Shown here piece after piece: positions 1 to 49,443 of a DNA stretch of 49,443 bases. The position numbers and the translations under genes were made by a program. How positions within the stretch are numbered: position 1 is the stretch's first letter; every line of letters starts with the position of its first letter. This stretch comes from a bacterium (GTDB lineage: Bacteria > Hydrothermota > Hydrothermia > LBFQ01 > DSFT01): assembly GCA_030550205.1 (NCBI GenBank), contig JAUQPS010000003.1, positions 1-49,443 on the forward strand, given 5' to 3'. The notes beneath the pieces are model-generated. The model ran no database searches. It was not told the origin of the DNA and saw only the letters and a program-made list of their open reading frames with translations.

Positions 1-1459
1 CACTCTTTGTATAACAAAGAATAACCTCGGTCTGTTCAATGAATTTACTTGGTTTAATTTCTCTTTTAGTATTAAATCCTAAAAAGTTATTTATTTCTGC
101 TGAAAAATTTTCAACACCAAAAATATCATTCATTAAAAATCTAAGTAAATAGTTAGCATTATTATCCAAGTGAACAAAAATAGTTCCTTGTGAATTAAGT
201 ATCTCCTTTGCTTTTACAAGTCTGTTTTCCATTAATGTTAACCAAAAACTATCTTTAAGCCTATCTCTATAAAAAAAATCCCTTCCTGTTTTGAAAGGAG
301 GGTCTATATAAATTGTTTGCACTTTCTCTTTAAATTTTGGTAGAATTGTATTCAATGCCTGATAATTCTCACTCTTTATAAGCCAACCATCTAAAGATTG
401 GTCCAAATTATCAAACAAACTTAAAATTTCAAGTTCCAAATCCTTAAAGTATTTAGTATCAATTGGTAAGAATTGATATTTCCCGCTTAATCGCTTTCCA
501 GTTAAATCAAATTCTAAAATTTCTCTTCCTTTAAAATTTTCATCAACAATTCCTAATTCTTTCCACTCTTTAACCTGTTCAGGAAAATTCTTATGATTAA
601 GTATTTTTTCAATAATATTGATTCCCATAGGTTTTTTAGCAATTCTATCAAGCGTAATTACATAATTGGAATTAAAAACAAACTTTGGCTTATTCAAAAT
701 TTTTACTAATTCCTCTTCAAATTGTGATATAAAATCAATAATTTTAAGAGCAATATCTTTCAATATCTGAACTTCTTTTATTTTGTATTCACCAGAAAAT
801 ACATATTGATAAAGCCAAATATTAAATTGCTCTTTTAAGAACTCTCTGGGATTTTTGTTTATGAAGTAATCAAATTCGCTTTGTTTTTCAAAAGTTCTAA
901 AAGCTCTTTCTAAAATTTCCTTTGTAATATTTATGTTTTTATTTTTCAATTCCTTAATTATTTTCTCTATATCTGTTCTCTCATTCTCTGAGTAGAGCAC
1001 CTTTATATGAATTACTTTATTTTCCCTTAAACCAACCAACTTATAAATCACTTCTTTTTTTTCATTATTTATGTTTTGTTGCAATTCACTTATATCAAAG
1101 AAAAACTTATAACCATATAGTTCTATGTTTAATTCTCTAAATACACGATATGTTTTTACATAATAAAAACTATTAGTTTTCCACAAGAGCATTACATCCT
1201 TGTTATTGTTATAACTAAAATAAATGAAATTATTTTCTCTAAAAATCCTTTTAAAGAAATCACAAAGTTTGTCAAATAATTCATCCTTAAACTCCGGACA
1301 TTTTTGTAAAGCATTCTCTATATCTTTCCTTATAAGTTTTTCAACTTTCTCGTAATATAAGGACTTTATTTTCATTAGATTTGTAAAACCACTTTCTCCT
1401 TCTATTTTTTCTCCTATAAATATGCTTTTTAAGATATCATAAAAAATTTTTTCTTTCAT
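1..1459 (-). CDS. site-specific DNA methyltransferase (adenine-specific, DPPF type), cut by window edge
   Basis: The gene starts at 1459 and runs off the left edge; about 486 residues are visible. Around residue 386 it has the catalytic motif IV DPPF, preceded by LIKSENYQALNTILP and followed by FVHLDNNANYLL and NDIFGVENF, the arrangement of beta-class N6-adenine methylases such as type III Mod proteins; the SAM-binding FxGxG motif should lie beyond the edge. The roughly 380 residues before the catalytic core are longer than in a typical type III Mod, and I recognise no domain in them. It is divergent from glyS, with a TAAAAT hexamer 8 nt before the ATG. Whether a restriction subunit follows cannot be seen. 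The methylase family is clear; the system type is not. Confidence 0.85.
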   Translation of the reverse strand, partial: MKEKIFYDILKSIFIGEKIEGESGFTNLMKIKSLYYEKVEKLIRKDIENALQKCPEFKDELFDKLCDFFKRIFRENNFIYFSYNNNKDVMLLWKTNSFYYVKTYRVFRELNIELYGYKFFFDISELQQNINNEKKEVIYKLVGLRENKVIHIKVLYSENERTDIEKIIKELKNKNINITKEILERAFRTFEKQSEFDYFINKNPREFLKEQFNIWLYQYVFSGEYKIKEVQILKDIALKIIDFISQFEEELVKILNKPKFVFNSNYVITLDRIAKKPMGINIIEKILNHKNFPEQVKEWKELGIVDENFKGREILEFDLTGKRLSGKYQFLPIDTKYFKDLELEILSLFDNLDQSLDGWLIKSENYQALNTILPKFKEKVQTIYIDPPFKTGRDFFYRDRLKDSFWLTLMENRLVKAKEILNSQGTIFVHLDNNANYLLRFLMNDIFGVENFSAEINNFLGFNTKREIKPSKFIEQTEVILCYTKS

Positions 1460-1467
1460 AATTTAAA

Positions 1468-1473
1468 ATTTTA
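1468..1473 (-). promoter_or_regulatory. predicted -10 of the methyltransferase gene
   Basis: On the minus strand TAAAAT lies 8 nt before the ATG at 1459, so the predicted transcript would start within about 2 nt of the start codon. No Shine-Dalgarno sequence is present. Confidence 0.5.
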
Positions 1474-1511
1474 AAGCTTTATTGTAAGGGTTTATTAAAA
1501 TTTGTAAACTT

Positions 1512-1517
1512 TAAACT
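1512..1517 (+). promoter_or_regulatory. predicted -10 of glyS
   Basis: TAAACT lies 11 nt before the glyS ATG, with no Shine-Dalgarno sequence between them. It is a weaker match than the TAAAAT hexamers elsewhere in the window. Confidence 0.35.
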
Positions 1518-1528
1518 TTTGGTAATTT

Positions 1529-3616
1529 ATGAAGAATTTTATATTAGAAGTTGGAACAGAGGAATTACCTGCTCTTGAAATTGAAAGTATTGCTTATCAA
1601 TTTAAAGAAAATTTAATAAGTTTATTAAAGGAAGAAGGATTTAAATTTTCAGATTACAAAGTATTTTCAACACCCAGAAGATTTGCAATTTTTATAATTG
1701 ATTTATCAGAAAGGGGGGAAGATAAAATTATTGAAAAAATTGGACCCCCTTATGAGGTTGCATTTAAGGAAAATAAACCTACACAAAGTGCTATTAAATT
1801 TGCTCAATCAATAAATGTTAATATAGAGAATTTATATAAAGTTGAAAGAAATGGAAAGTTTTATATAGCAGGTAAGCAAACTATAAAGGGAAAAAGTTTA
1901 GAAGTATTTATATCTGAAAACTTTGAAAAAATTCTTAAAAACATTAATGTTAAGAAAAGTATGTTTTGGCTTGAAGATAAAAGCTTTAAATTTTCAAGAC
2001 CAATTAGATGGATATTATGCCTTTATGGAAATAAAGTTATTGAATTTTCATTTTTAAATTTAAAAAGCTCAAATTATACTTATGCACATAGAATTTTATC
2101 AAAAGGAAAAATTATAATTGAAAATGCTGATGAGTATGAAGCTATTTTAGAAAAGAACTTTGTAATAGCAGATAGCCAAAAAAGATATAATAAAATTTTA
2201 AATGAGATTAAAAAATTGGAATATCAAGCATATTTTGATGAAAATTTATATAAAGAGATTAATGGGCTTGTAGAGTATCCATTTTTGGCATTATGTGAAT
2301 TTGAAGAAGAATATTTAAAGCTTCCTGAAAAAATTATAATAACCGCAATGAAAGTTCACCAACGATATATTGCTTTATTCAAAGATGGAAAATTAACAAA
2401 TAAATTTATTTCAATTTCAAATAACTATGTAAATGAACAAATGAAAAGAAATTTCTCAAAAGTTTTAAGAGCAAGACTTGAAGATGCAAAATTTTATTTT
2501 GAGAATGATATTAAAAAATCTTTAAATTCATACTTTGAAGATTTAAAGGATATTCAATTTATAGAGAATGCTGGAAGTGTATATGATAAAATAGAAAGAG
2601 TTTTAAAAATTTCAAATTCCTTTGAAAAAATTAAAGTAAATAATCCATCTTTATTAATCTCAAAAAATCCATTAAAAACTTTAAAAATTGCCATTTATCT
2701 TTATAAAATAGATTTAGCTTCAAGTATGATAAGAGATGGCAAAGAATTTACAGAACTTGAAGGTTATATATCAAGCGAATATGTTAAACATCTATTAAGA
2801 AAGGAAGAAACAAATGAAATTTTATTAAGAATTACAAGCGAAAAAATTGATATAGATGACATAAATTATATATCAGATGTTATATATGATTGGACACTTT
2901 TTGAAAAGCCAAAAACTATTGAAGGAGTTATACTTGGAATAATTGATAGAATTGATAGTATTATAACAATTTTATCAACAGGTTATAAGATAAAAGGGAA
3001 TTATGACCCCCTTGGTTTAAAAAAATTAACATATGAGCTATTTAAAATAATTATAGAAAATGATGTAGATTTTAGTTTAAAAACATTAATTGATTTAGAA
3101 GATGTAATAGAATTCTTATATCAAAGGCTTGAAAACTATTTAGTAGAAAAGCTTAATTTTGAGCATGAGTTAACAGACGCAGTAATTTCAATTAAATTAG
3201 ATAATATCAATGAGGTTTATAAAAGGGTTGAATTTTTAAATAAAGTGAAAAAATCTAATTATAATAAATTTTCAGACATTATTTTAGCCCAAAAAAGAGC
3301 TTATAATATCATCAAAGACAAAGAGCTCACTTATTCAGTTAATGAAAAACTATTTGAAAACTCTTATGAATTAAATGTTTATAAAGCTATAAATGAATTT
3401 TCACCTTTAATTGAAAACTACTTAAATCAAAGGAATTATGAAGAAGTTTTTAGAATTTTAGCAGAGCTAAAAAATTATATTGATGAATTTTTTAATAATG
3501 TATTTGTGATGGTTGATAATGAGCAAATAAGAAATAATAGGCTTGCCTTAATAAAATTAGTTAAAAATTTATATGATAAATTTGCTGATTTTTCAAAAAT
3601 TCCTATCCAAGTTTAA
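1529..3616 (+). CDS. glyS: glycine--tRNA ligase beta subunit
   Basis: This is the beta subunit of the heterotetrameric (alpha2beta2) glycyl-tRNA synthetase, which charges tRNA-Gly in the cytosol. The 695 residues match the family length. The N-terminus carries the hallmark ILEVGTEELP (about residues 5-14), followed by STPRRFAIFI, and the C-terminus ends in a DALR-type anticodon-binding region with FFNNVFVMVDN...RNNRLALI. The catalytic alpha subunit (glyQ) is not in the window, although the two are often adjacent. The stop codon TAA also supplies the first three bases of the hexamer before ppsA. Confidence 0.97.
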   Translation: MKNFILEVGTEELPALEIESIAYQFKENLISLLKEEGFKFSDYKVFSTPRRFAIFIIDLSERGEDKIIEKIGPPYEVAFKENKPTQSAIKFAQSINVNIENLYKVERNGKFYIAGKQTIKGKSLEVFISENFEKILKNINVKKSMFWLEDKSFKFSRPIRWILCLYGNKVIEFSFLNLKSSNYTYAHRILSKGKIIIENADEYEAILEKNFVIADSQKRYNKILNEIKKLEYQAYFDENLYKEINGLVEYPFLALCEFEEEYLKLPEKIIITAMKVHQRYIALFKDGKLTNKFISISNNYVNEQMKRNFSKVLRARLEDAKFYFENDIKKSLNSYFEDLKDIQFIENAGSVYDKIERVLKISNSFEKIKVNNPSLLISKNPLKTLKIAIYLYKIDLASSMIRDGKEFTELEGYISSEYVKHLLRKEETNEILLRITSEKIDIDDINYISDVIYDWTLFEKPKTIEGVILGIIDRIDSIITILSTGYKIKGNYDPLGLKKLTYELFKIIIENDVDFSLKTLIDLEDVIEFLYQRLENYLVEKLNFEHELTDAVISIKLDNINEVYKRVEFLNKVKKSNYNKFSDIILAQKRAYNIIKDKELTYSVNEKLFENSYELNVYKAINEFSPLIENYLNQRNYEEVFRILAELKNYIDEFFNNVFVMVDNEQIRNNRLALIKLVKNLYDKFADFSKIPIQV

Positions 3617-3619
3617 AAT
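3614..3619 (+). promoter_or_regulatory. predicted -10 of ppsA, made from the glyS stop codon
   Basis: The TAA of glyS (3614-3616) is followed by AAT, giving TAAAAT, 6 nt before the ppsA ATG. This is the standard -10 to start-point distance, so the mRNA would begin at the start codon. Confidence 0.5.
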
Positions 3620-3625
3620 TTTAGA

Positions 3626-6010
3626 ATGTCAAGAACAGACTTTATCCTTTGGTTTGACCAGATTGGCTCTAAGGATATAAAGTTAGTTGGGGGTAAGAAT
3701 TCTTCCATTGGCGAAATGTATAATACTCTTACATCTAAGGGAATAAAAGTTCCTTATGGATTTGCAATTACCACAATAGCCTATGAATATTTTTTAGAGT
3801 ATAACAAATTGAAAGATAGAATTAAAAAAGTTATAGAGAACTTGAATAGAGATGATATAAATGATTTAAGAAGAAAAGGTGAAATTATAAGAAGCTTAAT
3901 AATATCAGGTGATTATCCCCTTGATTTAAGAGAAGCTATTGCTAATTCATATAGGAAGTTATGTGAGTTTTATAAAGAAGGAAATGTTGATGTGGCGGTT
4001 AGGAGTTCTGCGACAAGTGAAGATTTACCACATTATTCATTTGCCGGTCAGCAAGATACTTATTTAAATGTAAGAGGTATAGAAAATATATATTATTATG
4101 TGAAGAGGTGTTTTGCTTCACTTTTTACAGATAGAGCAATTGCTTATAGAGAGGACCATGGTTTTGAGCATTTTGATGTGAAAATGAGTGTTGGTATTCA
4201 AAAGATGGTAAGGTCAGATTTAGCAAGTAGTGGTGTTATGTTTACATTACATACCGATTCAGGATTTGAAGATATTATAGTAATTGAAGCAATATATGGA
4301 CTTGGTGAGGCTATTGTAAGGGGTGAAGAAATACCTGATGAATATATTGTTCATAAAAAAACTTTAAAAGAGGGTTATAAACCTATTCTTATGAAAAAAA
4401 TGGGATTAAAAGAGCATAAGCAAATATACGATGAAATTCATGGTGGAACAAAATCTGTTCTTGTAAGAGCTAATGAAAGAAATAAATTTTGTTTAAGTGA
4501 TGAGGAAATAATTAAGCTTGCGAAATGGGGTATTTTAATCGAAGAGCATTATCAAAGACCTATGGATATTGAATGGGCAAAGGATGGCTTAACAAATGAA
4601 ATTTATATTGTTCAAGCAAGACCAGAAACAATTCATAGAGGTGAAAAGAAACAAAAAATTGATATATACGAGCTAATAGAAAAGAAAAAGCCAATTTTAA
4701 AAGGTATAGCTATTGGGAATAAAATTGCTACTGGTAAAGTTAAAATTCTATATTCTCCTGAACAAATGTCTGAATTTCAAAAAGGCGAAATACTTGTTAC
4801 AGAAATTACAAATCCTGATTGGGAACCAATTATGAAATTAGCAAGTGCTATTATAACTGAAAAAGGGGGTAGAACATCACATGCAGCAATTGTTAGTAGA
4901 GAACTTGGTATTCCAGCTATTGTAGGTGTTAAAGATGCTTTAAAAGTTTTAAGAGATGGAATGGAAATTACAATAAATTGTGCAGAAGGAGAAGAGGGTT
5001 ATATTTATGAAGGTATTTTAAAGTATAATATTGAAGAAGTGAATTTAGAAAAGTTAGAAAGACCTAAAACAAAAATAATGATGAATATTGGAAATCCTAC
5101 GGAAGCTTTTAGACATGCATTAATACCAAATGATGGAGTAGGTTTAGCAAGAATGGAATTTATATATGCTAATTGGATACAAATTCATCCATTAGCACTT
5201 TTAAATTTTGATAAGCTTGAAGATGAAAATTTAAAACAAAGAATTTTAGAAATCGCTGTTGGTTATAATTCTTTAATAGATTTCTTTATATATAAATTAG
5301 CGGAAGGTATTGGTTCAATAGCGGGGGCATTTTATCCAAATGATGTAATTGTAAGGTTTTCTGATTTTAAATCTAATGAATATGCAAAACTTATTGGAGG
5401 TTATTTATTTGAACCAAAAGAAGAAAATCCTATGATAGGATTTAGAGGAGCCAGTAGATATTATTCAGATATGTTTAAAGAAGCTTTTAAAATGGAAGTT
5501 CTTGCCATTAAAATTGTAAGAGAAGAAATGGGCTTAAAAAATGTAAAAGTTATGGTTCCATTTTGTAGAACACCAGAGGAAGGAGTTAAGGTTTTAAAAT
5601 TAATGGAAGAGGCTGGTTATCCTCAACATAAAAATGGACTTGAAGTTTATGTAATGGCTGAAATTCCTTCAAATATCATTTTAGCAGAAGAATTTGCTCA
5701 AATTTTTGATGGCTTTTCCATAGGTTCAAATGATTTAACCCAATTAACCTTAGGAGTAGATAGAGATTCTGCTCTTGTTTCACATATATTTGATGAAAGG
5801 AATAAAGCGGTTTTGTATATGATAGAATATCTTATTAAAAGTGCTAAAAAGTATAATAAAAAAGTTGGAATATGTGGTCAAGCTCCAAGTGATTATCCAG
5901 AGATTGTTGAATTTTTGGTAAAATGTGGAATAGATAGTATTTCTCTAAATCCTGATGCTGTGCTTAAAACTACATTAATGGTCTTAGAATTAGAAAGAAA
6001 GTTGCTTTAA
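3626..6010 (+). CDS. ppsA: phosphoenolpyruvate synthase
   Basis: It converts pyruvate, ATP and water to PEP, AMP and phosphate (gluconeogenic direction). Domain order is the usual one: N-terminal ATP-grasp-like pyruvate/ATP domain with SSATSEDLPHYSFAGQQDTYLN and the VQARPET end; phosphohistidine domain with GGRTSHAAIVSREL (catalytic His419); C-terminal TIM-barrel PEP-utilising domain with GFRGASRYY, a SIGSNDLTQLTLGVDRD segment and the catalytic Cys750 in GICGQAPSD. The 794 residues match PpsA rather than the longer pyruvate phosphate dikinase. It lies between glyS and priA with gaps of 9 and 11 nt. Confidence 0.96.
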   Translation: MSRTDFILWFDQIGSKDIKLVGGKNSSIGEMYNTLTSKGIKVPYGFAITTIAYEYFLEYNKLKDRIKKVIENLNRDDINDLRRKGEIIRSLIISGDYPLDLREAIANSYRKLCEFYKEGNVDVAVRSSATSEDLPHYSFAGQQDTYLNVRGIENIYYYVKRCFASLFTDRAIAYREDHGFEHFDVKMSVGIQKMVRSDLASSGVMFTLHTDSGFEDIIVIEAIYGLGEAIVRGEEIPDEYIVHKKTLKEGYKPILMKKMGLKEHKQIYDEIHGGTKSVLVRANERNKFCLSDEEIIKLAKWGILIEEHYQRPMDIEWAKDGLTNEIYIVQARPETIHRGEKKQKIDIYELIEKKKPILKGIAIGNKIATGKVKILYSPEQMSEFQKGEILVTEITNPDWEPIMKLASAIITEKGGRTSHAAIVSRELGIPAIVGVKDALKVLRDGMEITINCAEGEEGYIYEGILKYNIEEVNLEKLERPKTKIMMNIGNPTEAFRHALIPNDGVGLARMEFIYANWIQIHPLALLNFDKLEDENLKQRILEIAVGYNSLIDFFIYKLAEGIGSIAGAFYPNDVIVRFSDFKSNEYAKLIGGYLFEPKEENPMIGFRGASRYYSDMFKEAFKMEVLAIKIVREEMGLKNVKVMVPFCRTPEEGVKVLKLMEEAGYPQHKNGLEVYVMAEIPSNIILAEEFAQIFDGFSIGSNDLTQLTLGVDRDSALVSHIFDERNKAVLYMIEYLIKSAKKYNKKVGICGQAPSDYPEIVEFLVKCGIDSISLNPDAVLKTTLMVLELERKLL

Positions 6011-6013
6011 AAT
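6008..6013 (+). promoter_or_regulatory. predicted -10 of priA, made from the ppsA stop codon
   Basis: The ppsA TAA (6008-6010) continues as AAT to give TAAAAT, 8 nt before the priA ATG; no Shine-Dalgarno sequence lies in the 11-nt gap. Confidence 0.45.
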
Positions 6014-6021
6014 TTATTTAA

Positions 6022-8124
6022 ATGATTTCAAAAGTTTGTGTATTTGGAATAGAGAAATTACTTTCTTTTAAAAATTTAATTTCTGCAAATGTTGGAGATT
6101 TAGTAAATGTTAAAATTAAAAACAAATTAGCAAGAGGTGTTGTTATTGAAAATGTTGAAGGTGATGATGAAAATTTAAGTGAGATAATAAGTAAGGAAAA
6201 TTATTCAATTGATGAAAAAGCTATTGAACTTGCAAAATGGATAAGTAATTATTATGAATGTGAGCTTTATAATGCCCTTAAACTATTTTTACCACCTAAT
6301 AGTTTATCTACGAGCAAAGATTATATTAAACTTTCAAAAAGAGGATTGTTAAATTACATAGGACAATTATCAGAGCTTGAAAAGAAAATTATAGAACTAT
6401 TAAAAGATAAAAATTATGTTAGATTAAGCAAATTCAAACCAAAACAAATGCTAATTATCCAAAAGCTTATAGAAAAAGGAATTTTGATAAAAAAGCAAAA
6501 AATTAAAAAAATCACTTCTTCACAAATCCAAGATATTATAAATTTATCTTATGAAGTAAAATTACCTAAAAAACCAAATTTAGAACAAGCAATTGTATTA
6601 TCTAAAATTTTAGATGGAAAAAAATATTTATTATTTGGTCCAACAGGTAGTGGTAAAACAAGTATATTTGTATGGTTAACACAAATGGTATTAAAGGAAA
6701 ATAAGGGGGTTATAATTTTAGTTCCAGAAATTTCTCTTTCACCACATATAGCAAGAATTTTTTATGAGAAATTTAAGGATTTGGTTGCAATATATCATAG
6801 TTCATTTACTCCATCTCAAAGAACTTATTTATGGAATGAAATTAAAAAGGGTAATAAGAAAATTGTAATAGGTCCAAGGTCTGCTTTATTTTTACCTGTT
6901 CAAAACTTAGGATTGATTATTGTAGATGAAGAGCATGAAAGCTCATATAAGCAAGATGAGAAAAAACCGTATTATAATGCAAGAGATGTGGCAGTTGTAA
7001 TGTCAAGTTTATATAATGCAACTTTAATTTTATCTTCTGCTACTCCTTCACTTGAAAGTTATTATAATGTTTTAAGAAAAAAGTATAAACTTCTTAGGCT
7101 AAAAAATAGAGTAAAAGGCTATATTTATCCAGATATTGAAATTATTGATTTGAAAAAAAACAATACATTTTTATTTCTTCCAAATGTTTTAAGTGAAATA
7201 AAGAGCACGCTTGAAAATAATAAAAGTGTTATGATATTTTTAAATAGAAGGGGTTATTCACCTATTTTATTATGCCAAGATTGTGGATATATATTTAAAT
7301 GCTTTAATTGTTCTGTAAATCTTGTTTTTCATAAATCAAGTAAAGGAAATTATTTAGAATGTCATATGTGTGGCAAAAAATATAAAGTTTTTGAAAAATG
7401 CTTAAATTGTAATTCATATAACTTGAAAGTAATTGGATTTGGAACTCAAAGAATTGAAGAAGAATTAAAAAATATATTTAGCAATTATGAAGTTTTGAGA
7501 ATTGATAGAGATACAATAAGAAATAGAAAGCAATTAGAGATATTAAATGAGAAAATTTATAAAAATAGTTCAAAAATTATTATTGGAACACAAATTATAG
7601 CAAAAGGCTTTGATCTAAGAGATGTTAAACTTGCTATTGTTCCAAATGCAGATATAGGTATTGCTGTTGCTGATTTTAGAAATTATGAAAGAAACATTCA
7701 ACTTTTAATTCAATTTATCGGAAGAATTAGGACAGGTGGGAAAGTTTATATTCAAACATATGAGCCAGAAAATAAGATATTTGATTTTGTTAAAAATATA
7801 GATTATGAAGGATTTTTAAACTATGAACTTGAAAAAAGAAAAGAATTAAAATTTCCCCCATTTTATAGATTAGCATTAATAGAAGCAAAATCAAAAGTTG
7901 AAGTTTTAGCACAAGAAAAAATATTTCAAGTTTATGAAATAATAAAAGATGAAGATATTGAAATACTTGGACCAGCTCCCGCTCCTATTGAAAAATTAAA
8001 AAATTATTATAGATGGCGCATAATTTTAAGAGATAAAAATTATAAAAAAATAAAATCAGTAATTCAAAAAATTAAACACATTCCTGGATTAAAAATTGCT
8101 ATTGACCCATATGATTTACTTTAA
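6022..8124 (+). CDS. priA: primosomal protein N' (replication restart helicase PriA)
   Basis: PriA is the 3'-5' superfamily 2 helicase that reloads the replisome at collapsed forks. The 700-residue protein has an N-terminal DNA-binding region, Walker A GPTGSGKT (206-213), DEEH box (302-305), the SSATPSLES motif, and a zinc-binding region with two clusters, C418/C421/C427/C430 and C447/C450/C460/C463, followed by GTQIIAKGFD and the C-terminal helicase lobe with QFIGRIRTGG. All eight zinc ligands are present, so it should be functional. The last 9 nt overlap the 3' end of the convergent galE. Its promoter hexamer is shared with the ppsA stop codon. Confidence 0.97.
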   Translation: MISKVCVFGIEKLLSFKNLISANVGDLVNVKIKNKLARGVVIENVEGDDENLSEIISKENYSIDEKAIELAKWISNYYECELYNALKLFLPPNSLSTSKDYIKLSKRGLLNYIGQLSELEKKIIELLKDKNYVRLSKFKPKQMLIIQKLIEKGILIKKQKIKKITSSQIQDIINLSYEVKLPKKPNLEQAIVLSKILDGKKYLLFGPTGSGKTSIFVWLTQMVLKENKGVIILVPEISLSPHIARIFYEKFKDLVAIYHSSFTPSQRTYLWNEIKKGNKKIVIGPRSALFLPVQNLGLIIVDEEHESSYKQDEKKPYYNARDVAVVMSSLYNATLILSSATPSLESYYNVLRKKYKLLRLKNRVKGYIYPDIEIIDLKKNNTFLFLPNVLSEIKSTLENNKSVMIFLNRRGYSPILLCQDCGYIFKCFNCSVNLVFHKSSKGNYLECHMCGKKYKVFEKCLNCNSYNLKVIGFGTQRIEEELKNIFSNYEVLRIDRDTIRNRKQLEILNEKIYKNSSKIIIGTQIIAKGFDLRDVKLAIVPNADIGIAVADFRNYERNIQLLIQFIGRIRTGGKVYIQTYEPENKIFDFVKNIDYEGFLNYELEKRKELKFPPFYRLALIEAKSKVEVLAQEKIFQVYEIIKDEDIEILGPAPAPIEKLKNYYRWRIILRDKNYKKIKSVIQKIKHIPGLKIAIDPYDLL

Positions 8125-9096
8125 ATTATTCTCAATCCTATAAATTTCCCAATTATAAGAAGTTTTTAAAATAAGCTCCATATCATCATATTTTGGAACA
8201 AAGTTAAATAATAACTTCATTTTTTTATTGTCCGCTATTAAAATTGCAGGATCTCCTTCTCTTCTTTTTGTAAATTCATATTTAAAAGGCTTTAATATCT
8301 TATTTGCTAATTCAACAACTTCAAGCACACTATAACCCCTTCCATAACCTAAATTTATAATTTCACTTTTTTTATTTTCTAATAAGTATTCAAGAGCTAT
8401 TTTATGCAATTGTGCTAAATCTAAAATATGAATGTAATCTCTAATTGCTGTTCCATCTTTTGTAGGATAATCATTCCCATATATTTCAAGCCTATCATAA
8501 AACCCCAAAATTGTTCTAATTATTCTTGATATTAAATGTGTAGGTTCTTTTTTGTATTGTCCAAGTTTTCCATCTAAGCTAGCGCCAGCGGTATTAAAAT
8601 ATCTTAAAATAATATATTCAAAGTCATAAACATTTTTTAAATCCATAATTGCTCTTTCAAAGAAAAATTTAGACCATCCATAAGGATTTAAAGGCTCAAT
8701 AGGATGAGATTCATCAATTGGTAAGTATTTAGGATTTCCATACACTGCTGCAGTTGAAGAAAATATAAAGTATTTTAAATTTCTTTCTAAGAAAAATTTT
8801 AGCATTTTCAATGATTTGTAAAAATTATTTTCATAGTATTTAAATGGCTCTTTACAAGATTCAGGAGCTATAATATACGCAGCACAATGAATTATAACAT
8901 CTGGCTTAAAATTTTCATAAATATCATTTAAAATTTTTTCATCCCCTATATCTCCAACAACTAACTTATGACCTCCAACCGCCCAAATATGTCCCTCTTC
9001 AAGTGAATCTAAAACTAATAGCTCATATTTATCTTCAAGTGCTCTTAAAATAAAACTTCCTATATATCCTGCTCCACCTGTTATTAGTATTCTCAC
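8116..9096 (-). CDS. galE: UDP-glucose 4-epimerase
   Basis: An extended short-chain dehydrogenase/reductase that interconverts UDP-glucose and UDP-galactose. It shows the NAD-binding GGAGYIG (7-13), SSTAAVYG with the catalytic Ser/Thr, and the Tyr139-x3-Lys143 pair in NPYGWSK; RYFNTAGA and RDYIHILDLA are typical of GalE. The 326 residues match the family length. It is translated after the transaminase-like gene with a 4-nt ATGA overlap, and it is convergent with priA with a 9-nt overlap. Related NDP-sugar epimerases cannot be excluded, but the motif set is most like GalE. Confidence 0.93.
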   Translation of the reverse strand: MRILITGGAGYIGSFILRALEDKYELLVLDSLEEGHIWAVGGHKLVVGDIGDEKILNDIYENFKPDVIIHCAAYIIAPESCKEPFKYYENNFYKSLKMLKFFLERNLKYFIFSSTAAVYGNPKYLPIDESHPIEPLNPYGWSKFFFERAIMDLKNVYDFEYIILRYFNTAGASLDGKLGQYKKEPTHLISRIIRTILGFYDRLEIYGNDYPTKDGTAIRDYIHILDLAQLHKIALEYLLENKKSEIINLGYGRGYSVLEVVELANKILKPFKYEFTKRREGDPAILIADNKKMKLLFNFVPKYDDMELILKTSYNWEIYRIENNLK

Positions 9097-9917
9097 TTTA
9101 CTCTCTCTTTAAAAACTTTATATATTTTTAAAGTTCTTTCTCCAATAACAAAATTATAATTATCAATACTATTTACAGGTAATACTTCAGATGTAGTGCT
9201 AGCTATAAAACATTCTTCAATTTTTTCTATTTCATTTATAAAAATTGGCCTTTCAACTACTTCAATTTTTAATTCTTTGGCTATATCAATAACTTCACTT
9301 CTTGTTACACTTGGCAATATCTCATTAGTTAAAGGATGTGTAATTAATTTTCCTTCTATAAATGCAAAAAATACACTTACCGCCCCTTCTGTAATTTTAC
9401 CATTTTTTATAAATAATGCTTCAAATCCACCTTTACTTTTAGCATATTGCTTTGCAAGAACATTAGGTAATAAATTTAAACTTTTTATATCACATCTTGC
9501 CCATCTAATATCTGGATATGTAAATAATTTTACTCCTTTATATCTAATTTCATCCTCAATTGGCTTAAATACTCTAAAAACTATAAAGAAATTTGGCTTT
9601 ACATCTTCTGGTGGAAATTCATGAATTCTTTCATAAGAACCCCTTGAAACCTGAATATATATTTTTATACTATCCTGATTTAATTTTTTAATTCCCTCAA
9701 AAACAATATCTTTTATCTCTTCCTTTTTAAAAGGAATTTTAAGCTCAATCTCTCTTGCACTATAAAACAATCTATTTATATGCTCATCTAACTTAAATGG
9801 CTTTTTATTATAAGTTATTATAACCTCATAAACTCCATCTCCAAAATTTGCTGCTCTTTCTTCAATTGGCAAATATGCTTCTTGTGTCCATTTATTATCT
9901 ATAAAATAGAGTTTCAT
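9093..9917 (-). CDS. class IV PLP aminotransferase, D-alanine transaminase-like
   Basis: A fold-type IV aminotransferase of 274 residues. The PLP lysine lies in CDIKSLNLLPN at Lys145 and the cofactor-tuning Glu at position 177 in KITEGAVS; both numbers coincide with Bacillus D-amino acid transaminase. This favours D-alanine/D-glutamate transamination (supply for peptidoglycan), but branched-chain aminotransferases and 4-amino-4-deoxychorismate lyases share the fold, so substrate is inferred. It is the first gene of a two-gene operon with galE and has its own TAAAAT hexamer 9 nt before the ATG. Confidence 0.88.
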   Translation of the reverse strand: MKLYFIDNKWTQEAYLPIEERAANFGDGVYEVIITYNKKPFKLDEHINRLFYSAREIELKIPFKKEEIKDIVFEGIKKLNQDSIKIYIQVSRGSYERIHEFPPEDVKPNFFIVFRVFKPIEDEIRYKGVKLFTYPDIRWARCDIKSLNLLPNVLAKQYAKSKGGFEALFIKNGKITEGAVSVFFAFIEGKLITHPLTNEILPSVTRSEVIDIAKELKIEVVERPIFINEIEKIEECFIASTTSEVLPVNSIDNYNFVIGERTLKIYKVFKERVK

Positions 9918-9926
9918 ACTTTGAAA

Positions 9927-9932
9927 ATTTTA
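9927..9932 (-). promoter_or_regulatory. predicted -10 of the transaminase-galE operon
   Basis: TAAAAT on the minus strand, 9 nt before the ATG at 9917; no ribosome binding site is present. Confidence 0.5.
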
Positions 9933-9945
9933 AAGTGATAAAACA

Positions 9946-10557
9946 TCAATTATCTTTTTCAGAAAAATCCTTTGGCTTAAAATTTTTACTATTTAAAATT
10001 TTTACATCTTTTCCATCCTTATGCTCTATTACAAAAAATCCCTTCTTTTCTGCTAAATTCTTAATATCCTCTGAAATTTTTATTCCTGCTATTGCCCCAT
10101 AAAGCTTGTAATTTCTATATTCTGGGTAAAATTCAAGAAATCTGTTTATATTTTTTTCTAATTGCTTTAAACTATTTTCTCTAACGGTTGTTTTTGTCTC
10201 AATTATTATTACAAAATCTCTTCCTACCGCTAATCCATCTATCTCATAATTATCTCCATCTTTCGTTTTTACAGAAGAAGGTTTTACAACAGGTCTTATT
10301 ATTTCTAATCCATATTCCTTTGCTGCATTTTCAAATCCATCTAAAATTATCTTTTCAGTATAATCACTCCATATACCATTTAAATCACTTATTGCTTTTG
10401 TTAAATTTTCTATTTTCTTTCTATCTTCCTCAGCTCTTTTTCTATCTTCTTCTATTAGCTTTCTTAACTCTCTTATAACTTCTATATTTTTTTCATAAAG
10501 TTGCTTCAATTCTTCCAATTCCTTATCGCGCTTATTCTTTCTTCTTTTCTTCTTCAT
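9946..10557 (-). CDS. coiled-coil protein with PD-(D/E)xK nuclease-like C-terminal domain (DUF3782-like)
   Basis: The 203-residue protein has a very basic start (residues 2-12), a charged coiled coil (about 12-60) and a C-terminal domain with the PD-(D/E)xK signature: EIDG with Asp107, then IIIETKTTV with Glu120-x-Lys122. It resembles the DUF3782-type proteins common in thermophiles and cyanobacteria, which are predicted nucleases of unknown role. Its start is set by a TAAAAT hexamer 7 nt upstream that uses the stop codon of the preceding gene. The neighbour at 10568-10996 also ends in a charged helix, and the two may act together; this is inference. Nuclease activity is not shown by sequence alone. 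Confidence 0.75.
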   Translation of the reverse strand: MKKKRRKNKRDKELEELKQLYEKNIEVIRELRKLIEEDRKRAEEDRKKIENLTKAISDLNGIWSDYTEKIILDGFENAAKEYGLEIIRPVVKPSSVKTKDGDNYEIDGLAVGRDFVIIIETKTTVRENSLKQLEKNINRFLEFYPEYRNYKLYGAIAGIKISEDIKNLAEKKGFFVIEHKDGKDVKILNSKNFKPKDFSEKDN

Positions 10558-10564
10558 ATTGATA

Positions 10565-10570
10565 ATTTTA
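10565..10570 (-). promoter_or_regulatory. predicted -10 of the nuclease-like gene, made from the preceding stop codon
   Basis: The TAA stop of the 142-residue gene (10570-10568) is followed by AAT, giving TAAAAT 7 nt before the ATG at 10557. Confidence 0.5.
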
Positions 10571-10996
10571 AAGCTTTGAATAATTTTTATTTTTTAATCC
10601 ATCAAAAATTATTTTTTCAAGCTCTCTTAACCTTTCCATTGCTTCTTTATGCTCCTTTTCTCTCCTTTCCCCGTACTCTTTCTGCATTTTTGCTAAATAA
10701 TCTAATGTGCCAATTACTTCTAATAAAAATCCTGGAATTTGTCTCATCTCTCTACCTAATAAACTATATTCATCCATAACAACACTAATATAAAAAATAA
10801 CTTTATTAAGAATAAAAGCTATAATTTCCAACTCTTGCTCATTTTTATACTTGTGCTCCAAATCCATAGGCTCACTTTCATAATAACCCTCAATAATACT
10901 TTTGTATACAAGTTTTACAGGTATAGATAAATTTTGGGGACTTGTCTCTATCTTAAAAGCAGAAAAAATTGGATTGTTTGCGAGAAGTTTTGACAT
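10568..10996 (-). CDS. hypothetical helical protein
   Basis: I do not recognise this 142-residue protein. It has no signal peptide or obvious membrane segment. The first half is mixed (SAFKIETSPQNLSIPVKLVY), the middle is a hydrophobic helix (ELEIIAFILNKVIFYISVVMDE) and the end is a long charged helix with many Glu/Arg/Lys (about residues 100-130), resembling the coiled coil of the next gene. It precedes the nuclease-like gene by 10 nt on the same strand. A GATAAT hexamer lies 6 nt before its ATG. Clean reading frame and tight spacing support a real gene. Confidence 0.65.
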   Translation of the reverse strand: MSKLLANNPIFSAFKIETSPQNLSIPVKLVYKSIIEGYYESEPMDLEHKYKNEQELEIIAFILNKVIFYISVVMDEYSLLGREMRQIPGFLLEVIGTLDYLAKMQKEYGERREKEHKEAMERLRELEKIIFDGLKNKNYSKL

Positions 10997-11002
10997 AAAA
11001 GC

Positions 11003-11008
11003 ATTATC
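11003..11008 (-). promoter_or_regulatory. predicted -10 of the hypothetical helical protein gene
   Basis: GATAAT on the minus strand lies 6 nt before the ATG at 10996, the distance expected if the transcript starts at the start codon. Confidence 0.4.
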
Positions 11009-11071
11009 AACAGTTTGTTCTTATCATAATATTTTTCAAAAACAATCCATCAATAAAAATTTCCTCACTAC

Positions 11072-14571
<3,500 letters not shown>

Positions 14572-14575
<4 letters not shown>

Positions 14576-14955
14576 TTTAGTTCTATCTCATATATACACA
14601 TATTTTTCTCTTTTACTAACTTCGCTATTAAATATCTTGATAAGTATTCAAACATTTTCCCTTCATAAACAGACTTTGCCTTGCTTGTATGATCAACAAA
14701 AATATAATTATGCTTTATATTTGCTACAAATGTCCAACCCTGCAAAGATAACTTATATTTTAAATCTTTCATTAAAAAAGCTAAATTCAAAACTTTAAAA
14801 TTCTTCACACTAACTAAATTAGCATCTTCAAAACCATTTTTATCTAAAATTAAAATTTTTACATTCTTAAATTCAGCAGTGCAAATAGTATTGTTTTTAT
14901 CAAGCTTTGCTCCATTTAATTCATTTAAATTCAAAAATAAATTTAAAAATATCAT
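14572..14955 (-). CDS. hypothetical protein, paralogue of the preceding gene (copy B)
   Basis: I do not recognise this 127-residue protein. It is clearly related to the gene just upstream (14952-15344): both begin with a short hydrophobic stretch, then LNGAKL / LDGGKL and an IC-x2-EF motif, and both end in RYL-x2-K followed by a CIY motif. The hydrophobic N-terminus (IFLNLFLNL) is too short and too polar to call a signal peptide. It overlaps both neighbours by 4 nt (ATGA), so it is co-translated with its paralogue and the MBL hydrolase. Two conserved cysteines might be a redox or metal pair. Confidence 0.7.
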
Positions 14956-15344
14956 TGCTTTTCCCCTTTTGAAGGCCTAAATGAATATATACAAAGACGA
15001 TCTTTTAGATATTTAACAACAAGATATCTTGTAAAGAAGTTTAAAGTAAGACTATCAACTTGAAATTTCATTCTACTTTCTGGATCTATATAAATTTCTA
15101 TATCATCACTTTTTATAATTCTAAAAAACTTACTTTCTATTGCTTTTGTAAATATACTTTTTTGAATTTTTTCTAATTTTTCAATTTTAAAGTGTGATAT
15201 TACATCAAATGTAAAACCACTTGAAAATACTTCTTCTGGAAAAGCTCCTGAAAACTTTCTAAATTCATCCTTACATATTTGGTTATCTTCTTCAAGTTTT
15301 CCTCCATCTAAAACCATAAATTGAGTTATAAAAATAAAAAGCAT
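14952..15344 (-). CDS. hypothetical protein, paralogue of the following gene (copy A)
   Basis: This unrecognised 130-residue protein is first in the operon that continues with its paralogue, an MBL hydrolase, ligA and a methyltransferase. Shared with copy B: LDGGKL near residue 13, IC-x2-EF around residues 23-28, and FFTRYLVVKYL...CIYSF near the C-terminus; the middle has diverged. The N-terminus MLFIFITQFMV is hydrophobic but short. The pair probably arose by tandem duplication. The ATG lies 7 nt after a TAAAAT hexamer. Confidence 0.7.
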   Translation of the reverse strand: MLFIFITQFMVLDGGKLEEDNQICKDEFRKFSGAFPEEVFSSGFTFDVISHFKIEKLEKIQKSIFTKAIESKFFRIIKSDDIEIYIDPESRMKFQVDSLTLNFFTRYLVVKYLKDRLCIYSFRPSKGEKQ

Positions 15345-15351
15345 TTTGAAA

Positions 15352-15357
15352 ATTTTA
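15352..15357 (-). promoter_or_regulatory. predicted -10 of the small-protein/MBL/ligA operon
   Basis: Minus-strand TAAAAT lies 7 nt before the ATG at 15344; no Shine-Dalgarno sequence. It would drive five overlapping or abutting genes down to 11072. Confidence 0.5.
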
Positions 15358-15368
15358 AAGGTAAATAT

Positions 15369-16142
15369 TTACATATTTGTATCTTCAAGTGCTTTACTAC
15401 AAGGACAATTTCTTTCTACTGGTATAAAATCAAAGGCATTTAAAATAATACTTTGAACCTTATATAAATTCTTATTCATATTTTCAATAACTTCTTTTGT
15501 TGTTAATTTTTTCCCTTCAATACCAGCTGCATAATTTGTAACAACATTTATTCCAGCATAACAAATTTCAAGCTCCCTACTTAATATAGCTTCACTTACA
15601 AGTGTCATACCTACAACATCCGCTCCCATCATTCTAAACATTTTAATTTCAGAAGGGGTTTCAAGCCTTGGACCTTCTGTTTGAACATAAACCCCAAAAC
15701 TATGCACATCTATATTTAATTTTTTTGAGCTTTCAATTAAACAATTTCTTAAAATAGGACAAAATGGTTCACTTACATCAATATGTATAACCTTTTTACC
15801 ATCATAAAATGTATTAACTCTCTTTGAAAAATCTATAAAATCAGAAGTAATAACAATTTCACCAGGCTTTTTTGTAATACCCCCAACCGCAGAAACTCCA
15901 ATTATTCTTTCTACATTTAACAATTTAAATCCATATATGTTTGCTCTAAAATTTATTTTATGTGGTGGAATTGAATGCTCTCTTGAATGTCTTGATAAGA
16001 AAAAAATCTCAAAATTTTTATATTTTGCATATATATAATTATCTGATGGTTTTCCAAATGGTGTATTTATTTCAATCTCTTTAATAATTTCAACCCCTTC
16101 AATTTTATAAAGGCCACTTCCTCCAATTATTCCAATTCTCAT
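15369..16142 (-). CDS. mtnP: S-methyl-5'-thioadenosine phosphorylase
   Basis: It cleaves methylthioadenosine phosphorolytically in methionine salvage. The N-terminus IGIIGGSGLY, the SRHSREHSIPPHKINFRANIYG stretch (phosphate/ribose site) and VQTEGPRLETPSEIKMFRMMGADVVGMT are typical of the MTAP/PNP class 2 family; 257 residues is the usual length. The C-terminal Cys246-Pro-Cys248 (NCPCS) is like the CxC of hyperthermophile MTAP enzymes. A broader 6-oxopurine nucleoside phosphorylase role is possible. It is the last gene of the nuoC-thioesterase-mtnP operon, linked by an ATGA overlap. Confidence 0.9.
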   Translation of the reverse strand: MRIGIIGGSGLYKIEGVEIIKEIEINTPFGKPSDNYIYAKYKNFEIFFLSRHSREHSIPPHKINFRANIYGFKLLNVERIIGVSAVGGITKKPGEIVITSDFIDFSKRVNTFYDGKKVIHIDVSEPFCPILRNCLIESSKKLNIDVHSFGVYVQTEGPRLETPSEIKMFRMMGADVVGMTLVSEAILSRELEICYAGINVVTNYAAGIEGKKLTTKEVIENMNKNLYKVQSIILNAFDFIPVERNCPCSKALEDTNM

Positions 16143-16525
16143 CCTTCTAACTTCCTTAAAAGTTCTTCTTTTTTCATAAAAACTTGAATTTGATAACCTT
16201 CTGCTATTTTCTTCCCATCCTCATTATAACCTTCTATATCACATATAAATTTATTATTTTCAACACCTCTTAAAATTGCTTTAATTTTTACTTTTTTTCC
16301 AATTTTAGTAGGTGCTAAATGTTTTATACATATACTATAACCAATACCTTGCTCATCATCCTCTAAATACTTTTCAAGTAATCTTCTTGCACAAAGCTCT
16401 GCATGATAAACAAGGCTCCATGTAGAATATAAATTATGAATTAAAACCCCTTCAAATTCTGCTCTCATTCTTTCATCAGTCTTCACTTCAATCTCAAAAT
16501 AATCTCCAATTTTATAAGGTTTCAC
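16139..16525 (-). CDS. hotdog-fold thioesterase family protein
   Basis: The 128 residues fit a single hotdog domain: an N-terminal strand pair, a central helix (STWSLVYHAELCARRLLE) and HLAPTKIGKKVKIKAIL followed by GKKIAEGYQIQVFM, a pattern seen in acyl-CoA thioesterases of the fluoroacetyl-CoA-thioesterase (FlK)-like group. The acyl substrate is unknown. It is tied to nuoC upstream and mtnP downstream by ATGA overlaps, an unusual combination whose logic I cannot explain. Confidence 0.8.
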   Translation of the reverse strand: MKPYKIGDYFEIEVKTDERMRAEFEGVLIHNLYSTWSLVYHAELCARRLLEKYLEDDEQGIGYSICIKHLAPTKIGKKVKIKAILRGVENNKFICDIEGYNEDGKKIAEGYQIQVFMKKEELLRKLEG

Positions 16526-16947
16526 TTTTTCCTTTTTGCAGGTTCTTTATTTTCATGATTTACAAGCCAATCCCCACTTCTATATGGCTCATATTCCATA
16601 TGCATTGGAAAATCTTTTCTTAAAGGATGTCCTTCATAATCTTCTGGTAATAATATCCTTCTTAAATCTGGATGTCCTTCAAAAATTATTCCAAATAAAT
16701 CATAAACTTCTCTCTCATGCCAATTTGCTCCAAAAAATATATCACTAATAGTTGGAATTTTTGGCTCATCCTTTGGAACAATACATTTTATAAATTCTTC
16801 TTTATTTTCATTTAAATTTCTAAAAAGATATACAACCTCAAAATTATTATTTCTATCAATAGCGGTTATAAATGACAAAAAATCATATCCATTTTCCTTT
16901 AAACTTAAAGCCTCCTTTCTAATTTCCTCTTTTGGGATAATCCTCAT
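16522..16947 (-). CDS. nuoC: NADH-quinone oxidoreductase subunit C (30 kDa subunit)
   Basis: The signature ANWHEREVYDLFGI...HPDLRRILLPEDYEGHPLRKDFP is that of the complex I 30-kDa subunit, also found in group 4 membrane-bound hydrogenase complexes. At 141 residues it is a short, single-domain NuoC. No other complex I or hydrogenase gene lies in the window, so the subunit is encoded apart from its partners. It is the first gene of an operon with a hotdog thioesterase and mtnP, and divergent from murC across a 35-nt gap that contains both -10 hexamers. Confidence 0.92.
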   Translation of the reverse strand: MRIIPKEEIRKEALSLKENGYDFLSFITAIDRNNNFEVVYLFRNLNENKEEFIKCIVPKDEPKIPTISDIFFGANWHEREVYDLFGIIFEGHPDLRRILLPEDYEGHPLRKDFPMHMEYEPYRSGDWLVNHENKEPAKRKK

Positions 16948-16955
16948 AGTTTAAA

Positions 16956-16961
16956 ATTTTA
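16956..16961 (-). promoter_or_regulatory. predicted -10 of the nuoC operon
   Basis: Minus-strand TAAAAT, 8 nt before the nuoC ATG. It lies 8 nt from the murC hexamer on the other strand, so the two promoters face away from each other within 35 nt. Confidence 0.5.
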
Positions 16962-16969
16962 TAGCACTT

Positions 16970-16975
16970 TAAAAT
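16970..16975 (+). promoter_or_regulatory. predicted -10 of murC
   Basis: TAAAAT lies 7 nt before the murC ATG. Any -35 element would fall inside or beyond the nuoC start, so the divergent promoters overlap physically. Confidence 0.5.
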
Positions 16976-16982
16976 TCTCAAT

Positions 16983-18344
16983 ATGCTTCTTTTAAGAACA
17001 AGATATAAAAGAATTCATTTTGTAGGTATTGGTGGAAGTGGAATGAGTGGAATTGCAGAAGTATTACATAATATGGGATTTATTATTACAGGTTCTGATA
17101 TTTCAAAAAGTAATAATACAATAAGGCTTGAAAATATGGGAATAAAAATTTATTATGAGCATAATCCTGAAAATGTATTAAATAAGGATATTGTAGTATA
17201 TTCTTCTGCAATAAGTTTTGATAATCCAGAATTATTAAAAGCACAAGAATTAAATATACCAGTTATACCAAGAGCTGAGATGCTTGCAGAAATTATGAGA
17301 GTAAAATTCTCTATTGCAGTAAGTGGAGCTCATGGTAAAACAACTACTACAAGTATGATTGGATATGCTATAAAGGAATTAGATCCAACTATTGTAGTAG
17401 GTGGGATATTAAAAGGGATTGAAAGTAATGTAAAACTTGGAAAAAGTGATTTTATTGTAGTGGAAGCAGATGAATCAGATAAATCATTTTTAAAGTTAAA
17501 TCCTTCTATTGCAGTAATAACTAATATAGACAAAGAGCATTTAGATAATTATAAAAATTTAATTGATATAAAGTTAGCATTTTTAGAATTTGCTAATAGC
17601 ACACCATTTTATGGAGCGGTAATTATAAACATTGATGATTTAAACAATAGAGATATAATCCCATTTATACAAAAGCGCATAATTACTTATGGAATTGATG
17701 ATAATGCTCTTATAAAAGCAAAAAACATAGAATTAAAAGAACTTGGTTCTACTTATGATTTATATATAGAAAATAAATACTTCTCAAAAGTGCATTTAAG
17801 AGTGCCAGGAATTCATAATGTTAAAAATTCACTTGCCGCTATTGCAACCGCATATGAATTAGATTTAGAATTAAATAAATCTATTGAGAATTTATATGAA
17901 TTTACAGGAGTAAGAAGAAGGTTTGAAATTAAGGGAAATTTTGGAAAAGCTTTAATTATTGATGATTATGGACATCATCCAACCGAAATTGAAAATGTTA
18001 TAAATACTGCAAAAACTTACTTTAAAAAACCCTTACTTATTGTATTTCAACCACATAGATATACACGCACGAAGTTTTTATATAATGAATTTGCACAAGC
18101 TTTAAGTAGGGCTGATGAAATTATATTACTTCCAATATATTCAGCAGGTGAAAAACCAATTCCTGGCATAAGTTCAGAGCTTATTTATAATAAACTAAAA
18201 AATTTAGGAGTGAATACAAAAATATTTGAAAATAAAGAAGATGTAATTAAATATCTGAAAAAATATAAAAATTCAGACATTATTATTTTAACCTTAGGTG
18301 CAGGTGATGTTTATAAAGTAGGAGAAGAACTTTTAAAAGAATGA
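16983..18344 (+). CDS. murC: UDP-N-acetylmuramate--L-alanine ligase
   Basis: First amino-acid ligase of peptidoglycan synthesis, adding L-Ala to UDP-MurNAc in the cytosol. It has the N-terminal Rossmann motif HFVGIGGSGMSGIAE, the ATP-binding GAHGKTTT (115-122), VEADESDKSFL, the central DKEHLDNY, and the C-terminal region DDYGHHPTEI and FQPHRYTRT. The 453 residues match the family. It stands alone here, away from the usual mur-fts cluster, though an ftsI lies 9 kb away. The downstream PhnD-like gene overlaps by 4 nt. Confidence 0.97.
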   Translation: MLLLRTRYKRIHFVGIGGSGMSGIAEVLHNMGFIITGSDISKSNNTIRLENMGIKIYYEHNPENVLNKDIVVYSSAISFDNPELLKAQELNIPVIPRAEMLAEIMRVKFSIAVSGAHGKTTTTSMIGYAIKELDPTIVVGGILKGIESNVKLGKSDFIVVEADESDKSFLKLNPSIAVITNIDKEHLDNYKNLIDIKLAFLEFANSTPFYGAVIINIDDLNNRDIIPFIQKRIITYGIDDNALIKAKNIELKELGSTYDLYIENKYFSKVHLRVPGIHNVKNSLAAIATAYELDLELNKSIENLYEFTGVRRRFEIKGNFGKALIIDDYGHHPTEIENVINTAKTYFKKPLLIVFQPHRYTRTKFLYNEFAQALSRADEIILLPIYSAGEKPIPGISSELIYNKLKNLGVNTKIFENKEDVIKYLKKYKNSDIIILTLGAGDVYKVGEELLKE

Positions 18345-19168
18345 GAAAATTACTTTTTGTTTTTATTTTATTAGCCTGTCAAAAGCAAAATGTATTTATT
18401 TTAGGTTATTATCCAAGTTCTGAAAGTGAAAAAATTATAGAAGACTTAAAACCCCTACAACAATACTTAGAAAGAAAACTAAATATGAAAATAAAACCAT
18501 TTATAGCAACCGATTATACAACTTTAATTGAAGGCTTGTGTTCTAATAAAATTCAAGGAAGTTTTTTATCTCCTTTACCTTATATAATTTCAAAAAACAA
18601 ATGTAAAACAAAAATGATAGTTACATCACTAAGAAGTGATGGCTCTATTTATTATAAAACTTATTTTATCGTTCATTCACAAAGTCCATATAAAAATTTA
18701 ATTGAATTAAAAGGAAAAACTTGGGGCATTCCAGATATAACATCTACAAGCGGTTATTTATATCCTGTTTTAAGAATGAAAGAGCTTGGTTTAAACCCAC
18801 AAAAGGATTTTAAAATTATTCAACTTACAAGTCATGAAAATGTAGCAATTGCAGTATATAATAAAGAAATTGATTTTGGAACAATATATTCTGATGTAAG
18901 AGTTTTATTAAAAAATGAATATCCTGACATATTTGAAAAGACAAGAATAATAGATAGTATTGGACCTATACCAAATGATGGTTTTGTCGTATCACCATAT
19001 TTAGATAATAAAATTGTAGAGAAGTTAATAGAAGCATTTCTCGAGCTTCCAAAAGATAGTATCGTATTTAAAAAACTAAAAGCATATGGATGGTATGGAA
19101 TAGTATTAGCTAATGATAGTTTATATAAAACCGTTGAAAAGTTATATTTTGAAGTTTTGAAAAAATAA
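18341..19168 (+). CDS. PhnD-like substrate-binding lipoprotein
   Basis: A 275-residue phosphate/phosphite/phosphonate-type periplasmic binding protein. The N-terminus is a lipoprotein signal with the lipobox LLAC (Cys13), followed directly by the mature start. Family features include YYPSSESEKI, LQQYLERKLN, a FLSPLPYIISK segment and the FGTIYSDVRVLLKNEYPD region. No ABC permease or ATPase is adjacent, so either the transporter is elsewhere or this is a sensory binding protein. It overlaps murC by 4 nt and nth by 1 nt (TAATG). Confidence 0.85.
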   Translation: MRKLLFVFILLACQKQNVFILGYYPSSESEKIIEDLKPLQQYLERKLNMKIKPFIATDYTTLIEGLCSNKIQGSFLSPLPYIISKNKCKTKMIVTSLRSDGSIYYKTYFIVHSQSPYKNLIELKGKTWGIPDITSTSGYLYPVLRMKELGLNPQKDFKIIQLTSHENVAIAVYNKEIDFGTIYSDVRVLLKNEYPDIFEKTRIIDSIGPIPNDGFVVSPYLDNKIVEKLIEAFLELPKDSIVFKKLKAYGWYGIVLANDSLYKTVEKLYFEVLKK

Positions 19169-19833
19169 TGATGGAGAAAGAAAAAATTGAAATTATTTTA
19201 GAAATTATTAAAAGGGAATTTGAAAAATGGCCAAAAGAATTAGCAACAGTTAAACAAATGATTGAAGTTCATAACAATGAGCCATTTAAAAGTTTAATAA
19301 TGGCAGTTTTATCAACCCAAACAAAAGATAGTATTACATCTAAGGTTTCAAAAGAACTATTCAAAATAGCTCCTAACTTTGAAAAAATAATAGAATTAAA
19401 TGATGAAGAACTTGAAAAGATATTAAAACCTATATCATTTTATAAAAGAAAAGCAAAATACATCAAAGAAATTAGCAAGATAATATTGGAAAAATATAAT
19501 GGAAAAATACCCTCTGAATATGAAGAATTAATTAAACTACCTGGAATTGGAAGAAAGGTTGCTAATGTTTTTTTATCTCATGTTTATAAAAAGGATGTAA
19601 TAGCGGTAGATACTCATGTTCATAGAATTGCTAATAGATTAAAATGGGTAAAAACAAAAACACCAGAACAAACAGAAAAAAAATTATATGAAGTTATACC
19701 AAAACATTTATGGAAAGATATAAACTTATATCTTGTTGCATTTGGTCAAGCAATATGCTCATACAAACCAAAATGCAATATATGTCCTATTTTTGAGCTT
19801 TGTCCATATGAAAGAAAAAATATGCCAAAATAG
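19168..19833 (+). CDS. nth: endonuclease III (base-excision DNA glycosylase/AP lyase)
   Basis: It removes oxidised pyrimidines and cuts abasic sites. The helix-hairpin-helix LPGIGRKVAN ends in the catalytic Lys130, and Asp148 lies in VDTHVHR. A C-terminal [4Fe-4S] cluster is formed by C197, C203, C206 and C212; the first spacing is C-x5-C instead of the common C-x6-C. The length (221 residues) is normal. The start is fixed by the TAATG junction with the PhnD-like gene. The last 47 nt overlap the 3' end of the flippase-like gene on the other strand. Confidence 0.95.
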   Translation: MMEKEKIEIILEIIKREFEKWPKELATVKQMIEVHNNEPFKSLIMAVLSTQTKDSITSKVSKELFKIAPNFEKIIELNDEELEKILKPISFYKRKAKYIKEISKIILEKYNGKIPSEYEELIKLPGIGRKVANVFLSHVYKKDVIAVDTHVHRIANRLKWVKTKTPEQTEKKLYEVIPKHLWKDINLYLVAFGQAICSYKPKCNICPIFELCPYERKNMPK

Positions 19834-20637
19834 AAAGAGCAAACTCAATTAATAAATTAAAAATTCTAAAAAGAACACTTATTTTATTTGAAAATTCAAT
19901 ATCAAAAAATTTCAAAAGCATAAATATCATAACTCCTTCCCTAACACCAATTCCAGCAGGGGCTATTAAAGACAAAACTCCAATATTATAAGAAATGGGA
20001 AAAATTAAAAAAGAATAAAAAATTGTTATATTTTTATTAAAAGCTAAAATAAAGAAATATAATGAAAAGCCAACAATTAGCCATAAAAAGAGAAACATCA
20101 AAAGTATAATAAAAAACTGCTTAAAATTCAATTTTATTTTATATTTTTCAGGAAGAAAAACAAAAATTAAAGGTGAAAGAAAAAAGATAAAAGCAAAGAT
20201 GAAAAATAAAATGTTGTTTTTTATTTCATAAAAATAAATAAGGAGCATTGGAATGGCAGAATATATTAAAAAAAACTGATTTAACATTTGGGCTTTTGTT
20301 ACATTTTTTAAGTCTAAATTTAAGCTTTTTGAAAATGCTAAAACTAAGGTAAATATCCAAAATCTTCCAGGCAAATACCTTCCAAGAATAGATAAAAATG
20401 AAATATAAAAAGCCCTTTTATATGACAAATCAATAGAAAACAACTTATAAATATATTTTAGAATAAAAATAGAAAATAAATTGAAAGCTAAAAAAAAATT
20501 CCAGATAGCATAAGATAAAGCTTATTTGATAAAATAAGAATTTCTCTAATTTTTTCAAAGTCTTTAAATGCAAAATATAGCATAAATCCAAATAACAAGA
20601 ATGAAAAAATTGATAAAAAAGCTCTAATTTTATTCAT
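19787..20637 (-). CDS. flippase-like / lysylphosphatidylglycerol-synthase-type membrane protein, frameshifted in a T9 run
   Basis: The family hallmark SLIAPAGIGVREG and the YLPGRFW motif identify the UPF0104/LPG-synthase transmembrane family, multi-pass inner-membrane proteins. The main open frame begins only at codon TTG 20443. Reading from an ATG at 20637, which overlaps the serS stop as ATGA, gives a convincing first membrane segment (FLSIFSFLLFGFMLYFAF) and 49 residues, then a stop at 20488-20490. The break is at nine T on the coding strand (20490-20498): one more T joins the frames into about 283 residues, the usual family length. It is a sequencing error, a recent mutation or a slippage site. 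Confidence 0.75.
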
Positions 20638-21902
20638 TTAATAATTTCAACTCCAAGATATTTAATTAAAGGTTCTGGGACTTTTATATAACCCTCTTTT
20701 GTTTGATTATTTTCAATAATACTAATTAAAACCCTCGGAGTAGCAAGTCCTGAACCATTTAATGTATGAACAAATTCCTTTTTTCCATTTTTTCTCCTTA
20801 CTCTTATATTTGCTCTTCTACTTTGAAAATCTTCAACATTACTAATTGAGCTTGCTTCTAAATAATCCTTTTGTCCAGCACAATAAACCTCTATATCATA
20901 AGTCTTCGCAGAAGCAAAACCCATATCTCCTGTGCATAATAAAACAACTCTATAAGGTATATTTAAGCTTTGTAATACTTCCTCAACATCCCTTACCATT
21001 TTCTCATGCTCTTCATAAGATGTTTCTGGTAATGTAAATTTATATAATTCAACCTTATTAAATTGATGCATCCTTTTTATCCCCCTTACATCTTTACCAT
21101 AAGCTCCCGCTTCTCTTCTAAAACAAGGAGTATAAGCAAAATAATAAATTGGTAATTCTTCTTCTTCTAAGGTTTTATCCATAAATAAGCTTGTTAAAGG
21201 AACTTCTGCAGTTGGCACTAAATACAATTCATCCTTTTCAATATAATACATTTCTTCTTTGAATTTTGGTAATTGACCGCTATTATACATTGTCTTTTCA
21301 TTCACTAAAAATGGAGGAATAATTTCTTTATATCCATTCTTTTTAGCAAATTCTCTAAAATAATTTATTAAAGCCCATTCAAGCTCCGCTCCAAGCCCCT
21401 TATATACAACAAATCTTGAACCTGCTATTTTACCACCAATTTCAAAATCAATTATATCTAATTTTTGGGCAATTTCCCAATGTGGTTTTGGCTCAAAATC
21501 AAATTCAGGAATTTTACCCCATGTCCTTACTACTACATTTTCAGAGCTATCCTTTCCAATTGGAACAGAGCTATGTGGTATATTAGGAATTAAACTCCAA
21601 TAATAATAAAACTCATTTTCTATTTCTCTTCTCTTTTCTTCTAAACTATTTAATTTTTCATCTATTAATTTTGCTTCTTTTAATAATTCATCTATATTTT
21701 CTCCTTTTTGTTTTAATTGTGAAATTAATTTTGACTTTTCATTTTTTATAGCCCTAAGCTCATCAACCTCTTTTATAATCTTCCTTCTTTCTTCATCAAT
21801 TTCTAAAACTTTTTCAAGAATTTCCAAAGAATAACCCCTATTTATTAAACTTTCTCTTAACTTTTCAAGTTTATTTCCTTTTATATAGCTTAAATCAAGC
21901 AT
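20634..21902 (-). CDS. serS: serine--tRNA ligase
   Basis: Class II synthetase of 422 residues charging tRNA-Ser. The N-terminal antiparallel coiled-coil arm is visible at about residues 25-100 (KVLEIDEERRKIIKEVDELR...), followed by the catalytic core with PTAEVPLT, motif 2 FRREAGAYGKD and motif 3 NGSGLATPRVL. The start at 21902 leaves 13 nt after a minus-strand TAAAAT, longer than usual here, implying a leader of a few nucleotides. The stop overlaps the flippase-like start (ATGA), so the two are translationally coupled. Confidence 0.97.
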   Translation of the reverse strand: MLDLSYIKGNKLEKLRESLINRGYSLEILEKVLEIDEERRKIIKEVDELRAIKNEKSKLISQLKQKGENIDELLKEAKLIDEKLNSLEEKRREIENEFYYYWSLIPNIPHSSVPIGKDSSENVVVRTWGKIPEFDFEPKPHWEIAQKLDIIDFEIGGKIAGSRFVVYKGLGAELEWALINYFREFAKKNGYKEIIPPFLVNEKTMYNSGQLPKFKEEMYYIEKDELYLVPTAEVPLTSLFMDKTLEEEELPIYYFAYTPCFRREAGAYGKDVRGIKRMHQFNKVELYKFTLPETSYEEHEKMVRDVEEVLQSLNIPYRVVLLCTGDMGFASAKTYDIEVYCAGQKDYLEASSISNVEDFQSRRANIRVRRKNGKKEFVHTLNGSGLATPRVLISIIENNQTKEGYIKVPEPLIKYLGVEIIK

Positions 21903-21908
21903 AGCAAG

Positions 21909-21924
21909 GTTTAAAATTTTAAAC
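21909..21924. promoter_or_regulatory. overlapping divergent -10 elements in one palindrome (serS / Cys-Met PLP gene)
   Basis: The 16-bp perfect palindrome GTTTAAAATTTTAAAC holds a plus-strand TAAAAT at 21912-21917, 8 nt before the ATG at 21926, and a minus-strand TAAAAT at 21916-21921, 13 nt before serS. The two hexamers share two base pairs, so the same DNA cannot serve both directions at once. Confidence 0.5.
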
Positions 21925-21925
21925 T

Positions 21926-22993
21926 ATGAGAGATGAAACTTTTTATGTAATTCAAAAAAAAGATGAAATTTATGGAGTTGTTAATATACCTATATATTTA
22001 AGCTCTACATTCAGACAATATGAACCTTCAAAACCAATAAAATATGAATATGCAAGAACACAAAATCCTACAAGAGAAATAATGGAAGAAGTAATTGCAA
22101 AAATAGAAAATGGAAATTATGGATTTTTATTTTCTTCTGGAATGAGTGCTATTGATACTTTATTATCAATTTTAAAACCACATGAGCATATTTTAGTAGA
22201 TATTGATATTTATGGTGGAACTTACAGAATTATAGAAAAGCTTTATAAGAAATTTAATATACAAGTTGATTATGTAGATTTTACAAACATTGAAGAAGTA
22301 AAAAAATCAATAAAAGAAAACACAAGGATGTTAATTTTAGAAACAATTTCAAACCCCCTATTAAGAACTCCAAATATCTTAGAAATATCAAAAATTAAAA
22401 AACATACCTTATTAGTAGTAGATAATACATTTGCAACACCATATTATTTTAAACCTTTAAATTATGGAGCGGATATTGTAATTCATTCAATTACAAAATA
22501 CCTTTCTGGACATTCAGATATTGTAATGGGAGCAATTATTTTAAATGATAAAAGTTTAGCAGAAGAAATTAAATTTTATCAAAATTCAAAAGGTGGAGTT
22601 CCTTCACCATTTGATTTATTCTTATTATCAAGAGGTTTAAAAACATTACATATAAGGATGGAAAAACATACAGAAAATGCTAAAAAAATTTTTGAATTTT
22701 TAAAGAAACATGAAAATGTAGAAGATATAAGATATCCTGGATATTCTGGAATGATAAGTTTTAGAGTAAAAAAAGATATATTTGAATTTACAAGAAAATT
22801 AAAAGTTATAACCCTTGGGGAAAGTCTTGGAGGGGTAGAAAGTTTGTTAAATGTTCCATATTATATGACCCATGCAAGTATGCCAGAAGAAGAGAGAATA
22901 AGAAGGGGAATAACAAAAAATTTGGTTAGACTATCAGTAGGTATTGAAAATGTAGAAGATTTAATAGAAGATTTAAATCAAGCTTTGAGTTAA
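21926..22993 (+). CDS. Cys/Met metabolism PLP-dependent enzyme (cystathionine gamma-synthase / O-acetylhomoserine sulfhydrylase family)
   Basis: A fold-type I trans-sulfuration enzyme of 355 residues, slightly short for the family. It shows PIYLSSTFRQ, YARTQNPTR, the glycine-rich FSSGMSAIDTLLS, the PLP-contacting Asp166 in VVDNTFATPYY and the Schiff-base Lys191 in HSITKYLSGHSD. Whether it is a synthase, sulfhydrylase or methionine gamma-lyase cannot be decided from sequence alone. Its last 21 nt overlap the 3' end of folC on the other strand. Methionine-linked genes (mtnP, the MetE-like gene) also occur in the window but not adjacent. Confidence 0.9.
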   Translation: MRDETFYVIQKKDEIYGVVNIPIYLSSTFRQYEPSKPIKYEYARTQNPTREIMEEVIAKIENGNYGFLFSSGMSAIDTLLSILKPHEHILVDIDIYGGTYRIIEKLYKKFNIQVDYVDFTNIEEVKKSIKENTRMLILETISNPLLRTPNILEISKIKKHTLLVVDNTFATPYYFKPLNYGADIVIHSITKYLSGHSDIVMGAIILNDKSLAEEIKFYQNSKGGVPSPFDLFLLSRGLKTLHIRMEKHTENAKKIFEFLKKHENVEDIRYPGYSGMISFRVKKDIFEFTRKLKVITLGESLGGVESLLNVPYYMTHASMPEEERIRRGITKNLVRLSVGIENVEDLIEDLNQALS

Positions 22994-24193
22994 AAATTCA
23001 GAAATTAAATAAGTTGAACCTGTAATTATAATAACTTCATATTCACTATTTATTGCATATTCAAATGCTAATTTAACACTTTCAAAAATTTTATAATTTT
23101 TTAAATAATTTGAAATTTCAAAAGGTTTAAATAATCTTGGATTTTCTAAATTTACAAGAAGAACTTCAAAATTTAAAAGAATTTTTGAGATATTTTCTAA
23201 ATCTTTATCCTTTGCTAAGGAAAATATAATAATAGGTTTCTTCTTATAAAGCTTTAAAGCATTATTTATTACTTCAAGGATTGAAACATAGTTATGAGCA
23301 ACATCTAAAATAATTTTTTTATTAAATTTTTCAAAAACTTCAAATCTATAAGGAATTCTAACATTTTTAAAATATTCCTCTTTAAAATTTAAATTAGTAA
23401 TTTTTTCAAATGCCTTAATAGAAAGAGCACAATTATAAGCTTGAAAATCACCTATTAAGGGTGTTTTAAAAACTCTATTATCCATTTTAAATTCAACTCC
23501 ACTTATAGAACTATTTAATAATTCAAAATCCACAAAAATTAATTTAGCATTCCTTTCAATTGATATTTTTTTAATAACTTCAAAAGCTTCTTTCTCTTGA
23601 TAAGATGTAAAAACTAAACTATTTTCTTTTATAACACTTGCCTTTTCAAAAGCAATTTTATCTAAGGTATTTCCAAGGATATGCATATGGTCATAATGAA
23701 TTTTTGTAATAATTACATTACTTTTATCAAAAACATTTGTAGCATCAAGCCTTCCACCAAGTCCTGCCTCAATTACACAATAATCACAATCATTTTCATA
23801 AAAATATAAGAATGCCATTGCAGTTAAAGTTTCAAAATATGTTCTAAAATGCTTCTTTTTATGCTCCATATTATCATAAACCTTATAAAAAAGCCTAACA
23901 AAATCATCTTCACTAATAGGATTTAAATTTAACATAATTCTTTCTCTAATATTTAGTATATGTGGAGAAATATATGTTCCAACCTTAAAACCTGCATTTA
24001 TTAAAAACCTTGAAAGATAAAAACTAACAGAACCTTTCCCTTTCGTTCCTACAATATGAATAACATTTTTTAATTTTTTATTTGGACTTCCAAGTTTTTC
24101 TAAAAATTCTTTAAATATCTCTAAATCCCTTGGTATCGTTCCAATTTTCTCATAATTTACAAATGAATTTAATATATTTAAAACTTCTTGCAT
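22973..24193 (-). CDS. folC: folylpolyglutamate synthase / dihydrofolate synthase
   Basis: A Mur-ligase-family enzyme adding glutamate to folates. The P-loop is GTKGKGS (49-55), followed by TYISPHILNIRERI, IEAGLGGRLDATNVF and the DHMHILGNTLDKIAFEKA segment with the metal-binding His; a C-terminal LDVAHN motif begins the glutamate ligase domain. The 406 residues are typical. The ATG follows the flavin reductase stop by 1 nt. It is the last gene of a reverse operon beginning with the TrmH-type methyltransferase next to the origin-like region. Confidence 0.94.
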   Translation of the reverse strand: MQEVLNILNSFVNYEKIGTIPRDLEIFKEFLEKLGSPNKKLKNVIHIVGTKGKGSVSFYLSRFLINAGFKVGTYISPHILNIRERIMLNLNPISEDDFVRLFYKVYDNMEHKKKHFRTYFETLTAMAFLYFYENDCDYCVIEAGLGGRLDATNVFDKSNVIITKIHYDHMHILGNTLDKIAFEKASVIKENSLVFTSYQEKEAFEVIKKISIERNAKLIFVDFELLNSSISGVEFKMDNRVFKTPLIGDFQAYNCALSIKAFEKITNLNFKEEYFKNVRIPYRFEVFEKFNKKIILDVAHNYVSILEVINNALKLYKKKPIIIFSLAKDKDLENISKILLNFEVLLVNLENPRLFKPFEISNYLKNYKIFESVKLAFEYAINSEYEVIIITGSTYLISEFLTQSLI

Positions 24194-24194
24194 A

Positions 24195-24671
24195 TTACAT
24201 TATTTTTCTATAACTCCTATGATAATAAATTAAAGGCTTCTTATCGTTTAACATCTGAACATTAACAACTTTACCAAAGAAAATAATATGATCCCCCATT
24301 TCTAAATGCCTATAATAAATGCATTCAATATAACCAATAGCATTTTCAATATATGGAATTTTAAGAGAAGCACTTTTAGGATATTCCAATTTAAATCTTT
24401 CAGCTTGGGAAATATCTTTATTTGAAAAGAATTTTGAAATTTCTTCTTGCTCTTCATTTAATAAGCTTATTGTCCATCCAATTGCTTTTAAAAATACATT
24501 TAAACTTTCTGCATTTTTATCTATGGAAATTAATGTAATTAAAGGTTTTAAAGATATACTTTCAAATGAGCTTATTGTTAAACCTGCTAATTTATTATCT
24601 GTGCTTTTACCAATTGCTATAAATACCGCTTGGGGAACATTTCTCATAAATTCTTTAAATTTTTCTCTCAT
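24195..24671 (-). CDS. flavin reductase-like domain protein
   Basis: A 158-residue single-domain FMN-binding split-barrel protein: AVFIAIGKSTDNKLAGLTISSFESISLKPLI (flavin/phosphate contacts) and the C-terminal HIIFFGKVVNVQ are typical of flavin reductase and rubredoxin/flavoredoxin-type proteins. Such proteins reduce FMN with NAD(P)H or bind it as an electron carrier; the partner is unknown. It starts with a 4-nt ATGA overlap with the TrmH-type gene and is followed after 1 nt by folC. Confidence 0.87.
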   Translation of the reverse strand: MREKFKEFMRNVPQAVFIAIGKSTDNKLAGLTISSFESISLKPLITLISIDKNAESLNVFLKAIGWTISLLNEEQEEISKFFSNKDISQAERFKLEYPKSASLKIPYIENAIGYIECIYYRHLEMGDHIIFFGKVVNVQMLNDKKPLIYYHRSYRKIM

Positions 24672-25393
24672 TTTATTTGAAATTTTAAGGTTAAAATATA
24701 CAATGCAATAGCAACTGCATTGGAAACATTATAAGAATTTACTTTAAAGTTATATTGTCTTAATGTTATAATTTTATCAGACATTTCAATTAATTTTTTC
24801 CTAATCCCATAATGCTCAGACCCTACAATAATTGCTAATTTTTCACTCTTTACATCCAATTCTTCTATTAATATTCCTCCCCTTTCAAGCGAATAAACAG
24901 GAATTTTATTCTCTTTTAAAATTTCAATAACTCGCTTTAAATTATCAGAATATGAAAAATTTATATAAAATATTGCTCCCGCAGATGCTTTTATAACACT
25001 TGGTGTAATTTTTGATGATTGAGTATAAGTAGAAACAATATTTTTAACATTTAAAACAAATGCACTTCTAATTATTGAACCTAAATTATAAGGGTCTTGA
25101 ATTCTATCAATTATTAAAAGAATTTTATTTTCACTATTTAAAAAATTTTCTAAATTTTCAGATAGTTTACAAACAGGTTCATTTATTAAATAAGCACAAA
25201 CTCCCTGATGATTATCATCACTTACTATTTGTTCAATTTTAAATTTACTTACAAGTTCATAGTTTATATTTTTGGCTTTACACATATTTAAAATTTTCTC
25301 CTTTTCCTTCAAATTCTCATATATTAATACTTTTTCAATACTTGCATTTGAATCTATTGCACAAATTACTGGATGCTTTCCATATATAACCAT
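24668..25393 (-). CDS. TrmH/SpoU-family RNA 2'-O-methyltransferase (RlmB-like)
   Basis: This 241-residue SPOUT methyltransferase has all three motifs: motif 1 DRIQDPYNLGSIIRSA (Asn103, Arg109), motif 2 IVGSEHYGI and motif 3 NSYNVSNAVAIALY, forming the knotted SAM site. The N-terminal YGKHPV start resembles the substrate-binding domain of RlmB, which modifies G2251 of 23S rRNA in E. coli; a tRNA-directed relative is possible. It is the first gene leftwards from the DnaA-box region, transcribed away from it, with a TAAAAT hexamer 10 nt before the ATG. Confidence 0.9.
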   Translation of the reverse strand: MVIYGKHPVICAIDSNASIEKVLIYENLKEKEKILNMCKAKNINYELVSKFKIEQIVSDDNHQGVCAYLINEPVCKLSENLENFLNSENKILLIIDRIQDPYNLGSIIRSAFVLNVKNIVSTYTQSSKITPSVIKASAGAIFYINFSYSDNLKRVIEILKENKIPVYSLERGGILIEELDVKSEKLAIIVGSEHYGIRKKLIEMSDKIITLRQYNFKVNSYNVSNAVAIALYILTLKFQIK

Positions 25394-25403
25394 AACTTTT
25401 AAA

Positions 25404-25409
25404 ATTTTA
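25404..25409 (-). promoter_or_regulatory. predicted -10 of the TrmH-folC operon
   Basis: Minus-strand TAAAAT, 10 nt before the ATG at 25393, at the left border of the DnaA-box region. Transcription runs away from the boxes. Confidence 0.45.
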
Positions 25410-25563
25410 AGGTTGTTTAAATCAAAAATTCGTTTTCCACAATATAAGTTATTGAAAATAAAAAAATTAATTTAGTTTTCCACATGTTTATAAGTCATTT
25501 TGTGGAAATGTTTAAAATCCCTTTTATTTATCAACAATAAATATCATTCAAAAATAAAAATTT

Positions 25564-25611
25564 AATAAACTTTTCCACATATAAAAAACAAAAACAATAA
25601 ACTTTTCCACA
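25564..25611 (+). repeat. 16-bp direct repeat carrying DnaA boxes
   Basis: AATAAACTTTTCCACA occurs identically at 25564-25579 and 25596-25611, 32 bp apart, so each DnaA box has the same AATAAAC prefix. The conserved prefix suggests selection beyond the 9-mer or a local duplication. Confidence 0.85.
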
Positions 25612-25787
25612 ATAAAAATTTATTATTAATCAAAAATTTAAAAATGTTTTCCACAATTTGTAAAAAAGTTTATGTTGAAAAATTAAAAATTTGACTTTTA
25701 AACATAGATTTCAACAATTTTTTCCACAATTTGATATTTAATTTTCAATAACTTAATAAAGTTTTCCACATATATATATTACTACTT

Positions 25788-25793
25788 TAAAAT
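25788..25793 (+). promoter_or_regulatory. predicted -10 of the lipoprotein gene
   Basis: TAAAAT lies 9 nt before the TTG start codon at 25803, at the right border of the DnaA-box region, 18 bp after the last box. Confidence 0.45.
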
Positions 25794-25802
25794 TTTCAAT
25801 AG

Positions 25803-26555
25803 TTGAAAAAGTTAATTTTAATAATTTTAATAGGAGTTGTTTCTTGCACAGATGCGGGACTTCCTGGAAGTCCAAGGATTTTAAAACTTGAAGCAATTTC
25901 AAATGGTGATAGTTTAAGAGTTTATTGGAGTTCCATTGAAGGTGCTGATTATTATAGAGTTTATGTTGATGATAAGATAATTTATGAAGGAAAAGATACA
26001 TTTTTAAATTTAGGTTATACTCAAAACTTTAAAGTTGAAACAATAGGATTAAGTGATAAATTAAGCACAGATTATAATTTAACTGATAAATTTTATATTG
26101 ATTCCCTATTTGTAATTCCCCAAATGGAGGTTCTTTCTTTTATATTTCCAAAATTTACAATTTATCCAATAAGTGATAGCTCAAAATATCAACAATTTGT
26201 TTTATTTTTTGCACAGGATTCATCAAAGATAAATGTTCCAGAATTTAATAAAGATTCTCTTAAAATTTTTTCAGCAAGTTTATATTTTAATAAATTAACA
26301 AGACATAAAATTGCTTATTATAATAATGAAAAAGTTATACCATTTCCTGATAAAGATACGTTAAATTTGATTTTTAAAAAGGATTATGTGCTTTGGTTTA
26401 ATCCTGACACAATAGGATGGGATGCTCAAAGGGATTATTTTATAAAATTTAGAATAGATACATTGATTTTTGAAGTTGATAGTTTAAATGATACAACTTA
26501 CCGATTAAAATTTAAGTATGATGTTAGAATAATTTCAGGTTTGAGATGGTTTTAA
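25803..26555 (+). CDS. lipoprotein with fibronectin type III-like domain
   Basis: The 250-residue product starts at TTG, as no upstream ATG is in frame and the TAAAAT hexamer 9 nt earlier matches the pattern of its neighbours. A lipoprotein signal (KKLILIILIGVVSC, Cys15) is followed by a stretch that looks like a fibronectin III fold (RVYWSSIEGADYYRVYVDD). The remainder is rich in Asp, Tyr and Phe and not recognised. It is exported and probably membrane-anchored. It overlaps the FtsL-like gene by 10 nt and heads a group with a cell-wall transpeptidase. Confidence 0.75.
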   Translation: MKKLILIILIGVVSCTDAGLPGSPRILKLEAISNGDSLRVYWSSIEGADYYRVYVDDKIIYEGKDTFLNLGYTQNFKVETIGLSDKLSTDYNLTDKFYIDSLFVIPQMEVLSFIFPKFTIYPISDSSKYQQFVLFFAQDSSKINVPEFNKDSLKIFSASLYFNKLTRHKIAYYNNEKVIPFPDKDTLNLIFKKDYVLWFNPDTIGWDAQRDYFIKFRIDTLIFEVDSLNDTTYRLKFKYDVRIISGLRWF

Positions 26556-26827
26556 AAAAATTAAGAATTCTCATTCTTATAATTATAATAGGAGTTTTAG
26601 GTATTTTGAATGTTTGGATAAATAATGTTATTTATTATAAAGCTAAATATATAGATGAGCTTAGGGATGAGAGGGACGTATGGTATATAAAGTATATGAA
26701 TGCTATAAGTGAATATTATAAGCGGAGATGGAATTATGAAGTTAAGGATAGTTTTAATTCTGGTATTCTTGATAGTTTGGTATCTGATAGCAATAGCAAA
26801 ATTATTCCACATTCAAATAATAGATAG
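26546..26827 (+). CDS. small bitopic membrane protein, FtsL-like by position
   Basis: A 93-residue protein with one N-terminal membrane helix (about residues 6-26) followed by a helical, charged segment (YIDELRDERDVWYIKYMNAISEYYKRR), directly before an FtsI-type transpeptidase. This size, topology and position are those of the divisome protein FtsL, but the sequence gives no family match I can name. Its 3' end overlaps the transpeptidase reading frame by 92 nt, which is long; the last 30 residues may be dispensable. A real gene is likely, the FtsL role is inference. Confidence 0.6.
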   Translation: MVLKKLRILILIIIIGVLGILNVWINNVIYYKAKYIDELRDERDVWYIKYMNAISEYYKRRWNYEVKDSFNSGILDSLVSDSNSKIIPHSNNR

Positions 26828-28295
26828 ACAATATAAACAAATTGCAAATAATTTATTTAAATTGAAAATTTCAAGATTTCCAAAAAGAGGAACTATTTAT
26901 GATAGAAATTTAAGACCAATTGCTTATAGTATTCCTGTTTTAGAGCTTTATCAATACTTAGATAATATTGTTGATTATTATGGGATTTTAAAATCTTTGA
27001 ATATATCGCCTGATACTTCAAAGAAATTTCCGAAATTATTATCAAAGGAAGTTCCAATAGAATATAGAAAGTTTATAATTTCACCAAAAGAAAGAGGTTT
27101 ATTTGCAATAAAGTATTATAAAAGGATTTATCCATTTTATGAAATTTCACAAAACATAATAGGTTTTGTTGTAGATACAATTGGTATGGAAGGGCTTGAA
27201 AAAGCGTTAGATATATTTTTAAGGGGAAAATCTGGTTATGAAGAAATTTTTCAAAGTGCTGATGGAAACAGGTTTTTATTACCTTATGGTAATAAAAATC
27301 AACCAATAAATGGTTTGGATGTAATTACAACCTTAGATATGAAAATTCAAGAAATTGCTTATAGATATTTAAAGGAAACGATATTACAAGAAAATGCAAA
27401 TTGGGGATTTGTAATTGTTTTAGACCCAAGGACTGGTGAAATTTTAGCTATGGCAAATTATCCAAATAGTTATAAAAATTATGCTATTCAGTTTATGTAT
27501 GAACCTGGTTCTACATTTAAAATTTTTACATTTGCAAAAGCACTTGAATTAAATTTAATAAGTGATAGTGATAGCGTTTATGTGGAAAAAGATGGGATTA
27601 TTATAGATGGATATAGGATTAAAAATGTTGAAAAAACACAAGGCTGGATAAGCTATAAGAAAGCTTTAAGTTATTCTATAAATTCAGTATTTTCTCAATT
27701 AGGTATAAAGATGGGAGGAATTCAATTATATGAAATAGCAAGAAGGGTGGGTTTCGGTATAAGAACGGATGTTTCTTTGAATGGTGAGACAAATGGTATA
27801 TTAAAAAGAAGATATAGAAATATAGATATTGCTAATTTTGCAATTGGACAGGGATTTTCTATAAATGGGCTTCAAATGGCTCTTGCTTATAGTTGTATAG
27901 CAAATGGTGGGTATTTAATAGCTCCAAAAATTGTTTTAAAGATAGGTGATAGTTTATATAATAAAACTTATACTGTAAGAAAGTGCTTTTCTGATAAAAT
28001 AGCTAATAAGTTAAAAGAACTTTTATTAGATGTTGTAGAGAATGGTTCTGGTAAGCTTGCAAAGGTAGAAGGGTTAAAAATTGCAGGAAAAACTGGAACT
28101 TCACAAAAATTTATAGATGGAAGTTATAGTGATGATAAAGTTATTACTTCTTTTATTGGATTTTTCCCAGTAGATAATCCAAGATATTTAATTTATGTAG
28201 TATTAGATGAACCAAAGAAAAATAAATTTGGCGGAACTTCTGCTGCTCCCTTATTTAGAAAAATTGCAAAGGAGATAATAAGCCTTAAAATTTGA
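26736..28295 (+). CDS. penicillin-binding protein transpeptidase (FtsI/PBP2 family)
   Basis: A class B penicillin-binding protein cross-linking septal or lateral peptidoglycan. One N-terminal membrane helix (IVLILVFLIVWYLIAIA), a dimerisation domain with PKRGTIYDRN, and the transpeptidase domain with the active-site Ser259-x2-Lys262 (STFK), SIN (314-316) and KTGT (452-455). I use the ATG at 26736 rather than 26709: GGAG lies 8 nt before it and the protein then begins with the short basic MKLR before the membrane helix; length is 519 residues. The preceding FtsL-like gene supports FtsI. No C-terminal PASTA domain. Confidence 0.93.
   Translation: MKLRIVLILVFLIVWYLIAIAKLFHIQIIDRQYKQIANNLFKLKISRFPKRGTIYDRNLRPIAYSIPVLELYQYLDNIVDYYGILKSLNISPDTSKKFPKLLSKEVPIEYRKFIISPKERGLFAIKYYKRIYPFYEISQNIIGFVVDTIGMEGLEKALDIFLRGKSGYEEIFQSADGNRFLLPYGNKNQPINGLDVITTLDMKIQEIAYRYLKETILQENANWGFVIVLDPRTGEILAMANYPNSYKNYAIQFMYEPGSTFKIFTFAKALELNLISDSDSVYVEKDGIIIDGYRIKNVEKTQGWISYKKALSYSINSVFSQLGIKMGGIQLYEIARRVGFGIRTDVSLNGETNGILKRRYRNIDIANFAIGQGFSINGLQMALAYSCIANGGYLIAPKIVLKIGDSLYNKTYTVRKCFSDKIANKLKELLLDVVENGSGKLAKVEGLKIAGKTGTSQKFIDGSYSDDKVITSFIGFFPVDNPRYLIYVVLDEPKKNKFGGTSAAPLFRKIAKEIISLKI
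28286..28291 (+). promoter_or_regulatory. possible -10 of the restriction-modification genes
   Basis: TAAAAT lies in the last codons of the transpeptidase gene, 10 nt before the methyltransferase ATG at 28302. It may give the restriction-modification pair its own transcript. Confidence 0.35.
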
Positions 28296-28301
28296 AAAAT
28301 T

Positions 28302-29138
28302 ATGAGACTTTTTCAGTTCGATACAAATTCAAGCAAAAGTAAAAAGGTAAGTAGAATTAATGATATTGACCTTACTAAATGGAAAGAATATAAGGAAATA
28401 ATTACTGATAGTTTGTGGATTTTTGATAGAAGAGATAATTCTGGTGCTCATCTTGGATGGTATTGGGGTAATTTTATTCCACAAATTCCACGCCAATTGA
28501 TGCTAAGATATACAAAAAGAGGTGATTGGGTATTGGACCCTTTTCTTGGAAGTGGTACAACGTTAATTGAATGTAGAAGATTAGGTAGAAATGGTATTGG
28601 AATTGAATTAAATCCAGATGTTGCACAAAAAGCAAAGCTATTAATTGAAAAAGAAGAAAATCAAGATAAAGTGATTACAGAAGTGATAATAGGAGATAGT
28701 AGAACATTAGATATAAAATCAATTTTGAATAACTACCAAATTAATAGAGTTCAGTTTATTATTATGCATCCACCATATCATGATATTATTAAATTTTCAA
28801 ATGATAAGCGAGATCTTTCTAATGCTAAAAATTTAGAAGAGTTTTTGAGGATGTTTGGTGAAGTTGTGGATAACGTTACCTTATACTTAGAAGATGGAAG
28901 ATATTTTGCTTTGGTTATTGGAGATAAGTATTCCAAAGGAGAATGGATACCTTTGGGTTTTTATTGTATGCAAGAAGTACTAAAAAGGGGATATAAGTTA
29001 AAGAGCATAGTTGTAAAGAATTTTGAGGAGACAAGAGGAAAGAAAAATCAAAGAGAACTTTGGAGATATAGGGCATTGGTAGGCGGTTTTTATGTATTTA
29101 AGCATGAATATATTATGTTATTTCAAAAAAGAAAATAA
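28302..29138 (+). CDS. type II DNA methyltransferase (N4/N6)
   Basis: The modification enzyme of a restriction-modification pair. SAM-binding motif I is DPFLGSGTT (79-87) and the catalytic motif IV is HPPY (156-159) in MHPPYHDIIKFSND, a known variant of DPPY/SPPY in which the first Asp is replaced. The order motif I then IV differs from the methylase at the window's left edge. At 278 residues it is compact. Whether cytosine-N4 or adenine-N6 is modified cannot be decided. The endonuclease-like gene follows after 9 nt. Confidence 0.9.
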   Translation: MRLFQFDTNSSKSKKVSRINDIDLTKWKEYKEIITDSLWIFDRRDNSGAHLGWYWGNFIPQIPRQLMLRYTKRGDWVLDPFLGSGTTLIECRRLGRNGIGIELNPDVAQKAKLLIEKEENQDKVITEVIIGDSRTLDIKSILNNYQINRVQFIIMHPPYHDIIKFSNDKRDLSNAKNLEEFLRMFGEVVDNVTLYLEDGRYFALVIGDKYSKGEWIPLGFYCMQEVLKRGYKLKSIVVKNFEETRGKKNQRELWRYRALVGGFYVFKHEYIMLFQKRK

Positions 29139-29147
29139 AGGTAAACT

Positions 29148-29981
29148 ATGGCTTTGTTGAGTGAAAAAGAAGTTTTAAATTTAAAACTTAATTCTATTCC
29201 TCTATCTCAATTAAAGGAGTTGGCTTCATATCTTGGTATATCTTACAGGGGAACAGCTGCTGATATTATTAAAAAGATAATAAAAGAAAAACCGAATCAA
29301 AAAAGTATTGATGAGTTCATTAAAAGAAAATATCAAGAAAAAATAGAAAATAGAAGAAAAATTATTTCTGATGAAGATTTGAAAAAAGAATTGATGAAAG
29401 TTAAAACATTTTCTTGGGGAGTAGTTCAGGGTCAATTAGATCAAAAGATACAAACTAATTATGTAAGAAAATTTTTTCGATATGAGGATCTATTAAATCA
29501 TATTAAATTAAATCTTTACAAAGAAATTACAAATTATGTTATTTGCACTTGGTTTAATCATTGGACCACAGTTTTAATAGAAGAATATGTAAACACTCAT
29601 CCCAAAGTGGTTCCAACTCTTAAAAATATAAAAGGTATTGATTTTTTCTTTTATAATCAACCTTTTGATTTAAAAGTTACTTATTTACCTCGTGGTTATG
29701 ATCCAATAAAGGCAATTGAGAATCCCTATGATTTAATTATTTGGTTATATGAAAATCAGGGTGCTCAAAGATTTGGAGCTGATAATCGCTTATTTATTGT
29801 TCTTCTTGATAAAAATAATCCTGAAAAAAGTTGGGAATTAAAAAGAGATTTTGATTTTGTATTTCAAAAAATTTACGAATTTTTCAATAAGGAAACGATT
29901 TCGGAAAAGGATGAAATAATTTTTACTTTTAAAAAGAAGACCTATTCAACAATAGCTAAAATATTATTAATAGTAAAATAA
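29148..29981 (+). CDS. predicted type II restriction endonuclease with N-terminal SAP-like domain
   Basis: The 277-residue protein starts with a helix-extension-helix like the SAP DNA-binding domain (IPLSQLKELASYLGISYRGTAADIIKKI, about residues 17-44), has a charged linker, and carries a PD-(D/E)xK-type core: Asp165 in KGIDFFF and Asp174-Leu-Lys176 in QPFDLKVTY. Position directly after a DNA methyltransferase makes a restriction endonuclease the best reading. AAAGGT lies shortly before the ATG. The recognition sequence is unknown. It ends 10 nt from the convergent CDGSH gene with no visible terminator. Confidence 0.78.
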   Translation: MALLSEKEVLNLKLNSIPLSQLKELASYLGISYRGTAADIIKKIIKEKPNQKSIDEFIKRKYQEKIENRRKIISDEDLKKELMKVKTFSWGVVQGQLDQKIQTNYVRKFFRYEDLLNHIKLNLYKEITNYVICTWFNHWTTVLIEEYVNTHPKVVPTLKNIKGIDFFFYNQPFDLKVTYLPRGYDPIKAIENPYDLIIWLYENQGAQRFGADNRLFIVLLDKNNPEKSWELKRDFDFVFQKIYEFFNKETISEKDEIIFTFKKKTYSTIAKILLIVK

Positions 29982-29991
29982 TGAAAATAAA

Positions 29992-30204
29992 TTAACCTTT
30001 TATACTTAACTTTCCTTCTGCTTTAAATCCGATTTTTGCATGTGTTCCATCACAAAATGGTTTATTATTTGATCCTCCACATCTACATAAATAAATCACT
30101 TTCTTATCTATTATCTCTTCTTTTCCTTCCTTTTCAATTACAAACTTATCTCCTTCTATTTCAACTTTATATGGTCCATTTTCCAAAGGTTCTATTCTGA
30201 TCAT
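29992..30204 (-). CDS. CDGSH iron-sulfur domain protein
   Basis: A 70-residue protein with the mitoNEET-type [2Fe-2S] motif: Cys40-x-Cys42-x2-Ser...Pro-x-Cys51-Asp-Gly-Thr-His55, in CRCGGSNNKPFCDGTH. All three Cys and the His ligand are present, with Thr in place of Ser in the CDGSH core, a common variant. Such proteins bind redox-active, pH-labile clusters. It overlaps the ABC ATPase stop by 4 nt (ATGA), and also has TAAAAT 6 nt before its ATG inside that gene, so it may be made from its own leaderless transcript. Confidence 0.93.
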   Translation of the reverse strand: MIRIEPLENGPYKVEIEGDKFVIEKEGKEEIIDKKVIYLCRCGGSNNKPFCDGTHAKIGFKAEGKLSIKG

Positions 30205-30845
30205 ACGAAAATTTTAAAGTTTATCCTAAAAACATCCTCAAATAGTTTTTCATTTAAACAATTTGAATAAATTTTTCCATCTTTCATTAAAATAAAGTTT
30301 TTAAAATACTTTATAGCTAAATGGATATCGTGAATTGTTAAAAGAAAAGCTCTATTTGAATTTTTAATATATTCTAAAATTTTTATTTGGAAATATGGGT
30401 CTAAATGTGAAATTGGTTCATCAAGGACAGCTAACTTTGTATTTGAGTTTATAATCCTTGTTAATCTTACTCTTTGAACCTCACCAAGTGAAATTTCATT
30501 CATTTTTTTATTTAGTAATTTTTCTATTTCCATTAAATCCACATTTAATTTTATTCCCGATAATTCTAAATATGTCTTTACTCTTATTTCTGGTTGATAT
30601 TCAACTTGTAATAAAAATGAACAATTTTTAATAAGCTCTTCTTGTGGAATTGTTTTAAGTTCTTTTGAAAATAATTTTATACTACCTTCATAATTTATAA
30701 GTTTTAAAAGGGTTTTAAAAAGTGTTGTTTTTCCACTTCCATTTGGTCCTAAAATTGCTATTTTTTCATTCTCATTAACTTCTAAATGCTCAATATAAAT
30801 TTTAAAATTTTTATAACCTGAAATAACATTTTTTATTTTTAACAT
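30201..30845 (-). CDS. ABC transporter ATP-binding protein
   Basis: A 214-residue nucleotide-binding domain with Walker A GPNGSGKT (33-40), Q-loop SFLLQVEYQ, signature ISLGEVQRVRLTR, Walker B plus D-loop LAVLDEPISHLDP and the switch His in LTIHD. The form resembles the metal/cobalamin/siderophore import ATPases, but no permease or binding protein is adjacent, so the substrate is unknown. The ATG overlaps the thrS stop by 7 nt, and its stop overlaps the CDGSH start. Confidence 0.9.
   Translation of the reverse strand: MLKIKNVISGYKNFKIYIEHLEVNENEKIAILGPNGSGKTTLFKTLLKLINYEGSIKLFSKELKTIPQEELIKNCSFLLQVEYQPEIRVKTYLELSGIKLNVDLMEIEKLLNKKMNEISLGEVQRVRLTRIINSNTKLAVLDEPISHLDPYFQIKILEYIKNSNRAFLLTIHDIHLAIKYFKNFILMKDGKIYSNCLNEKLFEDVFRINFKIFV
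30211..30216 (-). promoter_or_regulatory. predicted internal -10 for the CDGSH gene
   Basis: Minus-strand TAAAAT lies within the last codons of the ABC ATPase gene, 6 nt before the ATG at 30204. Confidence 0.4.
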
Positions 30846-32758
30846 TCACTTTTTAGTATTTCAAGTGCTTCTTCTAATTTCTTAAATCCTAAATCTCCTT
30901 CCTTTCTTTTTCTTATTGAAACTCCTTCATTTTCAACTTCTTTCTTTCCAACTACAAAAACATATGGAATTTTATGTATTTCTGCATCTCTAATTTTATA
31001 TCCAACAGTTTCTTTTCTTTTATCAATTTCTACTCTAAATCCATTCTCCTTAAAGAAATTATAAACTTTTTGAGCATAATCAATAAATTTATCAGATATT
31101 GGAATTATAACAATTTGTATAGGTGAAAGCCATAGTGGAAATTCTCCTGCATAATGCTCAATTAAAATTCCCATAAATCTTTCAATTGAACCAAAAATAG
31201 CTCTATGTATAATTATTGGAGTTTTTTCTTTTCCATCTTTATCTACAAATGTTAAATTAAATCTTTTTGGTAAGTTAAAATCTAATTGAATTGTAGTGCA
31301 TTGCCACTTTCTATCTAAAACATCAAATAGATGGACATCTATTTTAGGGCCATAAAATGCTGCTTCTCCTTCTAAAATTTTATATTCCAAATTTAATTTT
31401 TCTAATGCTCTTTTTAAAGAATTTTGAGCATTTTCCCAATCTTCTATACTTCCCATATATTTACTAAAATTGTTTTTATCATAAACTGAAAGCCAAATTT
31501 CAAATTTTTTAAATCCAAATTTATTTAGAATCTCCTTCATTAAATCAAGAACTTCACTTACAACTTCTTCAACTTGATAAGGAGCACAAAATATATGACT
31601 ATCATCTTGGGTTATATTTCTTACTCTTAATAAACCATGTAGTGTTCCACTTCTTTCATATCTATAAACAGTAGCAACTTCAAATAATTTTAATGGTAAA
31701 TCTCTATAAGAGTATTTTTTTGATTTGTAAATTAAGATATGGGCAGGACAATTCATAGGTTTAACACCAAAAGATTCATTTTCTGTTTCCATAAGGAACA
31801 TATTTTCTTTATAATAATCTAAATGTCCTGAAATTTTCCAAATATCAGTCTTTAATACATGGGGAGTCCAAACAAGCTTATATCCTCTTTCTAAATGTTT
31901 TTGTTTTGAAAAATCTTCAAGAATTTTTCTTAAAATAGCACCTTTTGGATGAAAGAATACAAATCCACTTCCTGCTTCTTCATAAAAATCAAATAATTCA
32001 AGTTGTTTTCCTAAAACTCTATGATCTCTTTTTTTCGCTTCTTCCAATTTATTTAAAAATTCATTTAGCTCTTCTTTATTAGGAAATGATATACCATAAA
32101 TCCTTTGAAGTTGTGGATTTCTTTCATCTCCTTTAAAATAAGCGCCACTTACACTTAAAATTTTAAATGCTTTTACAAGTCCTGTTCTTGGAATATGGGG
32201 ACCTTTACATAAATCCACAAATTCTCCCTGAAAATAAACTGAAACTTTATCTTGATTAAACTCATCAATTAATATCACTTTATAATCCTCATTTTTACTC
32301 TTAAAGAATTCTTTTGCATAATTGCTATCCCATTCCTCCCTTCTTGTATAATAATTACTTTCAATAATTTTATAGCATTCCTCTTCAATTTTCTTTAAAT
32401 CATCTTCATTTAATGTTTTTCCATTAAAGTCAATGTCATAGAAAAATCCCTTTTCAATAGGTGGTCCTATTGTTAATTTTGAATTTGGAAATAATCGTTT
32501 TACCGCTTGAGCTAATATATGTGCAGATGAATGCCAAAAAACTTCTTTTCCTTCTTTACTATTAAAATCTAAAACTTCAATTTCTTCACCATCTTTTAAT
32601 ACTTCACCAACTTTTCTTGTTAAATCAAATAAAAATCCATCTTTCCTTTTTGCTACTAAATAATTATGAAATACTTCATCTATTTCAATTAAGCTCTTAT
32701 TTTCATCAATTTCAAAAATTTTTTCAGAGTTATCTGGGAATTTTATTTTAATTTTCAT
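30839..32758 (-). CDS. thrS: threonine--tRNA ligase
   Basis: A full-length (639-residue) class II synthetase. Domains in order: N-terminal TGS domain (about 1-60), editing domain with HSSAHILAQA (second-domain zinc-like His motif), catalytic core with GVKPMNCPAHILIY carrying the zinc Cys, motif 2 EVATVYRYERSGTLHGLLRVR and motif 3 GSIERFMGILIEHY, then the anticodon-binding domain (IQIVIIPISDKF...). All domains typical of bacterial ThrS are present. Its ATG overlaps the stop of OsmC copy 1 by 4 nt. Confidence 0.98.
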   Translation of the reverse strand: MKIKIKFPDNSEKIFEIDENKSLIEIDEVFHNYLVAKRKDGFLFDLTRKVGEVLKDGEEIEVLDFNSKEGKEVFWHSSAHILAQAVKRLFPNSKLTIGPPIEKGFFYDIDFNGKTLNEDDLKKIEEECYKIIESNYYTRREEWDSNYAKEFFKSKNEDYKVILIDEFNQDKVSVYFQGEFVDLCKGPHIPRTGLVKAFKILSVSGAYFKGDERNPQLQRIYGISFPNKEELNEFLNKLEEAKKRDHRVLGKQLELFDFYEEAGSGFVFFHPKGAILRKILEDFSKQKHLERGYKLVWTPHVLKTDIWKISGHLDYYKENMFLMETENESFGVKPMNCPAHILIYKSKKYSYRDLPLKLFEVATVYRYERSGTLHGLLRVRNITQDDSHIFCAPYQVEEVVSEVLDLMKEILNKFGFKKFEIWLSVYDKNNFSKYMGSIEDWENAQNSLKRALEKLNLEYKILEGEAAFYGPKIDVHLFDVLDRKWQCTTIQLDFNLPKRFNLTFVDKDGKEKTPIIIHRAIFGSIERFMGILIEHYAGEFPLWLSPIQIVIIPISDKFIDYAQKVYNFFKENGFRVEIDKRKETVGYKIRDAEIHKIPYVFVVGKKEVENEGVSIRKRKEGDLGFKKLEEALEILKSEC

Positions 32759-33267
32759 AGTTTTATTCTCGTTTCAAATGGAACTTGATTTTGAATTACA
32801 TAAGCAGCAGGACATTTTTTATTTGCTAATTTTCTAATCTCTTCAATAATTTCTTTATTAGCATTTGTTTCAATTTCAAGCTCAATTGTTATTTTTTCTA
32901 CTACTGGACTATCTTCAATATCAAAAACACTTTTCATATTAACATCTACATAACCTATTGCTTTTAGTTTTTTAATTTCAATACCCATTTGGCTTGCAAT
33001 TGTCATAAATGTAGTAGAATAACAACTTATCATACCAAAAGCGCATATTTGAACAGGATTTGGGGCATTACCATAACCTCCACTTATTGGGGGTTGATCT
33101 GTTGAAAGTTCTGTTATTCCATTTGGATATTCTATTTTCCCCATAAATTGAATTTTTTTATCAAATATCCATTCACCTTCTACAATAAATGACCTTTTTT
33201 CTGGTAGCTCATTATTTAAAATTTTTTCTCTTGTAATTTTAATTGATTCTATATTTACATTATTCAT
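32755..33267 (-). CDS. OsmC-family protein, copy 1
   Basis: A 170-residue OsmC/Ohr-fold protein. The family's two redox cysteines are represented by Cys82 (MISC) and Cys152 (KKCPAAY), with an additional Cys75 (QICAFGM). OsmC/Ohr proteins reduce organic hydroperoxides or act on polysulfide-like substrates, but the substrate here is not known. It is a close paralogue of 33869-34393, collinear without gaps over nearly the full length. The first gene of the thrS operon, with TAAAAT 9 nt before its ATG. Confidence 0.9.
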   Translation of the reverse strand: MNNVNIESIKITREKILNNELPEKRSFIVEGEWIFDKKIQFMGKIEYPNGITELSTDQPPISGGYGNAPNPVQICAFGMISCYSTTFMTIASQMGIEIKKLKAIGYVDVNMKSVFDIEDSPVVEKITIELEIETNANKEIIEEIRKLANKKCPAAYVIQNQVPFETRIKL

Positions 33268-33276
33268 AGTCTGAAA

Positions 33277-33282
33277 ATTTTA
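33277..33282 (-). promoter_or_regulatory. predicted -10 of the osmC1-thrS operon
   Basis: Minus-strand TAAAAT, 9 nt before the ATG at 33267. Confidence 0.5.
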
Positions 33283-33295
33283 AGGGAGGAATTTT

Positions 33296-33561
33296 TTATT
33301 GCTCCTCTTCAATATCCCTTAGGATTTTTTCAATCATAGGTTTAATTAGTGGTAACTCCTCTTTAATCACCTTCCAAACTATCATATGATTGATACCAAA
33401 ATATGAATGTACTATTTTATCTCTGAATCTTGCCATTTCTTTCCAAAGTACTTAGTAGCTTCTCCTATTATATGTATCTGCCATAATACTGCGCTTTTTA
33501 CTTTTTCATCAAATAAAAAATCTTCAAACTCCATTTTTTCAACAAAATTTTCCCTATTCAT
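33296..33561 (-). pseudogene. broken hepT (HEPN toxin of an MntA-HepT module)
   Basis: From an ATG that overlaps the mntA stop (ATGA, 33561), one frame reads FEDFLFDEKVKSAVLWQIHIIGEATKYF, the first part of a HepT/DUF86 HEPN protein, then hits a stop at 33412-33414. The second part, WKEMARFRDKIVHSYFGINHM...VIKEELPLIKPMIEKIL, lies in another frame and contains the complete HEPN active-site motif R-x4-H-x-Y (33401-33424). The switch is near 33440. Between GEATK and WKEMA about ten residues usual in HepT are missing, so this looks like a deletion with frameshift, not a simple sequencing slip. Confidence 0.75.
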
Positions 33562-33869
33562 ACATAAATTACTTCTTTTAGTATTTTTTCTTTTAACTCA
33601 GGTCTTATTCCTTCCTTTTCAATTAAGTCAACCTTTCTTTTTAAAAGCTTTTGAATATAAAGCTCCAACTCAATAAACTTGATAAGACCTGGTATTTCTT
33701 CATACTCTACCAATATATCAACATCACTTTTTTTATTTTGTTCTCCTCTTACAAAAGAACCAAAAACTCCAATTTCTTTTACCTTATATTTTTGCTTTAT
33801 TTCTTCTTTATGAATTTTTAATATCTCTATAATTTCTTGTAAAGAGCTTACTGATTTTTTTCTTGCCAT
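33558..33869 (-). CDS. MntA-type minimal nucleotidyltransferase (antitoxin)
   Basis: A 103-residue minimal nucleotidyltransferase with the motif G37-S38-x10-D49-x-D51 in GSFVRGEQNKKSDVDILVEY and a third acidic residue, Asp81 (KVDLI). In MntA-HepT modules this enzyme AMPylates the HEPN toxin's R-x4-H-x-Y tyrosine and so blocks its RNase activity. The cognate hepT follows with a 4-nt overlap but is broken. The start overlaps the stop of OsmC copy 2 by 1 nt (TAATG). The antitoxin itself looks intact. Confidence 0.9.
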   Translation of the reverse strand: MARKKSVSSLQEIIEILKIHKEEIKQKYKVKEIGVFGSFVRGEQNKKSDVDILVEYEEIPGLIKFIELELYIQKLLKRKVDLIEKEGIRPELKEKILKEVIYV

Positions 33870-34393
33870 TAGTATTCAGTTTTTATTTTCACTCTAAATG
33901 GAATAGGATTTTGTATAATATAGGCAGCAGGACACTTTTTATTTGATATTTCTTTTATTTTTTCAATTATTTCTTTATCAGCATCACTTTGAATTTCCAC
34001 TTCAAGATTTACTCCTTCAACTACTGCTGTATCTTCGATATTAAGAACGCTTTTTAAATTAACATCTACATAACCTTTTATTTTAAGTTTTTTAATTTTA
34101 ATACCCATTTCTGCTGCTACTGAAACAAATGTGTAAGCATAACAGCTTATCATACCGAAGGTGCATATTTGAACGGGATTGGGAGCATTTCCATGACCTC
34201 CCATTGCAGGGACATTATCCACAGGAATTTCAATTTCACCTTGTGGATATTCTATTTTACCTATAAATTGGACCTCCTTATCAAATACCCATTCACCTTC
34301 TACGATATAAGGTCTTTTCGCAGGCCACTCATTTCTTAAAATTTTCTCTCTGGTTTCTTTTATAGCTTCTACGTTTACATTATTGATTATCAT
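33869..34393 (-). CDS. OsmC-family protein, copy 2
   Basis: A 174-residue OsmC-fold paralogue of the gene at 32755-33267, offset by two residues at the start. Cys77, Cys84 (MISC) and Cys154 (KKCPAAY) coincide with the cysteines of copy 1; the blocks VEGEW, GNAPNPVQIC and KKCPAAY are identical. The mntA-hepT module lies between the copies, which suggests duplication with a later insertion, or a module that has jumped into an osmC pair. TAAAAT lies 9 nt before its ATG. Confidence 0.9.
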   Translation of the reverse strand: MIINNVNVEAIKETREKILRNEWPAKRPYIVEGEWVFDKEVQFIGKIEYPQGEIEIPVDNVPAMGGHGNAPNPVQICTFGMISCYAYTFVSVAAEMGIKIKKLKIKGYVDVNLKSVLNIEDTAVVEGVNLEVEIQSDADKEIIEKIKEISNKKCPAAYIIQNPIPFRVKIKTEY

Positions 34394-34399
34394 AACTTG

Positions 34400-34423
34400 A
34401 AAATTTTAAAGCTTTAAAATTTT
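34400..34423. promoter_or_regulatory. 24-bp palindrome with two divergent -10 elements (osmC2 / Trm112-like gene)
   Basis: A perfect 24-bp palindrome centred on AAAGCTTT holds minus-strand TAAAAT at 34403-34408, 9 nt before osmC copy 2, and plus-strand TAAAAT at 34415-34420, 8 nt before the ATG at 34429. The whole intergenic gap is only 35 nt. Confidence 0.5.
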
Positions 34424-34428
34424 GGACT

Positions 34429-34602
34429 ATGGCAAATGAGATTGACCCTCAATTATTAGAAATCCTTGCTTGTCCTGTATGTAAAGGAGATTTGGAGTAT
34501 AACAAAGAGGAACAAAAACTTATATGTAATAATTGTAGATTGAAATATCCAATAAAAGAAGGTATTCCAATAATGCTGGAGGAAGAGGCAGAAAAGTTTT
34601 AA
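34429..34602 (+). CDS. Trm112/YcaR-like zinc-ribbon small protein
   Basis: A 57-residue protein (34429-34602) beginning [18 protein letters not shown]. Two CxxC pairs (Cys15/Cys18 and Cys33/Cys36) form a zinc ribbon, and the [10 protein letters not shown] ending is the signature of the Trm112p-like/UPF0434 (YcaR) family. Archaeal and eukaryotic relatives activate methyltransferases; the bacterial role is unclear. The start is set by a TAAAAT hexamer 8 nt upstream. The C25 peptidase gene follows after 6 nt. Confidence 0.9.
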
Positions 34603-34608
34603 AAGTTT

Positions 34609-37600
34609 ATGATTTTCATTTTAAATTATTATGAATTTGAATTTTTATTTGAAATACCAAAAGCTTATAATCCAACCATATATAGCTATAAAATAGCGAT
34701 ACCTCCAAGTGGCTCATATGAAATTAGTTATGAAGTTCTTGAATATAGTAAGCTAAATGTAAAGGATGTTTTTAATGTTTCAAGTGATAATGTTTTTCAA
34801 GTAGAAAGAAAACAAGCTATTGATGTAGATTACATAGAGCTTAAAGTAAATCCATATTATTTAGTAGATAATCAGCTTTATGTGAGAAATAAAATCAAAT
34901 TTAAAATTAAATTCAATTACAATAATTTAAATAGCTTTGGAAATTATAATCCAAGTCATAGAGAATTTATAAATTTTCCATTTCCAAGAGAATGGATTAA
35001 AAAGAGAACCTTTTCAAATCCTCCTGATTTCTTTTCACAAGCTCAAATGTGGGTAAAGATAAAAATTAAAGAAAGGGGTATATATAAAATAACTGCCCAA
35101 GACTTAATTAACATCGGAATACCTCAAAATTTATTATCTATAAACAATTTAGCTTTATTTGCTAAAATTGATACTTTTAATAGTTCCTTAACTTATGCAG
35201 ATAGTTTAATAAAACAAGTTCCAATAATTGTTTATGATGAAAATTTAGATGGGATATTAAATGGCAATGATTATATTTTATTTTTTGGAGAGGGTATTGA
35301 AGGTTTTAGAAGTATAAATGGCTCTATAAAGTTTTATAGAAATCCATATGATTATTATAACTATTATATTTTAGGGATAGCTTCAAATTTACAACCAAAA
35401 TTTATGATTTCAAATAGTTTAAATTATAATCAATTAATATATTCAACAGGCATTTATAGACATGATACTGATTTAGTAAATACTGGTAAAAAGGGTAGAG
35501 TTTGGCTTGGTGAAGAAATAACTTCAACAATTAGCTTTGATTTTAATCTTGATGATATTGTTTCAAATAATGGAACACTTGAAATATCAATGGTGGGTTC
35601 AGAGCCTTTATCTGCAAATGAATGTGGAAATGCTAATTTACAAATTTTATTAAATGGTCAAGTAATTGATAATAATTTTCAAGTTATTCAAATTCAAAGA
35701 AATACAAAATCTTACAATGTATCAAATTTACAATCAATTAACAATTTAACAATAAACATTATTAGTGCAACTTGTCCTAATCCAAAAGTTTATTTAGACT
35801 ATTTTGAAATAAGATATAGTAGGAATATTCCAAATGATGGTAGTGTATATTTTAATACAACTGCTTCTGCCAAAATTACAAATAATGCTCTTATGGTTTT
35901 AAATATAACAAATCCATATTCACCAATTATTTTAAGTAATTTTTCAGATGATGTGGTGCCTGGTAGTATTTACTTTATAGCAAATGATTTTAAATCTCCA
36001 ATTTCTATTGAGTTTATGAATATAAGTGAAAATTTATATAAACTTTCTAATGTTGAATATATTATATTGGGTCCAAGGGATTGGAAAAATGCATTAAATG
36101 ATTATATGGATTTTAGAAAAAGATATTTTCCAATTGTTTGTGGTGTTGATTTTTGTATAGATTCAATAAATATTCACAATGTTAAATATGTTTCAATTGA
36201 GGATATATTTGAACAATTTGGATTTGGTATGAAAGATCCTGTTGCTATTAGAAATTTTCTTTATACTTTATATAGAAATTCTCCAAGTTTGCTTTATGGT
36301 TTAATAGTTGGAGATGCAACTTATGATTATAAGGATATTTTAAAAAGGGGTGGAAATTTCTTTCCTGTTTATTATGATTTTAATGAAAGTTTTGATATTA
36401 ATACATCATTTGCTGGTTCTTTTGATGATTTTTATTTTGATTTTTCAGGTGATAAATATGCGGATTTAAATTATGGGAGGTTTCCAGCAAGAGATAAATC
36501 TGAAATTGTAAATTACTTTAAAAAGGTTATAGATTATGAAATAAATAGATTTTTCTCGGATTGGAAAAATAGAGTTTTATTAACAGCAGATGATTTTAAA
36601 AATGGTAGTAGCACATGTGAAAGTAGTTGGCATTTAATTCCATCTAATCAAATTCAAAAATACTTTATTCCATCTAATGTTATAGTTCATCATGTTTATA
36701 TGCATGAGTATCCAGAGGAGGGTGGTAAAAAACCCATTGCAAATAAAGATTTTATAGATAAATTCAATAATGGTTATCTTTTAATAAATATATTTTCTCA
36801 TGGTAATCCTTCACAGGTTGCAAGTGAATTGTTATTTTCTTTGTTTGATGTTCCAAAATTAAATGCATATAATAAACCACCATTTGTTTTGATATTAAGT
36901 TGTAAGACAAATGTTTTTGATAGAATAGATGGTGATTTGGCTGGTCCAAAGGGGCTTGGTGAAGCTATAATTACCCATATTGGAGGTGCAATTGGTATTT
37001 TATCTTCAACCGCTCTTTCATTTGTAGGAGGTAATGTTGCTTATGCTCAACAAATTTTTAATGCTATAAAGTCAAATAAGCTTTATCCTATGGGTTATCT
37101 TTCAAGACTTGGTAAAAATAATTGGTATTATGTTTTATTTGGAGATCCAAGTGTTATGATTGGTTATCCAAGTGTTGATAATAATTTAAGTTTTCCTGAT
37201 AGTGCATTTGTGGGTTCTATTTATAAAGGTTCATTTTTAAATACAAATAATTATAGTGCAAGTGTTAGTTTATTGCCAATAGAAGTTCCTGTTACTGATG
37301 TAACTTGTAATCCACCACGAACTTTTAACATTTTAGAGCCACATTTAATTATATACAAATCATTTGTTAATAATGATTCTTTAAAGCTATATATACCAAA
37401 AGATTTAAGTCCAAATAGGAAATTACAATTGAGAGGTGTTTATAAATATGCTAATAAGTTTAAGGACTCTATAAGCATTGGTTTTAAGTCTGAACTAATT
37501 GAAATTGATACAATTGGTCCTAATTTAAAATTGCTTTATTATTCAAATGAAGTTAATGATAGCTCAAAATTTACTCCAAAAGCAAAATTTACATTTTGGG

Positions 37601-38127
37601 CAAGTGATGAGCATGGAATATATTTAAGTCCAGGTTATAGAGATGTTGAAGTTTATATAGATGATAGAGAAGTTATAAAATTAACAGATAGATTTATTTA
37701 TGATGTTAATAGTTATACTACGGGAATTGCAGATTTTGAAGTTGATTTTTCAAATAATCAAGGATGGCATAAATTAACATTGAGAGCATTTGACAACTAT
37801 AATAATTTCTCTTCAAAGGATTATTATCTTTATTTTTCGGACGAAAATTTAAACATTTCAGATTTTCTTATTTATCCAAATCCATATAAAACTGGTCCTT
37901 TATATTTAACATTTACTTCAAATAGTCAAGCCTTTGCCCAATTTAAAATTTATACAATAAATGGTGATTTGGTTTATATAAGTCCAAAGGTTGGCATTAA
38001 TGCTGGATTTAATAGTCTTAAATATGAAGGCAATAATCTTGGTAGTGGTATTTACATTGCATTATTAGAAATGACTAAGGACAAACAAAAAATTAAGTAT
38101 AAGAAGAAATTTGTAGTAGTAAAGTAG
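34609..38127 (+). CDS. gingipain-type C25 peptidase (PorU-like) with type IX-like C-terminal domain
   Basis: A 1172-residue protein with the caspase-like C25 catalytic domain in its middle: catalytic His731 in NIFSHGNPSQ and Cys765 in LILSCKTN, 34 residues apart, as in gingipains. Preceding repeats of beta-rich sequence fill the first 500 residues. The last 90 residues (from IYPNPYKTGPL to KKKFVVVK) match the FlgD-Ig/type IX secretion C-terminal sorting domain. PorU, the type IX sortase, has the same peptidase family. The predicted N-terminus (MIFILNYYEFEFLFEIPKAY) is not a clear signal peptide, so the real start may differ or export uses another route. No Shine-Dalgarno sequence. Confidence 0.85.
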   Translation: MIFILNYYEFEFLFEIPKAYNPTIYSYKIAIPPSGSYEISYEVLEYSKLNVKDVFNVSSDNVFQVERKQAIDVDYIELKVNPYYLVDNQLYVRNKIKFKIKFNYNNLNSFGNYNPSHREFINFPFPREWIKKRTFSNPPDFFSQAQMWVKIKIKERGIYKITAQDLINIGIPQNLLSINNLALFAKIDTFNSSLTYADSLIKQVPIIVYDENLDGILNGNDYILFFGEGIEGFRSINGSIKFYRNPYDYYNYYILGIASNLQPKFMISNSLNYNQLIYSTGIYRHDTDLVNTGKKGRVWLGEEITSTISFDFNLDDIVSNNGTLEISMVGSEPLSANECGNANLQILLNGQVIDNNFQVIQIQRNTKSYNVSNLQSINNLTINIISATCPNPKVYLDYFEIRYSRNIPNDGSVYFNTTASAKITNNALMVLNITNPYSPIILSNFSDDVVPGSIYFIANDFKSPISIEFMNISENLYKLSNVEYIILGPRDWKNALNDYMDFRKRYFPIVCGVDFCIDSINIHNVKYVSIEDIFEQFGFGMKDPVAIRNFLYTLYRNSPSLLYGLIVGDATYDYKDILKRGGNFFPVYYDFNESFDINTSFAGSFDDFYFDFSGDKYADLNYGRFPARDKSEIVNYFKKVIDYEINRFFSDWKNRVLLTADDFKNGSSTCESSWHLIPSNQIQKYFIPSNVIVHHVYMHEYPEEGGKKPIANKDFIDKFNNGYLLINIFSHGNPSQVASELLFSLFDVPKLNAYNKPPFVLILSCKTNVFDRIDGDLAGPKGLGEAIITHIGGAIGILSSTALSFVGGNVAYAQQIFNAIKSNKLYPMGYLSRLGKNNWYYVLFGDPSVMIGYPSVDNNLSFPDSAFVGSIYKGSFLNTNNYSASVSLLPIEVPVTDVTCNPPRTFNILEPHLIIYKSFVNNDSLKLYIPKDLSPNRKLQLRGVYKYANKFKDSISIGFKSELIEIDTIGPNLKLLYYSNEVNDSSKFTPKAKFTFWASDEHGIYLSPGYRDVEVYIDDREVIKLTDRFIYDVNSYTTGIADFEVDFSNNQGWHKLTLRAFDNYNNFSSKDYYLYFSDENLNISDFLIYPNPYKTGPLYLTFTSNSQAFAQFKIYTINGDLVYISPKVGINAGFNSLKYEGNNLGSGIYIALLEMTKDKQKIKYKKKFVVVK

Positions 38128-38166
38128 ATTAAGACAATTTTAAAGCCTATCATAAATTTTTTTGTT

Positions 38167-38191
38167 ATTGAAAATGATTTTCATTTTCAAT
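38167..38191. promoter_or_regulatory. Fur-like inverted repeat upstream of the SQR-like operon
   Basis: Two perfect 11-bp arms, ATTGAAAATGA and TCATTTTCAAT, are separated by TTT. The inner part, GAAAATGATTTTCATTTTC, matches 15 of 19 positions of the classical Fur box. It lies 5 bp upstream of the TAAAAT hexamer and covers the -35 region, where binding would block polymerase. Confidence 0.55.
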
Positions 38192-38196
38192 TGCTT

Positions 38197-38202
38197 TAAA
38201 AT
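38197..38202 (+). promoter_or_regulatory. predicted -10 of the SQR-like/DUF1641 operon
   Basis: TAAAAT is 17 nt before the ATG; the gap contains GGGAGGTG, so this transcript has a short leader with a strong Shine-Dalgarno sequence, unlike most promoters here. Confidence 0.5.
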
Positions 38203-38219
38203 TTGAAGGGAGGTGAAAT

Positions 38220-39356
38220 ATGAAAATTAAAATTTTGGTTCTTGGTGGAGGAACAGGTGGGTTAGTTGCAGCAAACAAAATTAAGAAACTTTTAGGAAAT
38301 GATGTTGAAGTTACCCTTGTTGATAAAAATGCTTATCACGAATTTATGCCTGCTTATCCTTGGGTTGCTCTTGGTATGCGTGAGCCTGATCAGATAAGAA
38401 GACCATTTTCAAATTTAGAAAAGAGGGGTATAAATTTTATACAAGCAACTGTGGAGAGTATTGATCCTGCTAATAATAAGGTAAAGACGAGTGTTGGAGA
38501 TATAACATATGATTATTTGATTGTTTCCTTAGGTGTAGAACCTATGCCTTTACCTGTAAAGGAGAATTATGCTCCTTGGAGTTTAGAAGGGGCTTTGAAT
38601 TTGAGAGAAGCTATTAAGAAGTTTAAGGGTGGAAAGGTTGTTGTGGGAGTATCTTCTTTGTATTATCCTTGTCCTCCTGCTCCATTTGAAGTTGCAGGTC
38701 AAATAGAATTTGCTTTAAAAGTTAAAGGCATTAGAGGAAAGAGCATGATTGAAGTTTTCCACTTTCATCCGTTACCTCTTGCTCCTATGGGTCCTGTAAT
38801 TGCTGGGAAAATTATGGAAATTTTAAAATCAAAAAATATAACTTTCCATGGAAGTTTTGAACCTATCGCTTTTGAAAATGGAAAGGTAAAAGCAAAAGAT
38901 GGAAGGGAAATTGAATATGATCTTCTTGTTCTTGTTCCATCTTTTGCCCCTAATAAAGTAGTGAGAGAATCTCCTTTGGCAGGTCCAAATGGTTTTCCTG
39001 AGGTAGATAAAATTACGTTCCGTTCTATTAGATTTCCTAATGTTTTTGTGATTGGTGATGTTGTAAATGGTTCTCTTATGTTGCCTCCTGCTGGTGTAGT
39101 AGCTCATTTCCAGGGAGAATATGTTGCTGGTGTTATCGTTTCAGATTTAAAAGGTGCTTATATTGGTGAACCATTTAATCCAGTTGCTATGTGTATTATG
39201 GACTTTGGGGATAATGCTATACTTCCACAATGCTCATTTGATAAGGTTTTAGCAGGAACAGGTATGCCTTCTTGTGGTGTTATGGCAGTAGGTAAATGGG
39301 TCAGAATAGCTAAAATACTTTTTGAAGGCTTTTGGTTTGCTACGTTGATTGAATAA
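38220..39356 (+). CDS. sulfide:quinone oxidoreductase-like FAD-dependent oxidoreductase
   Basis: A 378-residue two-Rossmann flavoprotein with FAD motif GGGTGG (9-14), NAYHEFMPAYPWV, Cys151 in YYPCPPAPFE (position of the first redox Cys of SQR), Cys338 and Cys352 in the C-terminal region (PQCSFD, MPSCGV), and an amphipathic C-terminal end (WVRIAKILFEGFWFATLIE) suited to membrane association. The cysteines favour SQR-type sulfide oxidation with electrons going to quinone, over a type II NADH dehydrogenase. GGGAGGTG lies 7 nt before the ATG. It is co-transcribed with a DUF1641 protein. Base use is a little less AT-rich than its neighbours. Confidence 0.85.
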   Translation: MKIKILVLGGGTGGLVAANKIKKLLGNDVEVTLVDKNAYHEFMPAYPWVALGMREPDQIRRPFSNLEKRGINFIQATVESIDPANNKVKTSVGDITYDYLIVSLGVEPMPLPVKENYAPWSLEGALNLREAIKKFKGGKVVVGVSSLYYPCPPAPFEVAGQIEFALKVKGIRGKSMIEVFHFHPLPLAPMGPVIAGKIMEILKSKNITFHGSFEPIAFENGKVKAKDGREIEYDLLVLVPSFAPNKVVRESPLAGPNGFPEVDKITFRSIRFPNVFVIGDVVNGSLMLPPAGVVAHFQGEYVAGVIVSDLKGAYIGEPFNPVAMCIMDFGDNAILPQCSFDKVLAGTGMPSCGVMAVGKWVRIAKILFEGFWFATLIE

Positions 39357-39367
39357 GGAGGTGAAAT

Positions 39368-39958
39368 ATGGAAAGAATAGATCATATTGAAGAAATTCTT
39401 GAAAAAAGTGGAATAACTTTTCTTGCTCAAATGAATTTTGGAGAAACACTTAAAGATAATTTGGGTTTAATTTTAGACCCTAAGAATCTCTATATAATAT
39501 CAGTATTAGCTCGTTTTGTAGAACAAGCACCAACATTAGAAAAATTAGCTGATATGCTTGAAAAGATGGAAAAATCTGGTGCATTATCATTCTTTGGACA
39601 TGTTTCTGAGAATTTTGGGGAAGGATTGGGGATGGCTATGGATCCCCAAGTTTTGAAATTATTCTCTCATTTAGCAAATATATTAGATATTCTTTCTCGT
39701 ATCGAGCCTTCTGCTATAGGTATGTTAGCATCAGCAATTGAAAGAGGATTATCAGAAACTTTTAGTTTAGATGTTATAAAGGATCCACCTAAATTGGGTT
39801 TAGTTGGTATATTGAAACAGCTTTCAGATCCTGATGTTCAAAAAGCACTTGGAATTATTTTCCTTTTCCTTAAAGCCTTAGGTAGGGCTTTTAGTCATAT
39901 GGGTGAGGATATAAAAGCTATGGAGGATATGATAGCAAAAATGATGCCTAAGAAATAA
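39368..39958 (+). CDS. DUF1641 family protein, partner of the SQR-like enzyme
   Basis: A 196-residue, mostly helical protein. The C-terminal DPDVQKALGIIFLFLKALGRAF segment is the DUF1641 signature; DP[E/D]V-like repeats also occur earlier (DPKNLYIISVLARF, DPQVLKLFSHLANI), suggesting internal repetition. DUF1641 genes are often next to SQR-like or formate-dehydrogenase-like genes, where they may help membrane association or assembly. AAGGAGGTG ends 7 nt before the ATG, and only 11 nt separate it from the SQR-like gene. Function is unproven. Confidence 0.85.
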   Translation: MERIDHIEEILEKSGITFLAQMNFGETLKDNLGLILDPKNLYIISVLARFVEQAPTLEKLADMLEKMEKSGALSFFGHVSENFGEGLGMAMDPQVLKLFSHLANILDILSRIEPSAIGMLASAIERGLSETFSLDVIKDPPKLGLVGILKQLSDPDVQKALGIIFLFLKALGRAFSHMGEDIKAMEDMIAKMMPKK

Positions 39959-39966
39959 AACTGCTT

Positions 39967-39972
39967 TAAAAT
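39967..39972 (+). promoter_or_regulatory. predicted -10 of tRNA-Val and the glycosyltransferase
   Basis: TAAAAT in CTTTAAAATTATC lies 13 nt before the first tRNA base, the usual place for a tRNA promoter. Confidence 0.45.
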
Positions 39973-39985
39973 TATCTAACTTACT

Positions 39986-40058
39986 GGGCGGTTAGCTCAG
40001 GGGTTAGAGCGCTCGTTTGACATGCGAGAGGTCGGAGGTTCGAATCCTCCACCGCCCA
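39986..40058 (+). tRNA. tRNA-Val (anticodon GAC)
   Basis: The cloverleaf is complete: acceptor arms GGGCGGT and ACCGCCC with discriminator A40058, D arm TAGCTCAGGGGTTAGAGC, anticodon stem CTCGT/GCGAG with loop TTGACAT (anticodon GAC at 40019-40021), and T arm GGAGGTTCGAATCCTCC. GAC reads GTC/GTT valine codons. CCA is not encoded. The GC-rich sequence stands out from its surroundings, as expected for a tRNA in a thermophile. The glycosyltransferase gene begins 2 nt after its end. Confidence 0.97.
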
Positions 40059-40060
40059 TT

Positions 40061-41146
40061 TTGAAAAAAATTCTCATTTTATCTGCTAATTATGGAACAG
40101 GTCATTTAATTGCTGCTAAGGCAATAAAGCAATTACTTGAAGAAGAAAATGAAGTAGAAATTATTGATATAGTAGAGGAAGGCTATTTTCTTGAAAAAAT
40201 TAGCTCAAAAGCTTATATTTGGTTAAATCGTCATTCTCATTTATTATGGAGATTTATTTATTATAACCCTATAAGCAAAAGTAAAATTTTAAGAGTTTTA
40301 TCCAAAAAGTTAATAAGAGACAATATTTATAAAAAAATAAAAAGCTATAAGCCAGATATTATTATTTCAACTCACTTTTATGCTACTGTATATGGTATTA
40401 AATATAAGGCAGAATATCCAAAAACAAAGTTGTTTGTTTGTATTACGGATTATGAGGTTCATCCATTTTGGATATATAATGAAGTTGATCTATATTTTTT
40501 GCCTTCGCATTTTTCATTACAAAATTTTAAATTGACAAATTATGTTATAACAGGTATTCCATTAAGAAGGAACTTTTGGCAAGAATTAAATAAATATGAA
40601 ATAAGAAAAAAACTTAAAATTGAGACAAATAATTTAGTAGTTTTATTAAACCTTGGTTCTCATAGTGTTCTTCCATTAAAAGATGCTATCAAATATATTA
40701 ATTTATTTAAAGACAAGTTATATTTCCTAATAATAGGTGGCAAAGATAAAGTGAGATATGAAAAAATCCAAAATGCATTAAATCAAATAGGTGCATATTA
40801 TAAGTTATATAGCTTTACAGAAGATATTCATGAGCTTATGTTCGCTTGTGATTTTTCTATTACAAAGGCAGGAGGATTAAGTTTATCAGAGTTAATTTAT
40901 ACAAAAAGACCCGCTATTTATTATAAAAGCTTGCCGGGTCAAGAAGAAGGTAATGAGAAGTTTATAAGAGAATATGGTTTAGGTTTTACTGCGAAAAATT
41001 TTTCTCAGCTTTTAAAGTTTACGAACCTCATAATTGAAAATCCTTCTATTTTAGACTATTTCCAATCCAATTTATCATTTCAAAAAGAAAATATGAACTT
41101 TTTCAGAATTAGGCAAATTGTTTCACATGAAACATATGCTTTATAA
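40061..41146 (+). CDS. GT28-type glycosyltransferase (MGDG synthase / UgtP-like)
   Basis: About 361 residues with LILSANYGTGHLIAAKAI at the start (MGDG-synthase N-domain), ICITDYEVHPFW in the middle and a GT-B C-domain containing ITKAGGLSLSELIYTKRPAI. Homologues add glucose or galactose to diacylglycerol to make membrane glycolipids. I place the start at TTG 40061, not at an ATG at 40022 that lies in the tRNA anticodon loop and would translate tRNA sequence. The mRNA would then start 2 nt before the codon after tRNA 3' processing. The 3' end contains the parS-like site. Confidence 0.87.
   Translation: MKKILILSANYGTGHLIAAKAIKQLLEEENEVEIIDIVEEGYFLEKISSKAYIWLNRHSHLLWRFIYYNPISKSKILRVLSKKLIRDNIYKKIKSYKPDIIISTHFYATVYGIKYKAEYPKTKLFVCITDYEVHPFWIYNEVDLYFLPSHFSLQNFKLTNYVITGIPLRRNFWQELNKYEIRKKLKIETNNLVVLLNLGSHSVLPLKDAIKYINLFKDKLYFLIIGGKDKVRYEKIQNALNQIGAYYKLYSFTEDIHELMFACDFSITKAGGLSLSELIYTKRPAIYYKSLPGQEEGNEKFIREYGLGFTAKNFSQLLKFTNLIIENPSILDYFQSNLSFQKENMNFFRIRQIVSHETYAL
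41119..41134. promoter_or_regulatory. parS-like ParB-binding site
   Basis: TGTTTCACATGAAACA differs from the consensus parS TGTTTCACGTGAAACA at one central base. It lies 20 bp upstream of the parA start, within codons of the glycosyltransferase gene (IVSHETYAL) and between the -35-like TTGTTT (41118) and -10 TATAAT (41142) of parA, so ParB bound here could also repress its own operon. Confidence 0.85.
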
Positions 41147-41147
41147 T
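41142..41147 (+). promoter_or_regulatory. predicted parA promoter -10 with -35-like TTGTTT
   Basis: TATAAT lies 7 nt before the parA ATG and contains the glycosyltransferase stop TAA (41144-41146). TTGTTT at 41118-41123 gives an 18-nt spacer, almost entirely occupied by the parS-like site. Confidence 0.6.
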
Positions 41148-41154
41148 TTTCGCT

Positions 41155-41931
41155 ATGACAAAAATTGCTGTTGTTAATCAAAAGGGTGGGGTAGGGAAAA
41201 CCACAACGGTTGTAAATTTATCTACTGCTCTTGCACTTGAGAATTTAAGAGTTTTAGTTGTAGATGGTGATGCTCAAGCGAATGCTTCAAGTGGTTTTGG
41301 CATAAATAGAAGAAATGGTAAAAATTTATATCATTTACTTATTGGGAAAGCGAATATTGATGAAGTTCTTGTTAGAGTTGAATCTGCTAATTTAGATTTA
41401 ATTCCTTCTTCACCAGATTTAATAGGGGTAGATACAGAGCTTAGAGGGAAACCCAATTGGGAATTAGCATTAAAGAATCTACTTGATAATATATCTTCAA
41501 ATTATGAATTTATATTTATTGATGCTCCACCATCTCTTGGAACACTAACTGTTTTAATTTTATCTGCTGCTGAATATATTTTAATTCCTGTTCAAGCAGA
41601 ATATTATGCACTTGAAGGTGTTGCTCAACTTCTTGAAACTGTTCATTATGTAAGAAGAACGATAAATCCTAAATTAAAATTAATGGGCTTTTTAATAACG
41701 ATGTATGATAAACGCACAAAATTATCTGAACAAGTTGAAGAGCAAATAAGGGGGATATTTAAAGAGATGGTTTTTAGTAATGTAATACCAAGAAGTGTTA
41801 GATTAGCGGAAGCACCAAGTTATGGAATTCCTGGTGTATTATTTGACCCCTTATCAGTAGGAGCTATTGCTTATAGGAACTTAGCAAAGGAGATTTTAGA
41901 AAAATTTGTTAAAAGGGAGGCGAATGTATGA
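41155..41931 (+). CDS. parA: chromosome partitioning ATPase ParA (Soj)
   Basis: A 258-residue deviant-Walker-A ATPase: KGGVGKTTT (10-18, signature Lys10 and P-loop Lys15), VDGDAQANAS, and Walker B FIFIDAPPSLG. ParA pairs with ParB to segregate the origin region in the cell. The length and absence of an N-terminal DNA-binding domain match chromosomal Soj-type ParA. It is preceded by a parS-like site and TATAAT in 40 nt and overlaps parB by 4 nt (ATGA). Confidence 0.97.
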   Translation: MTKIAVVNQKGGVGKTTTVVNLSTALALENLRVLVVDGDAQANASSGFGINRRNGKNLYHLLIGKANIDEVLVRVESANLDLIPSSPDLIGVDTELRGKPNWELALKNLLDNISSNYEFIFIDAPPSLGTLTVLILSAAEYILIPVQAEYYALEGVAQLLETVHYVRRTINPKLKLMGFLITMYDKRTKLSEQVEEQIRGIFKEMVFSNVIPRSVRLAEAPSYGIPGVLFDPLSVGAIAYRNLAKEILEKFVKREANV

Positions 41932-42752
41932 ACAAGAAGGCGAGAGGTTTGGGAAGAGGGCTGGCAGCAATTTTGCCAGGAAGTGAATCTTTGGAAGATT
42001 TACAATTAATAGATATAAATGCAATTGAGCCAAATCCATATCAACCAAGAAGAAAATTCTCTGAAAAAGAATTGAAGGAGCTTGCAGAATCAATAAAGGC
42101 TAATGGACTTTTACAACCTATTATTGTAAGACAAATATCCGAAGATAGATATCAGATTGTGGCAGGAGAAAGGAGATGGAGAGCTTGTAGAATTGCAGGT
42201 TTAACAAAGATCCCAGCTATTGTTAAAGATTTAGAAGATTCTGAGATGCTTCAACTTGCTCTTATTGAAAATTTACAAAGAGAAGACTTGAATCCTGTTG
42301 AAGAAGCTTTAGCATATAAGCAGTTAATTGAAAAATTTGGATTTACACAATCTGAAATAGCTCAAATTGTAGGAAAAGATAGAGCAACTATTACTAATAC
42401 TTTAAGACTATTAAATTTGAGTGAAAAGGTTTTAGAAATGCTAAGAGATGGTAAAATTACAGAAGGACATGCAAGAGTATTGCTTAGAATAAGTGATTTT
42501 AATGAGCAAGAGGAATGGGCAAGAAGGATTGTTGAAGAGGGGATTAGTGTAAGACAACTTGAAAAATTGATATCTCCAAAAGAATCTAAAATGGAAAATG
42601 ATAATTCTTGGATAAGGGAAATAAGTGAAAAATTATTTAAGAATGTTGGGCTTAAAGCAGAAATTAAAACTACAAAGAGAAGAGTAAGAGTAGTATTGGA
42701 TTTTAAAAATAAGGAAGAATTTGAAAACTTTTTAAGGAAACTTGGATTATGA
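41928..42752 (+). CDS. parB: chromosome partitioning protein ParB (Spo0J)
   Basis: A 274-residue ParB: N-terminal KKARGLGRGLAAILPG, the NPYQPRRKF motif, the CTPase motif GERRWRACR, a helix-turn-helix (FTQSEIAQIVGKDRATITNTL) with EGHARVLL, and a C-terminal dimerisation domain. GGGAGG ends 7 nt before the ATG, which overlaps the parA stop. ParB loads at parS sites and spreads as a CTP-dependent clamp. The adjacent parS-like site supports a chromosomal system near the origin. Confidence 0.97.
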   Translation: MNKKARGLGRGLAAILPGSESLEDLQLIDINAIEPNPYQPRRKFSEKELKELAESIKANGLLQPIIVRQISEDRYQIVAGERRWRACRIAGLTKIPAIVKDLEDSEMLQLALIENLQREDLNPVEEALAYKQLIEKFGFTQSEIAQIVGKDRATITNTLRLLNLSEKVLEMLRDGKITEGHARVLLRISDFNEQEEWARRIVEEGISVRQLEKLISPKESKMENDNSWIREISEKLFKNVGLKAEIKTTKRRVRVVLDFKNKEEFENFLRKLGL

Positions 42753-43516
42753 TAACTATTATAATTGCATTAAATGAAACGTGGATAGATATTTCTACAT
42801 ATTCCAATAGGATTTTTGACCCGCAGTATAATATTACAAACTTAAAAACTAAAAAATTGATTTCCACTAATATAAATTTTTGGCTTTTGGATAGCAAAAT
42901 TTATTCTCTATTTTTGGGTTATAAAAATTTTGGATTTAATTTAAGATATTTTGACTTTGGAAAATTTAGTTATCAAAATGAATTTCCAAATGACGAGCAA
43001 ATTTTTACATTTTCTCCATTTAGTATATATACATCAATTGGGAAAAATTTTGAAGTTGAAAAGAATTTGTTTTTTGGATTTAGTTTTGGATATTATGAAA
43101 ATCGCATTTTAAATGATGTTTATGCTTCTCCCTTTATTACCATTAGCTCTCAATTTATGCCAATAAATTATTTAAGCTTGTTTTTTTCAATTGAAAATTT
43201 TAGCTTTAAAAAGTTATTTTCAGCAAATCAAATTGAATTACCACATGTAATATCCTTGGCATTTCTTTTAAATTTCCATCAAATTAATATAGGAGCAGGG
43301 ATTAATAAATTTTATAATTTTGAAAAATTTTTATCTTTTGAATATGGACTTAAATACTTAAACATAGGCATTATTTTTACACCTGATTATGATTACTCTA
43401 AAATTTCAGGCTTTATGAGATTAAAATATAAAAGTTTGATTTTTGGTTATAGAGTATATATACCAAGTTATTTAAATTTTGCGAATACAATAAGTATAAA
43501 CTATGAAACCCCTTGA
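42749..43516 (+). CDS. predicted outer-membrane beta-barrel protein (PorV/PorQ-like)
   Basis: The 255-residue protein alternates aromatic and hydrophobic residues in strand-like units with short turns (YSLFLGYKNFGFNLRYFDFGKF, FFGFSFGYYENRI, LSFEYGLKYLNIGIIF) as in outer-membrane beta-barrels, and resembles the PorV/PorQ/UPF0164 group associated with type IX secretion. The predicted start has only a very short hydrophobic stretch (MITIIIALN), so signal-peptide prediction is uncertain. It overlaps parB by 4 nt and accA by 14 nt. A role with the C25 peptidase upstream is possible. Confidence 0.65.
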   Translation: MITIIIALNETWIDISTYSNRIFDPQYNITNLKTKKLISTNINFWLLDSKIYSLFLGYKNFGFNLRYFDFGKFSYQNEFPNDEQIFTFSPFSIYTSIGKNFEVEKNLFFGFSFGYYENRILNDVYASPFITISSQFMPINYLSLFFSIENFSFKKLFSANQIELPHVISLAFLLNFHQINIGAGINKFYNFEKFLSFEYGLKYLNIGIIFTPDYDYSKISGFMRLKYKSLIFGYRVYIPSYLNFANTISINYETP

Positions 43517-44438
43517 TTTTGAAAAGCCATTATATGATATTTTAGAAAAGATAAAGGAGCTTGAAGCAAATCCAAATTTAAAAGATAATGTTAATAGTTT
43601 AAAAATTGAAGCGGAAAAGTTAAAAAATAATATATATAGTAATTTAACAAGATGGCAAGTTGTTCAAATAGCAAGACATCCAGATAGACCAAAATCCATA
43701 GATTATTTAAATAATGTATTTGATGAATTTTTAGAATTACATGGGGATAGACTTTTTTCAGACGATAAAGCAATTATTACAGGTATTGCAAAAATAGAAA
43801 AATTTTCTATTGCTTTTATAGCCCAAGAGAAAGGTAGAAGCACAAGTGAAAAAATTGAGAGAAATTTTGGTATGCCACATCCAGAAGGTTATAGAAAAGG
43901 TATGAGAATTATGGAATTAGCAGAAAAATTAAAATTGCCATTAATTACATTTGTAGATACGCCTGGTGCATATCCTGGTGTTGGTGCAGAAGAAAGGGGA
44001 CAATTTTCTGCTATTGCTTATTCAATTATGAAAATGCTTTCATTAAAAACTTATACAATTTCTTATATCATAGGTGAAGGAGGGAGTGGGGGAGCATTAG
44101 CGATTGCTGTAGCGGATAGAGTTTTTGCTTTTGAATATAGCATATATTCTGTAATATCGCCAGAAGGTTGTGCTTCAATATTATTTAGAGATGCAAGTAA
44201 AGCATCAGAGGCGGCAGAAGTTCTAAAATTAACTGCAAAAGATTTATTGGATTTTGGTGTAATTGATGGTATTGTAAAAGAGCCTATTGGGGGAGCACAT
44301 TGGGATCCAAAATTAATGTATTCAACTTTAAAAGAACATATAATTTCACAAATAGAAGAGCTTACTAAAATTCCATTAGAGGAAGTTTTGGAAAGGAGAT
44401 ATAAGAAGTATAGAAATATGGGAATAATCTATGGATGA
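43503..44438 (+). CDS. accA: acetyl-CoA carboxylase carboxyltransferase subunit alpha
   Basis: Transfers the carboxyl group from biotin to acetyl-CoA, making malonyl-CoA for fatty acids. The 311 residues carry LTRWQVVQIARHPDRP, LHGDRLFSDD, FVDTPGAYPGVGAEERGQ, EGGSGGALAIAVADRV and SPEGCASILFRDASKA, all typical of AccA; length is normal. accD is not in the window. The ATG overlaps the beta-barrel gene by 14 nt, and its stop overlaps tkt by 8 nt. Confidence 0.97.
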   Translation: MKPLDFEKPLYDILEKIKELEANPNLKDNVNSLKIEAEKLKNNIYSNLTRWQVVQIARHPDRPKSIDYLNNVFDEFLELHGDRLFSDDKAIITGIAKIEKFSIAFIAQEKGRSTSEKIERNFGMPHPEGYRKGMRIMELAEKLKLPLITFVDTPGAYPGVGAEERGQFSAIAYSIMKMLSLKTYTISYIIGEGGSGGALAIAVADRVFAFEYSIYSVISPEGCASILFRDASKASEAAEVLKLTAKDLLDFGVIDGIVKEPIGGAHWDPKLMYSTLKEHIISQIEELTKIPLEEVLERRYKKYRNMGIIYG

Positions 44439-46413
44439 GCTTGTAATAAATACAATAAGATTTCTTTCTATTGATGCAGTTGAAAAAGCAAAAAGTGGCC
44501 ATCCAGGAGCTCCTTTGGCACTTGCTCCTCTTGCTTATATTATTTTTGATAGATATTTAAAATTTAATCCGAGAAATCCAAGATGGTTAAATAGGGATAG
44601 ATTTATCTTATCAAATGGACATGCAAGTATGTTGTTATATTCAGTTTTATATTTATATGGTTATGATTTGGATATTGAGGATATTAAGAATTTTAGGCAA
44701 TTAAATAGTAAAACACCTGGTCATCCAGAATATAATTTAGATATTGGAGTTGAAACAACAACAGGACCACTTGGTCAAGGCATTTCAAATGCCATAGGCA
44801 TGGCACTTGCTTATAAGTATTTAAGTGCTTATTTTAATAGAGAAAATTATAAAATTTTTGACCATAATATATTTGTAATTGTAAGTGATGGAGATTTAAT
44901 GGAAGGTATTAGTTATGAAGCATGTTCCTTAGCAGGTCATTTTGGATTAAATAATTTAATTGTATTTTGGGATAATAATGGTATTACAATTGATGGAAAA
45001 ACTAATTTAACTTGGAGTGAAGATGTTAAAATGAGATTTAAGGCTTTCAATTGGGAAGTTTTTTCTATTAATGATGTAAATAATTTAGATGAAATAAAGA
45101 AAACTATTGATTTAGCTTTAACAGTTAAAGATAAGCCAAAATTTATAGAAGTAAAAACGATAATTGGATATGGAACAAGAAAGGCAAATAGTGAAAAATC
45201 CCATGGAGAACCCTTAGGAAAAGAAGAAGTAGAGTATGCAAGGAAATTTTTTAATTGGAATTATAAAGAATTTGAAGTACCACAAGAAGTTTTAAGTTAT
45301 ACAAGAAGGAAAGTTTTTGAAGGTCAAAAGCTTGAAGAGGAATGGAATAAATTATTAAACGAGTATTTTAAAGTATATCCACATATGAAGGAAAAATTTA
45401 ATGAATTTTTAGAAAAAAGAATAGATGAAAAAGTAATAAATAAGCTTAGAAATATAGAGAAATTTAAGGGTGAAATTGCTACAAGAAATGCTTTTGGGAA
45501 AGCACTTGAAACAATATGGGAAGATTTGGACTTTCTTATTGGAGGTTCTGCTGATTTAAGCACTTCAAATAAAACTTATGTTCCAAAGCTTGGAGATTTT
45601 TTAAAAGATAATCCTCTTGGAAAAAATATTCATTTTGGTGTTAGGGAACATGCTATGGGTGGAATTGTAAATGGTATTAGTCTTTATGGTTTAAGGGCTT
45701 TTTGTGGAACATTTTTAATTTTTTCAGATTATATGAAGCCTGCTATTAGATTATCTGCACTTATGAAACTTCCAGTAATTTATATATTTACACATGATTC
45801 AATTGGACTTGGTGAGGATGGACCTACACATCAACCTATTGAACAATTAGCGGGTTTAAGAGCTATTCCACATTTAATAGTTTTAAGACCAGCTGATGCT
45901 AATGAAACAATAAAAGCATTTGAATTTGCTATAAATTATAAAGATGGACCAGTTGCTTTAATTTTAACAAGACAAAATGTTCCTACAATTGATAATTTGC
46001 CTTGTGATAATTTAATTTATGGAGCTTATGTAGTAATAGATGATGAGAGACCAGATGTTATAATATATGCAAGTGGTTCAGAAGTTTATCCAAGTTTAAA
46101 GGCTTGTGATATATTAAGAGAAAATAATATAAAAGTTAGGCTTGTTAATGTGGTTTCTTTTGAATTATTTAGAAAACAAGATGAAAATTATAAAAATTAT
46201 ATCCTTGGTAAGAATTTAAAGAAAGTTTTGAGGGTTTCAGTTGAAGCATTAAGTGGATTTGGATGGGAAGAATTTGTTGGAATTGATGGTCTTAAAATTT
46301 GTATGAATGATTTTGGTAAATCTGCTCCTTATAAAGAATTATTTGAATACTTTGGATTTAGTGCTCATAAAATAGCTGAAAAAATAATAAAAAAAATAAA
46401 TTCTTCACTTTAA
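44431..46413 (+). CDS. tkt: transketolase
   Basis: A full-length 660-residue transketolase of the pentose phosphate pathway. The TPP-binding domain shows KSGHPGAPLALAPLAY, GPLGQGISNAIGMA and SDGDLMEGISYEA...NNGITIDG; the pyrimidine-binding domain GVREHAMGGIVNG with the catalytic Glu and FLIFSDYMKPAIRL; and HDSIGLGEDGPTHQPIEQL. All features of the single-chain enzyme are present, in contrast to the split form common in archaea. It begins 8 nt inside accA. Confidence 0.97.
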   Translation: MDELVINTIRFLSIDAVEKAKSGHPGAPLALAPLAYIIFDRYLKFNPRNPRWLNRDRFILSNGHASMLLYSVLYLYGYDLDIEDIKNFRQLNSKTPGHPEYNLDIGVETTTGPLGQGISNAIGMALAYKYLSAYFNRENYKIFDHNIFVIVSDGDLMEGISYEACSLAGHFGLNNLIVFWDNNGITIDGKTNLTWSEDVKMRFKAFNWEVFSINDVNNLDEIKKTIDLALTVKDKPKFIEVKTIIGYGTRKANSEKSHGEPLGKEEVEYARKFFNWNYKEFEVPQEVLSYTRRKVFEGQKLEEEWNKLLNEYFKVYPHMKEKFNEFLEKRIDEKVINKLRNIEKFKGEIATRNAFGKALETIWEDLDFLIGGSADLSTSNKTYVPKLGDFLKDNPLGKNIHFGVREHAMGGIVNGISLYGLRAFCGTFLIFSDYMKPAIRLSALMKLPVIYIFTHDSIGLGEDGPTHQPIEQLAGLRAIPHLIVLRPADANETIKAFEFAINYKDGPVALILTRQNVPTIDNLPCDNLIYGAYVVIDDERPDVIIYASGSEVYPSLKACDILRENNIKVRLVNVVSFELFRKQDENYKNYILGKNLKKVLRVSVEALSGFGWEEFVGIDGLKICMNDFGKSAPYKELFEYFGFSAHKIAEKIIKKINSSL

Positions 46414-46416
46414 ACT
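46411..46416 (+). promoter_or_regulatory. predicted -10 of the bamD-like gene, made from the tkt stop codon
   Basis: The tkt TAA (46411-46413) is the start of TAAACT, 7 nt before the ATG at 46424. Confidence 0.4.
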
Positions 46417-46423
46417 TTCCAAT

Positions 46424-47128
46424 ATGCTATTTTTCCTTCTTTTAGACTTACCAGATGACCCTAAGGTATTATATGAAATTGGCTTAAAATCATTTAACAA
46501 TAAAGATTATAAAACTGCTGAAAAAGTTTTTAAAAGAATTATTTATTCTTTATCTTTCAATGATTATACAGATAAAGCTCAATATTATTTAGCTTTAACA
46601 TATTTTAATAAGAAGCAATATGACCTTGCAAAGATTGAAGCGGAATTTTTTGTTAATAATTTTAGGTATAGTGAATTTTATCCAGATGCTCTTATTTTGT
46701 TATCTTTAATTTATTATAAGCTTTCACCAAATCCACATAGAGATATAACCGAATTGAATAAGGCAATTGAACTATTAGATAGAGTAAAGTTGAATTATCC
46801 AGAATATTCAAAAAAAGCGGATAGTGTTTTATATTTAATTAGGGAAAAGTTTGCTCAAAAAGTTTTAATTTCTGCTAATGTATATAGGAATTTAAATAGG
46901 TTACAATCAGAAGCAATTTATTTGGAATATTACTTAAATAATTATGTTGATATTCAACCTGATTCTGTTGGATATAGACTTATGGAGATATATGAGATTT
47001 TAAATGAAAGAGAAAAATTAATGAAATTAACGGATTTTATAATAAAAAGTGAATATTTTTCAAATTGGATTAAAAAGTTGGCACTTGAAAAGCGTGAGAA
47101 ATATGGCAATAGCAGTTCTTGGAGGTAG
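46424..47128 (+). CDS. BamD/TPR-like outer membrane biogenesis protein
   Basis: A 234-residue helical repeat protein with TPR-like units (YEIGLKSFNNKDYKTAEKVFKRI, AQYYLALTYFNKKQYDLAKIEAEFFVNNF, DALILLSLIYYKL) as in BamD/YfiO, which helps insert outer-membrane proteins. BamD normally is a lipoprotein; here the start MLFFLLLDLPDDP has no lipobox Cys or full signal sequence, so anchoring is unclear. The gene overlaps nadD by 26 nt. BamD-like is the best guess from repeats and length, not a firm identity. Confidence 0.7.
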   Translation: MLFFLLLDLPDDPKVLYEIGLKSFNNKDYKTAEKVFKRIIYSLSFNDYTDKAQYYLALTYFNKKQYDLAKIEAEFFVNNFRYSEFYPDALILLSLIYYKLSPNPHRDITELNKAIELLDRVKLNYPEYSKKADSVLYLIREKFAQKVLISANVYRNLNRLQSEAIYLEYYLNNYVDIQPDSVGYRLMEIYEILNEREKLMKLTDFIIKSEYFSNWIKKLALEKREKYGNSSSWR

Positions 47129-47672
47129 ATTTGATCCTATTCATATTGGTCATTTAATTATAGCAGAAGATTTATTAGATATGCTAAATGTTGAAAAAGT
47201 TATATTTCTTTTAAGTTATAATCCTCCTCATAAACAAGTATTCTGTAGCTTTGAGCATAGATTTAATATGATTAAAATTGCTATAAGGGATTTTAAAAAA
47301 TTTGAAGTTTGGGATATTGAAAAGAAATTAAACTTAGAGAAAAGTTTTAGCTATTTGGTTTTAAAAGAAATTTTAAAATTTATAAAAGAACCTATTTACT
47401 TTGTGATTGGTTCGGATCAGTTTGAAGTTTTTAAAAGTTGGTATGAATATGAAAAAATTTTAGAAATTGTAAATGTGGTAGTTGTCCAAAGACCGAATAT
47501 AAATTATAATTATCCGCAAGATTTAATACCAAAAGTGAAAATTCTAAATAATAGAATTATTGAAGTTTCATCTTCTGAAATTAGAAAAAGAATTAAGGAA
47601 GGGAAGGAATATAGATTTCTTGTGCCAAATGGGGTTTATGAATATATTAAGGAAAATCATTTATATTATTGA
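47103..47672 (+). CDS. nadD: nicotinate-nucleotide adenylyltransferase
   Basis: It adenylates nicotinate mononucleotide in NAD synthesis. The HIGH-superfamily motif GGRFDPIHIGHL, YNPPHKQ and the C-terminal SSSEIRKRIKEG (SxSxxR) are present. I place the start at 47103 (MAIAVLGG), since the reading frame further upstream only translates the bamD-like gene in another frame; the product is then 189 residues, normal for NadD. It overlaps the bamD-like 3' end by 26 nt, and its last 7 nt overlap the convergent OmpA-like gene. Confidence 0.95.
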   Translation: MAIAVLGGRFDPIHIGHLIIAEDLLDMLNVEKVIFLLSYNPPHKQVFCSFEHRFNMIKIAIRDFKKFEVWDIEKKLNLEKSFSYLVLKEILKFIKEPIYFVIGSDQFEVFKSWYEYEKILEIVNVVVVQRPNINYNYPQDLIPKVKILNNRIIEVSSSEIRKRIKEGKEYRFLVPNGVYEYIKENHLYY

Positions 47673-48193
47673 AATACTAAAATTTCAATTCTTCTATTTT
47701 GTTTCCTTCCTTCTTCTGTTGAGTTTGTTGCTATTGGTTTGCTATCTCCATATGAAGTAGCAGAAATTTTATCTTCTTTAATACCATTTGAAATAAAATA
47801 TCTAACAATTACAGTTGCTCTATGAGCAGCAAGCTCCCAGTTTGTTGGATAAATATGTTTATTTGTTTGAATAGGAATAGAATCTGTATGACTTTCAATT
47901 TTAATTTCAGAGTATCCTTTTCTTTTTATTTCTTGTATAATCTCATTTAAATAATTTTTACCTTCTTCTGTTAGCTCATCTGAACCAGGTTTAAAAATTT
48001 TATCAGTTTGAATAACAATTTTTGTAAAATTTTTATTAGTTGAATAACCTGAAATACTAATAAGTTTTTTGTTTTCCTTTTCAACATCATAAAAAGCCTT
48101 TTTAATAGGCAAATACTCATAATAATAAAAATATAATCCAATGCCAGTCATTATTAAAATAATTAGAATAAGAAACCAATTTAAAAATTTCAT
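47666..48193 (-). CDS. OmpA/MotB C-terminal domain protein with N-terminal membrane anchor
   Basis: A 175-residue protein with one N-terminal membrane helix (NWFLILIILIMTGIGLYFYYY), a short helical linker and an OmpA-like peptidoglycan-binding domain: ESHTDSIPI, NWELAAHRATVIVRYF, ATSYGDSKPIATN and RKQNRRIEI. Anchor plus domain resembles a small MotB- or Pal-like cell-wall tether. No motA-like gene is near. It is translated after the MetE-like gene with a 4-nt overlap, and is convergent with nadD. Confidence 0.88.
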   Translation of the reverse strand: MKFLNWFLILIILIMTGIGLYFYYYEYLPIKKAFYDVEKENKKLISISGYSTNKNFTKIVIQTDKIFKPGSDELTEEGKNYLNEIIQEIKRKGYSEIKIESHTDSIPIQTNKHIYPTNWELAAHRATVIVRYFISNGIKEDKISATSYGDSKPIATNSTEEGRKQNRRIEILVFQ

Positions 48194-49335
48194 ATTTTTA
48201 TAGTATTTACTGCTTCAACCATATTCCTTAATTTTTCAAAAGCAACTTTCCAACTTCTTGTTCTTAGACCACAATCAGGAGCAACAAAAATTTTATTAGG
48301 ATCCTTTACAATATCCAAAACATATAAAATTCTATCCCTAATTAATTCAACTGGCTCTATAAAATCCGTATGAACATCTATTACACCAAGTCCTATAACA
48401 AAATTATAATTTTTTAACTTTTTGATAATATCATAACCCTTTCTTACATCTTCACTTGTTCCAAGTTCTGTTGTATCTCTATTTGCATATTCAAAGTGAA
48501 ATTCATTTATTATACCTTCAAGTTTTTCAATATGTGGAAATAGTAAGTTATAATCAGAAAAACAAATATGAACAGAAAAGAAAGCTTTTCCTTTTAAATC
48601 ATTAACACTATTTATTAAGCCATCTATAAATAAATCAATTTCATTTATCTTTGTAGTAGCAGCAGGTTCATCAATTTGTAAAAATTTTGCTCCATTTTCA
48701 TATAAAACTTTTAAATTAGGATATATAATATTTTTTGCCATGTCTTCTACAAATTTTTTTCTTGCTAATTTCCTATTTTTTAATCCTTCTTTTGTTCCAA
48801 TTTCAACTCCCTTAATATAAAATTCGTCAAATGACCAATCTACAAGTGTATATGGTCCTGTTATAGGGATTTTTATTGGTTTATTTGTAAATTTTGAGAT
48901 TGTTTTAAATTCATCAAGATGATAAAATTCTTTTAGTTTCGGTTCTTTTATAACTGCTGCCCTTCTATAATATTTATTATCAAAACTTCTCACATGTCCA
49001 TAAAATTTGAAACCTTCAATTCTTCTAATAGGATATTCATACATTTCAACTCTATGTTGTTCTCCATCATATAAAACATCAATTCCGGCTTTTTCTAAAA
49101 GTTTTGTTGCAAACAATGATGAATAATATAAAATTTTATCTTTTTCTTCTTGTGTAAAATTCTTTCTCTTATTTAAGATGTCAAATAGCTCTTCAACTTT
49201 CAATTCTAAAAAATTAGCCCAATATTTTGCATCTTCTATATCTTCATCTTTTAGTGGAATATTATTTATAGCTCTTACTCTCCAATTTGGTTTAGCCAAA
49301 GAACCAATTTCATGGGTTAAGAGGGGTTTTAACAT
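48190..49335 (-). CDS. cobalamin-independent methionine synthase-like protein (core MetE type)
   Basis: A 381-residue single-barrel protein resembling the C-terminal, catalytic half of MetE. It starts HEIGSLAKP, has ITGPYTLVDW, LQIDEPA, and the zinc ligands His256 and Cys258 (SVHICFSDYN), Glu282 (FHFEYANRD) and Cys355 (APDCGLRTR), all present. Single-domain forms are widespread in archaea and some anaerobes, where the methyl donor may be a corrinoid protein instead of folate. The first gene of an operon with the OmpA-like gene; TAAAAT lies 6 nt before the ATG. Confidence 0.88.
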   Translation of the reverse strand: MLKPLLTHEIGSLAKPNWRVRAINNIPLKDEDIEDAKYWANFLELKVEELFDILNKRKNFTQEEKDKILYYSSLFATKLLEKAGIDVLYDGEQHRVEMYEYPIRRIEGFKFYGHVRSFDNKYYRRAAVIKEPKLKEFYHLDEFKTISKFTNKPIKIPITGPYTLVDWSFDEFYIKGVEIGTKEGLKNRKLARKKFVEDMAKNIIYPNLKVLYENGAKFLQIDEPAATTKINEIDLFIDGLINSVNDLKGKAFFSVHICFSDYNLLFPHIEKLEGIINEFHFEYANRDTTELGTSEDVRKGYDIIKKLKNYNFVIGLGVIDVHTDFIEPVELIRDRILYVLDIVKDPNKIFVAPDCGLRTRSWKVAFEKLRNMVEAVNTIKI

Positions 49336-49341
49336 TTGAAA

Positions 49342-49347
49342 ATTTTA
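49342..49347 (-). promoter_or_regulatory. predicted -10 of the MetE-like gene, made from the preceding stop codon
   Basis: The TAA stop of the partial gene (49347-49345) is the beginning of minus-strand TAAAAT, 6 nt before the ATG at 49335. Confidence 0.5.
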
Positions 49348-49443
49348 AGGTTTCAATTTTTCTACTCCTTTAATCACATTAATTTTAAATTTTTTAGCAT
49401 GCTCTAAAACTTTTTTTGAACGCACAAAAGATGTAATAATTAT
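49345..49443 (-). CDS. partial hypothetical protein, C-terminal end only
   Basis: An open frame enters from the right edge and ends at TAA 49345-49347; the last 32 residues are visible, ending in KKFKINVIKGVEKLKP. The text is too short to name. It is on the same strand as the MetE-like gene, 9 nt before its ATG. Confidence 0.55.
   Translation of the reverse strand: MIITSFVRSKKVLEHAKKFKINVIKGVEKLKP

Follow-up and report, generated by a model that had tools for sequence, protein, structure and literature searches.

The question raised by this locus is where chromosome replication starts in a WOR-3 bacterium (phylum now named Caldifarciminota by NCBI), and in particular whether a 409-bp gap between two divergent genes serves as the replication origin (oriC) at a distance from the initiator gene dnaA. 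The window, meaning the whole stretch of DNA that was analyzed (49,443 bp), is contig C118 of the organism's own genome (G000), which is divided into 210 contigs. A first-pass annotation had proposed the gap as a candidate oriC separate from dnaA. This proposal is supported by a switch in replication-strand skew, by conserved site spacing and by the absence of a denser box cluster from the dnaA contig and from the 1.28 Mb read of a same-genus genome, and sequence comparison indicates that the gap is very probably the chromosomal oriC of this bacterium.

A second array was found in G001, the metagenome-assembled genome of the same-genus WOR-3 isolate SKYB27, where it lies on contig C66 (JANXBH010000006, 85,436 bp). 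This genome was read over 1.28 Mb, with small contigs reading as N left out; the matches found when contig-end overlaps were sought for ordering its contigs were N-only contigs. The features of the gap, with their G001 counterparts, and the genes around it are as follows.

24668–25393, minus strand: SpoU/RlmB-type rRNA 2'-O-methyltransferase gene (rlmB), left flank, transcribed away from the gap; the orthologue at the G001 array is 62% identical
25394–25802, no strand: candidate oriC with DnaA-box array, a 409-bp gap between divergent genes, 17% GC
25433–25441, plus strand: DnaA box TTTTCCACA; G001 counterpart TTTTGAACA
25476–25484, plus strand: DnaA box TTTTCCACA; G001 counterpart identical
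25501–25509, minus strand: weaker box ATTTCCACA; G001 ATTTTCACA; 25 bp past the preceding box in both species
25528–25536, plus strand: weak site TTATCAACA; G001 TTCTCAACA, at equal spacing
25571–25579, plus strand: DnaA box TTTTCCACA; G001 ATCTCAACA, degenerate in that species
25603–25611, plus strand: DnaA box TTTTCCACA; G001 TTTTACACA, paired by spacing
25647–25655, plus strand: DnaA box TTTTCCACA; G001 TTTTACACA
25673–25681, minus strand: weak reverse site TTTTCAACA; G001 TTGTCAACA; 26 bp past the preceding box in both species
25696–25704, plus strand: weak site TTTTAAACA; G001 ATTTCAACA
25720–25728, plus strand: DnaA box TTTTCCACA; G001 ATTTCCACA
25762–25770, plus strand: DnaA box TTTTCCACA; G001 TTTTACACA; followed by TATAT and ATATTACTACTT
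25803–26555, plus strand: lipoprotein-like gene without a Pfam match, right flank, transcribed away from the gap; 63% identical in G001
26709–28295, plus strand: FtsI-type penicillin-binding protein gene, linked to the array in both species

All seven exact copies of TTTTCCACA and both near matches reported at first reading were recovered, with the exact copies all on the plus strand and the near matches corresponding to ATTTCCACA (25501, minus) and TTTTCAACA (25673, minus). The flanking genes do point away from the gap, rlmB on the minus strand and the lipoprotein gene on the plus strand, and a short FtsL-like gene lies between the latter and the FtsI-type gene. The description of the gap as the only long intergenic region needs qualification: it is the longest true inter-ORF gap of the window (a 537-bp entry of the gap listing is the nadD ORF and no true gap), and other gaps of 190–290 bp exist. 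Its GC content is 17%, compared with 26.7% for the window, yet a duplex-stability scan found less stable DNA elsewhere in the window, and no unwinding element stands out clearly.

The DnaA boxes of the array are clustered beyond chance, as is expected of an oriC. Simulated 409-bp sequences (first-order Markov, n=3000) contained a mean of 0.02 and a maximum of 2 copies of TTTTCCACA, and no other 409-bp stretch of the window, sampled in 20-bp steps, equaled the array in 9-mer repetition. The genome-wide count called for by the first-pass annotation came to 33 copies in 1.89 Mb, with 7 of the 33 inside the gap. Since the reversed pattern, used as a control, occurs 48 times in the same genome, it is the clustering of TTTTCCACA that is over-represented and not the word itself. 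Adjacent TTTTCCACA boxes are 32–95 bp apart, and the seven are helically phased at a period of 10.6 bp (R=0.94, p=0.004, period scanned). After the last box (25762), TATAT and ATATTACTACTT form a run resembling the DnaA-trio (BUS) motif as defined in PMC8287927; the resemblance is weak and confined to G000, with none in G001. Rfam gave no match in the region of the array.

The orthologous gap of G001 is 416 bp long and has the same flanking genes, with proteins 62–63% identical; its sites include TTTTCCACA, three copies of TTTTACACA, and ATTTCCACA. Relative to the start of rlmB, the G000 sites lie at 40, 83, 108 (minus), 135, 178, 210, 254, 280 (minus), 303, 327 and 369, and the facing sites in G001 at 22, 65, 90 (minus), 117, 160 (read off the alignment), 193, 237, 263 (minus), 287, 311 and 353. 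A spacing test covered those sites in G001 that depart from TTWTNCACA by at most one base: after one shift, 7/7 fell within 1 bp of a same-strand G000 site, a result matched by 0/3000 random placements. Identity between the two species is 85% inside the sites versus 52% outside, a difference that 1 in 408 slid masks reached or surpassed. Most substitutions in the strong boxes of G001 affect position 5, where TTWTNCACA has its free base (N), and three strong G000 boxes have become TTTTACACA through a C-to-A change there. The boxes are conserved across two species, as expected if the boxes of an oriC are under selection, and the orthologous array is the densest box cluster in the 1.28 Mb of G001. 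This conservation of site spacing, which had not been predicted, is the strongest support for the oriC reading. It rests on two species because no array adjoins rlmB or ftsI in G002 and G003, which represent the sister genus, and the new location of the array is accordingly documented for this genus only.

As noted at first reading, neither dnaA nor dnaN lies in the window: in G000, dnaA is on contig C190 and dnaN on C78. The denser cluster near dnaA that had been named as contrary evidence is absent, contig C190 (8.8 kb) being devoid of TTWTNCACA. In G001, dnaA (C55, 15 kb) and dnaN (C55, 49.5 kb) are 34 kb apart on a contig that is one-sided in skew, and no full-consensus box lies beside either gene. 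The array adjoins neither dnaA nor dnaN, as an oriC of the dnaA-dnaN type would. The DnaA protein of G000 is complete, with domains I, III and IV, and alignment with Bacillus subtilis DnaA shows that domain IV keeps the R...RDH(S/T)T residues; the genome therefore encodes a full initiator with a box-reading domain, as an oriC presupposes. Boxes with the sequence TTTTCCACA or TTATCCACA are absent from the surroundings of dnaA in G000, G001 and G003 but border the gene in relatives from several other families. The latter finding backs TTTTCCACA as the class's DnaA box and suggests a move of the origin, which in the ancestor probably lay beside dnaA and was displaced in this lineage.

Origin-segregation genes are also found in the window.

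41119–41134, no strand: parS-like site TGTTTCACATGAAACA, the genome's only one at the stringency used, 15 kb from the array
41155–42752, plus strand: parA and parB, origin-segregation genes, 15–17 kb right of the array

PMC7022226 and PMC9140986 describe parS sites as usually lying near oriC. The same side of the array carries several other genes of note. At 28302–29981, neither a DNA methylase gene nor its downstream neighbor of unassigned function has a match in G001, and the two may represent a restriction-modification pair that was inserted near the origin. A minimal nucleotidyltransferase gene (33558–33869) sits between two paralogous small proteins (32755–34393), both of which match one single place in G001. 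Further along, at 34609–38127, a gingipain-type peptidase C25 protein of 1172 aa has a C-terminal stretch that resembles a type IX secretion sorting domain.

Strand asymmetry was read contig by contig, as 210 contigs preclude a whole-chromosome curve. Because skew follows gene direction here, third-position GC skew (GC3) was modelled together with gene strand. Uncorrected, the cumulative skew of the window reaches its minimum at 34.5 kb (-681), marginally lower than its value at 25 kb (-631), a displacement attributable to the dependence of skew on gene strand; once gene strand is corrected for, the best divergent switch in the window coincides with the array, at 25.6 kb. The gain from this switch was unmatched by 275 control positions in other G001 contigs (±24 kb test). 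On contig C66 of G001, the raw cumulative minimum lies at 52.5 kb, within the array (52.3–52.6 kb), and the best divergent strand-corrected switch at 50.9 kb; this contig also has the least overall strand preference among the G001 contigs (R 0.014). At the G001 array, the strand-corrected switch is of modest size (R 0.061, fixed-position p=0.005), and over ±24 kb it did not outperform a no-switch model. The replication-strand switch expected at an oriC is thus clear in the window and moderate in G001. Elsewhere in G001, contig C11 is weakly biased overall (R -0.035) and has a convergent strand-corrected switch at about 50 kb, which makes it a candidate replication terminus.

These results bear on the alternative that the array binds DnaA without initiating replication, either as a titration or modulating cluster of the datA or DARS type or as a DnaA-controlled promoter region of ftsL-ftsI or rlmB. 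The array does lie between two divergent promoters and adjoins cell-division genes, and boxes alone are no proof of origin activity. However, its position is that of the skew switch in the window and, in G001, of the raw skew minimum; no alternative origin cluster exists in the 1.28 Mb of G001 that was read, and none lies at dnaA. We regard this explanation as improbable.

Some doubt about the array as oriC arises because an end of another G001 contig, C44, also has a skew switch. Its raw minimum is at 91 kb and its strong strand-corrected divergent switch at 88.4 kb, 9–11 kb from parAB, and this switch looks stronger than that at the G001 array. The true origin might accordingly be elsewhere, for example near parAB at 88–91 kb of C44, with the array as a secondary or former origin. 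Against this, the interval from 84 to 95 kb of C44 contains no TTWTNCACA, and few genes lie beyond the switch. Since tpr-nadD in this region of C44 (88–100 kb) is inverted relative to parAB in comparison with the window, the switch is read as a local inversion, probably a recent one near the origin. An origin at such a site is judged quite improbable.

Another possibility is that the boxes form an MraZ-type operator, with TTTTCCAC-like direct repeats controlling a division gene cluster. In several class relatives TTTTCCACA occurs upstream of mraZ/mraW, with 12-bp repeats in two families, and ftsI lies downstream of the array here. Yet the array spacings are 32–95 bp and not about 12; it does not present direct repeats some 10–12 bp apart upstream of mraZ, and no mraZ was found among the flanking genes identified. 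In G001, mraW is on another contig and has no boxes. Moreover, the change from CCACA to ACACA in G001 spares the DnaA consensus and would break a putative CCAC core of an MraZ operator. This reading is considered very improbable for the array. In the relatives, the TTTTCCACA copies upstream of mraZ/mraW span several families (loci L154, L151, L160, L161, L158, L159 and L112), with 12-bp spacing in f3, and a similar 12-bp triple is found at a contig end in f11 (G038). These copies may serve as operators for MraZ or as sites through which DnaA regulates division genes; the notion that the mraZ/mraW-adjacent clusters are themselves moved origins was set aside, operators being more likely. Across 60 relatives, box clusters other than the orthologous array have at most three boxes each. 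Finally, a plasmid iteron origin was rejected, as the sampled window and flanking genes are of chromosomal housekeeping types, with no rep gene and no plasmid match.

If the gap is the chromosomal oriC, initiation might proceed as follows. ATP-DnaA produced from the distant dnaA gene would bind the strong boxes on one face of the helix and would then spread across the weaker sites as a directional filament. Melting by this filament would take place in the extremely A+T-rich DNA of the array or next to it, and helicases would be loaded for two forks, the leftward one co-directional with rlmB and the rightward one with ftsL-ftsI. A more specific proposal, tentative and rather doubtful as a whole, is that the origin relocated from dnaA to the rlmB/ftsL-ftsI site as a rigid, one-direction, phased track for a DnaA filament, in which weak sites alternate with the strong ones at constant intervals and the duplex opens within the array instead of in a separate element.

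Compared with known systems, the array resembles oriC regions of the Ori-Finder/DoriC class in its cluster of 9-bp DnaA boxes that differ from TTATCCACA at two positions at most, its A+T-rich intergenic gap, its skew switch and the ParABS system nearby. It differs from them in its distance from dnaA and dnaN, in its neighbors (rlmB on one side, a lipoprotein-ftsL-ftsI cluster on the other) and in having its seven strong boxes all in one orientation. The oriC of Escherichia coli (gidA-mioC) likewise lies away from dnaA and has weaker sites between its strong boxes; its box set and spacing are different, however, and no sequence relation was seen. Other WOR-3 families (for example G018, G026 and G028) share the 9-mers TTTTCCACA and TTATCCACA, but there the boxes are at dnaA, whereas here they are at rlmB-ftsI. 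TTTTCCACA is also listed as the species-specific DnaA box of Cyanobacteria, in which an origin apart from dnaA accompanies this preferred box (PMC10225481, PMC2275245). In contrast to the present array, the cyanobacterial origin is beside dnaN in Synechococcus, and it belongs to an unrelated phylum, with no sign of common descent of the site. An origin away from dnaA is of a known kind, since among 568 chromosomes only 342 combined an oriC next to dnaA with proximity to the skew switch (PMC2275245).

No paper joining WOR-3 with a replication origin and a DnaA box was found in the library searched. The interest of this probable oriC is in its occurrence in a candidate phylum, its relocation and its fixed site spacing, origins away from dnaA being already known. 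It would offer a precise, testable origin and an initiator binding word for an uncultured candidate phylum, and a known origin would enable growth-rate estimates for these bacteria from metagenome coverage. A relocated origin with an unchanged box sequence would also bear on how replication origins change position.
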